NCBI GenBank assembly: GCA_009837355.1
Contig: VXTR01000064.1
Span: 34,737 to 98,736, forward strand
Length of the DNA: 64,000 nucleotides
Origin: Chloroflexota bacterium
GTDB taxonomy: Bacteria; Chloroflexota; Dehalococcoidia; Lucifugimonadales; UBA3495
Direction: 5' to 3'
Below are positions 1 through 64,000 of the stretch, piece by piece; the stretch's first letter is position 1; the number at the start of each line of letters is the position of its first letter. The notes under the pieces were generated by a model. The model did not search any database and was not told the DNA's origin. It saw only the letters and a program-made list of their open reading frames with translations. A program made the position numbers and the translations under genes.

Positions 1-169
1 GACGGAAAAAGCCGGCGTCGGCCAGGTCGGCGGCCAGGTCGGCGGGTATCTGACGCTCGGCGTCGATTTGGTCGGCGGCGTCGGCCACCCGCTCCACGAA
101 AGGCGGCGCGGCGGCCAGGTAGTGAGCAATGTCGGTGGGCGCGGTAATGGCGGTGGCGGCAGCAGTCAT
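1..169 (-). CDS. acyl-CoA dehydrogenase family protein, N-terminal part (runs off window)
   Basis: Reverse-strand translation from ATG at 169: MTAAATAITAPTDIAHYLAAAPPFVERVADAADQIDAERQIPADLAADLADAGFFR..., typical acyl-CoA dehydrogenase N-terminus; no stop before window edge. Confidence 0.6.
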   Translation of the reverse strand, partial: MTAAATAITAPTDIAHYLAAAPPFVERVADAADQIDAERQIPADLAADLADAGFFR

Positions 170-247
170 CGTTTCTCTCGGCGCAGTTGAATTGACTGCC
201 GCCTACGGTACACAAGCAGCGGGGCGGTGTCAAAGCAGGGATGATGC

Positions 248-634
248 TTACAGCGCCCGCTCATCAATAACCACTTCACCGCCATCCCGGGCATCCAACG
301 CAACGTGGCAACCCTCCAGCAACTCCATACCCAACAGGGGTTGGTCGATGGACTGGAAAACGCCGACTTCAGTCAGAATGCCGTGCCAAGATACCCACCC
401 GGTGAAGAATTCAAAACCTTCTGATTCACCGCGGGCAGTAATTACTGAGCGACGTCCCTCGCTAATCAACCCTAACTCTCTGATGACCGTTTCGGGCAAC
501 GTCAGTGCTCCGGTGAACCCGGTGTCCAGAATGACCCGGCACTGGTGAAACGCTCCGTCAGAGCCCTGTATCGACACCATGAGCCACGGTTCCAACCCGC
601 CATATTCGTTACGTTCCACCCGGCCGCTAATCAC
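248..634 (-). CDS. clan AA (retropepsin-like) aspartic protease family protein
   Basis: ORF 128 aa with ILDTGFTGALTLP (D-T/S-G motif) and later LLGMELLEG. Confidence 0.75.
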   Translation of the reverse strand: MISGRVERNEYGGLEPWLMVSIQGSDGAFHQCRVILDTGFTGALTLPETVIRELGLISEGRRSVITARGESEGFEFFTGWVSWHGILTEVGVFQSIDQPLLGMELLEGCHVALDARDGGEVVIDERAL

Positions 635-890
635 GGTTCACCGAGCGGAATCTGGCCCCCATTTTGTACACCGCCGGATACCCAACTCGCTCCGCCCAGG
701 TGTAGGCGTTAGGCTGGCGCTCTCTCAGTCGCCTGGTGGCAACCAAATCCTCGTCGGCAATCTCGTAGTCGCCGCTTTTCACGTCGATCACCACAATTTT
801 GCCCTTATGCTCCGGCCCCAGGGTAGGCCGTATCTTTTCCTGGTAGATGGCGCGACCAATAGCCGGCGTATCCTCTTTGTTGAATGTCAC
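627..890 (-). CDS. small hypothetical protein, overlaps the downstream aspartic protease by 8 bp
   Basis: 87-aa ORF in operon-like overlap with 248..634; family not recognised. Confidence 0.6.
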   Translation of the reverse strand: MTFNKEDTPAIGRAIYQEKIRPTLGPEHKGKIVVIDVKSGDYEIADEDLVATRRLRERQPNAYTWAERVGYPAVYKMGARFRSVNRD

Positions 891-967
891 GATTATCGCT
901 CCTTGCCGGCGTCAGTTTAGCGTGAAACCAATCATGACGCCCGCACTATGATTGAGGGCAAGGTCCT

Positions 968-1819
968 CTATCCTACACGCCCGGTTGTGTGTAGGATAAG
1001 ATGAATCAACGAGAACATTCGCAGAAAAAGATAATCCACTTGTTCTGATGATTCCAAACGCTCCTGCGTCGTTTCCGAATGTCGGATACTCAGACCATTC
1101 CCTGCACCAGTTAATGCGATTGCTTCCTTCTCGATCAGGTCTCTAAACTTTGATTGCGAAGAGCCAGCCGCCTTATCGAGTAATACCTTTACGCCTTTTT
1201 TCTTGTCCACATCCTCAATAGTCTTGAGACGCTCCCAAGCATCCCAAAGCTTTTCCAAGCTGTCACGGTGCTTATCCTAGTCTGGAACGAGAAATTTTTC
1301 ACATGCACCTTCAAGGAGTTCATCCAAATCATCATCACCTGTCTGGAAAGCAACGTACTTCAACGTGCTACCGACAACTTCAGGCAGGGTACGTTCCACA
1401 TTGCCCTGTTCGGTAAGGTTGAATGCCAGCAGGTTACGCCGGAAAATTCGGTTGATGTCTTCCTCGAACTCCAATTGTACTTCGCGTCCACGCTTATTAT
1501 AAGGTGCACGATCAGCTAGAGCATTCCAGCAGAATTCGATGGTGTCCATAATTACGTGTAGCGGCGGCTGGTCAAACGCCGTGATGTCCCACGCTTCATA
1601 CCACGAACCAGATAGCTCCCTCGGAACTTCAAGCAATTCAGGGATCTCGGCGCATATTTCCGCCTCGAACTGCTTCAAATCGCCGAGCACACCTTTATTA
1701 TTCCGTTTTTGAATTAGCCAAGCTATTCCCCGCCATACCTCCGGCGAAATTTCCGTATCCATCCTAGGCTGTTCACCGAGCTCACGGTCACTGAAGTATT
1801 GCCTCATTTTTGCCTCCAC
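968..1819 (-). pseudogene. AbiJ-NTD4-like protein interrupted by one in-frame TAG
   Basis: ORFs 1277..1819 (MRQYFSDRELGEQPRMDTEISPEVWRGIAWLI...) and 968..1258 (EKLWDAWERLKTIEDVDKKKGVKVLLDKAAG...RHSETTQERLESSEQVDYLFLRMFSLIHLIL) are in the same frame, separated only by a TAG at 1277-1279 (...KFLVPD*DKHRDSLEKLWDAWE...). Confidence 0.6.
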
Positions 1820-1980
1820 TCTACGGCAGCCTTAGTCTCAACTCTTATTGGCACGATGCTGACCGCGATAAATTATACCGCATCGCACTACGGGAACGCC
1901 GTCGGGCCGGCGCCACGCCAAGTCGAACCCCTAAATCCCCGGATCCCAAAAATCCCGATTCAAACGATGACCACTAAGGC

Positions 1981-2010
1981 TTGACAACCGGACGAACATC
2001 AGTTCATAAT
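1981..2010 (+). promoter_or_regulatory. sigma70-like promoter at the 5' edge of repeat copy 1
   Basis: TTGACA (1981-1986), 18 nt, CATAAT (2005-2010). Confidence 0.45.
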
Positions 2011-2432
2011 AGCCATGTGCACATCAACCCATCCATCCACAGCCTGCCAACGAGGTCATCATCACTACGGTCGTCAACGGCCACCAAACAGTCAGCTAAT
2101 CCTAAAATCGCACGAAGGAGCGGTCACTGCTGCCATCCCGGCTAACTGCGCTAGCTACCTGCCAGGGAGAAAGACCAGACGTGACACCGGAGCGGCCACT
2201 GCTGCCATCCCGGCTAATTGCAGCCAGGGAGAAAGACCAGGTGTGGCACGGCGCGATACCACTGCGGCCATTGACGGGCCCCAGATCCCCGGACCTGCCG
2301 GAGATCTCCGTCACAAAAACACCTATGTGGAAGTGCGTAAGAACCCCCCGGCCGTGGGACTGACAACGACCAAAGTGAATTCCGGAAGTCGACCTCAGGC
2401 AGGCTACCCAAAAACCGTAAGGAGGCAACCCC
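1981..2432 (+). repeat. copy 1 of a ~450-bp non-coding repeat (inverted partner at 34940-35416)
   Basis: Near-identical to the reverse complement of 34940-35416, e.g. CACGAAGGAGCGGTCACTGCTGCCATCCCGGCTAACTGCGCTAGCTACCTGCCAGGGAGAAAGACCAGACGTGACACCGGAGCGGCCACTGCTGCC... Confidence 0.95.
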
Positions 2433-2581
2433 AATGAAAATCAACCACCACGGAACCAACCTCCAACCCAACCCCGCTCATGGTGAGCTTGTCGAACCAC
2501 CCTCCTAAACCGCCTTATCGCTGGCCGGCCACCCGCAATCCGGCTACAATCGCCCCATCAACCGGTGCGAGGAGAATACCG

Positions 2582-3463
2582 ATGGCTTTGTTTGAAGGAT
2601 TTGAGCGGATGCAAATCACCGCCGGCAGCGGCGAGACCGTCAACCTGGTCAAGGGCGGCAGCGGTCCGCCTCTGCTGCTGCTCCACGGCTATCCGCAGAC
2701 CCATACCATGTGGCACAAGGTCGCGCCCCGCCTGGCCGCTGACTTCACCGTCGTCTGCGCCGACCTGCGCGGCTACGGCGACAGCGGCAAGCCCCAGGGC
2801 AGTCCCGACCATTCCAACCATTCCAAGCGCGCCATGGCCCAGGACCTGGTGGACGCCATGGCCCATCTGGGCTTTGATACTTTCTTCCTGGGCAGCCACG
2901 ACCGGGGCGCCCGCGTCGCTCACCGTCTCACCAAGGACCACCCCGAGCAGGTGCTTCGCCTGGCCACCCTGGACATCGTGCCCACCCGCCACATGTTCAG
3001 CATCGTCAATAAGGAATTTGCCACCAACACCTACCACTGGTTCTTTCTCATCCAGCCCCACGACTTCCCCGAGCGCGTCATCGGCGCCGACCCCGACTAC
3101 TTCATCCGCTCCCGGTTCATGCGCGAGCGCAACGCCGAAGTCACCTTCCCGTCCGAAGCAGTTGAAGAATACGTGCGCTGCTTCAGCAACCCCGCCGCCA
3201 TCCACGGCGCCTGCGAGGACTACCGGGCCGGCGCCAGCATCGACCTGGTACACGACGAAGCCGACTTCGACAACAAGGTAAACTGCCCGCACCTGGCCCT
3301 GTGGAGCGACCGGGGTTATGTGGGCCGCACGCAGGATGTCCTCGCCGTCTGGCGCGACTACTCCAACAACGTGGAAGGCCAGTCCCTCCCCTGCGGCCAC
3401 TACATCGCCGAAGAACTGCCCGACGACGCCTACCGTCTGCTGCACGAATTTTTCACCCGCTAG
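2582..3463 (+). CDS. alpha/beta hydrolase, haloacetate dehalogenase-like
   Basis: MALFEGFERMQITAGSGETVNLVKGGSGPPLLLLHGYPQTHTMWHKVAPRLA...DLRGYGDSGKP...GSHDRGARVAHRLTKDHP. The ORF-track start at 2480 is an extension through intergenic repeat sequence. Confidence 0.85.
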   Translation: MALFEGFERMQITAGSGETVNLVKGGSGPPLLLLHGYPQTHTMWHKVAPRLAADFTVVCADLRGYGDSGKPQGSPDHSNHSKRAMAQDLVDAMAHLGFDTFFLGSHDRGARVAHRLTKDHPEQVLRLATLDIVPTRHMFSIVNKEFATNTYHWFFLIQPHDFPERVIGADPDYFIRSRFMRERNAEVTFPSEAVEEYVRCFSNPAAIHGACEDYRAGASIDLVHDEADFDNKVNCPHLALWSDRGYVGRTQDVLAVWRDYSNNVEGQSLPCGHYIAEELPDDAYRLLHEFFTR

Positions 3464-3471
3464 AGGCAATC

Positions 3472-4845
3472 ATGCCCCACGACTACCTTGACCAACTGGC
3501 CGAGTTCGTCGCCAGCCTCCGCGCCGAAGACCTGCCCCCCGAGACTATCGCCGCCGCCAGGGACGTGGTGCTGGACACCATCGGCGCGATGATAGCCGGC
3601 AGCCGGCTGGACGAAAACACCAACTTCGCAGGGTTGGCCGCCGAGTTAAGCGGGCCGGGCCGGGCTACCATCATCGGCCATTCTCACCAGGTGCAGCCCG
3701 TTTGGGCCACTATGGTCAATGCCACCGCCGGCGTCGCTCTCGAAATGGACGAGGGCAACCGCGTGGGCGGCGGCCATCCGTCCATCCACGTAACGCCGGG
3801 CGCGTTGGCCGTGGCGGAAGACCTGGACTGTACCGGCGCTGACACGCTGGCGGCCATCATCGCCGGCTACGAAGTAACTTCGCGCATCGGGACGGCCACG
3901 CAAGTGAAGCCGGAAGTGCACTCGCATGGGACGTGGGGGACGATTGGGACGGCGGCGGCAGCGGCGCGGCTGATGGGGTTTGATCCGGCGCAAACCCGGC
4001 TGGCGATGAACCTAGCGATGTCCATGAGCCCAGCGAACACCTGGACGCCGTGCCTTGAGGGCGCGACGGTGCGCAACCTGTATCCCGGGCGCTCCGGCTT
4101 TCAGGGAATCATGGCGGCGCACCTCAGCCAGTGCGGGTTCACCTCGGTATCCGATGGGCCGGCGGACTTGTACCGCAGCCTGTTGGGCGATGGGTTCGAA
4201 CCCGACGCCGTGGTTGACGGATTGGGCGATCTGGACAATCTCCGCATCGGGCAAAACTACTTCAAGTTTCATGCGTGCTGCCTGTACAACCATCCTGCCC
4301 TGGACGCGGTGCAGAACATACTGAGCGAAACGCCGTTTACAGCCGGCGACGTGAAGGGAATCTTGGTAACGGCGCCGACCATCGCGCAGATAATGGACGA
4401 TCCGGCGCCGGCCAATATGCTGGCCGCCAAGTTCTCCATCCCCTACGCAGTGGCCGCCGCGGTGTGTTACGGGAAAACGGACGTGAGCGCCTTCCTGCCG
4501 GAACGGGTGAGGGACGGTGACATTCGGCGGTTGGCGCAGCGGGTTGAGCTAAAGGCCGACGCGGAGATGAACCTGCGCCGGTACGACTATCCCGCCGCAC
4601 GGGCCGCCGTGCAGCTGAGCGACGGGCGGAGGCTGGAATCCAGCGTTGTCTCCCAGCGCGGTGACGCCACCAACCCGGCATCGCGGGAGCAGTTTATGGG
4701 CAAGTTCCGCTCCCTAGCCGGGCCAACACTGGGCGACGAGGGGGTTGAGTGTGTGATTGGCGCGGTGGGACGTATGGAAAAGCTGGAGAACATCGAGGGA
4801 CTGACCACCCTGTTACAGTCAGGCCAACAGGAGGATGCCCAATGA
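3472..4845 (+). CDS. MmgE/PrpD family protein
   Basis: MPHDYLDQLAEFVASLRAEDLPPETIAAARDVVLDTIGAMIAGS...EMDEGNR..GGGHPSIHVTPGALAVAE; GTIGTAAAAARL. Confidence 0.88.
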   Translation: MPHDYLDQLAEFVASLRAEDLPPETIAAARDVVLDTIGAMIAGSRLDENTNFAGLAAELSGPGRATIIGHSHQVQPVWATMVNATAGVALEMDEGNRVGGGHPSIHVTPGALAVAEDLDCTGADTLAAIIAGYEVTSRIGTATQVKPEVHSHGTWGTIGTAAAAARLMGFDPAQTRLAMNLAMSMSPANTWTPCLEGATVRNLYPGRSGFQGIMAAHLSQCGFTSVSDGPADLYRSLLGDGFEPDAVVDGLGDLDNLRIGQNYFKFHACCLYNHPALDAVQNILSETPFTAGDVKGILVTAPTIAQIMDDPAPANMLAAKFSIPYAVAAAVCYGKTDVSAFLPERVRDGDIRRLAQRVELKADAEMNLRRYDYPAARAAVQLSDGRRLESSVVSQRGDATNPASREQFMGKFRSLAGPTLGDEGVECVIGAVGRMEKLENIEGLTTLLQSGQQEDAQ

Positions 4846-5957
4846 CCACCCACAACTTTCCTATGGCCGCGCAGGTTGACCGCGTGCCGTCGTCAACCGT
4901 GCCGCTCAGCGACGCCGAGGAAACCCGCTTTGAGCGCATTATGGATCAGGCGGTGATGATCGATGTTCACCAGCATCCCTTCGTGCTGCCAGAGTCCATG
5001 GACGGGTTTATTGAATACCTGCGGGCGGCGAATCGGTACGAATGGGGCTATCAGGCCGTGGCCGCCGGGGGCTGGAGCGCGGTTACCACTTCCAACTTTT
5101 TCACTGCCCTTTACAAGGTCAACGACATGTCCTTCGTGGAATACGACGACATTGCGGCAGAGGTGGGGGTGATGCTGGCCGACGTTGCCCAGCAGGACAA
5201 TGTGGTACGTGTGGCTAACGCCGACGAGATTCTGGCTGCCCGGCAGCAGGGCAACATCGGATTCCTGCCCACGCTGGAGCACCTGGCCATCGGCAACAGC
5301 ATTGAGCGAGTGGACGCGCTGTTCGGCATGGGCGTGCGGCTGGCCGGCATCACCTACAACCGGAGGAACTACATCGGCGACGGCCAGCAGGAGCGCAACC
5401 CCGGCGGCCTGAGCGCGTTCGGCGTCGAGGTGGTGCACCGGATGAACGACCTGGGGATGGCGGTGGACTTGTCCCATGCCTCGACGCCCACGGCAATGGA
5501 CGCCATTGAGGTTTCGCGGGCGCCGACGGTGTTCAGCCACAACGCGTCCTACACGCTGCGACCCAACGGGCGCACACGCACCGATGAGGAGTTGCTGGCC
5601 TGCGTCCAAAAGGGCGGGCTAGTCTGCGTTACCGCAGTTCCAAACTCCCTGAGCGACGACCCGGAGCAGGACATCGAGTGCGTGCTGGACCATTACGACT
5701 ACATGGTTCAGCTGTTGGGCATTGACCACGTGGGCATCGGGACGGATACGACCGTGGGGGACCACGTTGGGTTTCACCGGGTGATGATGGGGCGCACGCC
5801 GGACCAGCTGCCGGCTCCCTACCTCAATGGGTTGGAATCGCCGGCCGACGGCAAGAACATTGTGCGGGGCCTGATTCGCCGGGGTTACTCGGATGAGGAC
5901 GTGTTGAAAATCGTGGGCGGCAATGCCCTGGACTACTTCCGGCGGGTGATAGCGTAG
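4842..5957 (+). CDS. membrane dipeptidase (peptidase M19 family)
   Basis: MIDVHQHPFVLPESMDGF...GITYNRRNYIGDG...AVDLSHAS...VFSHNASYTLRPNGR...IDHVGIGTDTT; ATG overlaps the preceding stop. Confidence 0.85.
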   Translation: MTTHNFPMAAQVDRVPSSTVPLSDAEETRFERIMDQAVMIDVHQHPFVLPESMDGFIEYLRAANRYEWGYQAVAAGGWSAVTTSNFFTALYKVNDMSFVEYDDIAAEVGVMLADVAQQDNVVRVANADEILAARQQGNIGFLPTLEHLAIGNSIERVDALFGMGVRLAGITYNRRNYIGDGQQERNPGGLSAFGVEVVHRMNDLGMAVDLSHASTPTAMDAIEVSRAPTVFSHNASYTLRPNGRTRTDEELLACVQKGGLVCVTAVPNSLSDDPEQDIECVLDHYDYMVQLLGIDHVGIGTDTTVGDHVGFHRVMMGRTPDQLPAPYLNGLESPADGKNIVRGLIRRGYSDEDVLKIVGGNALDYFRRVIA

Positions 5958-5980
5958 CTGGGACTGAGGGAGAGGGAATC

Positions 5981-6427
5981 ATGATTCAACTGACTGATGA
6001 TATGGCCCAGTTGATTAACCATGCCCGGGACGATGGCTATCCCTGCATCGTGAGCACGGCGTCCGCCGACGGCACGCCCAACTGCGGCTACATCGGCACC
6101 GTGTTGACCGTGGACGACGACACCTTGGTGTACCGGGACCGCAGCGGACGGGTTCCGCTGGACCACATTGAGGAGAACTCCAAAGTCATCGTGCTGTTCC
6201 GCAACACGGAGCGGGACGCCGGCTGGAAATTCCGTTGCACCGCCATGGTCTATCGGGAGGGTCCGGCTTTTGAGGAGATGACCGATAGGCTGCTGGAAGC
6301 CGGCTTGATTCCCGAACGCTACCTGCCGGACGGCAGGCAAGGCGCCATCGTAGCGCTGCGGATTGACCAGGTGCTGACGCTGTTCGGCGAGGTATTGCAG
6401 GAACGGGAGCCGGGGCTGCGCTGGTAA
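5981..6427 (+). CDS. pyridoxamine 5'-phosphate oxidase family protein
   Basis: 148-aa flavin-split-barrel-like ORF: PCIVSTASADGTPNCGYIGTVLTVDDDTLVYRDRSG. Confidence 0.75.
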   Translation: MIQLTDDMAQLINHARDDGYPCIVSTASADGTPNCGYIGTVLTVDDDTLVYRDRSGRVPLDHIEENSKVIVLFRNTERDAGWKFRCTAMVYREGPAFEEMTDRLLEAGLIPERYLPDGRQGAIVALRIDQVLTLFGEVLQEREPGLRW

Positions 6428-6434
6428 GGGCCGC

Positions 6435-7430
6435 CTATCCGCTCGCCACCGCCAGCGCGCCCACCGCAACGGTACCCAACTGCACCGGCAAGGGTTGCCA
6501 GGTTACGCCCCGGTCCCTGCTGCGGAACAGTCCGCCGCCGTCGGTGCCGGCATATACCACGCCCGTCTCCTGAGGGTCCCACTCGAAGGCCACCACCATA
6601 TCGGCGGGATTTTCCCCGGAGCCAAGTCCTTCCACCAGCGTCCAGCTGTGGCCTCCATCGGTGGAGCGATAGAATTGCGGATTGCCGCGCCGGGAGTTCT
6701 CGGACACGGTAACCAGCACAATCTCAGCATCGTCAGGGGCCGATGCTATGTGCAGGGCGTAGCGTCGAGCCAGCCCGTGGTTGATGATCTCCCAGTCGCC
6801 ACCGCCGTTGTCGGAACGGTATGGCGCGCGGGCCGTGGCTACATAGACGCTGCCGGCTCGGGCCGCGTTGACGCTCACGCAGTGGATGTCGTCATCCAGA
6901 CCTGGCAACTGCCGCCAGTTACGACCGCCGTCGCCTGTGCTTACCATTCCGCCGACCTCGATGCCAGCATAAAGGCAAGCGGAGTCGTCGGGTGCAACAC
7001 GCAGGTCGCGGACATGGGAGTCGCGGGTTGGAGAATGGAAGCTCCACTCCTCAGATTCGGGCACGGCACGGAAACCGTCCAGTTCCTTCCAGCTGTAGCC
7101 GCCGTCCGAGGAGCGGAATATCGCCGCCGGTTCGCTGCCGACGTACACGGTGTCCGCTTCATCGGGATGAGACAGCACGCTGTGCGCGTAGTCGCTGGGA
7201 TAAGAGTCCAGAAGCCGCCAGGTGTTTCCGCCGTCATCGGTGCGATACACACCGGCTTCGTAGGCGGCCAGATATGCTCGCTGTGGTTTGGCGGAGCTGG
7301 CGGTCAATCGGGCGGCGGCGTGCGCCAGGGGCGTTACGGGGCCCTGCTGCCAGGTTTTCCCGCCGTCGGCGCTGGATACGGCACAAACCCCATCGTGCAT
7401 TCCCACGTATATTCTCTTGGTTTGGGGCAT
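6435..7430 (-). CDS. BNR/sialidase-like beta-propeller protein
   Basis: Repeated S/TxDGGxTW motifs (SSADGGKTWQQ, RTDDGGNTWRLL, RSSDGGYSWKEL, STGDGGRNWRQL, RSTDGGHSWTLV). Confidence 0.85.
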   Translation of the reverse strand: MPQTKRIYVGMHDGVCAVSSADGGKTWQQGPVTPLAHAAARLTASSAKPQRAYLAAYEAGVYRTDDGGNTWRLLDSYPSDYAHSVLSHPDEADTVYVGSEPAAIFRSSDGGYSWKELDGFRAVPESEEWSFHSPTRDSHVRDLRVAPDDSACLYAGIEVGGMVSTGDGGRNWRQLPGLDDDIHCVSVNAARAGSVYVATARAPYRSDNGGGDWEIINHGLARRYALHIASAPDDAEIVLVTVSENSRRGNPQFYRSTDGGHSWTLVEGLGSGENPADMVVAFEWDPQETGVVYAGTDGGGLFRSRDRGVTWQPLPVQLGTVAVGALAVASG

Positions 7431-7529
7431 TTCATCCTCCTTACAACAGTAGATGACAAAGAGCCAGCAGCGGCCATATAATGCCGGTAACAGATCCGAT
7501 TCGCGCTACAACCATTCAGGAGGTCCGGT

Positions 7530-7967
7530 ATGGCTACCGCAACCAAGTTTGAGCGAGTTACCAAACCCCTGGTCAAGATTACGGAGATGGACCACATCGT
7601 CCTAAGGACGAGGGACGTAGAAGAATCTTTGCGCTTCTACACTGAAGTGCTGGGGCTGCAGCCGGAGCGAGTGGAGCAGTGGCGGGCCGGGGAAATCCGT
7701 TTCCCATCGGCGAGACTGAATGCTGACACCATCATCGACTTCTTCGCCTCCGACAACATTCCAATGGGCAAGGACGACCCCAAGAATCAGGACCACTTCT
7801 GCATGGTCATTGACTATACCGACATGGAAGAACTGAAAGAGCGCTTCGAGGATCTCGGCGTGGAAATTCAGGCTGGGCCGGGCAAGCGCTGGGGTTCCCA
7901 CGGCGACGGCATCTCGCTGTACATTTACGACCCCGACGACAACGTGGTGGAACTGCGTCACTATTAA
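7530..7967 (+). CDS. VOC family (glyoxalase/bleomycin-resistance) protein
   Basis: MDHIVLRTRDVEESLRFYTEVLGLQPERVE...DGISLYIYDPDDNVVELRHY. Confidence 0.85.
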   Translation: MATATKFERVTKPLVKITEMDHIVLRTRDVEESLRFYTEVLGLQPERVEQWRAGEIRFPSARLNADTIIDFFASDNIPMGKDDPKNQDHFCMVIDYTDMEELKERFEDLGVEIQAGPGKRWGSHGDGISLYIYDPDDNVVELRHY

Positions 7968-7977
7968 ACAAAAATGG

Positions 7978-8049
7978 AGCGGAAGACGGGATTCGAACCC
8001 GCGACCTTCTCCTTGGCAAGGAGACGCTCTACCACTGAGCCACTTCCGC
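7978..8049 (-). tRNA. tRNA-Gly (anticodon GCC)
   Basis: Reverse complement GCGGAAGTGGCTCAGTGGTAGAGCGTCTCCTTGCCAAGGAGAAGGTCGCGGGTTCGAATCCCGTCTTCCGCT folds as a cloverleaf; loop CTTGCCAAG. Confidence 0.95.
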
Positions 8050-8293
8050 CCAAATTATCCTGGACGCTTCCCCGGAATGGCGCCCAGGGGCAAATTTGAG
8101 AATACACGTTACGCAGTACTTTGGCAATACCTTCTCAGTGAGTGGAGGCGCTTGGCCAGCTCGCCGGGAATCGCAAAATTGACCTGCCGAGTATCGGTTA
8201 CTATAATCGGCAAGTCCGAAGTGATAGCGGGTCTTTGCCCACACGGTAGGAGTCGCGATTGCCGGGTTCACTGCGTACGTGAGGAGAACTTTC

Positions 8294-8812
8294 ATGGTTA
8301 CAGAACAGGCAGCAGTCCTTAGCCCCGAGGCTATGGTGGAGGAGTTCCAGAAAAACGGCGTCACCCACGTGGTGACCATTCCCGACAGCGAGACCAACTA
8401 CCTGTATGAGTTGATGAAGGACCAGCCCTGGCTGGATGTAGTCCCGGCCTCCCGGGAAGGCGAGACCTTCGCCATCGCCCTGGGGCTGCTGGTCGCCGGC
8501 AAGACGCCGGTGGTGCTCATTCAAAACACGGGCATGATGGAATCGGGCGACTCTATCAGGGGCATGGTCCTGGACGCCGGGTTCCCGCTGGTGATGGTGG
8601 TGGGTTATCGTGGCTGGAACCGCCACGGGGTCATCACCGACACGGCGGCCCGCTATACTGAGCCGTTCCTCAACGCCTTTCGCATCAACTACTATCTGGT
8701 GGAGCAGGACGCCGACAGCGCGCGTATCTCCACGGCCTTCGAGGAGGCACGGGCCACTAAGCGGCCGGTGGCCATCCTGGTAGGCGACGAATACCACGGG
8801 TTCAACCGATAA
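8294..8812 (+). CDS. TPP-dependent decarboxylase, alpha (N-terminal PYR-type) subunit; sulfopyruvate/phosphonopyruvate decarboxylase-like
   Basis: MVEEFQKNGVTHVVTIPDSETNYLYELM...ASREGETFAIALGLLVAGKTPVVLIQNTGMMESGDSIRGMVLDAGFPLVMVVGYRG. Confidence 0.75.
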   Translation: MVTEQAAVLSPEAMVEEFQKNGVTHVVTIPDSETNYLYELMKDQPWLDVVPASREGETFAIALGLLVAGKTPVVLIQNTGMMESGDSIRGMVLDAGFPLVMVVGYRGWNRHGVITDTAARYTEPFLNAFRINYYLVEQDADSARISTAFEEARATKRPVAILVGDEYHGFNR

Positions 8813-8824
8813 CGGAGGCAAAGC

Positions 8825-9415
8825 ATGATTCACGCCGAGGACGTATTCCGCGTTTTCCAGGAACACCGGGGCGATGCCATCGTGATTCCCACCGGCACTT
8901 CCGGTCGCCGCTGGGGAGAGTTCAGCAACAATGAGAACCGGGACCTGAACCTGGGCGGCGCAATGGGTCAAACCACGTCAGCTGCCCTGGGGCTGGCACT
9001 GGGACTGCCCGACGAAAAGGTGGTGCTGTTCGATTCCGAAGGCGCGTTGCTGATGAACATGGGGATCCTGGCTACCATCGCCGGCAAGAAGCCGCAAAAC
9101 TTCTGCCACATCCTGCTGGACAACGAGTGCTACGCCACCACCGGAGGGCAGCCCGTTCCCAACGCGCAGGAGATTAACTACGCCGGCGTGGCAAAAGAGT
9201 CCGGTTACTCCTCTGCGTACAGCTTCGACGACTTGGAAGAGTTCGCCACCAACGTTGAGCAGATAATGCAGGCAACCGGCCCGGTATTCGTGGCCATCAA
9301 GGTTGTGCCGCAGATAGAGAACGAGCCGATAGGTATGCGGGTGCGCCCGCCGACCCGCAGCCGCGCCGAAACCATCCGCGACCTGCAGGGGGAGTTGGGT
9401 ATCGGCGCCGACTAA
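8825..9415 (+). CDS. TPP-dependent decarboxylase, beta (TPP-binding) subunit
   Basis: LNLGGAMGQTTSAALGLALGLPDEKVVLFDSEGALLMNMGILATIAGKKPQNFCHILLDNECYATTGGQP; GDG-like TPP motif. Confidence 0.78.
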   Translation: MIHAEDVFRVFQEHRGDAIVIPTGTSGRRWGEFSNNENRDLNLGGAMGQTTSAALGLALGLPDEKVVLFDSEGALLMNMGILATIAGKKPQNFCHILLDNECYATTGGQPVPNAQEINYAGVAKESGYSSAYSFDDLEEFATNVEQIMQATGPVFVAIKVVPQIENEPIGMRVRPPTRSRAETIRDLQGELGIGAD

Positions 9416-9418
9416 GGG

Positions 9419-10735
9419 TCAAGAAGGGTACTTGCCCAGCATCAGCCAGCCGCCGCTGCTGGGCGTGGTAAAGGCGCAGAGGGCGGTTTCGGCCCGCACG
9501 GTTACCTGGCGGTCGCCAGCCGTGCCGCGGAGTTGCTCGATGCTGTCGGTGTACATGGCGGTGCGGGTGCGACCGTTGCCCAAGTTGCCGCCGCTGGAAC
9601 TGAATGGGTGGGGACCCTTGACGCTGATGTCGCCGGCGTAGAAGGGCAAGGCTTCGCCCCGCTTGACCCCGTGCCACTGGAAACCCTCCAGGAAGAACTG
9701 GGTCATTATGGAGTAGCCGTCGTAGGGGTTGAAGATGTCCACGTCGGCGGGGCCCAGCCCGGCGCCTTCGTACATACGGGCGGCCTGCTGGTCGGTCCAC
9801 ATCTCCACTTCGTCCAGGTCGGGCTGGGTGGTTCGGAACCGGAAGTTGTGCTGGGAATGGTTGAGGACGTACACCGGCTGGGACTTCAGATCCTGGGCCC
9901 TTTCAGCGGTGGTGAACAGGTAGGCGGCCGAGGCGTTGACGGGACGGTCGCAGTCCCATATGCGTAGCGGCCTTAGAATGTGGCGCGAGCCCCTGTAGTC
10001 TTCCTCCGAAATGGGCTGAACGTTGTGAGTGGCGTTATACCCCCACGGTGTGAGCATCCCATTCTTGTGCTGGTTAGTGACGAAGTGGAACAGGTCGTCG
10101 TGTTCGCCGCCGTATTTCTGCAGGTACTGACGGTGGGGAAAGATGTTGATGAAGTCGTTGCCGCCGTGGTTGCCCCAGGGCACGGTCCATTGGCGCGCTC
10201 CACGGGCGTAGTCTTCGGCGTTCTCGCCGCCCCGGCGATAGCGGCCTTCCAGGTTGCCGGTGGGGTAAATGACCAGACAGGTGGAGCAGACGCCGTCGCC
10301 TACGGCCTGGGAGGCCATGCCCACCATCTCGCCGATGGTCGGCACCCCGGTGGGCGCGAATTTGACGTTATTGAAACCCATAGTGTTGATTAGCCACTGG
10401 GCGTTGATTAGGGTCAGGCCGTACTCCGAGTCATAGGGTGGGTCGAAGTAAGGCCGGGGCGCCCACTGGGAAGCGGTGCCCCCGCTGCCGCCAGCGATGT
10501 GGCTGTCGCAGCAGACTATGCCGTCCACCTGGTCGATGGTAACGCCGGCCTGTTCCATGGCCTTTTCGCAGGCCATGATGGTATAAGCACCCAGGGATTC
10601 ATCCAGCTTTGTCTCATCCCACCGCCGATCCACCGGCGAATGGCCGTAGCCGACGACGGCCACCTTGCCCCGGTGTTCCCACACGCCCAAGCCGTCGCGG
10701 TCTCTCCGCCACTGGAAGTTGTTGCTGCTGGTCAT
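9419..10735 (-). CDS. thiolase family protein (lipid-transfer-type)
   Basis: GKVAVVGYGHSPVDRRWDETKLDESLGAYTIMACEKAMEQAGVTIDQVDGIVCCDSH...LGPADVDIFNPYDGYSIMTQFFLE. Confidence 0.8.
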   Translation of the reverse strand: MTSSNNFQWRRDRDGLGVWEHRGKVAVVGYGHSPVDRRWDETKLDESLGAYTIMACEKAMEQAGVTIDQVDGIVCCDSHIAGGSGGTASQWAPRPYFDPPYDSEYGLTLINAQWLINTMGFNNVKFAPTGVPTIGEMVGMASQAVGDGVCSTCLVIYPTGNLEGRYRRGGENAEDYARGARQWTVPWGNHGGNDFINIFPHRQYLQKYGGEHDDLFHFVTNQHKNGMLTPWGYNATHNVQPISEEDYRGSRHILRPLRIWDCDRPVNASAAYLFTTAERAQDLKSQPVYVLNHSQHNFRFRTTQPDLDEVEMWTDQQAARMYEGAGLGPADVDIFNPYDGYSIMTQFFLEGFQWHGVKRGEALPFYAGDISVKGPHPFSSSGGNLGNGRTRTAMYTDSIEQLRGTAGDRQVTVRAETALCAFTTPSSGGWLMLGKYPS

Positions 10736-10787
10736 AGTCCGTCCTCTTGTCGTTTGGCCGCGAGTAAGCGGAAATCTCCAAGAATAG

Positions 10788-11198
10788 CTATTCCACCACC
10801 CGCCATTCGTGTATCAACTGGCCAGGGGCCACTTCCTCGAAGGTAACTTCCACCGCCGCGCCCACCGGCACTTCGTAGGCCGGAACACCGGGCAGGTTGG
10901 AGTAGAAATTCACAGTGGGGTCCAGATCCAACGTCACAAGGGCGAGATTGTAAGGCTGGTCAAGCATTCGACGGTTGAGGCGGCCATCCTCGATGACGAT
11001 GTAAGTAGCGATGTGCCCCTTGCCTTCCACCTCTTTCCACTCCAGATAATCGGCGGAGCCGCACACCTGGCAAGCAGCCTGGGGCGGGTACTGGAGCTTG
11101 TTGCAGGCAGTACAGTTCTGGAGTACCAAGCGCTGTTCGCTCACTGCCTGCCAGAAGGGCTGGCTGAGTTCATCGGGTACAGGGATTACCTTTGGCAT
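10788..11198 (-). CDS. OB-fold/Zn-ribbon (DUF35) acyl-CoA-associated protein
   Basis: MPKVIPVPDELSQPFWQAVSEQRLVLQNCTACNKLQYPPQAACQVCGSADYLEWKEVEGKGHIATYIVI; next to thiolase. Upstream part of the tracked ORF overlaps tRNA-Phe and is spurious. Confidence 0.85.
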   Translation of the reverse strand: MPKVIPVPDELSQPFWQAVSEQRLVLQNCTACNKLQYPPQAACQVCGSADYLEWKEVEGKGHIATYIVIEDGRLNRRMLDQPYNLALVTLDLDPTVNFYSNLPGVPAYEVPVGAAVEVTFEEVAPGQLIHEWRVVE

Positions 11199-11315
11199 TG
11201 CATATCTCCAAGCTGTTGGGCTATCTCGGCAGATACCGCAGCCCCGCGCCGGCGGCCAGAAAACATAAAAAGCGACAAGATCTTGCCGCTTCGCCCAATG
11301 CAAATCGATGTGATG

Positions 11316-11392
11316 TGGTGCCGAGGGGCGGATTCGAACCACCGACACCGGCATTTTCAGTGCCGTGCTCTACCAGGCTGAGCTACCTCGGC
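11316..11392 (-). tRNA. tRNA-Phe (anticodon GAA), CCA encoded
   Basis: Reverse complement GCCGAGGTAGCTCAGCCTGGTAGAGCACGGCACTGAAAATGCCGGTGTCGGTGGTTCGAATCCGCCCCTCGGCACCA. Confidence 0.95.
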
Positions 11393-11564
11393 TAGTCGGG
11401 CTAATATGATAAACGGCATCTGGTAGGGTGTCAATCTGAACTTCGGCCAGCGCCGGAGCGCGTCCCACCGGCCGGTTCAACCAGCCCGACCACAAATAGA
11501 CGATACCGATGAGGATCAACAGGGCGATGATGACGCCCACAACCAGGCATCCGTAGCGGGCCAT
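11370..11564 (-). CDS. small single-pass membrane protein; 3' end overlaps tRNA-Phe
   Basis: MARYGCLVVGVIIALLILIGIVYLWSGWLNRPVGRAPALAEVQIDTLPDAVYHISPTSRGSSAW; ATG 3 bp after the CocE-like stop. Confidence 0.45.
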   Translation of the reverse strand: MARYGCLVVGVIIALLILIGIVYLWSGWLNRPVGRAPALAEVQIDTLPDAVYHISPTSRGSSAW

Positions 11565-11566
11565 GG

Positions 11567-13327
11567 CTACGCCGCCGGCGCCGGTATGATGGGCAGGCGA
11601 ATCCGCGAAGGGCGCTGGCCGTCGTGGTAAATGGTCTGCATGGCGGGAAGGGAGCCAGTGGCCGACCACGGGTCGCCAGCGGTGTTGAAGTTACGGTCGA
11701 ACCGAGGAAAGTTGCTGCTACTGATTTCCAGGCGGATGCGATGCCCCGCCTTGAAGACATTGCTCGTAGCCACCAAGTCGATGACATACTCTTCCACTGC
11801 GCCGGGTGTAATCGGGCGCGCCTGGTCCGTACCTTGGCGGTAGCGGGCGCGGATGATGCCGTCGGTCAGGCTGCGCGCCGCGCCACAGGGTTCCACGTCC
11901 GCCAGCTTGGCCGTGAAGTCGGTGTCGGCGGCGCTGGTGGCGGCGTAGAGGGTTACCGTCAACGGCCCGGTAACCTCCACATCCGACGCCAGCGGCGGCG
12001 TGGTGTAGCACAGCACATCGCTACGAGCCTCGACCGCACTCTGGTCATACGCACCGCCCGGCACGAAAGACGGGCCACAGCACAGTGGGCCGCCTCGGGT
12101 CGGAACCGGGTCTCGGGGATCATACAGAAACACATCCGTGAACTCATCACCAGACGGTTCAGTGGACAGCGCGCCGTCGCCGTCAGCCGTGTTAGCCTTG
12201 CCGCCGCTGTGCAGGTAGTAGTCGGTATATTCGGCCCGGGCGAGCGGCCATTCCTGCTCCTCCCGCCAGTAATTTTCGCCCATCACGAAGATGCGGACGG
12301 GCGCGTCAGCGTCGGCCGCGTTCCGCTCGCCCTTGAGCCAGTAGTCATACCAACGCAGATGAATGCCGTCAGTGTCGATAGCCGGCCCGGCCGCGGCCAA
12401 ACCGAAGAAAAACTCGCCGGAAATTTCGCCAAAGGGCCCGTGATGCCATGGCCCGACAATCAGGCGCTGTCCGGCCCGTGCCGTAGCGTCCTCAGCCTGC
12501 GCGCGCATACCGACGAAGTTGCGCAGGGTGCCCAACAGAAAAATATCGTGCCAGCCGCCGATGTGCAGGGCCGGCGTAGTGATGTGCGGGTAATGGTCCT
12601 CGATGCGCCAACGCTTCCAGTAGTCATCGCTAATGGAGTGGCGAATCCAGTCGTAGAAATAGTCGGCCAGCGGTGGTTTCAGCTGGGGCAGATCGACTAT
12701 GGGTTGGTAGCGGAATGTGCATTCCAGCTCGTTGAAAGCTGCCAGCAACTCCTCACGTGTCCCCTCAGGCAGTTCGTGGCGGCTACTGATAGCGCCCAGG
12801 TTGGCCATGGTCAGCTGGCGCATCGCCCAGGACAGGGCAAATCCCCAGGCCAGCGCGCCGCCCTGGTAAGTCCAGCCCTCGTAATAGTCCGAGGCAGTGA
12901 TACCGGGAACGATGCAAGTCAGGTTAGGCGGGTTGGTAATCGCGCATAGCCATTGAGTTGCGCCGACGTAGGAACGGCCAAACATACCGACCTTGCCGGT
13001 GCTCCACGGTTGGGCGGCGCACCATTCCACGGTATCGTAGCCGTCGTTGGGTTCGTCCAGGAACGGGTAAAACTCGCCCTCTGAGGCGTAACGGCCTCGA
13101 GTGTCCTGTACGACAATTGCATAGCCGTGGGAAGCGGCGCGCATCACGTCCAGGCTGCCGGTCCGGTTCTGGGTCTTGTCATAAGGAGTCCGTTGGAGCA
13201 GAACGGGGAGCGGCTCCGACACGTCGGGGCGATACACATCGGCGTACAAGGTAACGCCGTCGCGCATCGCAACCGGCACGTTGAACTCGCTGCGGACGCT
13301 TGTGTATGGGCCAATCATATCCGGCAT
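11567..13327 (-). CDS. CocE/NonD family hydrolase
   Basis: MPDMIGPYTSVRSEFNVPVAMRDGVTLYADVYRPDVSEPLPVLLQRTPYDKTQ...DTRGRYASEGEFYPF...GMFGRSYVGATQWLCA. Confidence 0.88.
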   Translation of the reverse strand: MPDMIGPYTSVRSEFNVPVAMRDGVTLYADVYRPDVSEPLPVLLQRTPYDKTQNRTGSLDVMRAASHGYAIVVQDTRGRYASEGEFYPFLDEPNDGYDTVEWCAAQPWSTGKVGMFGRSYVGATQWLCAITNPPNLTCIVPGITASDYYEGWTYQGGALAWGFALSWAMRQLTMANLGAISSRHELPEGTREELLAAFNELECTFRYQPIVDLPQLKPPLADYFYDWIRHSISDDYWKRWRIEDHYPHITTPALHIGGWHDIFLLGTLRNFVGMRAQAEDATARAGQRLIVGPWHHGPFGEISGEFFFGLAAAGPAIDTDGIHLRWYDYWLKGERNAADADAPVRIFVMGENYWREEQEWPLARAEYTDYYLHSGGKANTADGDGALSTEPSGDEFTDVFLYDPRDPVPTRGGPLCCGPSFVPGGAYDQSAVEARSDVLCYTTPPLASDVEVTGPLTVTLYAATSAADTDFTAKLADVEPCGAARSLTDGIIRARYRQGTDQARPITPGAVEEYVIDLVATSNVFKAGHRIRLEISSSNFPRFDRNFNTAGDPWSATGSLPAMQTIYHDGQRPSRIRLPIIPAPAA

Positions 13328-13337
13328 AATAACCTCC

Positions 13338-14279
13338 CTACGCCAGCAGAAACTCCAACACCGCCTTTTGAGCGTGAAGCCGGTTGTGGGCCTGCTGATA
13401 CGCCACCGATTGCGGGTGTTCCAGCATTCCCGGGGGCACTTCCTCGCCATAGTGAGCGGGCATATCGTGCATAAAGCAGGCTCCCTGCGCGGCCATTTCC
13501 ATCAAAGCGTAATCTACTGTGTAGCCCCGGAACGCGGCCAGCCGCTGCTCCGTTTCCGCTTCATCGCCCATGCTGGTCCAAACGTCAGTGTACACCACGT
13601 TGGCGTCAATCACGGCGTCCTCGGGCCGTACCAAAGGGTGGACGGTGGGACGGGGGCCGTCATTGGCGCGGACGCCCCGGGCGCTGGCGGCTCCAAATAC
13701 CGACTCTTCCAGCTGGTAGCCATGAGGAGCGGCGATAGCGAAGTTCATGCCGACGGCCGGCGCGCCCAGGCAAAGGCTGCGCGCCACGTTGTTCCCATCT
13801 CCGATGTAAGCCAGGTTCAGGCCGTCAGTGTGTCCGTGTGTCTCGGTTATGGTAAGCAGGTCGGCCATGGTCTGGCAGGGATGTTCCACGTCCGACAGGG
13901 CGTTGATGACCGGTACCGAGCCGTATTCCGCCAATTCCACCAGCGAGTCATGGGAATTGACACGGGCAATTACGGCGTCCACGTAGCCGCTGAGCACGCG
14001 CGCAACGTCGGAAACCGGCTCCCGCTTGCCCAGGCCGACCTCTTCCGGCGACATATACAAGCTGAACCCGCCCAGCTCTGCAATGCCAATCTGAAAGCTC
14101 ACTCGGGTGCGCAGTGACGGCTTTTCAAAGAGCAGGGCAACTCGCTTGCCGGCCAGAGGTTGAACTCCGCCTGGGGCTGCCGCTTTCAGCTCAATAGCCC
14201 GGTTTATCAACTGGCGTGTTTCTTCGGCGGAGATGTCGGTGATGGTAAGAAAATCGCGCTTGGCGGTCATAGCTCGCAT
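13338..14279 (-). CDS. argF: ornithine carbamoyltransferase
   Basis: FLTITDISAEETRQLINRAIELK...EKPSLRTRVSFQIGIAELGG...DVEHPCQTMADLLTI...HDMPAHYGEEV. Confidence 0.93.
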   Translation of the reverse strand: MRAMTAKRDFLTITDISAEETRQLINRAIELKAAAPGGVQPLAGKRVALLFEKPSLRTRVSFQIGIAELGGFSLYMSPEEVGLGKREPVSDVARVLSGYVDAVIARVNSHDSLVELAEYGSVPVINALSDVEHPCQTMADLLTITETHGHTDGLNLAYIGDGNNVARSLCLGAPAVGMNFAIAAPHGYQLEESVFGAASARGVRANDGPRPTVHPLVRPEDAVIDANVVYTDVWTSMGDEAETEQRLAAFRGYTVDYALMEMAAQGACFMHDMPAHYGEEVPPGMLEHPQSVAYQQAHNRLHAQKAVLEFLLA

Positions 14280-14317
14280 CCTGAACCGGGGTAAAGTACC
14301 GGCCTACTCACGCAAAA

Positions 14318-14347
14318 CAGGGGGCAAGTCTCGCAACCTGCCCCCTG
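14318..14347 (-). terminator. rho-independent-like terminator downstream of the NHL gene
   Basis: Reverse complement CAGGGGGCAGGTTGCGAGACTTGCCCCCTG followed by TTTTGC, located between 14372 (end of NHL CDS) and argF start. Confidence 0.55.
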
Positions 14348-14371
14348 CGGTTTTCAGGACTTTCCGGACAT

Positions 14372-15400
14372 TTACAGATTGAACTGCGGGTCCAGATAGG
14401 CGTCGTCCTTGTCATAAATCTGGAGGCGGGAGCGCAGGGTGTCACACACTACCAGGCGGTTGTTGGCCCGGTCGAAGGTGCAGCCCATGGGCATTCGGAA
14501 GGTTCGCTGCTGCTGCTCCAAGTCGGGAACTCGGCGGCGCGCCTTCACCATGTCAGGATTCGCGTCCAGGGACAGGTTGCCCCAGTCGGACACCTCTACC
14601 GCGTCACCAGTCAGATAGGCGATGGGGCGGGTTTCCGCGTCGTAGATGACGATGCGCTCGTTCATCCAGTCAGCCACGTAAACGTCGCCGTCGTTGTCAA
14701 TGGTGACGTCCAGCGGATGGCTCAGCTCACCAGAGCCGGAGCCTTGACTGCCAAAAGTGGCCAGATGCGTTCCGCCAGCAGTGTACTTCTGTACCCGGTG
14801 GTTCCCCCAGTCGGCCACATAGAGGTCGCCGGAGGGGTCTATGGTGATGCCAGAGGGCATTTCCAGGTCGGCCGGGCCGCTGCCCTTGGTGCCGAATCCA
14901 CCGAGGTAGTCGCCGTCGGGGCTGAACTTCTGTACGCGGCTGGTGCGCGAGGATATCACCCAGAGGTTGCCGTCAGCGTCAATTTCCAGGCCGGCAGCGC
15001 CGTTCAGCTGGCCTTCACCGTCGCCGGTTTCGCCCCACTGCTTCTGCAGGTTGCCATCAGCGTCAAAGACGGAAATCTGATTCTTCCACTCATCCGACGC
15101 ATAGACGTTGCCGTCAGCGTCGGTGGTGATTCCGGTGAGCCACTGGAACAGGCTGCCGGAGCCGGCCTGATAGGCGATGCCTTCCCGGCCGAATTCGCCG
15201 ATGTATTCCTGGTCCACCGTGCACTTGGTGATGCGGGCACTGGGATTCTGTTCGCCGGAGCGGTTGGCTACGTAGAGCGTCCCGTCGGGACGGGCAGCTA
15301 CGGCAACCGGCTGGCTGAACCCCATTCCCACCTGAGCGTTCCGGCCAATGTTGTGGCTGTAGAGCCACGCGCGGCCTCCCGCTACGGTGTTCATAGGCAT
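14372..15400 (-). CDS. NHL-repeat beta-propeller protein
   Basis: Repeated blades: GDLYVADWGNHRVQKYTAGGTHLATFGSQGSGSGELSHPLDVTIDNDGDVYVADWMNERIVIYD. Confidence 0.88.
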   Translation of the reverse strand: MPMNTVAGGRAWLYSHNIGRNAQVGMGFSQPVAVAARPDGTLYVANRSGEQNPSARITKCTVDQEYIGEFGREGIAYQAGSGSLFQWLTGITTDADGNVYASDEWKNQISVFDADGNLQKQWGETGDGEGQLNGAAGLEIDADGNLWVISSRTSRVQKFSPDGDYLGGFGTKGSGPADLEMPSGITIDPSGDLYVADWGNHRVQKYTAGGTHLATFGSQGSGSGELSHPLDVTIDNDGDVYVADWMNERIVIYDAETRPIAYLTGDAVEVSDWGNLSLDANPDMVKARRRVPDLEQQQRTFRMPMGCTFDRANNRLVVCDTLRSRLQIYDKDDAYLDPQFNL

Positions 15401-15481
15401 AGTTATTTCCTCCCCATGCTTTTCGTTGGCAGTGGCGGCGCAGTCTCACGATTGCGCCGCCGATATGGCTTTGCCGGAAGC

Positions 15482-16615
15482 TTACTTCTTGATGACGTCG
15501 AGCTTCGGGAAGTTGCCGTTGACGATGGGGTTGGCGTCCATGCCCATCCAGTCTTCCACGATGGTAGAGTACGCGCCGCGGAAGTCGTAGTTGGGAACCA
15601 AGTCACCCTGTTCCAGATCCTCGGCCTTGCGGGAGGGGTACTCACCGTAGAGGCCGCCCTTGACCGGGTCGCCGATGACGAAAGCAGCGCCGGCTGCGCC
15701 GTGGTCGGTGCCGGAGCCGTTGTCGCGGACGCGGCGGCCGAACTCGGAGAACAGGTACATGACGATGTTCTCTCCGGTGTTGTGCTCCTTCATGTCCTGG
15801 AAGAAGGCGCTGATACCCTCGGAAACTTCCTTCCACAGCACCGGGTGGGCCGCGGCCTCACCGGCGTGGGTGTCGAAGCTACCATGCTGGGTGTAGAAAA
15901 TCTTGGTGCCCAAGTCGGCCATGTACACCTGGGCGATGTCGCGCAGGTGGGAGGCGATGGGGCTGTTGGGGTACTCGACGTTGCTGGAGTACTTCTCCGG
16001 TGCAACCTTCACGATGTCGGCGCCCACCATGGCGTCGGTGCCGGTGGAGCGCAGGTAGTCGTTCACGAAGCTGCCGCCCACTGTGGGAGCGTACATCTTG
16101 GAGAACAGGTCCAGAGCCTTGGAGCGCTGGTCGGCGTCGGCGATACCGGTGAGCAGGCCGTAGGTGCTCAGGTCGGCGATGGCGGCGACGGGAACGCCGG
16201 GGACGGCCAGCGCACGGGGCAGGCCGTGGCCGAAGTTAATGGCCGTCAGCACGTTCTCTTTGTTGGGGTCCAGCTCGCGGGCAACGCGCCCGGCCCAGCC
16301 TTCGGTCCCAACCTTGTCCGGCTCACAGGTGTGCCAGATGTCCATGCTGCGGAAGTGCGAGCGGGGGCTGTCGGCATAGCCGATGCCATGGATGACGGCA
16401 ACCTTGCCCTCGTCATACAGTTCCTTGACCGGGCCCATGGTGGGCATGAAGCCCAGCTCGTCGTTGATGGGAATGATGTCTTCCCGCTCGTACCGGATGG
16501 TCGGGCGGTTGTCGTAATACAACGAGTCGTTGTAGGGGATCACGGTGTTGAAGTAGTCGTTGCCGCCGGTGAGCTGCAGGACCACGATGACCGGATCTTT
16601 CTTGGTGGAGGTCAT
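15482..16615 (-). CDS. DUF1501 domain-containing protein
   Basis: VIVVLQLTGGNDYFNTVIPYND...MGPVKELYDEGKVAVIHGIGYADSPRSHFRSMDIWHTCEPDKVGTEGWAGRV...FSEFGRRVRDNGSGTDHGAAGAAFVIG. Confidence 0.9.
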   Translation of the reverse strand: MTSTKKDPVIVVLQLTGGNDYFNTVIPYNDSLYYDNRPTIRYEREDIIPINDELGFMPTMGPVKELYDEGKVAVIHGIGYADSPRSHFRSMDIWHTCEPDKVGTEGWAGRVARELDPNKENVLTAINFGHGLPRALAVPGVPVAAIADLSTYGLLTGIADADQRSKALDLFSKMYAPTVGGSFVNDYLRSTGTDAMVGADIVKVAPEKYSSNVEYPNSPIASHLRDIAQVYMADLGTKIFYTQHGSFDTHAGEAAAHPVLWKEVSEGISAFFQDMKEHNTGENIVMYLFSEFGRRVRDNGSGTDHGAAGAAFVIGDPVKGGLYGEYPSRKAEDLEQGDLVPNYDFRGAYSTIVEDWMGMDANPIVNGNFPKLDVIKK

Positions 16616-16695
16616 TGCGTATGCTCCTTGTAGGTATTTGTTTCAAGGGTAAATCGGAATTTGGCCGGGCCGAATTCGACCCGGCCTGATTCCGA

Positions 16696-18096
16696 TTAGC
16701 CGAACTGGAACTCGGTGGTGGCGCTGATGAGAGCCATGGTCTCGCCGATGCGGGTGGCAGCGGCGGCACGGTCCTTCCAGTCCACGTTACCACCGGAGCG
16801 AACGTGCTCGGCCAGCTGACCACGGGTCTCTTCGCTGAGTTCAACGAAACCCATGTAGTCGGTGCAGGCGTCCAGCAAGTGGTCGGGCGTTTCGACACCT
16901 TCAGCTTCCATGCTGTTGATGATGTTCTGCATTCCGGGCAGTTCGGAGTTGGAAACCCGGTCGGCGACGAAGTTGATGCGAGCCAGCAGCGCGCCGGAGT
17001 TAATCCATTCGAGGCCGGTGTGCCAGCCTTCCACCGACGGCGGGTCCAGGATGGACTGGCCCATGTACGTGGGCTCCTTGCCGATGTTCAGCACGCCGGG
17101 GTCCGGGTTCTCAAAGAGGCCGACCATGCGCAGGGTGCCGGCGACCACTTCGGCCGGGCTCTTAATCTTCTGGAAGCGCGCGTCCTTGAACCATTGAGAG
17201 TTGAACATATGACGCAGGACAGCCTTCATCTCGAAGCCGGAGTCCTCGAACACCTGACACATTTCGTCCAGGGCATCCTCGTCCCGGGCCGGCTCAATGG
17301 TCCAGGCGGGAACTTGGGGCTCGTCGGCGACGAAGAAATTGTAGAGGTGACGGCAGATGAACCGGGAAGTCGCCGGCTCTTCGAGGATGATGTCGATGAT
17401 GTCCTCACCGTCAAAGTTCCCGGTGCGGCCCAGGAAGGTCTTTTCGCCAAAGTCGTGGTCGGCTTCGTTGTAGGCGAACTTCCACGGGTAGCGGCCATAG
17501 GGCGCCCGGGGCAGCTTCGCCTGGATGGTCCAGCCCGTAAAGGCCCGAGAGCATTCGCGAACGTCAACCTCGGTGTAGTTGGAAACGCCCATGGAGAACA
17601 GCTCTAGGAGCTCGCGGCCCCAGTTCTCATTCACGGCGTCCCGGTGGTTTTCGTTGTTGTCCAACCAGAAAATCATGGCCGGGTTCTTGGACAGCTCGAT
17701 GAGAATGTCCCGGTAGTTGCCCATACCCTGCTCGCGCAACATATCAATTTGCTCGAGCAACTGGTCACAGTTGTCCACCTTCGAATTGCCAGTGGCAAAC
17801 ACGTGGTGCCAGAACAGGGTCATCTTCTCTTCCAGGGGCCGGTCGCTGGATACCATGTTGTACATCCAGTTGGCCTGTCCCGAGAAAGGGACGCCGCCGG
17901 GAAGCAAGAAGCTGGGGTGATACCGCAGCAACAGAGCCATCTTGCCGCCCTCGCGGCTCGCGGGCGGCTCAATCAACTCTTCTACGGTGGCTTCGTAACC
18001 CTGGGCAACGCAGCGTTCCAACTCAGAGCGGTTAGCACCGAAGCCGGCGCGCCGCATCAGGTGGGCCATCAATGCCAGGTCATCTTTGTGTGACAT
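16696..18096 (-). CDS. DUF1800 domain-containing protein
   Basis: LMAHLMRRAGFGANRSELERCVAQGYEATVEELIEP...EKMTLFWHHVFATGNSKVDN...NENWGRELLELFSMGVSNYTEVDVRECSRAFTGW; paired with DUF1501. Confidence 0.92.
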   Translation of the reverse strand: MSHKDDLALMAHLMRRAGFGANRSELERCVAQGYEATVEELIEPPASREGGKMALLLRYHPSFLLPGGVPFSGQANWMYNMVSSDRPLEEKMTLFWHHVFATGNSKVDNCDQLLEQIDMLREQGMGNYRDILIELSKNPAMIFWLDNNENHRDAVNENWGRELLELFSMGVSNYTEVDVRECSRAFTGWTIQAKLPRAPYGRYPWKFAYNEADHDFGEKTFLGRTGNFDGEDIIDIILEEPATSRFICRHLYNFFVADEPQVPAWTIEPARDEDALDEMCQVFEDSGFEMKAVLRHMFNSQWFKDARFQKIKSPAEVVAGTLRMVGLFENPDPGVLNIGKEPTYMGQSILDPPSVEGWHTGLEWINSGALLARINFVADRVSNSELPGMQNIINSMEAEGVETPDHLLDACTDYMGFVELSEETRGQLAEHVRSGGNVDWKDRAAAATRIGETMALISATTEFQFG

Positions 18097-18283
18097 CCTG
18101 TGCCTCCTTCCTGCGATTTTGTTCTTCCTACATCGGAAACGGGCAGGGCTCGCCCGTCCGACTTACGATTACCCGTAGTCTAATCGGGTTGCAACAGCGT
18201 GTCAACCGAAAAACGGCCTATCGCTCAAATTTGATAACGATTATAAAGTGGTAACCGACACCAAAGAGGAGGCATGCCCTCGC

Positions 18284-18718
18284 TCACCCCGGAACCGCCC
18301 AGCCCGGCGGCGGCGCATGGGTTACTGATGGGTCGTCATCCGCGGGAATCTGCGCTACCAACCGGCCGTTTTCCACCAGCACGTCGTGGTAAAAAAGTTG
18401 TGCCCTGGGACCGTTGACGCATACTCCCTGGCTCTCCTCAAACCTCCAGCCGTGGTCGGGACACAAGAAGCTTTTTTCCCACTTTACCACCCGGCCAAAA
18501 GCGTGCGGACAGACCATGGACAGTAGACGGTACTTCCCATCACGGGCCTTGGCGAGCCAATACTCTTCACCGCCATCCAGCCGTACCCGTGCCGGCAGCG
18601 ATGGAAAATCTGCTGCCGCGCCAACGTCAACCCTCCTGGCCGGGGCCGTCTTGTTGCGGCCAATATCGGCCGGGTCCGTTACCATGCGGCGCCGGCGATG
18701 ATAGATGTCTTCGCTCAT
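18284..18718 (-). CDS. Rieske-type [2Fe-2S] domain protein
   Basis: CPHAFGRVVKWEKSFLCPDHGWRFEESQGVCVNGP: C-x-H...C-x2-H ligands. Confidence 0.75.
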   Translation of the reverse strand: MSEDIYHRRRRMVTDPADIGRNKTAPARRVDVGAAADFPSLPARVRLDGGEEYWLAKARDGKYRLLSMVCPHAFGRVVKWEKSFLCPDHGWRFEESQGVCVNGPRAQLFYHDVLVENGRLVAQIPADDDPSVTHAPPPGWAVPG

Positions 18719-18749
18719 TGTTTGGCTCCTCTTCCGCAGCGCGGTCGCG

Positions 18750-19055
18750 TCAGTCCATCGGGAGACCCGCTAAAGCTTCTTCCATAGATATGACGGGATA
18801 TATGACCGCGCGATTCGACGTTGCCAGTCCCATATCAATAACCGCATCGTCCACCGCATGGGCGTCTGGCCCATCCAGAATCAGCCAGATTTGGTGTGAT
18901 GACTTGCCGACCCAGCCGCCCCGGTATTCACATCCCCGGCGGCTCATCGTGTCCGTCAGATCCGCCGCCATTCGCAGCACTCGATCGCGCACTCCCATAT
19001 CGACGCCGGGGGAACGCTCCGGTGCGTGTTCCAGAGATACCATATACAAACCCAC
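18750..19055 (-). CDS. hypothetical protein (DUF3303-like ferredoxin-fold guess)
   Basis: 101-aa ORF with plausible start, co-directional with neighbours; family call tentative. Confidence 0.5.
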   Translation of the reverse strand: MGLYMVSLEHAPERSPGVDMGVRDRVLRMAADLTDTMSRRGCEYRGGWVGKSSHQIWLILDGPDAHAVDDAVIDMGLATSNRAVIYPVISMEEALAGLPMD

Positions 19056-19081
19056 CGTGAAACTCCTCCAGGGCTGACCCG

Positions 19082-20017
19082 TTATCCCACGACTGCCGGT
19101 ACGGACAGCGCTGCCGGCCGGAATACGCCGGGCTGAGCCAACCCCGTAAAGACATCAGGCCGCATGGCTTCGGCCAGCCCTTCCAGGACATCAACCACCC
19201 GTGGGCCGTGCCGGCTGGGTATCTGGCCATCGAACAGATAAACCCGGCCCTTCTGCACGGCTTCCAGGGCATTCCATTCCGCCCTCTCGGAAAGTCGAGC
19301 AGTCTCAATGATGGTTCGCTCCATATCGAAGGCGCAGGGCATGACCATCACGTAGTCCGGCTGGTAGGCGAGCACTTCGTCCCAACCTACTTCCCGAGAC
19401 TTGCCCCACTTCTCGGCCAATCCTTCTTCACCCCCGGCCAGCTCGACCAGCTCGGGCGTCCATTGCCCGGTGTTGCGCAAAGGTTCCAGCCAGTCGATGC
19501 AGAAAACTTTGGGGCGACGGCCATCAGTAATACGTTGAGCTACGTGGTCGGCGCGCGCGCCGAGTTCCGCCAGCAAATCCCCGGCCCGTTCCGAAACGCC
19601 GGCAGTGTCTCCAATGCGCCGAATGTTGCCGAAAATGTCATCCAAGCCGGCCGGCCGGATACTCAATATCTCCGGGGAATAGTCCAGGACTTTCGCCGCC
19701 GTTTCAAACACCGAACCCGCGCCGACGGCGCAGACTTCACAGAGCTCCTGCGTCAAAATCAGGTCAGGTTGCAGGTCGCGCAGCAAGTCGCCGTCAATGA
19801 CGTACAGCGGATTGCCGGTGGCCCTGGCTTGCTGGATGATAGCGTCAATCTCGGCGCTGGACAGGTCCGACTTGCTGCGGATGCTGCGGCTGACGATGGG
19901 CAAGCCACGCGCCGCCGCCGGATAGTCGCACATATGGGACACGCCAACCAGCGAATCCCCCAGACCGAGGGCGAATACCATCTCCGTGGCGCTGGGCAGT
20001 AGGGAAACGATGCGCAT
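19082..20017 (-). CDS. cobalamin/iron-siderophore-type ABC substrate-binding protein (BtuF-like)
   Basis: MRIVSLLPSATEMVFALGLGDSLVGVSHMCDYPAAARGLPIVSRS...PDLILTQELCEVCAVG...GREVGWDEVLAYQPDYVMVMPCAFD-type sequence. Confidence 0.82.
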   Translation of the reverse strand: MRIVSLLPSATEMVFALGLGDSLVGVSHMCDYPAAARGLPIVSRSIRSKSDLSSAEIDAIIQQARATGNPLYVIDGDLLRDLQPDLILTQELCEVCAVGAGSVFETAAKVLDYSPEILSIRPAGLDDIFGNIRRIGDTAGVSERAGDLLAELGARADHVAQRITDGRRPKVFCIDWLEPLRNTGQWTPELVELAGGEEGLAEKWGKSREVGWDEVLAYQPDYVMVMPCAFDMERTIIETARLSERAEWNALEAVQKGRVYLFDGQIPSRHGPRVVDVLEGLAEAMRPDVFTGLAQPGVFRPAALSVPAVVG

Positions 20018-20184
20018 AGCCGGCATTGTAGGCGGATTCGCCGGCGATGGCAAACTAAAGGCCGAGCTTTGGCACAAGACCACAGGATAAACAGGATCCC
20101 GGTTAGTCGCCGGCTTCAGGATGTTATGATATTCGTACCCCACAGAATCAATGCGCTCTTGACCTGGAATAGCCTCCCACATCA

Positions 20185-21078
20185 ATGACTGCCCGAATCC
20201 TCAACGGCAACGAGCTGGCCGCTGCCATTCGCTCCGAAATAGCCTGGGACGTGGCGGAACTGTTCGCCGACACCGGCATGAGGCCCGGCCTGGCCGCCGT
20301 GCTGGTTGGCGACGACCCGGCGTCCGACGTTTACGTGCGCAACAAACGCCGCGCCTGTGAAGACGTAGGCATCTTCTCCGAGACTTTTCGGCTGCCCGCC
20401 GACGCTACCCAGCAGCAGTTGACCGCCCTTATCAACAGTCTCAACGCGAATCGCGCCTTCCACGGCATCCTGATCCAGTTGCCCTTGCCTGCTCACCTGA
20501 ACGAGTCATCCGCTATCGAACGGGTTGACCCTCGCAAGGACGTGGACGGACTCCATCCCGTCAGTCAGGGTCGGATGCTGCAAGGCGAACCCGGATTCCT
20601 GCCCTGTACGCCGTCCGGCGTGCAACAGGTCTTGCTCCGCTCCGGTTACGACCCGGCCGGCCAGCACGTAGTCATCGTGGGACGCAGCAACATCGTCGGC
20701 AAGCCCCTAGCCGCCCTGCTGATGCAGCGACGACCCGGCGGCAACGCCACCGTTACCGTCTGCCACACCCGCACCCGGAGCCTGCCCGACGTCACCCGTC
20801 AGGCCGACATTTTGGTGGCCGCCATGGGAGTCCCCGGAGCCATCACCGCCGACATGGTGCGTAAGGGTGCGGTGGTCATCGACGTCGGCATTAATCGCGT
20901 TGACGACGCCAGCCGACGCCGGGGCTACCGCTTGGCCGGCGACGTTGACTTTGACCCGGTGGCTGCCAAAGCCGAGGCTATCACCCCCGTCCCCGGCGGC
21001 ATCGGCCCCATGACCGTTGCCATGCTTATCAGCAACACCCTGGACGCCGCCCGGCGCAGTACCGATGCGAACCAGTGA
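20185..21078 (+). CDS. folD: bifunctional methylenetetrahydrofolate dehydrogenase/cyclohydrolase
   Basis: GLAAVLVGDDPASDVYVRNKRRACEDVGI...ILIQLPLPAHLNE...PRKDVDGLHPVSQGRM...VIVGRSNIVGKPLAALLMQR...TPVPGGIGPMTVAML. Confidence 0.95.
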   Translation: MTARILNGNELAAAIRSEIAWDVAELFADTGMRPGLAAVLVGDDPASDVYVRNKRRACEDVGIFSETFRLPADATQQQLTALINSLNANRAFHGILIQLPLPAHLNESSAIERVDPRKDVDGLHPVSQGRMLQGEPGFLPCTPSGVQQVLLRSGYDPAGQHVVIVGRSNIVGKPLAALLMQRRPGGNATVTVCHTRTRSLPDVTRQADILVAAMGVPGAITADMVRKGAVVIDVGINRVDDASRRRGYRLAGDVDFDPVAAKAEAITPVPGGIGPMTVAMLISNTLDAARRSTDANQ

Positions 21079-22111
21079 TTTCGACTACGTCCTCCCCCAG
21101 GAGCGCATCGCTCAGACGCCGGTCGAACCCAGGGACGCTTCCCGCCTGCTTGTGTTGCATCGCTCAAAGCAGGATGACGCCGTTGAGCACCGCAGGTTTC
21201 GGGACCTGACCGACTACCTCCGCCCCGGCGACCTCATGGTCTTCAACCGCAGCCGGGTGATACCGGCCCGGCTCTACGGAACGGAGTCGCGCTCCGGCGC
21301 GCGGGTGGAAATTCTGCTCGTGCGCCGTGTTGAGCCGGGCATCTGGCAAGCCCTGGGCCGACCCGGCCGCCGGCTGCGCCAGAGCGCGGAAGTAGTGGTA
21401 GCCGGCGCCAATCAATCCGACCCGGTGCGGATTGATGTGCTGGAAACGCGCGGGAACGGCCTGCGGCTGGTTCGTCTCTCCAACGACAGCGCACTGGAAG
21501 GGCTGGGTCAGCTGCCCCTGCCGCCCTATATCAAGGAAACGCCGGATGACCCGGAACGCTACCAGACCGTCTATGCCGACGCGCCCGGCAGCGTCGCCGC
21601 GCCCACCGCCGGCCTGCACTTCACCGACGCCATGCTGGACGACATCCGCAGCCGGGGCGTACATACCGCCTGGGTAACGCTGCACGTGGGACTGGACACC
21701 TTTCGCCCGGTCCATGGCGAGGACATCGCTGAGCACAAGATACACACCGAATGGTACCAACTGCCGGACGAAACCGCCAACGCCATCAACGGGGCCCGGC
21801 GGAACGGCAACCGCATCATCGCCGTCGGCACCACCACCGTACGCACCCTGGAGCACGTCGCCCAGGAGGCTCACAACGCCGGCGCATCCGAAATCACTGC
21901 TTCCACCGGTGACGCCGATCTGTTCATCATGCCGGGCCATCAGTTCCATCTCGTGGACGCGATGCTCACCAACTTCCACCTGCCCCGCTCCACCCTCTTG
22001 ATGTTGGTATCGGCCTTCGCCGGCCGAGAGCGCATCCTGGCCGCCTACGAGGAGGCCATCGAGCAGAAGTACCGCTTCTACTCCTTCGGCGACGCGATGC
22101 TGATAGTCTAG
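21065..22111 (+). CDS. queA: tRNA preQ1(34) S-adenosylmethionine ribosyltransferase-isomerase
   Basis: MRTSDFDYVLPQERIAQTPVEPRDASRLLVLHR...DLMVFNRSRVIPARLYG...QTVYADAPGSVAAPTAGLHFT...HVGLDTFRPV...TNFHLPRSTLLMLVSAFAG. Confidence 0.95.
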   Translation: MRTSDFDYVLPQERIAQTPVEPRDASRLLVLHRSKQDDAVEHRRFRDLTDYLRPGDLMVFNRSRVIPARLYGTESRSGARVEILLVRRVEPGIWQALGRPGRRLRQSAEVVVAGANQSDPVRIDVLETRGNGLRLVRLSNDSALEGLGQLPLPPYIKETPDDPERYQTVYADAPGSVAAPTAGLHFTDAMLDDIRSRGVHTAWVTLHVGLDTFRPVHGEDIAEHKIHTEWYQLPDETANAINGARRNGNRIIAVGTTTVRTLEHVAQEAHNAGASEITASTGDADLFIMPGHQFHLVDAMLTNFHLPRSTLLMLVSAFAGRERILAAYEEAIEQKYRFYSFGDAMLIV

Positions 22112-22180
22112 CTACGCTTCACCGGCCGGCCCAAAGGGGAAGACATCGGCAACCGGGCAGGCAAAACCGGCCAGTACCGG

Positions 22181-23626
22181 ATGGCTGATATACTCAACCC
22201 GTCCGGTTGCCACCCACAGATAGGAGTCAAGCAAATGACCACGCAAACACCCAACGACATACGCCCTGTATGGTTGGTTAGTGGCGGTCCTCAATGGCGG
22301 TATTTTACAAAATTTTGGCAGCACTACGATATTGAGCACGACCATACCAACCAGATACGCGAAATGCAGCCAGGCGACTGGATTGCCTTGAGAACTGACG
22401 CCCTCGATGAAGCTCCTCTAAAGAACGAGCATGGTGAACCGGTTGCCAGCGTAGGCATTTGGGCGACTGGTAAGGTCGAGCGAACTGAGGGACATTTCGT
22501 ATATGTAGATTGGAATTTGGACCACCTTGGTGGCGCACGACTACGGAATTGCCGTGTGGACGGGATTGCCACTCATTTCGCCGAGAACCGGTGTATCTGG
22601 GAAGTGGATCCTCGCGACGAGGCGCAGCGTGACTTCATCCGGGAGGTTTTCGGAGAAGACGAGCTTGACGATGAATCTGACAGGTCTATTTCTGACATAC
22701 GACCAGATCCATACCACGTATCAGACGGCCTGCCAATTGAGCAACGTATTACCAATTTCGTTACCGACGGCTGCTTTCTTGACCAAGCCAAACTGGAAGC
22801 CATCCTCCGCCGCCTCCGCACCAAGCAGAACATCATCCTGCAAGGCCCGCCCGGTACCGGCAAAACTTGGCTCGCCAAACGCCTGGCCTACGCTCTGATT
22901 GGACAGAAGGACGATAACAAAGTCCGCTCATTCCAGTTTCATCCCAATATGTCCTATGAGGACTTCGTGCGTGGCTGGCGACCGCAAGGCGGCGGCAAGC
23001 TCGAACTGGTAGATGGCCCGTTCCCGAAACTGTGCGACGACGCTCGAAATGACCTCGGCGGCAAGTACGTCATCGTTATCGAGGAAATCAACCGCGGCAA
23101 CCCGGCCTCCACCTTCGGCGAGCTGCTCACCCTGCTGGAAGCCGACAAGCGTGATGAGAGCGAAGCGCTGGCATTGGCCTATCCCCGGGAACCCTGCGAG
23201 CGGTTCTACATCCCGCCCAACGTGTACGTCATCGGCACTATGAACACTGCCGACCGCTCCATCGCAATGATTGACCTGGCCCTGCGCCGGCGCTTCGCCT
23301 TCTTCGACCTGGAACCCGTTTTCAGCGACGTGTGGCGCGATTGGGTTCACCAGAACTGCGGCATCCCCGGCGATTTTCTGACTGACATCGCACAGCGTAT
23401 CGCATCGCTGAACGACCAAATCGCGGACGACCGCAACCTGGGGCGCCAGTTCCGAATCGGCCACAGCCACGTTACCCCACCGCCCGGCACTGCTGTTGAC
23501 GACCCTGCCAGTTGGTTCAGGGAGATTGTAGAAACCGAAATCGCACCGCTGCTGTATGAGTACTGGTTTGATGATCCATCAACAGCCGACGACGCCAAAG
23601 ATGCGTTGCTGGCCAACCTGCAATGA
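22181..23626 (+). CDS. McrB-like AAA+ ATPase with N-terminal putative reader domain (EVE/PUA-like guess)
   Basis: Walker A GPPGTGKTWLAKRLAYAL, NMSYEDFVRGWRP, VIVIEEINRGNPASTFGELLTLLE, GTMNTADRSIAMIDLALRRRFAF; start could be 22235 (MTTQTPNDI). Confidence 0.88.
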   Translation: MADILNPSGCHPQIGVKQMTTQTPNDIRPVWLVSGGPQWRYFTKFWQHYDIEHDHTNQIREMQPGDWIALRTDALDEAPLKNEHGEPVASVGIWATGKVERTEGHFVYVDWNLDHLGGARLRNCRVDGIATHFAENRCIWEVDPRDEAQRDFIREVFGEDELDDESDRSISDIRPDPYHVSDGLPIEQRITNFVTDGCFLDQAKLEAILRRLRTKQNIILQGPPGTGKTWLAKRLAYALIGQKDDNKVRSFQFHPNMSYEDFVRGWRPQGGGKLELVDGPFPKLCDDARNDLGGKYVIVIEEINRGNPASTFGELLTLLEADKRDESEALALAYPREPCERFYIPPNVYVIGTMNTADRSIAMIDLALRRRFAFFDLEPVFSDVWRDWVHQNCGIPGDFLTDIAQRIASLNDQIADDRNLGRQFRIGHSHVTPPPGTAVDDPASWFREIVETEIAPLLYEYWFDDPSTADDAKDALLANLQ

Positions 23627-24744
23627 CCACAACACTCGAGGCAACTTCCCCCGGTTTTATCGGCCGCATCCCGGTACGCAACATCTGGCTGCTGCTCTTG
23701 TACGCTTCCCAACTTTACCAGGAACTGCCGGGATCCCGGCGGGTGGAGTTGGAAGACGCGCCCGACGACATTCCGGAGCTGGTGGCGGAAATCTTGACCA
23801 GCGCAGTAGCTCGACGGATGCGCCGCAACCTCAATACTGACTACCAACGACGTCAGCATGACCTCAACCGGGTTCGCGGACGCATCAACCTGCTGCGAAC
23901 CGAGCGACGGCAACTGCTGCAGCGGGCGCGGGTGGCCTGCATTTTCGACGAGCTGACCGTTGACACGCCTCGCAACCGTTATGTCAAAGGAGCGTTGCTG
24001 CGGCTGGCGTCGGTAATAAGAGCGGACTTGGCAAGCCGCTGCCGCAATCTGGCCGCCCAGCTGGAGCGAGCCGGTGTGCAGACTGAGATTGACTCCAACC
24101 GACTGCGCCACAGCCTAGCCATGGACTACTTGGGCTGGACGGACACCGAAGAACGGCAAATGCTAGCGGCGGCCCAGCTGGCTATAGACCTAGCCATCCC
24201 TACCGAGGAATCGGGGTTTTCCCTATTGCCCTTAGTTAACCGCCCGGAAACCCGGGGCTGGGAACTTTACGAGCGGGCAGTCGCCGGCTTCTATGACGCC
24301 GTGCTGTCGCCCAACGGTTGGCGAGTAACTGCGCAAAGTCCGGCCACCTGGCAGTTGGCCGATTCTACTCCCGGCCTGCGCGAACTGATGCCAGGCATGG
24401 TGCGCGATGTAGTGCTGGAACGGGCCGGACGTCGCATCGTCATCGACACTAAGTTCACGTCAATCATTGTAACCGGACAGCAAGGTAAAGAGACGTTCAA
24501 AAGCGGCAGCATCTACCAGATTTACGCCTACCTGCGTTCCCAGGAGAACGACGACGACTCCCTGTCGCTCAACTCCGCCGGCATTTTGCTCTACCCGGCC
24601 ATCTGCGTTGACTACCACGAGACAGCCATCATCCAGGGCCACCAAATCCACTTTGCCACCGTGAACCTGGCCGCCGACAGCCGGAACATCCGCAAACAGC
24701 TGCTGCGGATTTTGAACGACGGGCTACCTCATAGCCTCAGCTGA
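23623..24744 (+). CDS. McrC-like component with PD-(D/E)XK nuclease motif
   Basis: Overlaps mcrB-like stop (ATGA); IPVRNIWLLLLYASQL...; VLERAGRRIVIDTKFTSIIV...SGSIYQIYAYLRSQE. Confidence 0.85.
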   Translation: MTTTLEATSPGFIGRIPVRNIWLLLLYASQLYQELPGSRRVELEDAPDDIPELVAEILTSAVARRMRRNLNTDYQRRQHDLNRVRGRINLLRTERRQLLQRARVACIFDELTVDTPRNRYVKGALLRLASVIRADLASRCRNLAAQLERAGVQTEIDSNRLRHSLAMDYLGWTDTEERQMLAAAQLAIDLAIPTEESGFSLLPLVNRPETRGWELYERAVAGFYDAVLSPNGWRVTAQSPATWQLADSTPGLRELMPGMVRDVVLERAGRRIVIDTKFTSIIVTGQQGKETFKSGSIYQIYAYLRSQENDDDSLSLNSAGILLYPAICVDYHETAIIQGHQIHFATVNLAADSRNIRKQLLRILNDGLPHSLS

Positions 24745-25573
24745 AGCGCGGGGGCCGGTCAGTGCTGCCCGCGTCATCATCCGCATCGCCGGCATCGTCA
24801 CGCAGGCTGCGCCGGCGGGAGCGCGGGCTACGCTGCGGCGAATCGTCGTCAGCAGCAGCCTCGCCATCCGCATCAGCTTCGTCTGGCTCCTGGTCGTCCC
24901 GGAGACCACGGCGACGGGAGCTTGGGCTGCGCTGGGGAGCCGAGTCGGTTGACGACTCTGCTGCGGATTCGCTCGTATCCGCCACCGTGGAGTCAACAAC
25001 GTCGGAGGCCTGTTCATCATCGCCGTCCTCGCTGGGCGCCGGCGCGTACTGCGGGTTGTCGCGCCAGAAGTCCTTGACCGCGGAATCCAGGTAGCGGTGC
25101 ATCTCTTCCGGCTCCCGCACCTGCACCGGGACACGCCGGCGGTTCGTCGTGTACACCCGCAGCGGGTCGCCCATAAAGCCCCGGTCCAGCACTACCTCGC
25201 GAATGTCGCTGAAGTGGATGGTGCGCCGGCGGGGCATCCCGAACATTATGATGAGCGCATCGGAATAGACCCGGTACTGACGAGGCGACGTCAGCCAGGA
25301 GTACGCGCCCACGCCCAAACCCACGATTATCAGCAGCCACGCGCCTCCACCGCCGGACGAGGTAGTCGCCGGCTCGCCGCTCTCCGTTTGACCGCCCTCG
25401 GACGGAGCGGCGCTTTCGGTGTTGGTACGGGGACTGCACGCCGCCGCCAGCGGGTCAAAGCCGGCCGCCTGGAGCAGGCCCAGAACTATCACCACCGCCG
25501 CCAGAATCAGCGTGAGGTTGAACCTGACCCGACTGGGAGCCCAATAAATCAGCGTGGTTTCGGGCTGCTGCAT
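24737..25573 (-). CDS. membrane protein with PH-like domain and acidic/RS-type repetitive C-terminus
   Basis: TM segments; RQYRVYSDALIIMFGMPRRRTIHFSDIREVVLDRGFMGDPLRVYTTNRRRVPVQVREPEEMHRYLDS; C-term APQRSPSSRRRGLRDD / SPQRSPRSRRRSLRDD repeats. Confidence 0.65.
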   Translation of the reverse strand: MQQPETTLIYWAPSRVRFNLTLILAAVVIVLGLLQAAGFDPLAAACSPRTNTESAAPSEGGQTESGEPATTSSGGGGAWLLIIVGLGVGAYSWLTSPRQYRVYSDALIIMFGMPRRRTIHFSDIREVVLDRGFMGDPLRVYTTNRRRVPVQVREPEEMHRYLDSAVKDFWRDNPQYAPAPSEDGDDEQASDVVDSTVADTSESAAESSTDSAPQRSPSSRRRGLRDDQEPDEADADGEAAADDDSPQRSPRSRRRSLRDDAGDADDDAGSTDRPPRFS

Positions 25574-25884
25574 ACTATGTTAGCACCTGCTGTTGTTTTT
25601 GTAAGTAGCGCCGCCAGCGGCGCCGCCGGATATGTTACCACACGTCCAACCCACCAATGACGCAGGACTGCGTCACTCGGTGACACTTCCCCCTTGCGCC
25701 AACCCTTAGCACGTCCGTACCATATAAGCCATCAACTCAAATCTATCCCGCCACCCAGGCCTAGAGCTATCCAAAGCCCACCTCCAAACATCGCAGAACC
25801 CGCACAAACCCCTCTCTCCAAACCGCTCGCCAACCCACCGAAGCCGCCGAAATCGCTCACAAAACTGCCCATTTCACCACCATC

Positions 25885-25927
25885 AACCGCTCACCGCCCG
25901 CTCCATCCCCTACTCAAATGAGCGGTT
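25885..25927. repeat. inverted repeat AACCGCTCA-N25-TGAGCGGTT
   Basis: Perfect 9-bp arms at 25885-25893 and 25919-25927 in a G-poor intergenic stretch. Confidence 0.5.
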
Positions 25928-26060
25928 ATGAGCGCGAAATCGGCTTTTCCTTCACCGACAGACCATGCCAACCCACATCCCTTGACCCGGTGCGGCCTTG
26001 ATGCCAGAATTGGGCGCACAACATCATTACTTACACAACGGACCACAGGAGGCGACGGCC

Positions 26061-26846
26061 ATGCTGATTTGCAGGTTTCGCACGGGCGACCGGGTAGCTC
26101 ACGGAATAGTTGACGGCGACACGGTGCTGGAAGTTCAGGGCGGGCTCTTCGACGGGCTGAAGGAGTCGGGCAGCAAGTACGCGCTGAGTTCGGTCAAACT
26201 GCTCCCGCCCGTAATACCGCCCACCTTTTACGCCGCCGGCATCAACTTCCCGGAACACGTAACCTGGGCTGCTCATATGCGCGGCGAGGAACCCAACCTG
26301 CCCAAAAAGGCCGACGTTGGCTACCGCGCCGTCAACGCTCTCACCGGCCAGGGCGATCCCATCATCGTGCCGGCCGACGCCACCGAGGAGCTCCAATACG
26401 AGGGCGAGGTGGTCGTCGTCATCGGCAAGGAATGCCGCAACGTCAGCCAGGACGAAGCCCTGGACTACGTGCTCGGCTACACCATCGGCAACGACGTCAG
26501 CGAACGCTACTGGCAGCGCAACGACCGCACCATGTGGCGAGCCAAGAACACCGACACCTTCAAGCCCATGGGCCCCTGGATTGCCACCGGCCTCGACCCG
26601 GACGCATTGCACGTAACCATCCAGGTCAACCAGCGCGTCGTCGGCGAGTACGACCTCAATACCGCTATTTTCGGCGTGCGCGAGTACATCAGCGATATGA
26701 GCAAGTATCTGACCCTGGTGCCCGGCGACGTGCTGTGGATGGGCACCGACGGGGCCACCGAGAATATGAAGGACGGCGATGTCTGCGACGTCACCGTCAC
26801 CGACATCGGCACCCTCAGCAACCCGGTAGTGTGGGGCAAGGCCTGA
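26061..26846 (+). CDS. fumarylacetoacetate hydrolase family protein
   Basis: MLICRFRTGDRVAHGIVDGDT...FYAAGINFPEH...YEGEVVVVIGKECRNVSQDEALDYVLGYTIGNDVSERYWQR. Confidence 0.9.
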   Translation: MLICRFRTGDRVAHGIVDGDTVLEVQGGLFDGLKESGSKYALSSVKLLPPVIPPTFYAAGINFPEHVTWAAHMRGEEPNLPKKADVGYRAVNALTGQGDPIIVPADATEELQYEGEVVVVIGKECRNVSQDEALDYVLGYTIGNDVSERYWQRNDRTMWRAKNTDTFKPMGPWIATGLDPDALHVTIQVNQRVVGEYDLNTAIFGVREYISDMSKYLTLVPGDVLWMGTDGATENMKDGDVCDVTVTDIGTLSNPVVWGKA

Positions 26847-26880
26847 TTGCAACGGCCTTGCTGCGGAGCGTTTCGGCATC

Positions 26881-26910
26881 GGTAGGGGCGAATAGTCATT
26901 CGCCCCTACC
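26881..26910. repeat. intergenic palindrome, GGGGCGAAT family
   Basis: GGTAGGGGCGAATAGTCATTCGCCCCTACC, 13-bp perfect arms. Confidence 0.85.
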
Positions 26911-26935
26911 GGTATAATGCCGGCTTTGATGGACT

Positions 26936-27793
26936 ATGACTGCTTCGGGCGACTTCCTAACCTGCCAACGCTGCGGCGCAGCCTATGCGCCGGAGCATCG
27001 CTTCTGCGGCGCGTGCGGCGCTGAGGTCGGCTTGGCGGCCCCGCCGTCCAGCGCCGCCCCGGCTCCACCCTCCAGACCGACTGGCGTCTCGTCGCCGGAT
27101 GCTTCCGAAGAGCTTAACCGGCTGGCCGGCGCTCCCTACGACCCGTCGGCTTCCACCGGAATTCCTCGGGCCGAGGAACGGGATGACGCCCTGCCTTACT
27201 ATATCCCGCCGGCCCGGGTGGTGCTGATGACCTTGCTTAGCGCCGGTCTGTACATTTTCTACTGGATGTACGTTACCTGGCGGCACTATAGAGAGCACAC
27301 CGGAGACATCGCTTACCCCATTTTCCACGCGCTGACGCTGCTCGTACCGGTGTACAACCTCTTTCGGCTGCACGCCCACATGCGGGTGTACCAGGAGCTG
27401 ATGGAAGCTCGCGGGGTTCCAACTACTCTGAACCCGGTGCGAGCGGTACTGATGTACTTTGGAGTGTTCCTGCTGGGAATGGTATCCCTTATGCTGCCGG
27501 TCGAAGCTCCCATAACGCCGGCCCAGCAGGCGGCCTACGCGGCAATCAACGTGGGGCAAGCGACGCTGGTCGCGTGGATATTGTGGCAGGCGCAGGGGAA
27601 TCTCAACCGCTTTTGGCAGCATAGGCTGGGAACGCGACTGGGCTGGGCCCCCTTGAGTCCGGGAGAACTGGCCCTGGTTGCCCTGGGCTTCCTACTGGGA
27701 TGGGGAATGCTGGCGGTCATCCTGATTGACCCGACGCTGATACCGGCGGAACCGAGTACCGTGTCGGAGCCGGCGCTGACACCATCGCCTTGA
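26936..27793 (+). CDS. zinc-ribbon plus multi-TM (DUF4234-like) membrane protein
   Basis: CQRCGAAYAPEHRFCGACGAEVG zinc ribbon; several hydrophobic segments. Confidence 0.7.
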   Translation: MTASGDFLTCQRCGAAYAPEHRFCGACGAEVGLAAPPSSAAPAPPSRPTGVSSPDASEELNRLAGAPYDPSASTGIPRAEERDDALPYYIPPARVVLMTLLSAGLYIFYWMYVTWRHYREHTGDIAYPIFHALTLLVPVYNLFRLHAHMRVYQELMEARGVPTTLNPVRAVLMYFGVFLLGMVSLMLPVEAPITPAQQAAYAAINVGQATLVAWILWQAQGNLNRFWQHRLGTRLGWAPLSPGELALVALGFLLGWGMLAVILIDPTLIPAEPSTVSEPALTPSP

Positions 27794-27814
27794 GCAAGCA
27801 TTGACGCGCAGCCG

Positions 27815-28435
27815 CTACACTCCCAAGGCCACCTGCACCATGCGCTTCTCAAGGGCTAAGGCTAATTCCGAAGCCAAAGTCGTTCGCCGGTGTTCGCCGA
27901 TTGCGCCCACGAAAGCTACGCCCAACAGCCGGCCCACGCGGAAGTCGATGACTGTTGAGGACAAAAGTCCCGCCGGACCGCCCTGCAACACGTGCAAACC
28001 CACCGCTTCGTCATAGAACCCTTCAACATCCAGTCGGTTGACTGATATCAATTGCTGTCCGGAACCGACGCTTTCGCCCACGTTATCCTCGAAATCCTTG
28101 ACGAAAACGTCGGACATCCAACCGGATACCTGGTCCGGGCTTTCGAATAGGTGCACCACGGTTGCGCCAACGAAATTAACGCCACTTGCCGGAGATACAT
28201 CGGACGTGGGCACGAATTCACGCATAAAGCCACCAATGCGCCCGGCGTTGCGAAAACGGTCCGCTGTGCTGCCCTTGAACCCGTTCTCCGCCATCTCGGC
28301 GTTGTCCAGCGGGCCGGAGCGAGCCAGTTGGTAGCCCCGCAAATCGTCGGGCAAGTCGGCAGCTTCCAGCGTCATATCTTCCAGGTCGGGTTCGCCGACG
28401 CGGTAAGTTGCGGTCCATAGCGGATTGGCTGACAC
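27815..28435 (-). CDS. hypothetical protein
   Basis: 206-aa ORF in good coding context; no family recognised. Confidence 0.6.
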   Translation of the reverse strand: MSANPLWTATYRVGEPDLEDMTLEAADLPDDLRGYQLARSGPLDNAEMAENGFKGSTADRFRNAGRIGGFMREFVPTSDVSPASGVNFVGATVVHLFESPDQVSGWMSDVFVKDFEDNVGESVGSGQQLISVNRLDVEGFYDEAVGLHVLQGGPAGLLSSTVIDFRVGRLLGVAFVGAIGEHRRTTLASELALALEKRMVQVALGV

Positions 28436-28508
28436 GGCAGAGATTCCTCCGGCAGTATGCTACCCGGGGCGAATCCGCCGCCGACGGGTTCGCCCTGCTG
28501 GTTCGCGG

Positions 28509-29588
28509 CTAAGCGGCAACCATGGGATAAACGTGGCGGCCCCGGGACATTTCTACGGGGACGTCGGTGCGCGTCCACTCATTGCCGCCGTCGTTGCTGC
28601 AATAAACGTGACCGTCCCGGTCGCAGCAATAGACGTTCTGGGGCGCGTTGCGGTCGATGGCAATCTGGAACATACGCGCCGGGGCAACTTCGCCCAAGTC
28701 AACACGCTCCCAGGTTTCACCGGCGTCGGTGGAGCGCACCAGCACGCCGGCGTCTATCGTGCCGGCCGGGGCGCTGCCGCCGCCGGCCCCGGCCGCGAGG
28801 TACATTCGGCTGGGGTCGGTAGGGTCAACGACCAAGTCGCGGCAGTAGCTACCGCCCTCGAACATCTCATCAATGGGCACGAATTCCCAATCCTTGCCAC
28901 GCTCCCGACTGCGGAACATGGCCAGTTGGGTAATGATGTACACCAGACCGGGAGATGTTGGGTTGACTTGCACCCCGTGGAGGTCAACCGGCCCCATGCG
29001 CGTATAATGGCCATCAGTGATGCAGGACCAGGTTTCGCCGCCGTCGGTGGACTTGATTAGTCCGCCCACTTCGATGGCGCCGTACACGTCGTCAGGGTGG
29101 GCAGGGTCGATGCTGATGCCGATGACACGCTTGACGATCTCGTAAGGATTCATGGTGATGTGGGGATGCACGAGGCCCTGGGTGTTGAGCTCTCGCCAGG
29201 TGTCTCCACCGTCGTCGGAGCGGCAAACACGGCCGCGGTCGTAGCCGGCAAACATGACGGACGAATCGTTGGGGTGCGCCGCCAGCGACCACACCTCGCC
29301 GCTGAGGGTCTCGGTGCGATGCCAGCTTTCACCCCGGTCGTCGGTGCGATACACGCCGTCCTGCGTGCCGGCAAAAATCGTGGCCGGTCGGTCGGGGTGA
29401 GCTAATAGCGCGCGAACTTGGGGGTTTTCGGGAAGTCCGTTTTCAATGGATGCCCACTTCGCTTCGCCCTCGGTCAGGCGATACATACCACCCTCTCCCA
29501 AAGGTGTGCCCTCTGCGCCGACGATGAGGGCGCTCTCGCCGGCCAGGCCGACGTAAACGTTGGTGTTGTGCGCAGTTACAGTAGTCAT
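28509..29588 (-). CDS. BNR/sialidase-like beta-propeller protein (second in window)
   Basis: RTDDRGESWHRTE, RSDDGGDTWRELN, STDGGETWSCIT, RSTDAGETWERV, SNDGGNEWTRT. Confidence 0.85.
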   Translation of the reverse strand: MTTVTAHNTNVYVGLAGESALIVGAEGTPLGEGGMYRLTEGEAKWASIENGLPENPQVRALLAHPDRPATIFAGTQDGVYRTDDRGESWHRTETLSGEVWSLAAHPNDSSVMFAGYDRGRVCRSDDGGDTWRELNTQGLVHPHITMNPYEIVKRVIGISIDPAHPDDVYGAIEVGGLIKSTDGGETWSCITDGHYTRMGPVDLHGVQVNPTSPGLVYIITQLAMFRSRERGKDWEFVPIDEMFEGGSYCRDLVVDPTDPSRMYLAAGAGGGSAPAGTIDAGVLVRSTDAGETWERVDLGEVAPARMFQIAIDRNAPQNVYCCDRDGHVYCSNDGGNEWTRTDVPVEMSRGRHVYPMVAA

Positions 29589-29681
29589 TGCGAAATCTCC
29601 TGAGGTGCGTCTGGCTAGGGGGTTTTATTGATTGTTGGGGGAATGGAACAGGTTGTCAAGGGCTGCGCGCCCGGGACGTAA

Positions 29682-30614
29682 TTAGGGCCACATTATCCAG
29701 CCGGTGCGATTGGTGCGGGTGCGGAACAGGTGGCCGCCGCCGGTGGTAACGTACAGCGAGCGCATATCGGCGTCGCCGAAGCAACAGTTGGTGGGTCGGT
29801 CAACGCGCATGGGATGCGTTTCCAGTACCCGTCCGGTGGGTGAAAAGACATAGATCATCGGTCCGGGGCCGGCAGCCTCCCAGCCGGCGCAAACTACGAT
29901 ATTGCCGTCGGCGTCCAGAGTCATACCGTCAACACCGCGCTGCACGCCCTGACTGCCCTGGCCACGCATATCGCCGTCGGAAGCGCCACCGTCAATGCCG
30001 AAGGTGTGGAGAGTGGTGTACTCGCCGAGCGAACCGTCCTCGTGGATGGGATAGGCGCGCAATTCTCGCCGGCGGTCCGCCCCGTAGTCGCTCTGCGCGA
30101 CGTACAGCGTCTTCTGGTCCCGGCTGATGAGGATCCCGTTGGGTCGGGATATGTCAGTGGTGGCGCGGGTCAATTCCCACTGGTCGTTGCCTTTGGGGTC
30201 AAGGCGCAGCACGGACATATGGTCCAGCTCTTGCGGCCCGCTGTCACCGATGCCGGAGTAAGGGTCGGTTAGCCAGATGCGGCCCGATTTGTCCACCACC
30301 AGATCGTTGGGGTTGTTGTGCTGTTTGCCATCCAGCAGATGCGGCAGCGACGTAGCGGTGTTGCTGTCGGTGTCGAAGCGAGCGATACGGCGACGGCCCT
30401 GCTGACAGCCATACAGGTTTCCCTGGGCATCAAAGCACAATCCGTTGGTGTTGAACGTTTCGTCAAAATACACCGATACGTCGCCGGTTTTGGGGTGATA
30501 GCGCAGGATCTTCGAGGCCGGAATGTGGGTGAATAGCAGGGCCTCACCGTCCCAAACCGGCCCTTCGGTAGTGCCGCCGTAAGGGCCGGCGACCAGTTCA
30601 AAGTTCCAGGACAT
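29682..30614 (-). CDS. SMP-30/gluconolactonase/LRE family protein
   Basis: GPYGGTTEGPVWDGEALLFTHIPASKILRYHPKTGDVSVY...NDLVVDKSGRIWLTDPYSG...RPNGILISRDQKTLYVAQSD. Confidence 0.88.
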   Translation of the reverse strand: MSWNFELVAGPYGGTTEGPVWDGEALLFTHIPASKILRYHPKTGDVSVYFDETFNTNGLCFDAQGNLYGCQQGRRRIARFDTDSNTATSLPHLLDGKQHNNPNDLVVDKSGRIWLTDPYSGIGDSGPQELDHMSVLRLDPKGNDQWELTRATTDISRPNGILISRDQKTLYVAQSDYGADRRRELRAYPIHEDGSLGEYTTLHTFGIDGGASDGDMRGQGSQGVQRGVDGMTLDADGNIVVCAGWEAAGPGPMIYVFSPTGRVLETHPMRVDRPTNCCFGDADMRSLYVTTGGGHLFRTRTNRTGWIMWP

Positions 30615-30682
30615 AGCGGTTGCACCTCCGTTGCTGGTGCCCGCAGTTTAGCACGGACGACAAATGGTGGACGACTAAAATA

Positions 30683-30712
30683 GCCAGGGGTGAACGGTCG
30701 TTCACCCCTGGC
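30683..30712. repeat. intergenic palindrome downstream of ABC permease
   Basis: GCCAGGGGTGAACGGTCGTTCACCCCTGGC, 14-bp perfect arms. Confidence 0.85.
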
Positions 30713-30734
30713 CTCGTTGCAATCGGACGCTGCT

Positions 30735-31664
30735 CTATCGGCCCCGCAGGCGTGGGTCCAGCGTATCCCGCAGCGCGTCGCCCAGGAAGTTGATGGCGAA
30801 TACTACCACCGAGATAGCGATGCCGGGGAAGACGGCCAACCACCAGGCGATGCGTATTTCCTCCGTGCCGCGAGTCAGCATACCGCCCCAGGTAGGGATG
30901 TCCGGCGGGACGCCCACGCCCAGGAACGACAGGGAAGCCTCGATGATGATGGCGAAGCCCAAGGTAATAGTACCAAGCACTATGTAGCTGGCCACCACGT
31001 TGGGCAGAATATGGCGCAGCATGATGCGGATGGACCCGGCACCGATGGCTTGAGCCGCCAGCGTGTAGTCCAGCTCTTTGATGCTCAACACCTGGGAACG
31101 GATTACCCTGATGGTTCCTGGTAAGAGGATTACCAAAAGAGCGATGATGACGTTGTTGGCGGAGCCGCCCAAAACGGCTACCAATCCTAAAGCCAGGATA
31201 ATTGGCGGAAATGCCATCATCGCATCCACCAGCCGCTGAATGGCAAGGTCGAACACTCCACCCACGTATGCGCTGAGGATGCCGATGAGAGCGCCTAAAG
31301 TAACGCCGATTCCGACGCTGAGCAGTCCGACGTAAATTGAAATCTGCGAGCCGACGATAAGGCGGCTGAGTTCGTCGCGACCAAGGTGGTCGCTACCCAA
31401 CCACGCGCCAGGCTGCGGCGCCATGTATTTATGCTCGTGGGCACGCGGGTCCAGTGGGTCGTGGGGCAAGATGCCCGGAACGACGTAAGAAATCACCGCA
31501 GCCAGAATGGTAAGCAGAATGATAACGGCGCTCACCGCTCCGAGGGGTTTGGAACGGGAAAAGGCAACAACCTTCTGCAACTGCGTCTGCCGAGGACGCA
31601 TCTCGAGCAGCTGGGCGTCAGCGTCAGCGACAGTTAGTCCTTGCCCGGTGTTGGTAGTAGCCAT
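30735..31664 (-). CDS. ABC transporter permease (DppC-like)
   Basis: HPLDPRAHEHKYMAPQPGAWLGSDHLGRDELSRLIVGSQISIYVGLLSVGIGVTLGALIG...; EAA-like loop. Confidence 0.9.
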   Translation of the reverse strand: MATTNTGQGLTVADADAQLLEMRPRQTQLQKVVAFSRSKPLGAVSAVIILLTILAAVISYVVPGILPHDPLDPRAHEHKYMAPQPGAWLGSDHLGRDELSRLIVGSQISIYVGLLSVGIGVTLGALIGILSAYVGGVFDLAIQRLVDAMMAFPPIILALGLVAVLGGSANNVIIALLVILLPGTIRVIRSQVLSIKELDYTLAAQAIGAGSIRIMLRHILPNVVASYIVLGTITLGFAIIIEASLSFLGVGVPPDIPTWGGMLTRGTEEIRIAWWLAVFPGIAISVVVFAINFLGDALRDTLDPRLRGR

Positions 31665-31707
31665 TCGACTAATTCTCCGTAGTCCCTTCCGGCAATCCGC
31701 GCCAGTT

Positions 31708-32664
31708 CTAGGCGTACCGGATGCGCGGGTCCAGCAGTCCGTACAGCAAGTCAACCAGCAGGTTGATGATTACGATGGACACCGCGATGACGATGATGAT
31801 GGCCTGGATGGTGGGGAAGTCCCGCTGGAACACCGTTTCAATAAGCAGGGTTCCGATGCCCGGTACTTTGAAGATGCTTTCGATAATGACAGTACCGCCG
31901 AACAGTCTCCCGAACTGCCAACCCGAGATGGTCAGGATGGGGAGCACGGCGTTTTTCAGTCCGTGCCTCACCAAGACAATCCGCTCCGCCAGTCCTTTGG
32001 CTCGCGCCGTCCGCATATAGTCTTCCCGGATTATCTCCATCATTGACGAGCGGGTGACGCGGGCGATGAAGGCCATGTCGTAAAAACCCAGGGCCAGCGC
32101 CGGTAGGAACATCTGCTGAACATTTTTCCAGGGGTTATCCCACAAGTCAGCGTAGCCCAGCGGCGGCAACCACCCGAAGCCTCTCGACAATATCAGCACC
32201 ACCAACAGGCCAGCGAAGAACGTCGGGATCGATATGCCTACCAGAGCGATGATTCTTGAGAAGTAGTCAATCAAACTGTCGGGTTTGATGGCTGAAATCA
32301 CGCCTAGAGGCACTGCGAAGGCCACGGCGATTAGGATTGCCAGCACTGCCAGCTCCAGAGTGCGGAATATCCGGTCCCCCACCAGCTTGGTTACGGGCTG
32401 TCCCGAACGCCAGATCGACGTACCGAGGTCTCCCCGAAGAAGGCCGCCAATCCAGTCCACGTACTGGACCACGATGGGCCGGTCAGTGCCCAGTTGTCGG
32501 CGAAGGTCTTGCAACTCTTCCTGGGTAAAGGAGGCGTCTCCCTCGCTCAGAATCACCAGGGCCGGGTCCCCGGGGAGCAGCCGCATCACCGTAAATACGA
32601 TGATGGATACCAGCAGCACGGTGGGGATGATTAGCGCAATGCGTTTTAGGGCGTACTGTCGCAT
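31708..32664 (-). CDS. ABC transporter permease (DppB-like)
   Basis: MRQYALKRIALIIPTVLLVSIIVFTVMRLLPGDPA...RVTRSSMMEIIREDYMRTARAKGLAERIVLVRHGLKNAVLPILT. Confidence 0.92.
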   Translation of the reverse strand: MRQYALKRIALIIPTVLLVSIIVFTVMRLLPGDPALVILSEGDASFTQEELQDLRRQLGTDRPIVVQYVDWIGGLLRGDLGTSIWRSGQPVTKLVGDRIFRTLELAVLAILIAVAFAVPLGVISAIKPDSLIDYFSRIIALVGISIPTFFAGLLVVLILSRGFGWLPPLGYADLWDNPWKNVQQMFLPALALGFYDMAFIARVTRSSMMEIIREDYMRTARAKGLAERIVLVRHGLKNAVLPILTISGWQFGRLFGGTVIIESIFKVPGIGTLLIETVFQRDFPTIQAIIIVIAVSIVIINLLVDLLYGLLDPRIRYA

Positions 32665-32686
32665 GGAATCAGCCTTTCGGTGGTAA

Positions 32687-32712
32687 TAGGGGCGACGCAT
32701 ACGCCGCCCCTA
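32687..32712. repeat. intergenic palindrome between substrate-binding protein and permease genes
   Basis: TAGGGGCGACGCATACGCCGCCCCTA, imperfect palindrome. Confidence 0.7.
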
Positions 32713-32765
32713 CCTTTTGCTCTAGCGCTCCGATTATATCGGAATGTTGCTCCGAGGGTAACCGG

Positions 32766-34712
32766 TTACCGATCCAACCACAGGTCTTCGTGCTTGAACT
32801 GGTACTGCACGGTGGACGGGGCGTAGAAGCCCTTGATGTCCTGGTGCACCAGCCAGAAGAGCTGACCCAACTGAAGGGTAACCCAGTGGTTGTCCTCGAA
32901 GCTGTGGAGCCACAGTTCGGCTTCCTTGTTGATTTCCCGGCGGGCGTCGGGGTCAAGCTCCACTTTCTGGCTTTCGAACCAATCGACGACCAAGTCGTTG
33001 GACCAGTCAGTGTAGTTGCGGGTACCGCCCTTCAGGTATACGCCACCGTACACCGCGTCGGGGTCGAATACCACCATGCCCTCACCCTGGCAGCTGATTT
33101 CCCAGTCGCCGGAGGAATCTTCGGAGCGGGAGGTGCCGTACTTGGCGTAGCCGGCCGCGCTGGGCAGCGTCTCGATGTCGCCGGTGATGCCCAAGGCAAC
33201 CTCCAACTGCTGTTTCACAATCTGGCACTGGTCGGGGTAGTTACCGACCTGGCGGACGGTGTACTGGACCGTAAAGCCGTCGGCTACTCCAGCCTCGGCC
33301 ATGAGTTCCTTGGCGCGGGCCAGGTCTTCCTGTCCACCGGGGGTATCCTTGCTGCGGATACCGGGCCAGTCCAGGCACACCTCGTTGGCGTGGGCCAGGC
33401 CCATCAGTGGGCAGAAACTGCCGCCGGAGTTGTCGAAGACGCGCTCGTCAATCTCCTGCCGGTCAACGGCCAGGTTGATGGCCTGACGAACCAGATGGCT
33501 CTGGAACTGAGGCTTCTTGACGTTGAGCATGAGGCCCCAGTTGGTGCCGGCAGCAATGGGATGCGCCACGTACTCGCCGTTGGTGCTTCTCTCCAAGTCA
33601 AAGTACTGGGTAGGCGACAGGTTGGTGAATCCACCGTTGGCCATGTCCAAGCCACCCGCCTCGAATTGGGCGATCAGCCGGTCCTTGGCAGTTCCGGGGA
33701 AGATGTAGTGCTCGATACGGTCAACGTAAGGACGGCCTTCCTTGAAGTAGTCCTCGTTCTTGTTAACCTTGTAGAAGTCGCCAACCTGGTACTCTTCGAG
33801 AATGAACGGGCCGGAAGTAGTGCCCCGGTCGATGATGTTCTCGCCCAAGTTCAGGAAGCAAGGATTAGCAGCGTCGCGCACTGCACAGTTGGAATCGGAG
33901 TCGAGCAGGTGTCCCGGCAGGACTTTGGCGTAGTCGATGGCCAGGAACTTGATGAACGCGCCCGAAGCGAACTGCAAGTTGAACTCAACGGTTTTGTCGT
34001 CAACGGCCCGCAGGACGGCATCCTGGTTGGTAGGCGTGCAGTCGCCGCCGGCCTTGTCCACCACTTCCATCTTGACGGTGTAGTTACGCCAAAGTCCGGA
34101 TCGGCCAGTGCTGTTGCACGGGTTGGCGTAGCGTGAGTGGGTGCTCATGATGTCTGCCGAGGTGATCTCGGTGCCATCCGTCCACTGCATGTCGTCCCGC
34201 AGGTGGAAAGTATAGGTCAGTCCATCTGGGCTGACGTCCCAGGATTCGGCCAGGTCGCCGGTAATGGCGTTAGTGTCCACGGTGTCATACTGCACAATCT
34301 GGTTGTACAGCTGGGAATAGGAAATCACGCTGGACAAAGAGGACGAACCCAGGGGGTCCCAGTCCTTGGTGTCGGCGTAGGCGGACATCAGCAGGGTGCC
34401 GCCGTACTTGGGGCCAGCGCTGGGCGTCGGCGTCGCCACCACGCGCGGTGTGGCGGTGGGAGCCGGCGTATTCGTCGGTCGCGCCGTGGCTTGGGCCGCT
34501 ACGGGTATTGGCGTGTTGGTGGGAGCAACGGCGGCCGGGGCGTCGGTAGCCGCGGGAGCCGCTTGCTGCTGTTGCTGATCAGCGGGCTGCTGTTGGGTGG
34601 TTGGAGTCGACTCTTCGGCGCCACCACAGGCGATGCCGACTATCAGGGCGACGACGCCGGCCGCAGCCAGCATTGTCCGCAACGACAGGCGGCCAAAGAT
34701 AAATGGCTTCAT
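32766..34712 (-). CDS. ABC transporter substrate-binding protein, peptide/dipeptide family (SBP_bac_5)
   Basis: Lipobox-like VGIACGG; Ala/Pro/Thr-rich linker; YGGTLLMSAYADTKDWDPLGS...LAESWDVSPDGLTYTFHLRDDMQWTDGTEITSADI. Confidence 0.92.
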   Translation of the reverse strand: MKPFIFGRLSLRTMLAAAGVVALIVGIACGGAEESTPTTQQQPADQQQQQAAPAATDAPAAVAPTNTPIPVAAQATARPTNTPAPTATPRVVATPTPSAGPKYGGTLLMSAYADTKDWDPLGSSSLSSVISYSQLYNQIVQYDTVDTNAITGDLAESWDVSPDGLTYTFHLRDDMQWTDGTEITSADIMSTHSRYANPCNSTGRSGLWRNYTVKMEVVDKAGGDCTPTNQDAVLRAVDDKTVEFNLQFASGAFIKFLAIDYAKVLPGHLLDSDSNCAVRDAANPCFLNLGENIIDRGTTSGPFILEEYQVGDFYKVNKNEDYFKEGRPYVDRIEHYIFPGTAKDRLIAQFEAGGLDMANGGFTNLSPTQYFDLERSTNGEYVAHPIAAGTNWGLMLNVKKPQFQSHLVRQAINLAVDRQEIDERVFDNSGGSFCPLMGLAHANEVCLDWPGIRSKDTPGGQEDLARAKELMAEAGVADGFTVQYTVRQVGNYPDQCQIVKQQLEVALGITGDIETLPSAAGYAKYGTSRSEDSSGDWEISCQGEGMVVFDPDAVYGGVYLKGGTRNYTDWSNDLVVDWFESQKVELDPDARREINKEAELWLHSFEDNHWVTLQLGQLFWLVHQDIKGFYAPSTVQYQFKHEDLWLDR

Positions 34713-35344
34713 GGTAATGTGTACCTCCCGACGTCGAAATGACGGTTAAAGTAGGATTGCGGACTTACGCTAGGGCGGCTGGTCCGCGAGAGTAAGATAA
34801 ACCTCCCGGAGCGGGCCAATTGTGAAATCGGCCACAATCCGCGAGTTGCCGGGCCGAATGTTAGCCCAGCAGTGCCGGACTGTCAATAGCACCGGTCAGG
34901 AGCGCTTCGGTTGGGGAGATTTCAGGCTTTTGGGGTTGGGGGTTGGCCTCCTGTGGTTGGTGGTTGGGTGCCTGCCTGAGGTCGGTTTCCGGAATTTCAC
35001 TTCGGTCGTTGTCAGTCCCACGGCCGGGGGGTTCTTACGCACTTCCACATAGGTGTTTTTGTGACGGAGATCTCCGGCAGGTCCGGGGATCTGGCGCCCG
35101 TCAATGGCCGCAGTGGTATCGCGCCGTGCCACACCTGGTCTTTCTCCCTGGCTGCAATTAGCCGGGATGGCAGCAGTGGCCGCTCCGGTGTCACGTCTGG
35201 TCTTTCTCCCTGGCAGGTAGCTAGCGCAGTTAGCCGGGATGGCAGCAGTGACCGCTCCTTCGTGCGATTTCAGGATTAGCTGACTGTTGGTGGCCGTTGA
35301 CGACCGTTGTGATATTGACCTCGTTGGCAGGCTGGGATGGATGA

Positions 35345-35363
35345 CCCCGTATCGAGTACGGGG
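35345..35363. repeat. small hairpin present only in repeat copy 2
   Basis: CCCCGTA-TCGAG-TACGGGG. Confidence 0.7.
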
Positions 35364-35386
35364 CAGGTTTTGATGTGCACGGGACT

Positions 35387-35416
35387 ATTGTGAACTGATG
35401 TTCGTCTGATTGTCAA
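35387..35416 (-). promoter_or_regulatory. sigma70-like promoter at the 5' edge of repeat copy 2
   Basis: Reverse strand TTGACA (35416-35411), 18 nt, CACAAT (35392-35387); same layout as copy 1. Confidence 0.4.
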
Positions 35417-35509
35417 GGGGCGGGTGTCAGTGGTTTGCAGGAATCTAGAATTTGGGTGTTTTCAGGATTGAGGCTCCTGCCGAGGATGCGGCCGGCGCCT
35501 AGACTGCGC

Positions 35510-36400
35510 CTAGTGGTGACCCGCCCGGTCCTGGAACTCCCGCTCCGTGGTGGCCGCTTCCACGGCCTGGTACTCGGGCAGGCTGATGAGCGCTTCCACC
35601 TCGGCGCGACGGGCGGCGACGTCGGCGGCACCGATGCCGATGTGCCCGGTGTCGCGCAGGCTGGTATAGACACGCTGCAATCCTTCCAGGGCGGCGATGG
35701 CCGGGGTGGTGGCGTAGATAATCACCTTGTAGCCAAGGTCTTCGTATTCCTGGACGGTGATGTCGTCGGTGCCGGCGATGACCAGCAGCGGGACGTCGGG
35801 TACGCCGGCCCGGAAGGTCGCCAGGTCCTCTCGCTGGCGAACGCCCCGAGGCATAACCACGTCCACGCCCAAATCGCGCAGGGCATTGCCGCGGCGGATT
35901 GCGTCGTCCATATCGCCCTCAACAGCGGTAAAGGAGTCGGTGCGACCAATGACAAGGAAGTTGGGGTCGTTGCGGGCTTCCAGGGCGTAGCGCATCTTTT
36001 GGAGGAACTCGTCGATGGGGATGACGTGCTCCAGTCCGGCGTGGTAGGAAGCTCGCTTGGGAAACACCTGGTCTTCAATATGGATGCCGCAAATGCCGGC
36101 GCGCTCGAAAGTGCGCACGGTGTGCATGGTGTGCACCGGGTCGCCGTAGCCGGCTCCGGCGTCGCAGATGACGGGTAGAGGTACCGACCTGGCAACGCGC
36201 TCCGCCACCTCAACCTGCTCGGTCAGCGTCATCAGCGGCTCAGTTACAGCCAGATGCGCGCCGCTCATGTAGCCGCCGACGTACACTGTGTCAAAGCCCA
36301 ACGACTGCACCAGGCGGGCGGACATGGGGTCATAGGCGCCAGGCGCAACGATGGTTTCACCAGCGGCCAGGCGCGATTTGAGATTGGCTCGCAAGGTCAT
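35510..36400 (-). CDS. isocitrate lyase/PEP mutase superfamily protein
   Basis: VAPGAYDPMSARLVQSLGFDTVYVGGYMSGA...PVICDAGAGYGDPVHTMHTVRTFERAGICGIHIEDQVFPKRASYHAG. Confidence 0.88.
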   Translation of the reverse strand: MTLRANLKSRLAAGETIVAPGAYDPMSARLVQSLGFDTVYVGGYMSGAHLAVTEPLMTLTEQVEVAERVARSVPLPVICDAGAGYGDPVHTMHTVRTFERAGICGIHIEDQVFPKRASYHAGLEHVIPIDEFLQKMRYALEARNDPNFLVIGRTDSFTAVEGDMDDAIRRGNALRDLGVDVVMPRGVRQREDLATFRAGVPDVPLLVIAGTDDITVQEYEDLGYKVIIYATTPAIAALEGLQRVYTSLRDTGHIGIGAADVAARRAEVEALISLPEYQAVEAATTEREFQDRAGHH

Positions 36401-36441
36401 GGCAATTGCCTCCTGATTGAAAGGGCGAGATTGCGTCAGGT

Positions 36442-37407
36442 TCAGTCTGCCGGTATCAACGGCATTACCTCACGGGAGAACCGTTCCATGGCTTCCTGCT
36501 GCTGTTCAGCGCTGTCGGAGGGGAAGCTGAAGATGAAGTGCTGCACACCCAAGTCCTGGTACTGGCGCAAGTCGGCAGCTATCTGCTCCGGGCGGCCCGA
36601 CACCATCCGGCGAGATTGGTCGGGGGACGGCCGCGGCTCATCCTCAAAGACACAGTCGGTGCTGAACACCAGGTCGACAGCATCCTCGGCACGGCCGGCC
36701 CGGGCGCTGACGCGGCGCAAGCGGGCGACTTTCTCGGCCAGCTCTTCCGGCTCCAAGCCGGCCGGCGGACGCAGTCCGATGGGCATCCATCCATCGCCCA
36801 GCGTGGCGGCTCGACGGATGGCCGGGTTGGTATGGCCACCAATCCAGATGGGCGGATGGGGCTGCTGGATGGGCTTGGGCAGGAAGCCGGCGCCGCTGAC
36901 GTCGTAGTGCTTGCCGTGGAACTCGGGGTTGTCGGAGGTCCAAAGCTCCTTGAATATCTGGATGTACTCGTCGGTAACCTCGCCACGCTGTGCGTAGGTA
37001 TCCAGGCCCATGGCCTGGAACTCCTCTTCCATCCAGCCCACGCCGGCGCCCAGGATGAGGCGTCCGCCGCTGAGCACGTCCAGCGTCGCCAGAATCTTGG
37101 CGGTGAGCACGGGGTTGCGGTAGGGCAAGATAAGCACGTGGGTACCCAGCTTTACCCGGGTGGTGCAGCCGGCCAAGAAGTTCAGCGCGGCCAGGGGTTC
37201 AAAGTAGGTGTTGTCACGCTGGAATGGCGCCACTCCATCGGCGGCGTAGGGATAAAAAGAAGAGACCTCGTTGGGAATGATGATGTGGTCGCTGACCCAG
37301 ACGTGGTCAAAAGACAGGTCCTCCGCGCGCTGCGCCAGGTTGCGCAGGTTGTCCGGGGAGGCCATCGCGCCCCGGCTGGGGAGAGAGCATCCAAAGGTTA
37401 CCGGCAT
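36442..37407 (-). CDS. LLM class (F420-dependent-like) oxidoreductase
   Basis: TFGCSLPSRGAMASPDNLRNLAQRAEDLSFDHVWVSDHIIIP...LGTHVLILPYRNPVLTAKILATLDVLSGGRLILGAGVGWMEEEFQAMG. Confidence 0.9.
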   Translation of the reverse strand: MPVTFGCSLPSRGAMASPDNLRNLAQRAEDLSFDHVWVSDHIIIPNEVSSFYPYAADGVAPFQRDNTYFEPLAALNFLAGCTTRVKLGTHVLILPYRNPVLTAKILATLDVLSGGRLILGAGVGWMEEEFQAMGLDTYAQRGEVTDEYIQIFKELWTSDNPEFHGKHYDVSGAGFLPKPIQQPHPPIWIGGHTNPAIRRAATLGDGWMPIGLRPPAGLEPEELAEKVARLRRVSARAGRAEDAVDLVFSTDCVFEDEPRPSPDQSRRMVSGRPEQIAADLRQYQDLGVQHFIFSFPSDSAEQQQEAMERFSREVMPLIPAD

Positions 37408-37549
37408 GGCATTGCCTCCGTTATGGGCGAAAGGTGAATCAAGGTGTGGATAATCCGGCCCGATGCTATACTACCTCCATCGCAGCCGCAAGCAAGGATC
37501 TGACATCGAGGCACTACCTACCCTCGGATCCGCTCGGAAAATCAAAAAC

Positions 37550-38692
37550 ATGGACACCATCTCCAACAATTCAACCCGCGGCCGAGTCGTCGTCGCCATG
37601 AGCGGCGGCGTGGATTCGTCGGTGGCCGCCCTGCTGCTGCATCGGGAGGGCTGGGACGTGATCGGCGTTACCATGAAGTTGTATGACATCGACCAGGCCG
37701 ACTTGCCGGAATACTACCGGGGCTGCTGCACCGTCGACGACGTTGAGGACGCGCGGGCCGTGTGTCGCATCCTGGGCGTGCCTCACTACGTGCTCAACGT
37801 GCAGCGCGAGTTTCGCGCTTTTGTCATCGACTATTTCCAGCGCGAGTACGAAAGCGGGCGCACACCCCATCCCTGTATCGCCTGCAACGACAAAATCAAG
37901 TTCAGTTTCCTGGCGCAACGGGCCCGGACGATGCAGGCCAGCCACGTCGCCACCGGGCATTACGCCCGCATCGAACCTCATGGAGCCGTCGGTTGGGAGC
38001 TGCGTCGAGGCATTGACTCTGACAAGGACCAGTCCTACGTGTTGTTCGGGATGCGGCAGGAACAGTTGGCGGCTACCCTGATGCCGGTGGGATGCTATCC
38101 GAAGTCTGAAATCCGCCAGCTGGCCGTCGAGGCCGGCTTTCCCAACGCCGGCAAGCCGGACAGCCAGGACATCTGCTTTATCCCGACCGGCGACTATCGG
38201 GAGTTCCTGCGGCAGCGCACGGACGAAAAGCCCGGCGACATTGTGGACGATGCCGGGAATGTGTTGGGGCAGCACGAAGGCATCCAGTACTTCACCGTCG
38301 GCCAGAGGCGCGGGTTGGGGCTTTCCGGCGGCCCGCCTCGTTTCGTGATACGGCTGGAACCGGACACGCGTAGAGTGGTAGTTGGCTCTGAGGAGAACCT
38401 GTATCGGGATACACTGTTCGTATCGCCGGTGTCCTGGGTTTCAGGGAATCCGCCACTGGCGGGTACAGGGGTTACGGTGAAAATACGGTACAAGTTCGCT
38501 GAAGCTTCAGCCAAGGTAACTGCGGTTGGCGATGGAGCAGTGGCCCGGTTCCAGGAGCCGCAACGGGCCATCACGCCCGGGCAGGCCGCCGTTTTCTACC
38601 AGGGAGACACCGTGCTGGGCGGCGGAGCAATCTGCGGGTATGAAGTCGACGCGGGCCGGGGTGCGCCGGCCGTCGAACTGGTCAATGCCTGA
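37550..38692 (+). CDS. mnmA: tRNA 2-thiouridine(34) synthase
   Basis: VVVAMSGGVDSSVAALLLHREGWDVIGVTMKLYD...HPCIACNDKIKF...ATGHYAR...DKDQSYVLFGM...GKPDSQDICFIP. Confidence 0.95.
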   Translation: MDTISNNSTRGRVVVAMSGGVDSSVAALLLHREGWDVIGVTMKLYDIDQADLPEYYRGCCTVDDVEDARAVCRILGVPHYVLNVQREFRAFVIDYFQREYESGRTPHPCIACNDKIKFSFLAQRARTMQASHVATGHYARIEPHGAVGWELRRGIDSDKDQSYVLFGMRQEQLAATLMPVGCYPKSEIRQLAVEAGFPNAGKPDSQDICFIPTGDYREFLRQRTDEKPGDIVDDAGNVLGQHEGIQYFTVGQRRGLGLSGGPPRFVIRLEPDTRRVVVGSEENLYRDTLFVSPVSWVSGNPPLAGTGVTVKIRYKFAEASAKVTAVGDGAVARFQEPQRAITPGQAAVFYQGDTVLGGGAICGYEVDAGRGAPAVELVNA

Positions 38693-39326
38693 CCTATCGC
38701 TGGAGGCAGATTTCCACGCCAAGGGCATGCGCCTAGTGGCCGGCGTGGATGAGGCCGGACGCGGGCCTTTGGCCGGCCCGGTGGCCGCAGCAGCAGTCAT
38801 CTTGCCACTCGGTTTGAATGGCGATGAGGATTGGCTGGGCATTATTGACGACAGCAAAAGGCTATCGGAAAAAAGCCGCGAACAGGCGGCAGAGGTAATC
38901 CGCGCCAACGCCCTGGCCTGGGCCGTGAATCAGATAGAGTCGGTGGAAATAGACCGTATCGGCATCAGCCAAGCCGTGCGCAGGGCGATGATGGCAGCGG
39001 TGTCGGCCCTGCAGCCGGCGGCGGACGCGCTGCTGCTGGATTGGGTTTCCATGAAGGAATGTCAGCTCCCTTTTCAGGCAATAGTTAAAGGAGATGCGAA
39101 ATCGCTGTCCATCGCCGCGGCCAGCATCCTGGCCAAGGTGGAGCGGGACAGTCGGATGCGACAAGCAGACTGTCTTTATCCGGGCTACGGCTTTGCCCAG
39201 CACAAAGGCTATGGCACTCGCCATCATATTCGCTGCCTGTCGGAGCTTGGGCCCACGCCGATCCACCGGCGTTCCTTCAACCCGTTGCGGCAGGGAAGAC
39301 TTATCGACGATGCCAAGCGACGATGA
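38685..39326 (+). CDS. rnhB: ribonuclease HII
   Basis: MRLVAGVDEAGRGPLAGPVAAAAVIL...IDDSKRLSEKSREQ...IVKGDAKSLSIAAASILAKVERDSRM. Confidence 0.95.
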   Translation: MPDLSLEADFHAKGMRLVAGVDEAGRGPLAGPVAAAAVILPLGLNGDEDWLGIIDDSKRLSEKSREQAAEVIRANALAWAVNQIESVEIDRIGISQAVRRAMMAAVSALQPAADALLLDWVSMKECQLPFQAIVKGDAKSLSIAAASILAKVERDSRMRQADCLYPGYGFAQHKGYGTRHHIRCLSELGPTPIHRRSFNPLRQGRLIDDAKRR

Positions 39327-39711
39327 AAAGCCCAACGCCGGCCTGACGCCCCACCAGGTAGGCAACATCGGCGAACGCCTGGCTCGCTCTCACCTGGAAG
39401 CCAAAGGCTACCATATCGTTGATGCCAATTACCGTTGCCGATGGGGAGAAATTGACCTGATAGCGCGGTACGGGCCGGTCTGGGTTTTCGTGGAAGTCCG
39501 CACCCGTCGTGGCGACGCTTACGGCACTCCCGAAGAGTCGGTAACTGAAAGCAAGGCCAAGCGGTTGGTGCTGACCGCGCAGGATTATCTGCGCCGGCAG
39601 ACGGCCGCATCGTCGGAGGCGCAGTGGCGCATCGACTTGATTGCCATCCGCCTGGGGAAGGGTCGGCGCGTGCTGGACCTCCGCCACCTGGAGAACATCG
39701 TGGAAGGCTAA
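39310..39711 (+). CDS. YraN family (UPF0102) putative nuclease
   Basis: VGNIGERLARSHLEAKGYHIVDANYRCRWGEIDLIARYGPVWVFVEVRTRRGDAYG. Confidence 0.92.
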   Translation: MPSDDEKPNAGLTPHQVGNIGERLARSHLEAKGYHIVDANYRCRWGEIDLIARYGPVWVFVEVRTRRGDAYGTPEESVTESKAKRLVLTAQDYLRRQTAASSEAQWRIDLIAIRLGKGRRVLDLRHLENIVEG

Positions 39712-39812
39712 GCCCAGGGCAACGGTTGACTGTGTAAGCGGCGGATACTAGACTATTTGCCGCCGTACAGTCGCGCGCAATGGGCGTCGCGATACATGGC
39801 GACTGTGACGTT

Positions 39813-40343
39813 ATGTCCATCGACCTTGCCGAACATATACGAAACGTTCCGGACTTCCCCATCCACGGGGTACAGTTCAAGGACATCACTTCGCTGCTGC
39901 TGACTCCGGCAGCCTTCGGCGAAACCATCGACCGCATGGTAGAGCAGGCCGGCAAGCGCAGGTTGGATGCTCTGGCCGCAATCGATTCTCGCGGTTTCCT
40001 GTTCGCTGCTCCCATGGCCGATCGCATGGGGTTGCCCTTAGCGCTGGTCAGGAAAGCGGGCAAGTTGCCCGGTGAAACGCTCAGTTACGAGTACACTCTC
40101 GAATACGGGGCCAGTTCGCTGGAAATCCATGCCGGCGACATTGATGAAGGCAACCGCGTACTGATTATCGACGACCTGCTCGCCACCGGGGGAAGCATCC
40201 AAGCCGCCGCGAACTTGATTACGAATGCAGGCGGCATTCCCGCCGGCGTTGGCGTAGTGATTGAGCTTATTGGCCTGGGCGGGCGGGAAGCCTTGGCGGA
40301 TTACGACCTGTTCTCACTGGTAACTTTTGAAGTGGATGAATAA
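39813..40343 (+). CDS. apt: adenine phosphoribosyltransferase
   Basis: IRNVPDFPIHGVQFKDITSLLLTP...IDSRGFLFAAPMADRMGLPLALVRKAGKLPGET...VLIIDDLLATGGSIQAA. Confidence 0.95.
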   Translation: MSIDLAEHIRNVPDFPIHGVQFKDITSLLLTPAAFGETIDRMVEQAGKRRLDALAAIDSRGFLFAAPMADRMGLPLALVRKAGKLPGETLSYEYTLEYGASSLEIHAGDIDEGNRVLIIDDLLATGGSIQAAANLITNAGGIPAGVGVVIELIGLGGREALADYDLFSLVTFEVDE

Positions 40344-40405
40344 CCAGCGCCGGAACGCCCGGCGCACACTATCGAACAGAAAGCGTACTCAGGAGGAATT
40401 CTGGA

Positions 40406-41278
40406 ATGGCAGACAAAGCAACCATCGGCAACGTTGAAGTAACCGCCGTTATCGACATGGTTCCGCCGCCGCGGGAACCGTCGGCGATGTTCCCCGACGT
40501 CCCCAGCGACGCCTGGGCCAACTATCAGGAAACGCTGGAAGACGGACAGCTCCAGCTATACTACGGGGTGTTCCTGCTCAAAACCGAAGAGCATGTCATC
40601 CTGGTGGACACCGGCATGGGCCCCGGGCCTCACCCGGACCGGGGGAATCGCACCGGCAACCTCTATGAGGAACTGCGGCCGCACCTTGAGTCCAACGTTG
40701 GCGTTAACAACACCAACGTCGGTCCCAGCGACTCGGTAAACTACATCATTCACACCCATCTGCACGGCGACCACGTGGGCTGGAACCTGCGCTACTCCGG
40801 AGGAATGCCAGCGCCCAACTTCCGCCGCGCCCGCTACGTCATATCGCGTCCAGACTACGACTACTTCACTTCGGAAGAGGGGCGCCGGATGTATCCCTAT
40901 ATTGACCGCCAGGTGATGCCGTTGCGCCGGCTCCGGCTGCAACAGATTCTGGAAGAACCTGAGCACACGATCAGCGACGAAATTTCCATCGCGCCGGCGC
41001 CGGGACACACTCCCGGCCACCAGGTAGTGCTTATCAACTCCAACGGCCAGCGCGGCATCGTCATGGGGGACGTGCTACACACCGTCGCCCAAGTGTCCGA
41101 ACCGGACTGGTGCGCCGGCGTGGACACGGACAAGGCGCAATCCGCCGCATCCCGCGCGAAATGGCTGGACGCCGCCGAGGAGGGCGACTGGATCATCTGC
41201 GCCGGTCACTTCGCGCCAGGCAAGCAGATCGGCAAAATCGCCCGCGTTGACGGCAAGCGTGTCTGGCAGCCGCTGTAA
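40406..41278 (+). CDS. MBL-fold metallo-hydrolase
   Basis: NYIIHTHLHGDHVGWN (HxHxDH), PAPGHTPGHQVVLINSNGQRGIVMGDVLHT. Confidence 0.9.
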   Translation: MADKATIGNVEVTAVIDMVPPPREPSAMFPDVPSDAWANYQETLEDGQLQLYYGVFLLKTEEHVILVDTGMGPGPHPDRGNRTGNLYEELRPHLESNVGVNNTNVGPSDSVNYIIHTHLHGDHVGWNLRYSGGMPAPNFRRARYVISRPDYDYFTSEEGRRMYPYIDRQVMPLRRLRLQQILEEPEHTISDEISIAPAPGHTPGHQVVLINSNGQRGIVMGDVLHTVAQVSEPDWCAGVDTDKAQSAASRAKWLDAAEEGDWIICAGHFAPGKQIGKIARVDGKRVWQPL

Positions 41279-41305
41279 TCGCCAATGCTGCGTGACCATC
41301 TCCGA

Positions 41306-41333
41306 GTAGGGGCGAATAATTATTCGCCCCTAC
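41306..41333. repeat. intergenic palindrome, GGGGCGAAT family
   Basis: GTAGGGGCGAATAATTATTCGCCCCTAC, perfect 28-nt palindrome. Confidence 0.9.
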
Positions 41334-41355
41334 ATAGTAAACGCCGGGATTTACC

Positions 41356-42078
41356 ATGACGCAACTGCGCAGCCTACTGGAACGCATCAATGCCGGCGCC
41401 GGCCCTTCGCTGGGTTTCGGCGCGATACAATCAGCACGCCTGCCGGCCATGGCGCTGATTGCCCGCTGTTCCGGTGACCTGGAGGCGGCCCTGCTCGCCG
41501 CCGGGGACGCCGCTGACGCTGTTGTCATTGCCGCACCCGGTGGTTCGCCCGGCGGCCTTCCCGATCTGGGCGATCGAGTTTGGGGAGCGGGCGGCGTACC
41601 GCTTACGCCCGAAAATGTCGCGCTTTGGCACGCCGCCGGCGCGGATTTCATGGTGTCGCCACCGACTGGCGCTGAAGTGGATGCCGTCAACGTTGCCCAA
41701 CCGGGCATGACGCACGGGATGCGAATACCGGACGACCCGGACGATGCCGCTTGGCGCGTCCTCTCCACCGCGCCCGTGGACTTTCTGGTGCTGGACAAGT
41801 CGGCGATGACCGGCACGTGGACGTTTGCGGATTTGGCCCAAGTAGCCGACGCCGTCAGCCGCACCGACAAGTTCCAGATCGTGCGGCTTGGTCTTCGGCC
41901 CAGCGTAAACGAGTTGGTGGCGCTGCACCAAGCAGGCGCAGTGGCAGTTGTGGCCGAGGCTAATGACTTTGGGTCGGACGGCATGGCGGGTCTCAAAGCC
42001 GACCTGACGACCCTGCCGCGGGTCCAACCAACAGGCCGCCGGCGAGTTCAACCCAGCCTGGAAACCCCGACGACGTGA
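41356..42078 (+). CDS. hypothetical protein (possible TIM-barrel)
   Basis: 240-aa ORF; overlaps next gene start; alternating hydrophobic beta/alpha pattern. Confidence 0.65.
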   Translation: MTQLRSLLERINAGAGPSLGFGAIQSARLPAMALIARCSGDLEAALLAAGDAADAVVIAAPGGSPGGLPDLGDRVWGAGGVPLTPENVALWHAAGADFMVSPPTGAEVDAVNVAQPGMTHGMRIPDDPDDAAWRVLSTAPVDFLVLDKSAMTGTWTFADLAQVADAVSRTDKFQIVRLGLRPSVNELVALHQAGAVAVVAEANDFGSDGMAGLKADLTTLPRVQPTGRRRVQPSLETPTT

Positions 42079-42776
42079 TACTTCAAAGCCTCGACCTGCT
42101 TCGGGACAATCCGGTCTCCTTTTTCCTCGTCATTGGGATCGGATTGGCAGGACTAATTGCCGGGTTCACAGTGCATGAGTTCAGCCACGCCCTAACAGCG
42201 CACGTTGAAGGGGACAATACGGCCCGGCGCATGGGTCGCCTCACTTTCAACCCGATCAAGCACATTGACCTGCTCGGTTTTCTGCTGCTGCTGGTTGTAG
42301 GCTTTGGATGGGCGAAGCCAGTGCAGGTTGACCCGTTCAATCTGCGTCACGGCCGACTGGGGATGTCACTGGTAGCGGCGGCCGGGCCGTTGTCCAACTT
42401 TGTGCTAGCGTTCGTGTTGGGGCTGGTTTTTCGCTTTGAGCTGTTGCCAATAGTAACTGACACGGCGCGCATATCCGGTGTCCCGGAAATTCTGGGGTTT
42501 GCCGCTTTCCTCGCCATCTTTTTCAATCTCATCCTGGGCATCTTCAACCTGATTCCCCTGCCGCCGCTGGACGGCAGCAAGGTGCTGGGCGGCCTGCTGC
42601 CGCGCGCGTTGTATTATCCGTACCTGCAATTCGAGCGCTACGGATGGATTCCCTTGCTGGGATTGATTGGCGTCAATCTTTTCCTGAGCTACGCTTTTGG
42701 CATCAGCTTCCTGGCCCAGATAATATTGCCGCCGGCGCTGTTTCTGTTTCGGCTGACAACCGGTCTTCCCTTATAA
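42075..42776 (+). CDS. site-2 protease (M50) family protein
   Basis: HEFSHALTAHVEGDNTARRMGRLTFNPIKHIDLLG...NLIPLPPLDGSKVL; GTG start overlapping previous stop. Confidence 0.9.
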   Translation: MILQSLDLLRDNPVSFFLVIGIGLAGLIAGFTVHEFSHALTAHVEGDNTARRMGRLTFNPIKHIDLLGFLLLLVVGFGWAKPVQVDPFNLRHGRLGMSLVAAAGPLSNFVLAFVLGLVFRFELLPIVTDTARISGVPEILGFAAFLAIFFNLILGIFNLIPLPPLDGSKVLGGLLPRALYYPYLQFERYGWIPLLGLIGVNLFLSYAFGISFLAQIILPPALFLFRLTTGLPL

Positions 42777-42780
42777 GACC

Positions 42781-42808
42781 GCAGGGGCGAGTAATTATTC
42801 GCCCCTGC
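42781..42808. repeat. intergenic palindrome, GGGGCGAAT family, between convergent genes
   Basis: GCAGGGGCGAGTAATTATTCGCCCCTGC. Confidence 0.85.
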
Positions 42809-42835
42809 TCGCCTCAGTGAATTCGGCAGTTTCCT

Positions 42836-43432
42836 CTACGGGCGCAGCGGGATTGGTCGGTTGGCCTGGTTCTCGGCAATCTGATCGGTGTCCCACAGCT
42901 TAGCGAAGTTGTAGGCTCGGGGGCAGTGGCCGTAGGATTCCTCAACGTTGATGATGATGCCCTGCAGGTGCTTGGCATTGTCATCCGTCCAGTACAGTTC
43001 CAACTCCACCTTCTGGCGTTCCAGTTCTTCCTTGTTCACGATGGTAACGGTGCCGTTGACGCGCACGGTGTCGTTGACGCCAGGGATCATGAAGAGCAGG
43101 CCGACATGGGGATTGGCGTCCATGTTCTGATAGGACTGGAACAGACGGTTGCCGGCGACATCGGGCAGGAGCAGACGCTGGCTGTCCAGCACCTTGACGA
43201 ATCCAGGCTTGCCCCCCTTGGGAGATGCGTCGCAGTTGCCATCCGGGTCGGCGGAGGCCATCACGACGAAAGGCGCGGCGGCGATGAATTTCTGCACGAA
43301 ATCGGACATCTCGCCCTTCACCTTGACCCTGGCTCGAGTGCTCATTTCCCCGAACTGGTCATTGAACCGGCTGGGTTCCTGGGTGACGGTACAGAGATCG
43401 TCAACCGTGGCGGGGGCAGTTGCAGTGGTCAT
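42836..43432 (-). CDS. pyridoxamine 5'-phosphate oxidase family protein
   Basis: FIAAAPFVVMASADPDGNCDASPKGGKPGFVKVLDSQRLLLPDVAGNRLFQSYQNMDANPHVGLLFMIPG. Confidence 0.85.
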   Translation of the reverse strand: MTTATAPATVDDLCTVTQEPSRFNDQFGEMSTRARVKVKGEMSDFVQKFIAAAPFVVMASADPDGNCDASPKGGKPGFVKVLDSQRLLLPDVAGNRLFQSYQNMDANPHVGLLFMIPGVNDTVRVNGTVTIVNKEELERQKVELELYWTDDNAKHLQGIIINVEESYGHCPRAYNFAKLWDTDQIAENQANRPIPLRP

Positions 43433-43604
43433 ATCCTAAACCTCCATGGCAATCTGACGATAATCAAGTGGCGACAGGATACTGGATTTCGGCTGACAAT
43501 GCTACATCGGCCAGTCCTGACTGGGGTACATCTAGCATTTCGGCCCCCTCCCTATCTGGACTTGCTTTTCCGAGGTTTGGTACACTGGCGACAAGGAGTT
43601 CGCT

Positions 43605-46600
43605 ATGACTACTGAACGGTATAACGACGCTTCGCAATCAACTCCCGCCGCGGCGGGAGTTTCCCATCGGTATGGAAGCCACCTGGGGGAGCCGATTGCC
43701 GTCATCGGCATGGCGTGCCGATTCCCCGGGGCGAACGATGTTCGAGATTTCTGGCGTCTGCTGGAAGCGGGGGAACACGCGATAACCGAGGGCGAACCCG
43801 GCTCCGGCATCGGGCGCGTAGGTGAACTCTTCCGAGGGACGACGGTTCAAAGCGAAGCCTGCCGCTTCGCCGCGTTCATTGATGACGTTGACCGGTTTGA
43901 CGCCGAGTTCTTCCGGATTTCGCCGGTGGAGGCGCAATTCCTAGACCCGCAGCAGCGAATAATGCTGGAAACCAGCTGGCAGGCGCTGGAGGATGCCGGT
44001 ATTGACCCGGAAGGGTTGCGAGGCAGCCGAACCGGCGTCTATGGAGGAATCAGCAATAACGAGTACCGTGGCATGATACTCGAATCCAGCGACACCGCCG
44101 ACGCTGCGCCCAGCCTTTACACCGTCAGCGGTACTTCCTACAACACCGCCATTGGACGAGTGGCTTTCGCGATGGGCCTGCAGGGGCCGGCCATTGCACT
44201 GGACACCGCGTGTTCGTCGTCGCTGGTGGCAGTGCACCAGGCAGTAACCGGGCTGCAGTTGGGAGAAGCGGATCTTGCTCTTGCGGGTGGGGTACATACG
44301 ATCCTGTCCGGGCGGTTGCTGGAACTCCGCGCCAACGCCGGAATGCTGGCGCCAGATGGCCGGTGCAAGACTTTCGACGCTTCTGCAAACGGTTATGTCA
44401 GGGGCGAAGGGTGCGGGATCCTGGTTCTGAAACGGCTGAGCGAGGCGGAAGCGGACGGGGACCGAATCTGGGGCATCATACGCGGGACTGCAATAAATCA
44501 GGACGGCGCCAGTAACGGACTGACCGTCCCCAACCAGGAGGCCCAAGAGCTCGTAATCCAAGACGCCCTGAGTCGGGCCGGCGTCTCACCATCGCAAGTG
44601 GACTATGTTGAAGCCCATGGTACGGGAACACCCGTAGGAGACCCGATTGAATTGGAGGCCATGGGGGCGGTTTACGGCATGGGGCGCGATGCGGAGCGCC
44701 CGCTGCTGGTCGGATCGGTGAAAACGAATTTCGGCCATCTGGAATCAGCGGCTGGCGTTGCCGGTGTGATGAAAGTGCTGCTGGCGATGAATCGAGGCGT
44801 GATTCCAAAGCATCTCAATTTCAGTACGCCTACTCCGGCGGTTGATTGGGAAAGGCTGCCGTTGTCCGTAACCGCGGTAGCCACTGACTGGCCGGCGGTC
44901 TCCGGCCGAGCTCCGCTCGCCGGCGTAAGCGGTTTTGGGTGGTCCGGCACCAACGCCCACGTGGTAGTTGAGGGCTACCGACCGGCCAATGCGGAAGGCG
45001 CAAGCAATGGGCTCAGCAGGGAGTGGCCGCCGGCCGGTTCCAAGCAACGTATTGATGTTTCGCCAGTGGCAACCGGCGAATCGTCGGATGCGGAGGCAGT
45101 GAGTCCACGCACAACGCGGATACTGCCGTTGTCGGGAAGGACGGACGCCGTTGTTGGTGAACTGGCGACACGATACCTCGACTGGCTGGACGTACACTCT
45201 GCAGAGCTGGCCTCCGCAGATTCCGGCAGCGGTTCTCTGCTGTCGGACATGGTGTGGACGGCCGGAGTTGGGCGCAGTCATTTCCCCTGTCGTGTGGGCG
45301 TCACCTTCCGGGATTCCGAATCGCTGCGCATTGGTCTGCAAAAGGTGAGTGAAGGGTCATCGGAACCTGCTGCCAGGCCGGCGAGGAGAGTGGCGTTCGT
45401 TTATACTGGCCAAGGCAGTCAGTGGGCGGGCATGGGCGAGACGCTGTACGAGACCGAGCCAGTCGTGCGATCGGTTCTGAACCGGTGCGAGGCAGTAATT
45501 CAAGAGGAAAGGGGAGTTTCTCTGCTTGATGTGATGTTTGGCAGAGAGGGGGCGGCTGGCGACCTTAATGACACGGCCTGGGCACAACCTGCGGTCTATG
45601 CCCTGGAGTGCGCGCTGACTGCGTTGTGGCGTAGTGTTGGTGTTGAGCCGAGTGTTGTCATCGGACACAGCCTCGGCGAGTTCGGTGCGGCTTATGCGGC
45701 CGGCGCGTTTGGCCTAGAAGAGGGTTTGCGGTTCGTTGCAAAGCGGGGCGTATTGCTGGCGTCGGTTCCAGAGTTGGGTTCGATGGCGGCGGTATTCGCG
45801 CCCAAGGACGAAGTAGCCGTGGCGGTTCAGGAGTATAGCTCCGAATCGAAAGGAACTGGCCTGTGTATCGGTGTGGACAATGGGATTCACCAGGTAATCA
45901 GCGGACCCACGGCGGACGTTCTGGCCCTTTCAGAGCGTTTTGAAGCTAAAGAAGTGCAGGTTCGGCCGCTGAGGACGAATCAGGCGTTTCACAGCGCCTT
46001 AGTAGAACCGGCGCTGGACCAATTGGAGCAGGCATACACGGACGTCACGGTTAAGCCGACGACGGTGGCTTTGGTAAGCAACGTGACGGGCAGCCGCATT
46101 GGAACAGGCGGCATCCTGGACGGCCAGTACTGGCGACGCCACGCGCGGGAAGCGGTGCAGTTCCGAAGCGGTATGGAAGTCCTAGCAGAGATGGGCGTCG
46201 ATCTGGTGATAGAGGTGGGACCGAACGCTGTCCTCGGTCCGCTGGTATCCCTCGCCTGGCCCGGAGTATCGGACGGCAACGAAGCGCCTCCCGTTCTGGC
46301 GAGCTTGCTACGCCCACTCTCCGGCATTGTCTCCGCGGACTTCCCTGACGGGTTCCTGGATGCAGTGGCCGGAGCGTATCGGGCCGGATTGGAAATCTCC
46401 TGGGATGGCCTTTTCGCGGGAGAAGATCGGCGCAGAATCGAACTACCCGGCTACCCCTTCCAGCGCCGACGCCATTGGGTCGATGCGCCACGGCGGGCGC
46501 GGGCTAGCTCCGACCATCCCCTTTTGGGAACCAGGCATGAATCGCCTCGCGGTGAGGTCCTGTTTGAAACGGAGATGGATGCATCTGAGCCGGCTTGGCT

Positions 46601-49600
46601 GAACGACCACCGGGTTTTTGGGCGTGTGATCATGCCGGGGGCGCTGTATGGCGCGATGGCCGCCGCCACATCCCTGGCCGAGGGCGCACCGGCGGTAGAG
46701 GTGGGCGACCTGCAACTGCACAGCCCGATGATATTCGCAGCGGATGATGCGGAGAACGGTACCGCTGAAAGAGCACGCCGAGTGCAGGCGGTACTTTGTC
46801 CGCCGGAGAGCGGCGGTGCCAGGCAAGTTGAGATATATAGCAAAGGCGAAGGGGAAGAGGGCTGGACGCTGCACGCGGAGTGCAAAACTTCGCCGGGCGT
46901 CAGGATGGGCGACGCCGGCCGCATCGACCTGGACGGCTTGAAATCTCGCCTGTCGGCAGCCGACGTGTCGGCGTTTTATCGGGCCAGGGCAGAGACCAGC
47001 ATTGACCTAGGCGCGGCATTTCGGACTCTCAGTGCCCTTTGGGCCGGCAATGGTGAGGCGGTCGGCGAGGTGGCGCTCCCGGAAGGTATCGAAAGGAATG
47101 CGATTGACCTGCATCCAATCCTGTTGGACGGGTGTTTTCAGGCGCTGTCTGCGGCGCGCCAGTCCGCGGGAAGCCAGGACGGAACAACGTATCTGCCGTT
47201 CGGCTGGGAACGATTGTGGTTCACCAGGCAACTGCCGGAGCGCCTGATCTGCCACGCGCAAATCAGGGAGAGCGAGCGTGATTCGGCTTCCGACGGCGGG
47301 TTTGCCGAAGTGCCGGAGGTGCTGAGCGGCGACCTGCGGTTCTACACACTGGATGGTGTTGAGATTGGCGGTCTGGACGGCTACACCGTGAAACGGGCCA
47401 CCCGAGCGTCGTTGCTTTCAGCAACGGAAGGGCTGCAAGACCTGCTCTACGAGATTATATGGCGGGATCGACCGTTGGCGCAGGGTATGCCGCCGGCGGA
47501 TTTCCTGACCGAGCCATGGGCTGTGGTCTCCTCTTCACCGACCTTCGCGCAATATCTGGTGAATGAAGGGGTTGGAGCCGATGCCCGTACTGATTTGCTT
47601 GATGACCTGGAGCGGCTGTCCTGGGCCTACGCTCTTGCCGCGTTGGAAAAGCTGGGATGGCAGCGCGTTGTCGGCGAGCACGTGGAACCTGAAGACCTAC
47701 GGCAAAGGCTGAACGTGCTGGATGAGCACAAGCGTCTGTTCCACCGTTTGTTTGAGATGCAGGCAAGGGGCGGCATGGTGGAAGAGCAGGGCGAGAGGTT
47801 TGTGGTGAGAGTCGGGAAAAATGACCCGATGCCGGACGAAATGGTAGGCGATATTGAAGAGTTTGCCGACCGAATCAGCGAGCGATACCCACATGGTTCA
47901 ACTGAGATTGGGCTGTTCCGGCGATGCGCCGGTGCGTTGGCGGACACTCTGACTGGGCAAGCCGATCCGCTAACCTTGCTGTTCAGCAGCGGGGAGCCAA
48001 CGGCCGCCGACTTGTATATGAAGGCTCCAGTAGCCCGTTCGGCCAACCGGATGCTGGGGGACGCCATCGCGGCCCTGCTCACCGAATTGCCGGAGGGACG
48101 CAAGCTGCGCATCCTGGAGGTTGGCGCCGGCACCGGGTCGGCAACGGCTGCCGTCCTACCAGAATTGCCCGACGGACGGTTTGACTATGTCTACACAGAC
48201 ATATCCGCCGGCTTCTTTGCAGAAGCTGAATCCCGTTTCGGAGGCAGCGAGGCATCTATCGAATACCGAGTTCTGGACATCGAGAGGAGTCCCATTGAGC
48301 AGGGGTATGACGCTCATGGCTATGACCTGGTAATTGCCTCGAACGTGCTGCACGCCACCATGTACCTTCACGAAACCTTGGCTCACTGTCGCGAGCTTCT
48401 CGCGCCATCGGGCCAGCTGCTCGCCCTGGAAAACCTTCGCGGCCAGGGTTGGCTTGACTTGACTTTCGGACAGCTGGACGGTTGGTGGCGGTTTGCCGAC
48501 GATTACCGTCCGCACCATGCGCTGGCCAGTCCTGCAGTTTGGCAGCGCGTGCTAACCGACGTGGGATTTGAGGAAGCGGCGGTGATGGGAGTGGACGAGT
48601 CCAACCGGGACAACCAGCCCGACCGAGGCGTGATAATGGCGCGCGGGCCGGCGGAAGTGACTGAACCGGCCGGGGTATGGGTTCTGGCCGGCGACAGATC
48701 CGGCGTAGCCCGGCAATTGGCTGCTGAATTGGCCGGGCACAATCAAACGGTGGTGGTGGCTGGGCCGGACGCCTCATCCGGCGGAATGTCTACGGAAATT
48801 AGCGACGCCATTATTGAGACGACTGTCGCGATGCAGGAGCGCGAGTCTTGGCGCTCTTTGCTGGAGGGCCTGCCAGCGGATGTTCAGCTGAGCGGCATTG
48901 TCCATCTGGCCGCACTGGACGGCCACGGCGAAGACGCCATCACTGCGGAGTTGGCGGATGACGCTAAGCACGCCGTAGCCAGCGCATTGGCCCTGGTGCA
49001 GGGCTTATCCGATGCTGATGCTATGCCGGAAAAGGGTGTGTGGTTCATCACTAGCGGCGGACAGGTGCTGGAGCATGAGCACTTCGGGCAGCTTTCCGGC
49101 GCGCTCCTGTGGGGCTTTGGCAAGGTAGTGTCGCAAGAAGCTCCCCACCTGCAACCGCGGATGATAGACCTGGACACCAACACTGCTGCGCCGGTGGCTG
49201 ACCTGGTCAACGAGCTTATGTATCCTGACGCGGAGACTCATCTGGCGTACCGCCTGGGACTGCGCCAGGCAGCGCGCCTGGTTCGGGCCGGCTCCGCCAC
49301 TGAGCGGGTGTCCATGCCGGAAGATTCGCGCTGGTTCCTGGAACCCGACTCAGGTGGTGCACTGGAAGGGCTGCAGGTACTGGACGCGCCCGAGCATCCG
49401 CTGGAGCCGAAGGAAGTGCGCGTGGCCGTGGAGGCTGCCGGCTTGAATTTCTGGGATGTGTTCCGCGCGATTAACATCATCGACGAAGGGCTTCTGGGCG
49501 GCGAGATGTGCGGTCGTGTGGTCGAAGTAGGCTCGGAAGTGTCCAGCGTTTCGGTGGGTGACCGGGTGGTGGCCCTGGCGTTTGGAACTTTCGGGTCGGA

Positions 49601-52600
49601 AGCAGTCATGCGGGAAGAAATGGTGGCCCTGGCGCCACCTAAAATATCCACTACAGCCTTGGCAACCATGCCCACCGTATTTGTCTCCGCTGCGCTGTCC
49701 TATGATTTCTCCGGGCTGAAACCGGGCGAACGGGTGTTAATTCACGCCGGCGCCGGCGGGGTGGGACTGGCAGCCATCCAAATGGCGCAGGCCGCTGGCG
49801 CGGAAGTGTTCGCCACGGCCAGCGCACCCAAGCAGGCGTATCTGCGATCGCTGGGCGTGAAGCACGTATTTGACAGCCGTCAGACGAAATTCGGACAGGA
49901 AATCCTGGACGTTACAGAAGGCCAAGGGGTTGACGTGGTGCTCAACAGCCTGACGGGAGAGGGCTTTATCGAGGCGAGCCTGTCATGTCTATCCCAGGGC
50001 GGACGGTTTGTTGAGTTGGCCAGGGAGGGCATTTACAGCGACGGCGAAATGGCCGCGGCCCGGCCGGACGTGGCGTATCACATCTTGAAACTGGATGTCC
50101 TGAAAGAGCACTACCCGGCAGAACCGGGGGACGCTCTCCGCAGGGTAATGACAGCCCTGGATGCGGGGGAATTGACTCCGCTCATTCACAGCAGATGGCC
50201 GATGGCCGAAGCGGGGCCGGCGATGAAGTTCATGCGCGCCGCCCGGCACATCGGGAAAATCGTTCTCACCACCTCCCCGTTGGAAACGGGACGTTTGCGC
50301 GGGGACAGGACTTACCTGGTAACCGGCGGCTTGGGCGGAATCGGGTGCACGCTGGCCGGCTGGCTAGCCGAGCGTGGCGCCGGCGCTATTGTGCTGAACG
50401 GACGCAGGGACCCGGACCCTGAGGCCGTAGCCGCCATTGCGGCGCTGCGCGAACAAGGGGCAACGGTCGAGGTTGAGTTGGCCGACGTAACTGACGCGGC
50501 AGCGGTGGACGCGATGCTGGAACGCATCGACGGAACGTTGCCGCCCCTGGCCGGCATAATTCACAGCGTGGGCGTCCTCTCGGACGCGGCGTTGACCAAT
50601 CAGAGCTGGCAGAGCTTTGAGAGCGTGCTCTGGCCCAAGGTGTTGGGAGCTTGGCACCTACATCGGGCCACCATGCACCGCGATCTTGATATGTTTGTAC
50701 TGTTCTCCAGCGTGGCCGGCGTGATGGGCAACGCAGGGCAGTCCAACCACGCGGCAGCCAATGCGTTCCTGGACCAACTTGCCGGCCATCGCCGGGCTAT
50801 TGGGCTCGCCGGTCAATCGGTGGCATGGGGCGCGTGGTCCGGACTCGGAGAAGCGGAGGAACAGCGGGAACGCATCGCGCGACAGTTGGAGGCCGGGGGC
50901 ACGGGCTGGATAACGCCACAGCAGGGTCTAAGAGCGCTGGAAACCCTCGTTCGTCAAGACGCGCCGACCGGCATGGTGGCGGCGGTCGACTGGCCGACCT
51001 TCGCCAATAATCGCGATGACATTCCACCGTTCCTGGAGGAACTGATTGTTACGTCCTCCGGGGATACGGACGCGGCTGCGGACACGTCGGACGATTTGCT
51101 CTCGCAGTTGCGAGGGCCGCAGCGAGCCGACGCGCAGAGCATTTTGGCTGCGTTCCTTCAGAAGGAATTGCAAGCAGTGATGCGGCTGCCCACACTGCCA
51201 TCAACGTCGGTGGGATTCTTCGACCTGGGCATGGATTCATTGATGGCTGTGGAGCTGAGAAACCGACTTAACCGCACCTTAGCCGGTGAGTACGTGGTCT
51301 CCAATACCGCCGTGTTCGACTATCCTGACATTACGGCACTGGCACGCCATCTGTCGGAAGAGCTGGGAGAGCTTGGAGGCAGTCTCTCAACGCCAATGTC
51401 GGAACCGGCGATCGAGGAGCGTCGTCAGGCAGCCATCAGCGATGACGATGGCATAGCCATCGTGGGCATGGCTTGCCGCTTCCCACGCTCGAATAACCTT
51501 GCCGAATACTGGCAGCTATTGGAATCGGGAACTGACGCGGTTACCGACGGGCGTCAGGAGGGCGGACCATGGGATGGAGCCGTAGGCGACCCAGCCGCCG
51601 AAGACCTGACCAGCAGGAGAGGCGCGTTTGTTGACGACATTGAGTGGTTCGACTCCCGTTTCTTCCGCATCGCGCCAATAGAGGCGCGCCTGATGGATCC
51701 GCGACAGCGCATGATGCTGGAAATCAGCTGGGAGGCGCTGGAAGATGCCGGCATCAATCCTGAGGGGCTGCGAGGAAGCCATACCGGCGTGTACGCTGGC
51801 GTCGGCGGCAGCGAGTACCGAGACCTAATTGAAGCCAGCGGCAGGGCAGACAGTTATTTGGGCACCACGGCAAGCGTAACCGCCGGACGGGTCGCTTTTG
51901 CTCTTGGCCTTGAAGGGCCGGCAATGCCCATCGACATGGCCTGCGCATCCTCACTGGCGGCGGTGCATCAGGCTGCGGCCGCCCTTCGAAAGGGTGAGGT
52001 CAACCTCGCCCTGGCTGGCGGCGTGCACGTGGTTCTATCCCGGTCGGTTTCCGGTTTCATGATGGAAGTGGGAATGCTGTCGCGCACAGGGCAATGCCGC
52101 CCCTTCGACGCATCCGCCGACGGCTACGTGCGCGGCGAAGGATGCGGAATCGTGGTTTTGAAGCGGTTGAGCGATGCCGAGGCAGATGGAGATCGAATCT
52201 GGGGAGTTATTAGAGGAAGCGCAGTCAACCAGAACGGGGCCAGCGCGGCGCTCACGGTACCCAACGGCCCGGCCCAAGAACGGGTGATGGAAGCCGCTCT
52301 CAATGAAGCGGGACTTGCCGGAACGGACGTAGATTACCTGGAAGCCCAGGCGGTCGGTTCCAAACTGGCGGACGCCATCGAGCTGCGCGCGGTCGGAGCC
52401 GTGTATGGCAGAGGGCGCGATGCGGACAATCCGCTCTTGACCGGCACAGTGAAGGCCAACATTGGGCATCTCGAGGCAGCGGCGGGAATTGCCGGCTTGA
52501 TAAAGACCGTATTGGCGATGAAGCAGGGGGTAATTCCCAGGCAGGTGAATTTTGATAACCCCAACCCGGAGATAGATTGGCACCAGTTGCCGGTGCAGGT

Positions 52601-53729
52601 TCCTTCTGAGTCCGTCGGCTGGCCGGTCCATCCCGACCGGCAACCACGCGCCGCAGTGAGCGCGTTTGGTATTTCCGGTACGAACGCTCACCTGGTGGTC
52701 GAAGGCTATGGAAGCCATTCCGAAGACTATGAAACCGTCTCCGGCATGGAATCGCCAGCCGGAGCTGCTCAGGACGTGCCTATCGCCCTTCCTGAGTCGG
52801 TAGCCGATGCGCTAGCTAGAGAGTCAGCGCCAGCAGAACGCAGCGTGCGTTTTCTGCCACTCTCCGGCAAGTCCGAGAGTGCGATTCGAGACTCGGCGAG
52901 CCGATACCTGTCTTGGATTGGCCAGCGCACCGCTGAGTCCGCCTATGATGCCACCGAATCCCAACTCCTTGCCGATATGGCGTGGACCGCCGCAGTTGGA
53001 CGGAGCCAGTTCGCCCATCGCGCCGGAGTGGTATTCACGGATGCCGATACGCTACGTGAGGGTTTGACGGCCCTCACCGGTAAGGAAGACAACTCCGATG
53101 GTTCGGAACCACAACCTGCAGCCGGGCCGGCGTTCCGATACAGTGGGGAAGGGAGTCAGTGGGTTGGCATGGGCGCAACGCTGTACGAAAGCGAGCCGGT
53201 GGCGCGCGCCGTTCTTGACCGGTGCGAAGCGGTGGTGATGGAAGACCGCGGCGAATCCCTGCTGGACGTGATGTTCGGGCGAGCCGAAACGGACGGTGGC
53301 CTGGACAATCCGCTGTGGGCACGACCTGCGATTTACGCCCTGGAATGTGCCCTTACCGCGCTGTGTTCAAGCTTAGCAATACGTCCCAACTACGCCCTCG
53401 GGGATGGCTGTGGGAATCTGGCCGCGGCCCAGGCCTTGGGAGCTTTCAGCCTGGAGGACGGCCTCCGGTTGGCTATGGGCGACGGCGCGCTGCCGGCGGA
53501 GCAAGCCAGTCTTGACGGCCTAGTTAAAACCATCGCTGATGCTGGGAGCGATACAGTGATTGAAATCGGCCCGGGCATGGTTGAATCAGACACCGGATTT
53601 TTGAATGAGGTCGCGAAGGCGTATGAAGCCGGCTTGACAGTCTCCTTTGAAGGGCTGTTCGCTGGCGAGCGGCGACGACGCATTTCACTTCCCAGCTATC
53701 CATTCCAGCGTCGGCGCCACTGGATATGA
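43605..53729 (+). CDS. type I polyketide synthase, KS-AT-DH-MT-psiKR-ER-KR-ACP-KS*-AT*
   Basis: KS1 (~43686-44979, Cys in DTACSSS at 44211), AT1 (GHSLGE Ser at 45669; AFHS-type motif), DH ([20 protein letters not shown]), MT ([12 protein letters not shown] ~48107), ER ([17 protein letters not shown] ~49738), KR ([12 protein letters not shown] ~50310), ACP ([10 protein letters not shown], Ser 51237-51239), then KS2 and truncated AT2. Confidence 0.97.
51450..53729 (+). other. degenerate KS-AT didomain at PKS C-terminus
   Basis: KS2 keeps Cys (DMACASS, 51942-51944) and NIGHLEAA, but EAHGTGT is EAQAVGS (52341-52361). AT2 GHSLGE is GDGCGN (53400-53417) and lacks the region corresponding to AT1's ...AFHS... 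core; protein stops at [13 protein letters not shown]. Confidence 0.85.
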
Positions 53730-53857
53730 CCGTGCTGATTGACGGCATCATCGATGTCGCCAATGGATTATGAGCCTTGACGCCACCGCATAGAACGAGT
53801 AGAGTACGCCACACTTTTGGCAGGGATACTGCCAAGGACAATAGGAGGTTCGTTGAA

Positions 53858-54100
53858 ATGCCATCAACTGCAGATCGTCTCCAAAATCTCATCGCTGAAA
53901 ATTTGGAAGTCGACGGCAAGCCGGTAAGCACACCAGTGGATATGAACTCCAGCCTAACCGCCATCGGTGTGGCGTCTATGGACGTCGTCGCTTTTGCCCG
54001 GCTGATTCAGCAGGAGTTCAGCGTTCAACTCGCGCCCGAGCAATGCACGGAGTTGGCAACCCTCACGCAACTGGCTGAATTCATTGACGCCAATAGCTGA
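53858..54100 (+). CDS. free-standing acyl carrier protein
   Basis: 80 aa: MPSTADRLQNLIAENLEVDGKPVSTPVDMNSSLTAIGVASMDVVAFARLIQQEFSVQLAPEQCTELATLTQLAEFIDANS; Ser in phosphopantetheine-site position; AGGAGG upstream. Confidence 0.82.
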   Translation: MPSTADRLQNLIAENLEVDGKPVSTPVDMNSSLTAIGVASMDVVAFARLIQQEFSVQLAPEQCTELATLTQLAEFIDANS

Positions 54101-54127
54101 CGATTCCGTCGCTCCATAGCGCGAAGG

Positions 54128-54859
54128 ATGCCAATGCCTGCTCCCGGTGGACTACCATGGTGGGGCATGATGCGAGAAATTGGCGCCATTCGAGTAGCGC
54201 ACGTTGACTTGACGCCTCACGCCGGCCGTGAGGCGTCAGCTTTGCTGTGGCTCGACGAAAGCGAGCAGGTCCAATGGCGCCGCTTTTTGTACCCAGGCCC
54301 GCGCCGACGATTTGCTTTGTGCCGCGCGGTGCTCCGCTCCCTCCTTTGCAGGCAACTGGGATGCGCCAACACTCAGCTCAACTTCGGCTACGGTTGCCAC
54401 GGCAAGCCTTTCGCAGTGATTGGAAATCACCCGGCGCCCATCAGTTTCAACGTAAGCCACAGCGATAGACGGGGATTGATTGCCTATGCACCCCAAGGAA
54501 AGCTGGGAGTGGACGTTGAGGAGTATGACCTCAGACGCGATATGGAACTGTTGATTGGCACGGTATTCGGCCCCAGCGAACGGGCTGATCTGGCCCAGCT
54601 CCATGGACACCATAAAGTCCGGCTGTTTTATAAGCTCTGGACAATTAAGGAGGCTCTAATCAAGGCTACGGGGGCGGGATTTTCGTGCGATGTGGCGAAG
54701 TTCGAAGTTCCACCAGCTCTGCGCCAGGGAACGACTGGAACTTTCACCTTTCCCCAGCATCCGACGAAAGAATGGAGAGTAGAATACCTGGGCAACGAAG
54801 CATTTGCCGGCTCCATCGCATACGAAGCGGGTAGCGATGCCGGGGGTAATGATGGCTGA
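54128..54859 (+). CDS. Sfp-type 4'-phosphopantetheinyl transferase
   Basis: GKPFAVIGNHPAPISFNVSHSDRRGLIAYAPQGKLGVDVEEYD...FYKLWTIKEALIKATGAGF. Start could be internal. Confidence 0.92.
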   Translation: MPMPAPGGLPWWGMMREIGAIRVAHVDLTPHAGREASALLWLDESEQVQWRRFLYPGPRRRFALCRAVLRSLLCRQLGCANTQLNFGYGCHGKPFAVIGNHPAPISFNVSHSDRRGLIAYAPQGKLGVDVEEYDLRRDMELLIGTVFGPSERADLAQLHGHHKVRLFYKLWTIKEALIKATGAGFSCDVAKFEVPPALRQGTTGTFTFPQHPTKEWRVEYLGNEAFAGSIAYEAGSDAGGNDG

Positions 54860-55754
54860 TGAAATCATATGGACCATACCCAAGCCACTATCCACTTATG
54901 ACGTGGCGGTAGATGACGAAACCGTCATTACTCTGCGACAGCACGGGAACCCTTCGGGCCCGCGGCTTGTCCTCTGCCATGGCAACGGCCTAGCGATTGA
55001 CCTGTACTATCCCTTCTGGTCGCTCCTGGTAGAGGACTTTGAAATAATTGTCTATGACCTCCGCAATCACGGCTGGAACCCCGTGAGCTCTATGGGCAAT
55101 CATACCCTGCCGATACTGGTTCAGGACCATGACAAGGTTCTTGCAGCGATCGACACACGCTACGGAAATAAGCCCAAAGTCGGAGTGTTCCACTCTGTTT
55201 CCGCCCTTGTTACTCTGCTGTCGCCCAACAAGGGCGACGAGTTCGTGGCGCGGGTGCTGTTCGACCCGCCTTTGTGCAAGCCGGGACGCGGGTACGTGGA
55301 ATTTGAAGAGGCGGCAACGCGCCTGGCAACGATGGCTCGCCGTCGGACACCCCGATTCAAAACCAGGGAAGAACTGGCATCGGTTCTACCATACCTACCA
55401 CCATTCAATCATGCTGTGGCCGGGATCGGCGACCTCTATACACGGGCAATCCTTCGCGAAAGTGAAGATAAAGATGGGTACGAACTCCGGTGCCCTCGCG
55501 AGTATGAAGCCCAGATAATGGAGTACGCGAGCACCTTTGCGGTGCTAGTGGATTTCGAATCAGTGCTTTGCCCAACCAAAGTAATCGGAGCTGACCCGAC
55601 GTTGCCGTACTCCTACCTGCCCAGCCTGGACCTCAGCGACGTTATCACGGTGGGCTACGATTTTTTGCCCGACGCGACCCACTTCCTACAACTGGAGCAG
55701 CCCCAGGAATGTGTTGAGTTGTTACGGGAGTTTCTCGACCCTCTCATCGGCTAA
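54849..55754 (+). CDS. alpha/beta hydrolase (candidate off-loading esterase of the PKS locus)
   Basis: PRLVLCHGNGLAIDLYYPFWSLLVEDFEIIVYDLRNHG...VGVFHSVSALVTLLS...DATHFLQLEQPQECVELLREFL; overlaps PPTase stop. Confidence 0.85.
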   Translation: MMADEIIWTIPKPLSTYDVAVDDETVITLRQHGNPSGPRLVLCHGNGLAIDLYYPFWSLLVEDFEIIVYDLRNHGWNPVSSMGNHTLPILVQDHDKVLAAIDTRYGNKPKVGVFHSVSALVTLLSPNKGDEFVARVLFDPPLCKPGRGYVEFEEAATRLATMARRRTPRFKTREELASVLPYLPPFNHAVAGIGDLYTRAILRESEDKDGYELRCPREYEAQIMEYASTFAVLVDFESVLCPTKVIGADPTLPYSYLPSLDLSDVITVGYDFLPDATHFLQLEQPQECVELLREFLDPLIG

Positions 55755-57496
55755 CTTTCAACTCGTACCATTATGATGTCCATGCCGTGGTACTTCTGGT
55801 GCCGGACTGTCGAAGCGTAGTGCCTCAGCAGTCGGAAGGAAACTTCCCTTTCGTCCACTACCTGGGGTTCCTCTTCCAGGTATGAGAGACGGTCGCCAAG
55901 GTTCTCTTCCTCCAGGACGGAAATAAATTCCAGGTCCACGGCTCTGCCGTCGGGGCGGGCGGATACCATCAAGCGGGGCGGGTTGCCCTGAGACTCGGTT
56001 TCGGCAAATTCATTATCGGGTTGAAGCAAGCTGGAGATTGCCTCTTCACCCGCCGAGCGAAGGCGGTCGGTGGAGGCTTCGTTCCAGCCCATCCTGCCGG
56101 CGACGTCTTGCAGGAAAGTGTCAATTCTCGGAAGCTCGGAAAACTCCAGCCGGGTGGTCAGCCGTCTGGGACGGGACCGGCTCAACTCCATGAAAGCGGT
56201 CAAGCCAACGGCCATGAGACCTCCCATTGTGACTCCGTTACCAAGCAACAGGTCCCAAGGGGAAGGAATCAGACCTTCGAACACGTTTTGAAACTCCATC
56301 GCCGCTCCAGTTGCGAAGGACAAGCCGACGATAAAGGTTTTCGAGACGTCAATCCCGTCCTGCATGACGGACTGTATGCCCTGTACAAAGAAGATGCCGA
56401 TTGCAATCAGCAGAACGGCGCCCAGCACCGGACCGGGAATAAGCAGAAACAGGCTGGCAAGTTTTGGAGAAAGCGCCAGTGCCAGGAGAATCACCGCCAT
56501 AGCGTATCCAACGTAGCGGGATGCTACCCCGGTGAGGGTCACCACAGAGACTGTCATCGACGAAAAGAATGTTGGAGGAAGAATACCGATCAAGGCAGAT
56601 GCGAACATGCTGATACCGTTAGCATACAACGTGCCTTGCAGCATGCGGAAATCGGTAGCTCTGGGCTGTCGCCGGGAGGCTTGTTGAACGGCAACTGCGT
56701 CGCCAATTCCTTTGACAGCAAACACCAGCGCCACGATGGCGAACATTGGCGCCATAGCCCAGAACTCAGCCGGGGGCGTGAGGTCCAGCCCCGGGAACTC
56801 AAGGCCAGGAAACCCGACCCAGGACGCGGCGTACAGTGATTCCAACTCATAGAATCCAAAGGGAGCGGCAATGGCACAACCACAGCCAATGCCTATGACG
56901 AGCGACCATGCCCGCCATCGTCCGGGCGCGCGCATAGTCAGCAGGGTGGACACGACCAGCGTGGCCGCAACTACATACAAGCCCGCAGCCGGCGACGTTC
57001 CCTCCGGCGCCTCACCAATAACATCCAGAGTGACCGGCAAGATTGAGACGGAAATCAGCATGAGGACGGTGCCCGACACGGCCGGGGTTATAATCCGGCG
57101 CAATAGGGGCAACCAGGTAGGAACCGCCAAGTAACATACTGCCGAAACAAGCAGGAGGCTGACCAGCAAGGTCGGTCCGCCCGCTTCCAACGCCAGTATG
57201 GAAACCGCGATGAAAGTGGGGGAGATTACCGAAATAAAGGTATGACCGGCTCCGAATCGCCAGATTCGAGACGCCTGCAAGGCGGTAACCGCCGCCAGGA
57301 TTATCAGCGAGCCGAACATTGTCCAGGCGACGTAGCCCTCGCTCTGGCCACCAGCAACACCGACAATCACCACCACCATCACGGTGATGGGCAGCCCAAT
57401 CAGGGTTCCCTGAACGCCCACCAACAAGGCCAATAGTGGCGAACAGGGCTCGTTCGGTTCGTAGCGCAGATGGCTGCCAGGGCGATTCGATGCCAA
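55751..57496 (-). CDS. NCS2 (xanthine/uracil) permease-like protein with C-terminal RsbW/HATPase-like region
   Basis: ~12 hydrophobic segments in NCS2-like pattern; C-term LPRIDTFLQDVAGRMGWNEASTDRLRSAGEEAISSLL...LEFISVLEEENLGDRLSYLEEE...VSFRLLRHYASTVRHQKYHGMDIIMVRVES. Confidence 0.75.
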   Translation of the reverse strand: MASNRPGSHLRYEPNEPCSPLLALLVGVQGTLIGLPITVMVVVIVGVAGGQSEGYVAWTMFGSLIILAAVTALQASRIWRFGAGHTFISVISPTFIAVSILALEAGGPTLLVSLLLVSAVCYLAVPTWLPLLRRIITPAVSGTVLMLISVSILPVTLDVIGEAPEGTSPAAGLYVVAATLVVSTLLTMRAPGRWRAWSLVIGIGCGCAIAAPFGFYELESLYAASWVGFPGLEFPGLDLTPPAEFWAMAPMFAIVALVFAVKGIGDAVAVQQASRRQPRATDFRMLQGTLYANGISMFASALIGILPPTFFSSMTVSVVTLTGVASRYVGYAMAVILLALALSPKLASLFLLIPGPVLGAVLLIAIGIFFVQGIQSVMQDGIDVSKTFIVGLSFATGAAMEFQNVFEGLIPSPWDLLLGNGVTMGGLMAVGLTAFMELSRSRPRRLTTRLEFSELPRIDTFLQDVAGRMGWNEASTDRLRSAGEEAISSLLQPDNEFAETESQGNPPRLMVSARPDGRAVDLEFISVLEEENLGDRLSYLEEEPQVVDEREVSFRLLRHYASTVRHQKYHGMDIIMVRVES

Positions 57497-57543
57497 AGTA
57501 AATTACCTGACGAGCGGGTAGGGATAGCGGCGCCTCGGGATGA

Positions 57544-57630
57544 TGGTGCCGAAGGTCAGACTCGAACTGACACGGGATATTATCCCACCGGTTTTTGAGA
57601 CCGGCGCGTCTACCATTCCGCCACTTCGGC
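57544..57630 (-). tRNA. tRNA-Leu (anticodon CAA), CCA encoded
   Basis: Reverse complement GCCGAAGTGGCGGAATGGTAGACGCGCCGGTCTCAAAAACCGGTGGGATAATATCCCGTGTCAGTTCGAGTCTGACCTTCGGCACCA with long variable arm. Confidence 0.95.
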
Positions 57631-57748
57631 TCTGTGTCAACAGTATAGCACGCTTGCGCCAACGCACGGTTGCGTTGTAGCATTGCTGCGCTGTCATCAA
57701 CTTGTGGCACGCGTCTTGCGACAGCCCTTCTCGTAAAGGCGGCACACC

Positions 57749-58204
57749 ATGACAAACATCAAAGAACGGCTGGACGAGGACATCCGGAACACCATGCGGG
57801 CCCGCAACCGGGAACGTCTGGAGACCCTGCGCTTCCTCAAGAGCCAGATTCAACTGGTGGAAAAGAATAACCTCAAGGAGCTGGACGACGACGGGGTTAC
57901 CGACGTCGTCGCCAAGCAGGCCAAGGACCGTCGTGAGAGCATCGAGATGTTCGGGCAGGGCGGTCGCGATGACCTAGTAGCCAAAGAAGAGGCGGCCCTG
58001 GCCATCTTGCAGGAATATATGCCAGAGCAGATGGACGCCAAGGCCATCGAGACGCTGGCGCGGCAGGTCATCGCCGACGTGGGAGCGACCGGGGCGAGCG
58101 ACCGGGGCAAGGTTATGGGACGCATCATGCCGCAGGTGCGGGGCAAGGCCGACGGCAGCCAAGTCAACGCCGTAGTATCCCGCTTGCTGGAATCCCTAGG
58201 CTGA
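57749..58204 (+). CDS. GatB/YqeY domain-containing protein
   Basis: MTNIKERLDEDIRNTMRARNRERLETLRFLKSQIQ...EEAALAILQEYMPEQMD...DRGKVMGRIMPQVRGKADGSQVNAVVSRLL. Confidence 0.92.
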   Translation: MTNIKERLDEDIRNTMRARNRERLETLRFLKSQIQLVEKNNLKELDDDGVTDVVAKQAKDRRESIEMFGQGGRDDLVAKEEAALAILQEYMPEQMDAKAIETLARQVIADVGATGASDRGKVMGRIMPQVRGKADGSQVNAVVSRLLESLG

Positions 58205-58212
58205 ACCCTCTT

Positions 58213-58917
58213 ATGCGTTTCGGCATCCTGGTCTTCCCCGGCACCTGGAGCGACACCGACTGCCACTACTCCGTCAGCGGCGTGCTGGGGCAAGAAGCCG
58301 GTTACGTGTGGCACAAATCGGCTGACCTTACCGGCTACGACGCCGTAATCGTCCCGGGCGGGTTTTCCTACGGCGACTACCTGCGCGCCGGCGCCATCGC
58401 CCGGTTCTCTCCCGTAATGGCGGCGGTGCAGGATTTCGCCGCCGGCGGCCGGCCTGTCATCGGCATTTGCAACGGCTTTCAGATTCTCTGCGAGGCTGGC
58501 CTGCTGCCCGGCGCACTGCGACGCAACGGCCACCTGCAATACCGCTGCCAGTGGACCCATCTGCGAACGGAGCGGGTGGACACGCCGTTCAGCAGCCGCT
58601 GCCGGACCGCCCAGCCGCTGGCGGTGCCAGTGTCCCACGGCGAGGGAAGTTACTATGCCGACGACGCCACCGTTGCCCAGCTTGAGGAGCAGGGCCGGGT
58701 GTTGTTCCGCTACTGCGAAGCGGATGGCTCGGTAACGGAAGCCGCCAATCCCAACGGCTCGGTGGCCAACATCGCCGGCATCATCAGCGAAGGAGGCAAC
58801 GTGCTGGGCATGATGCCTCATCCGGAACGCAGCTGCGAACCGCTACTTGGTTCCGATGACGGCAACCTGATTTTCGGCTCCATTATTGATGCCGTTGCCG
58901 GCGGCACGCTTCGATAG
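58213..58917 (+). CDS. purQ: phosphoribosylformylglycinamidine synthase subunit PurQ
   Basis: MRFGILVFPGTWSDTDCHYSV...DAVIVPGGFSYGDYLRAGAIAR...PVIGICNGFQILCEAGLLPGALRRN...GMMPHPERS. Confidence 0.94.
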   Translation: MRFGILVFPGTWSDTDCHYSVSGVLGQEAGYVWHKSADLTGYDAVIVPGGFSYGDYLRAGAIARFSPVMAAVQDFAAGGRPVIGICNGFQILCEAGLLPGALRRNGHLQYRCQWTHLRTERVDTPFSSRCRTAQPLAVPVSHGEGSYYADDATVAQLEEQGRVLFRYCEADGSVTEAANPNGSVANIAGIISEGGNVLGMMPHPERSCEPLLGSDDGNLIFGSIIDAVAGGTLR

Positions 58918-58926
58918 TCGCTAACC

Positions 58927-59853
58927 ATGCTGCTTTCGCTGGGGCTGGCGTGCATCTCAGTGCTGGGGTTTGGCAGTTCGGCCGTGCTGGCGCGGCTGGG
59001 GATGTCGGGCCTAGGCGGGCTGCGTCCCATGCCCGGCGCGCTGGTATCGCTGGTGGCGTCGACGCTGCTGGCGGGGACGCTGGCGCTGGCTTTTGAATTC
59101 CAGGCGATTATCGCGCTGCCGGCCGTCGCCATGGTATGGCTGCTGGGCAATGGCATACTGACCTACATGGGCGGACGGTCGCAACAGTACATCGCAATCA
59201 GCCTGGTGGGAGCGTCGCGGGTTACACCCATTGTCGGGGGCGCTGCGCTGTTCGCCGCCCTCTACGCCATAATGTTCACCCGCTTCGGCGTTCCGGGGTT
59301 TGACGAGCATCTCAACGCGCCGATCGCCGTCGGTACGGTGGTCGTGGTGGCCGGCCTTGCGCTGACCGGGGGGAACTTCCTGCGGCAAAGCTGGGGGCGG
59401 GACTGGCATTCGGTGCTGGGTTACGTGCTGGCGTTGTCCGCAGCCGCCTGCTACGGCGCGGCTACGCTGAGCGGTCGGGTGCTCAGCAACCTTTACGGTT
59501 CCCCGCTGATTATGGCGGCAGGGAGCATGTTCTTCGCCACGCTGGTGCTCCTGCCCTTGTTTGGTCGGGAAGCCAGCCAAAACGTCAAGTCCAGTCGCTG
59601 GGCTACGTTCTACCTCTTTCTGGCCGGGTTCGCGGCGGCGTGCGCGGTGATGTCGCTGTACTTTGCCGTGACGCGGGAGGGTTCCAGCATACTGGTGCTC
59701 AGCCCGATAGTGTCGTGCAACCCGCTGGTAACGCTGCTGCTGGCCCGGCTGTTCCTGCGCGGGAACGAGACGGTTACGAAGGAACTCGTCATTGGCACAC
59801 TGATGGCCGTTGGCGGCGTAACGCTGGTAGTCGTTGGCGGAATAACCGGGTAG
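58927..59853 (+). CDS. EamA/DMT family transporter
   Basis: ~10 hydrophobic segments, two EamA-like halves (SLVGASRVTPIVGGAALFAALYAI; EGSSILVLSPIVSCNPLVTLLLARLFLRGNETVTKELVIGTLMAVGGVTLVVVG). Confidence 0.85.
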   Translation: MLLSLGLACISVLGFGSSAVLARLGMSGLGGLRPMPGALVSLVASTLLAGTLALAFEFQAIIALPAVAMVWLLGNGILTYMGGRSQQYIAISLVGASRVTPIVGGAALFAALYAIMFTRFGVPGFDEHLNAPIAVGTVVVVAGLALTGGNFLRQSWGRDWHSVLGYVLALSAAACYGAATLSGRVLSNLYGSPLIMAAGSMFFATLVLLPLFGREASQNVKSSRWATFYLFLAGFAAACAVMSLYFAVTREGSSILVLSPIVSCNPLVTLLLARLFLRGNETVTKELVIGTLMAVGGVTLVVVGGITG

Positions 59854-59913
59854 TCCGGTCTTATAGAGTATAGAGTGATGACTAACTGAATTAATGAATC
59901 GTTGAGGCTCACA

Positions 59914-62172
59914 ATGCCAGTCAGCAAAGAAATACTGGACGAAATCGCGCTGTCTCCGGACGAATACGAGATGATTGTGGAACGGCTGGACCGGGAGCCA
60001 AACCCGGTTGAGCTGGGCATGTTTGGCGCGCTGTGGAGCGAGCATTGCGGCTACAAGCACTCGCGCCCGCTGCTGCGGATGCTGCCTTCCACGTCGGAGC
60101 GCACCCTCTCGCAGGCCGGGGCGGAAAACGCCGGGGCCATTGACATCGGCAACGGGTTGGCGGTGGTGTTCAAGGTGGAATCCCACAACCATCCGTCGGC
60201 GGTGGAGCCGTTGCAGGGCGCGGCCACGGGCGTCGGCGGCATCGTGCGGGACATACTGGCGATGGGGGCACGGCCGGTGGCCCTGCTGAACTCGCTGCGC
60301 TTCGGCCCGCCCAGCGAACCCGCCAACCGTCGCCTGTTGCGTGGCGTGGTGGACGGCATCGGATGGTACGGCAACTGCATCGGCGTCCCCGACGTAGCAG
60401 GTGAAATCTACTTCGACGAATCCTACTCCCAGAACCCGCTGGTCAACGCAATGTGCGTTGGCATCGCCCGCATCGAGGATTTGGCCAGCGCGGCGGCGGA
60501 CACTCCCGGGGACGTACTGCTGCTGGTGGGCGCGGGCACCGGGCGGGACGGCATTCACGGCGCGTCCGGGTTGGCCTCGCGAACATTTGAGGAAGAGCAG
60601 GAGTTGCGTCCCACGGTGCAGGTGGGCAACCCTTTCCTGGAGAAGACGCTGATTGAGGCGTGCCTGGAAGCGCTGGCCACGGGCAAAGTCCGCGCGCTGC
60701 AAGACCTGGGCGCGGCCGGCCTGACCAGCGCGGTGGTGGAGTCCGTGGCACGAGGCCGGCGCGGCTTTGTACTGGATATTGACCGGGTGCATCGGCGGGA
60801 ATCGGGGATGTCCGGCTACGATGTGATGCTTTCCGAATCGCAGGAGCGGATGCTGCTGGTCGCCGCCGAGGAACACGTGTCGGAGATCCGCAACGTGTTC
60901 CAGAAGTGGGACGTGGCCTGCCACGCGGTAGGGACGGTAACCGAGGAACAGACGGCTCGGGTTACTGAAGGTTCCCAAACCCTGGCCGCGGCGCCGGTAG
61001 AGCATCTGGCGGACGCGCCGCAGTATCGTTTGAGCGGGCAGCCCACTCCAGAGGATGAGGCGCGGCGACGGATTGAATGGGCCGACGTGCCGTTGGCGGA
61101 GGCGGCTGGCCTGGGCAACGCCGGGGATGTTCTGCTGCGTTTGCTGGCGTCGCCCAACATTGCGAGCCGGCAGGGAGTGTATCGCCAGTACGACCACCAA
61201 GTGCAGACCAACACGGTAGTCGGTCCGGGCGAGGGCGACGCCGCGGTGCTGCGCATCAAGGAGACGGGGCAGGCCATCGCCGTGGCGATAGACGGGAACG
61301 GCCGGCAGTGTTACCTGGATCCCTACCGGGGCGGGCAGCGGGTGGTTGCCGAGGTAACGCGGAACCTGTCCTGCGTGGGCACGGAGCCGCTGGCGCTTAC
61401 CGACTGCCTTAATTTCGGCAATCCCGAACGGCCTGACATCTACTACCAGCTGGAGCAGTGCATATCGGGCATGGCGGACGCCTGCCGACAGCTGGGCGTG
61501 CCGGTGGTCAGCGGGAACGTGAGCCTGTACAACGAAAGCCAGGGGACCGCAATCTTTCCCACGCCCATCGTCGGGGGACTGGGGTTGCTGGACGATGCCA
61601 GCAAGCACTGCCGCGCGGGATTCCCCGGGTCGGGGTTGGCCGTGGTGTTGCTGGGGGCAGAGCGGCTGACGGCGGAAGTGTCGGACCTGGCCGGCAGCGA
61701 GTACCTCTATGCGGTGCATGGCATGGTGCGGGGACAGCCCGAGATTGACATGGAGTTGGAGGGACGGGTGCAGGCCCTGTGCCGGCGGCTGATTGGCGAC
61801 GGCCTGACATTATCGGCGCACGACTGTTCGGACGGCGGGTTTGCGGTGGCGCTGGCTGAGTGCTGCATCCTGGGCGATGATCGCATCGGCGGCGGCGGCT
61901 CGGTGGGGTTCACGGCGGCGGACGCCTTTGCAGAGAGCGTACCGGAGCGCTGGGACGCGGCTCTGTTCGGCGAGGCCCCATCGCGAATCCTGGTGGCTGT
62001 GGAAGCGACGCAGTTGCCGGATGTGCTGGGCGCCGCCGATGCTGCCGGCGTGCCGGCAGCGGCCATTGGCGAAACCGGCGGCGACAGTCTGCGGATTGGC
62101 GGGCGGGTTGATTTGCCGGTAGCGGAACTTGCCGATGCCTGGCGCGGTGGGCTGAGCGGAGTTTGGGCCTAG
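59914..62172 (+). CDS. purL: phosphoribosylformylglycinamidine synthase subunit PurL
   Basis: GMFGALWSEHCGYKHSRPLL...VVFKVESHNHPSAVEPLQGAATGVGGIVRDILAMGARPVALLNSLRFG...GAGTGRDGIHGASGLASR...ALQDLGAAGLTSAVVE. Confidence 0.95.
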   Translation: MPVSKEILDEIALSPDEYEMIVERLDREPNPVELGMFGALWSEHCGYKHSRPLLRMLPSTSERTLSQAGAENAGAIDIGNGLAVVFKVESHNHPSAVEPLQGAATGVGGIVRDILAMGARPVALLNSLRFGPPSEPANRRLLRGVVDGIGWYGNCIGVPDVAGEIYFDESYSQNPLVNAMCVGIARIEDLASAAADTPGDVLLLVGAGTGRDGIHGASGLASRTFEEEQELRPTVQVGNPFLEKTLIEACLEALATGKVRALQDLGAAGLTSAVVESVARGRRGFVLDIDRVHRRESGMSGYDVMLSESQERMLLVAAEEHVSEIRNVFQKWDVACHAVGTVTEEQTARVTEGSQTLAAAPVEHLADAPQYRLSGQPTPEDEARRRIEWADVPLAEAAGLGNAGDVLLRLLASPNIASRQGVYRQYDHQVQTNTVVGPGEGDAAVLRIKETGQAIAVAIDGNGRQCYLDPYRGGQRVVAEVTRNLSCVGTEPLALTDCLNFGNPERPDIYYQLEQCISGMADACRQLGVPVVSGNVSLYNESQGTAIFPTPIVGGLGLLDDASKHCRAGFPGSGLAVVLLGAERLTAEVSDLAGSEYLYAVHGMVRGQPEIDMELEGRVQALCRRLIGDGLTLSAHDCSDGGFAVALAECCILGDDRIGGGGSVGFTAADAFAESVPERWDAALFGEAPSRILVAVEATQLPDVLGAADAAGVPAAAIGETGGDSLRIGGRVDLPVAELADAWRGGLSGVWA

Positions 62173-63812
62173 GTCAGCGCGACCACAGGCTCGGCATCGG
62201 GGCGGGCCGCCTCAGCGGAACCGTGCTCATCCAAGGGGGGCGTGGCGATGGCCTCGTTGGTCCCGATTTGCGCTCCCGACGGCTCGTAGGGGAGGCCCAA
62301 GCGAGTGGCGAGGGCGATGCCGGTCAGCGGATGGCGGCGGTTCAGGCCAAACACACGCTTGCGTCGCAGGCGATTAGTTTCAGGGTCTCGGACGCTGACG
62401 TTGCGGTACTGGAACACGCCGTTGGAGGCCAGGGAGCGAATGAGTCGGATGACGAAGGTGCGGGAGTTATTTTCGCCCCAATGGGCCATGATGGTGGGGT
62501 CTTCAAACTCGATGCCGGCAGCCAGGGCCTGGGTGATTTCACCACAGAGGGCGTTGAACATCACGGAGTCGGCGCCGTCGCGTTCTTCGAGGGTATGCCC
62601 CATGACAATCAAGTCGGCCACGCGAGCGACGTCACCCGGCCGATCTTCGGAGGGTGGCAGGTTGAGATCGCCAACGGCGTTGGACAGGGCTGCGTCGAAC
62701 CCGACGGGTTCGGGGGTTGAACGCTGGTACCGGGGAGGCGCGACCGCGGCAGGCTCGGGCTCGTCGGCAACATCGGGGTCATCGTCAGGTTCGTCGTCAG
62801 GTTCATCGGCACTGTCAGCGAAGTCCCGGGAGATTTCGACAGGGTCGGTGGCCTCAGTGATTTCCGGCTGGTCGTCGTCTTCATAGGAATCGATGGCGTC
62901 GTCTTCATCGTGAATCTGGGGAACCGGGTCGGGTTCGTCGGCCATTAGAATCCAGTCAACGAGGTCAACGCTGCGGATTTTGATGTTGCCTTCCTCGGCG
63001 ACGCGGAGCATGAGCTTTTTGAAGCCGGAGAAGCCCAGCTTACGCTCGTCGAATCCGGCGATGCGTCGGACCAGGCGCTGTTTGAGGGAGGTGAGGAGGA
63101 GGGTGTGTCCGGCGGCGCGCTCGCTGCGGATGACTTCTTCGATGGCGCGGATGACTTCGGGGAGTTGGTGGCGTCCCGGGTTGCTGAGCTGCTGGGCCGG
63201 CGTGAATTGCCGGGAGCGTTGGTAAGGGCCCCGGTGGGACACGGGTTCGATGTCTATGGGATCAACGTCTGAGTCGTAGAAAATCAGGCCATCGACGTGG
63301 TCGGCCATGCGGCGGGAGGTGGCCCAGGAGACGCCGACGACGAGGACGCGCTTGCCCACAGAGCGCAGGGAGTTGATGACGTGAATGAAGTCGGAGTCGC
63401 CGGAGACCAGGACGAAGGTCTTGATGTTGGGGAAACTGTGGGCGGTGTCGATGCAGTCCGCGGTCATCTTGACGTCAACGCTGTTCTTGACGGCGATGGT
63501 GCGGCCGGCGCCGTGGGCGCCGCTGGGAGGGAGACGGGTGGGGACGTACACCGGTTCAATGCCGGCGGCATAGAGGGAAGGAGGGTCCTGGATAAACTGG
63601 CTGGCGCCCTTGAGTTCGGGAGCGCGGGTTACCCAGTCGGCATAGGCTCTCCCCACCACCACCCGGCCATGATTGGAGACTTCCTCTTTCAGAGCGGATA
63701 CGTTGGGAGTGCGGCCCCGGGTGGCGAGACTTATCTTGAAGTTCTCCCAATCGATGAATAATGCTACGTCGTCGCTGAATGACGTGCTGCCGTTGACCTG
63801 TTGAGTAGCGAT
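62169..63812 (-). CDS. NYN-domain (PIN-like RNase) protein with OST-HTH/LOTUS domain; non-canonical start proposed
   Basis: In-frame extension upstream of the tracked GTG (63662) encodes VALFIDWENFKISLATRGRTPNVSALKEEVSNHGRV. NYN features continue with KNSVDVKMTADCIDT...TFVLVSGDSDFIHVINSLRSVGKRVLVVG. LOTUS-like LTSLKQRLVRRIAGFDERKLGFSGFKKLMLRVAEEGNIKI. Confidence 0.82.
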   Translation of the reverse strand: MATQQVNGSTSFSDDVALFIDWENFKISLATRGRTPNVSALKEEVSNHGRVVVGRAYADWVTRAPELKGASQFIQDPPSLYAAGIEPVYVPTRLPPSGAHGAGRTIAVKNSVDVKMTADCIDTAHSFPNIKTFVLVSGDSDFIHVINSLRSVGKRVLVVGVSWATSRRMADHVDGLIFYDSDVDPIDIEPVSHRGPYQRSRQFTPAQQLSNPGRHQLPEVIRAIEEVIRSERAAGHTLLLTSLKQRLVRRIAGFDERKLGFSGFKKLMLRVAEEGNIKIRSVDLVDWILMADEPDPVPQIHDEDDAIDSYEDDDQPEITEATDPVEISRDFADSADEPDDEPDDDPDVADEPEPAAVAPPRYQRSTPEPVGFDAALSNAVGDLNLPPSEDRPGDVARVADLIVMGHTLEERDGADSVMFNALCGEITQALAAGIEFEDPTIMAHWGENNSRTFVIRLIRSLASNGVFQYRNVSVRDPETNRLRRKRVFGLNRRHPLTGIALATRLGLPYEPSGAQIGTNEAIATPPLDEHGSAEAARPDAEPVVALT

Positions 63813-63911
63813 GATAGTACCTCAATTTGCTCGTTGAAGGAGCGCGGGTTTGGTCAAGTTTAGTCTGGCAGACTAACAGCGTCAAGTTGGGAGGCGCGGC
63901 GGGAGGCCGGG

Positions 63912-64000
63912 TCAGGGGCCGCGGATGCGTTTGAGTTCTTCGACCGGGTTGATTGATCCCACCGGGTTCAGGTGTTTCCAGTTCCGGTTCACCCAGTGAA
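63912..64000 (-). CDS. C-terminal end of an unidentified CDS (runs off window)
   Basis: Reverse-strand open frame ...NRNWKHLNPVGSINPVEELKRIRGP* to window edge. Confidence 0.35.
   Translation of the reverse strand, partial: HWVNRNWKHLNPVGSINPVEELKRIRGP

Follow-up and report, generated by a model that had tools for sequence, protein, structure and literature searches.

We propose that the C-terminal KS of a Chloroflexota type I PKS (KS2), its KS-AT and post-AT linkers and a separately encoded acyl carrier protein (ACP) make up a split terminal module, a reading that we hold to be reasonably probable. The chain would pass from ACP1 to the KS2 cysteine, from there to the discrete ACP and on to a hydrolase, probably with a condensation in most relatives and by transfer only in the species of the window (the whole 64,000-nucleotide stretch of DNA that was analysed). 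The main module would be self-sufficient, fully reducing and C-methylating, and would build the acyl chain that KS2 takes over. The discrete ACP, itself activated by the adjacent 4'-phosphopantetheinyl transferase (PPTase), would then receive the chain, and the alpha/beta hydrolase next door would release it or process it in some other way. In most relatives, KS2 has every catalytic residue and may perform a final condensation, using an extender that is loaded in trans. The KS2 step in the window species is most likely transfer-only and KS0-like. Judged by its motifs, KS2 keeps the residues that hold an acyl chain on the cysteine, and those that load an extender are gone from AT2; the direction of transfer, the occurrence of condensation and the role of the hydrolase are what we infer. 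The features of the window that matter here are as follows.

43605-53729, + strand: type I PKS of 3374 residues, KS1-AT1-DH-MT-ER-KR-ACP1-KS2-AT2* (ORF, Pfam)
43689-44969, + strand: KS1, intact, with DTACSSS, EAHGTGT and KTNFGH (Pfam, motif table)
45396-46300, + strand: AT1, intact, with GHSLGE and AFHS; end approximate (Pfam, motif table)
51156-51353, + strand: ACP1, with GMDSL (Pfam PF00550)
51447-52706 (approximate), + strand: KS2, Cys kept, HGTGT His changed to Gln, second His kept (motifs, alignment, Pfam)
52851-53066, + strand: KS-AT linker subdomain 3' of KS2, CurL-like, cis-AT type (Pfam PF22621/PF16197, alignment)
53133-53501, + strand: AT2 relic, without Ser and without AFHS (Pfam PF00698 positions 2-122 of 319, alignment)
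53595-53726, + strand: post-AT linker, ending in LPSYPFx5W at 53688-53723 (alignment)
53858-54100, + strand: discrete acyl carrier protein, 80 residues, with an AGGAGG ribosome site just 5' (Pfam, ORF)
54128-54859, + strand: Sfp-type PPTase (Pfam PF01648)
54852-55754, + strand: alpha/beta hydrolase; 8-base overlap with the PPTase gene (Pfam PF12697)
55751-57496, - strand: NCS2-type (xanthine/uracil) permease-like protein; adjoins the cassette in many relatives (Pfam PF00860, synteny)

The reading frame at 43605-53729 is uninterrupted over its 3374 residues. It stops one residue past LPSYPFx5W, at the post-AT linker where the preliminary description of this DNA had placed the end of the protein. 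KS2 of the window has the nucleophile motif DMACASS (Cys codon 51942-51944) and EAQAVGS in place of EAHGTGT (Gln codon CAG, 52347-52349), both as first described, and its second His lies in KANIGH (52467-52469). We counted residues across 63 KS2 sequences (62 genomes). All 63 have the nucleophile Cys, the second His, the Lys, the Asn and the Asp/Glu of GDxxE, and 61 have the HGTGT His; Gln occurs only in the window and in one other genome (G010). The KS-AT pair had been described as catalytically dead. That holds for AT2, which has no Ser in any relative, and fails for KS2, which has the full catalytic set in 61/63; likewise, the AT motif loss is family-wide and the KS2 His loss is confined to the window species and G010. 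Columns after the HGTGT His drift in KS2 (Gly 49/63, Thr 17/63, Gly 48/63, Thr 19/63). The same columns are nearly invariant in KS1 of two-KS proteins, and HGTGT is present in 19/19 KSs from other PKSs. Among KS1-conserved columns, 6/9 within the motif vary in KS2, compared with 12/119 elsewhere (Fisher p=2e-4). The KS2 tree places the loss of the His at two separate events, with no relaxed selection accompanying it. All 63 sequences share a retained Cys with KS0 domains, and only the window (EAQAVGS) and G010 share the loss of the His. Because the other 61 keep it, the two-KS family, judged by this residue, is not a KS0 family, and we rejected KS0 as a label for the whole. Such near-total conservation argues that pure transfer was not the ancestral role of KS2.

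Two other readings turn on these residues. KS2 could be a normal elongating KS of a split last module throughout the family, the window included, with AT1 or a housekeeping malonyltransferase loading the discrete ACP and with the Gln variant partly active. The HGTGT His in 61/63 and the invariant Asp/Glu, Lys, Asn and second His fit elongation, as do the existence of a dedicated ACP and an AT loss that suits extender loading in trans. However, outside the His the HGTGT loop is a hot spot of divergence in KS2 and not in the other PKSs, the His has been lost twice without relaxation, and no AT gene was seen beside the cluster; we regard this reading as possible and rather doubtful. KS2 could instead be non-elongating across the family, as a KS0 clade that keeps the His for another reason. 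The degenerate loop of most KS2 sequences and the twice-tolerated loss of the His speak for this, but it is unlikely, as the His has stayed in 61 sequences and the Asp/Glu in 63 despite the drift of adjoining columns. In the split terminal module that we prefer, most relatives probably condense once still, given how strongly the HGTGT His, Asp and Glu are conserved, and transfer without elongation is likelier in the window species because its HGTGT His is Gln. The non-elongating hand-off first suggested for this tail is plausible in the window species, with His changed to Gln and the Cys kept, and probably does not extend to the whole family.

The genes 3' of the PKS encode, in order, the discrete ACP, the PPTase and the alpha/beta hydrolase, followed by the NCS2-like permease on the opposite strand. 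The discrete ACP was found in 27/27 two-KS genomes and 0/366 others of the class sample (393 genomes); several of the 366 carry KS-AT PKSs of other kinds. In the phylum sample it was found in 26/26 two-KS genomes and in 0/12 control genomes selected because they have a different type I PKS. The genomes are related, and these counts are not independent trials (not 62 independent cases). Single genera and families can include both genomes with the ACP and genomes without it. A fragmentary genome (G303), with module 1 only and no ACP, was left unscored. For the hydrolase, the counts were 35/36 versus 1/10, and 26/26 versus 0/12 in the second sample. The phosphopantetheine Ser of the discrete ACP is conserved in 28/28 relatives, and the PPTase catalytic residues and hydrolase Ser115 are also conserved in relatives. 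The three genes adjoin the PKS in many relatives and lie apart from it in about half, and the cassette holds together even where it is unlinked. This co-occurrence marks the discrete ACP as an obligate companion of the two-KS PKS and supports the proposal that the chain partner is a separate ACP; the discrete ACP is very probably the partner of the KS2-AT* tail. Co-occurrence carries no direction, and the flow might be reversed, with the discrete ACP bringing a starter that KS2 accepts and the main module receives. We think this improbable: KS2 follows ACP1 on the C-terminal side, as downstream domains usually do, and the hydrolase travels with the ACP, which is a better fit to release.

Several further observations concern the cassette and its surroundings. 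The gene for the NCS2-type permease-like protein accompanies the ACP-PPTase-hydrolase genes (55751-57496, - strand, in the window; L140 6742-10477), and in G266 all four genes form one unlinked operon-like run. The genome of the window also carries another copy of the discrete ACP, which stands alone and is about 57% identical (L139 5923-6183, G000 contig 25), about 4.7 kb from a second and more distant NCS2-like permease. In the closest relative (G002), the hydrolase is spread over two frames (L016 ~13919-14817) and is either broken or misread.

AT2 has GDGCGN (53400-53417) at the site of GHSLGE in AT1. Alignment to AT1 places gaps of 88, 41 and 33 columns in AT2, which lacks about 150 residues including AFHS, and the preliminary description was accurate on both points. 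Pfam matched both KS halves in the tail, and its AT match covers the first 122 of 319 positions. Neither the GHSxG Ser nor AFHS was found in AT2 of any relative's tail examined. The AT core is wholly absent in eight genomes, in which the KS, a KS-AT linker of about 95 residues and a post-AT linker of about 45 residues with its YPFx5W end all stay. These AT-excised members sit at four separate places on the KS2 tree, and AT2 was excised cleanly at least four times, apparently independently and at the same boundaries. Two genomes cut by contig ends (G714 and G651) were not counted, nor was G560, a candidate fifth excision that was rejected when its AT relic proved to carry a frameshift instead. 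The KS-AT linker after KS2 is kept in all complete relatives. The KS2-AT* tail had been suggested as a possible gate. Because its core is the least constrained part of the tail and has been lost outright in several lineages, we read AT2 as a dead relic on a conserved linker scaffold and not as part of an active gate, of which only the flanking linkers seem still to be needed.

The KS-AT and post-AT linkers wrap round the KS in known structures (PMC11907408). A tail that serves only as a docking or dimerisation scaffold would suit the persistence of the linkers and the LPxYPFx5W end even where the AT is gone; it is very improbable against a Cys and an active-site set that are invariant in 63 sequences. 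The split terminal module, in which both the KS2 active site and its linkers would be used, also has to be set beside trans-AT PKSs. There, the LPTYPFx5W end of a KS and its flanking subdomain is an evolutionary or natural unit boundary (PMC11260071), and the KS2 tail resembles that unit in having a KS, a linker and LPxYPFx5W with no working AT (the Ser in none of the tails, the AT excised in four lineages). It differs in its CurL-like linker, for which Pfam models match better than the RhiE-like ones, in an AT that is dead or excised, and in descent, since KS2 and KS1, both from one cis-AT protein, are sister domains. By descent, then, the two-KS family does not class as a trans-AT PKS, and given the sister KS1 and the CurL-like linker the likeness is convergent. 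The scan of the cluster (42-57 kb of the window) found no gene for a dedicated free-standing AT. The balance is about even on whether the family forms a natural series in which a cis-AT module turns AT-less and trans-AT-like, with the Ser gone in all members seen, the core eroding, repeated excision, and the KS, linkers and free ACP kept.

We searched for KS2-AT* in relatives, in the family, in the class sample (393 genomes) and in the phylum sample (400 genomes). These searches turned up the two-KS layout in 62 genomes, which span at least two classes, together with weaker matches to control type I PKSs from the same phylum; a contig search with KS2-AT* gave only one distant Pseudomonas match. 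KS2-AT2 and KS1-AT1 are 54% identical over aligned columns. The KS1 sequences form one clade and the KS2 sequences another, and the pair is split from 19 other PKS KSs with 100/100 support. An origin of KS2 by import from another PKS was rejected on this grouping. The tree supports the intragenic duplication that had been suspected and indicates that it was a single, old event, before the family spread, and not a recent one. An AlphaFold model of the window's own two KS-AT regions had a pLDDT of 31, too low for any reading of the fold.

Variation within the family extends beyond the tail. A subclade represented by G331 and G137 (L082 2342-10609, L085 4604-13255) has a two-KS PKS in which Pfam finds neither methyltransferase nor enoylreductase; KS2-AT* is still kept, and the hydrolase and permease genes lie 5' of the PKS. 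The PKSs of G192 and G435 have the same lengths. G061 apparently has two different PKSs of the family, with separate KS2 types (L087, L093). The PKS of G054 carries a frameshift in its KR region (L021 ~9505-9745), which may be a real change or a sequencing error.

Over 13 pairs, dN/dS was 0.05-0.23 for KS2, close to that of KS1 (0.02-0.16), and 0.16-0.62 for the AT2 core; between the window and its sister G002, the values were 0.09 for KS2 and 0.24 for the AT2 core. KS2 is under purifying selection, in line with the earlier view that selection retains KS2-AT*, and the segment is not a pseudogene relaxed over its whole length. The window lineage, which lost the HGTGT His, shows no relaxation in KS2: its branch carries 10 amino-acid changes and that of its His-keeping sister 16, with 35 and 38 synonymous changes. 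Frameshifts 3' of the KS2 end, in the linker or AT relic, occur in 2 of about 60 relatives, after KS2 in G038 (L024 ~12083-12980) and within the relic of G560 (L171), and may be sequencing errors. Relaxed selection, frameshifts in relatives and an assembly error had been named beforehand as signs that the tail is simple decay or an artefact. KS2 itself shows none of the first two, and the two-KS tail is not an assembly error because 62 genomes from two or more classes share the layout. That the second module simply decayed or was misassembled has a negligible chance: AT2 is clearly decayed and the two frameshifts past KS2 would fit, but the shared layout, the KS2 dN/dS and the Cys in 63/63 rule it out for KS2. 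The claim that the tail is not merely decay thus holds for KS2, and decay is accepted for the AT2 core alone.

The closest functional parallels to the window KS2 are KS0 domains that hand a chain from one carrier to another. The chain accepted by the mupirocin MmpE KS0 goes on to a newly found ACP, and Cys-to-Ala mutation of this KS0 abolishes the pathway (PMC7619045); hangtaimycin KS3 is a springboard between two ACPs (PMC8456789). Like KS2 of the window, both keep the Cys, have lost the HGTGT His and are followed by a different ACP as the next carrier. KS2 differs from them in its cis-AT descent, its C-terminal position and the His kept in 61/63 relatives. In green-algal PKSs of clade 6, a last KS with altered HGTGT precedes a hydrolase-like domain, and release or transfer has been proposed (PMC4661987). 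Those PKSs are eukaryotic, with a shifted Cys and a fused hydrolase-like domain, whereas the KS2 partners are separate genes.

The core of the window PKS is a single fully reducing module with a C-methyltransferase (KS-AT-DH-MT-ER-KR-ACP by Pfam), like the one-module, methyl-branching and fully reducing core of SupA, the Sup (sponge symbiont ubiquitous) PKS. We liken the two by architecture and by the open papers only, and on that footing the window PKS appears to be of the Sup kind. Type I PKS clusters homologous to sponge-symbiont ones have been reported from sponge-associated SAR202 and Caldilineae genomes (PMC6306507), and SUP-like clusters from Chloroflexota MAGs and other phyla (PMC9426513). 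Gene content and these two papers suggest that the window comes from a sponge-associated, SAR202-like member of the Chloroflexota. The open papers on Sup-like clusters, to which our comparison was confined, make no mention of a KS-AT relic at the C-terminus, and we do not present the C-terminal KS as a first description.

The Chloroflexota PKS group concerned is probably the sponge-associated Sup type. If the proposed mechanism is right, the tail would explain how the chain is handed over in these widespread PKSs, a step left open by the catalogued single-module architecture, and the partner genes are named for testing. If the series from cis-AT to AT-less modules is real, it would offer a directly testable route to the origin of AT-less modules. 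It would also be an independent, graded case of AT loss in which precisely the KS-linker-LPxYPFx5W unit survives, the one that serves as a boundary in PKS engineering.
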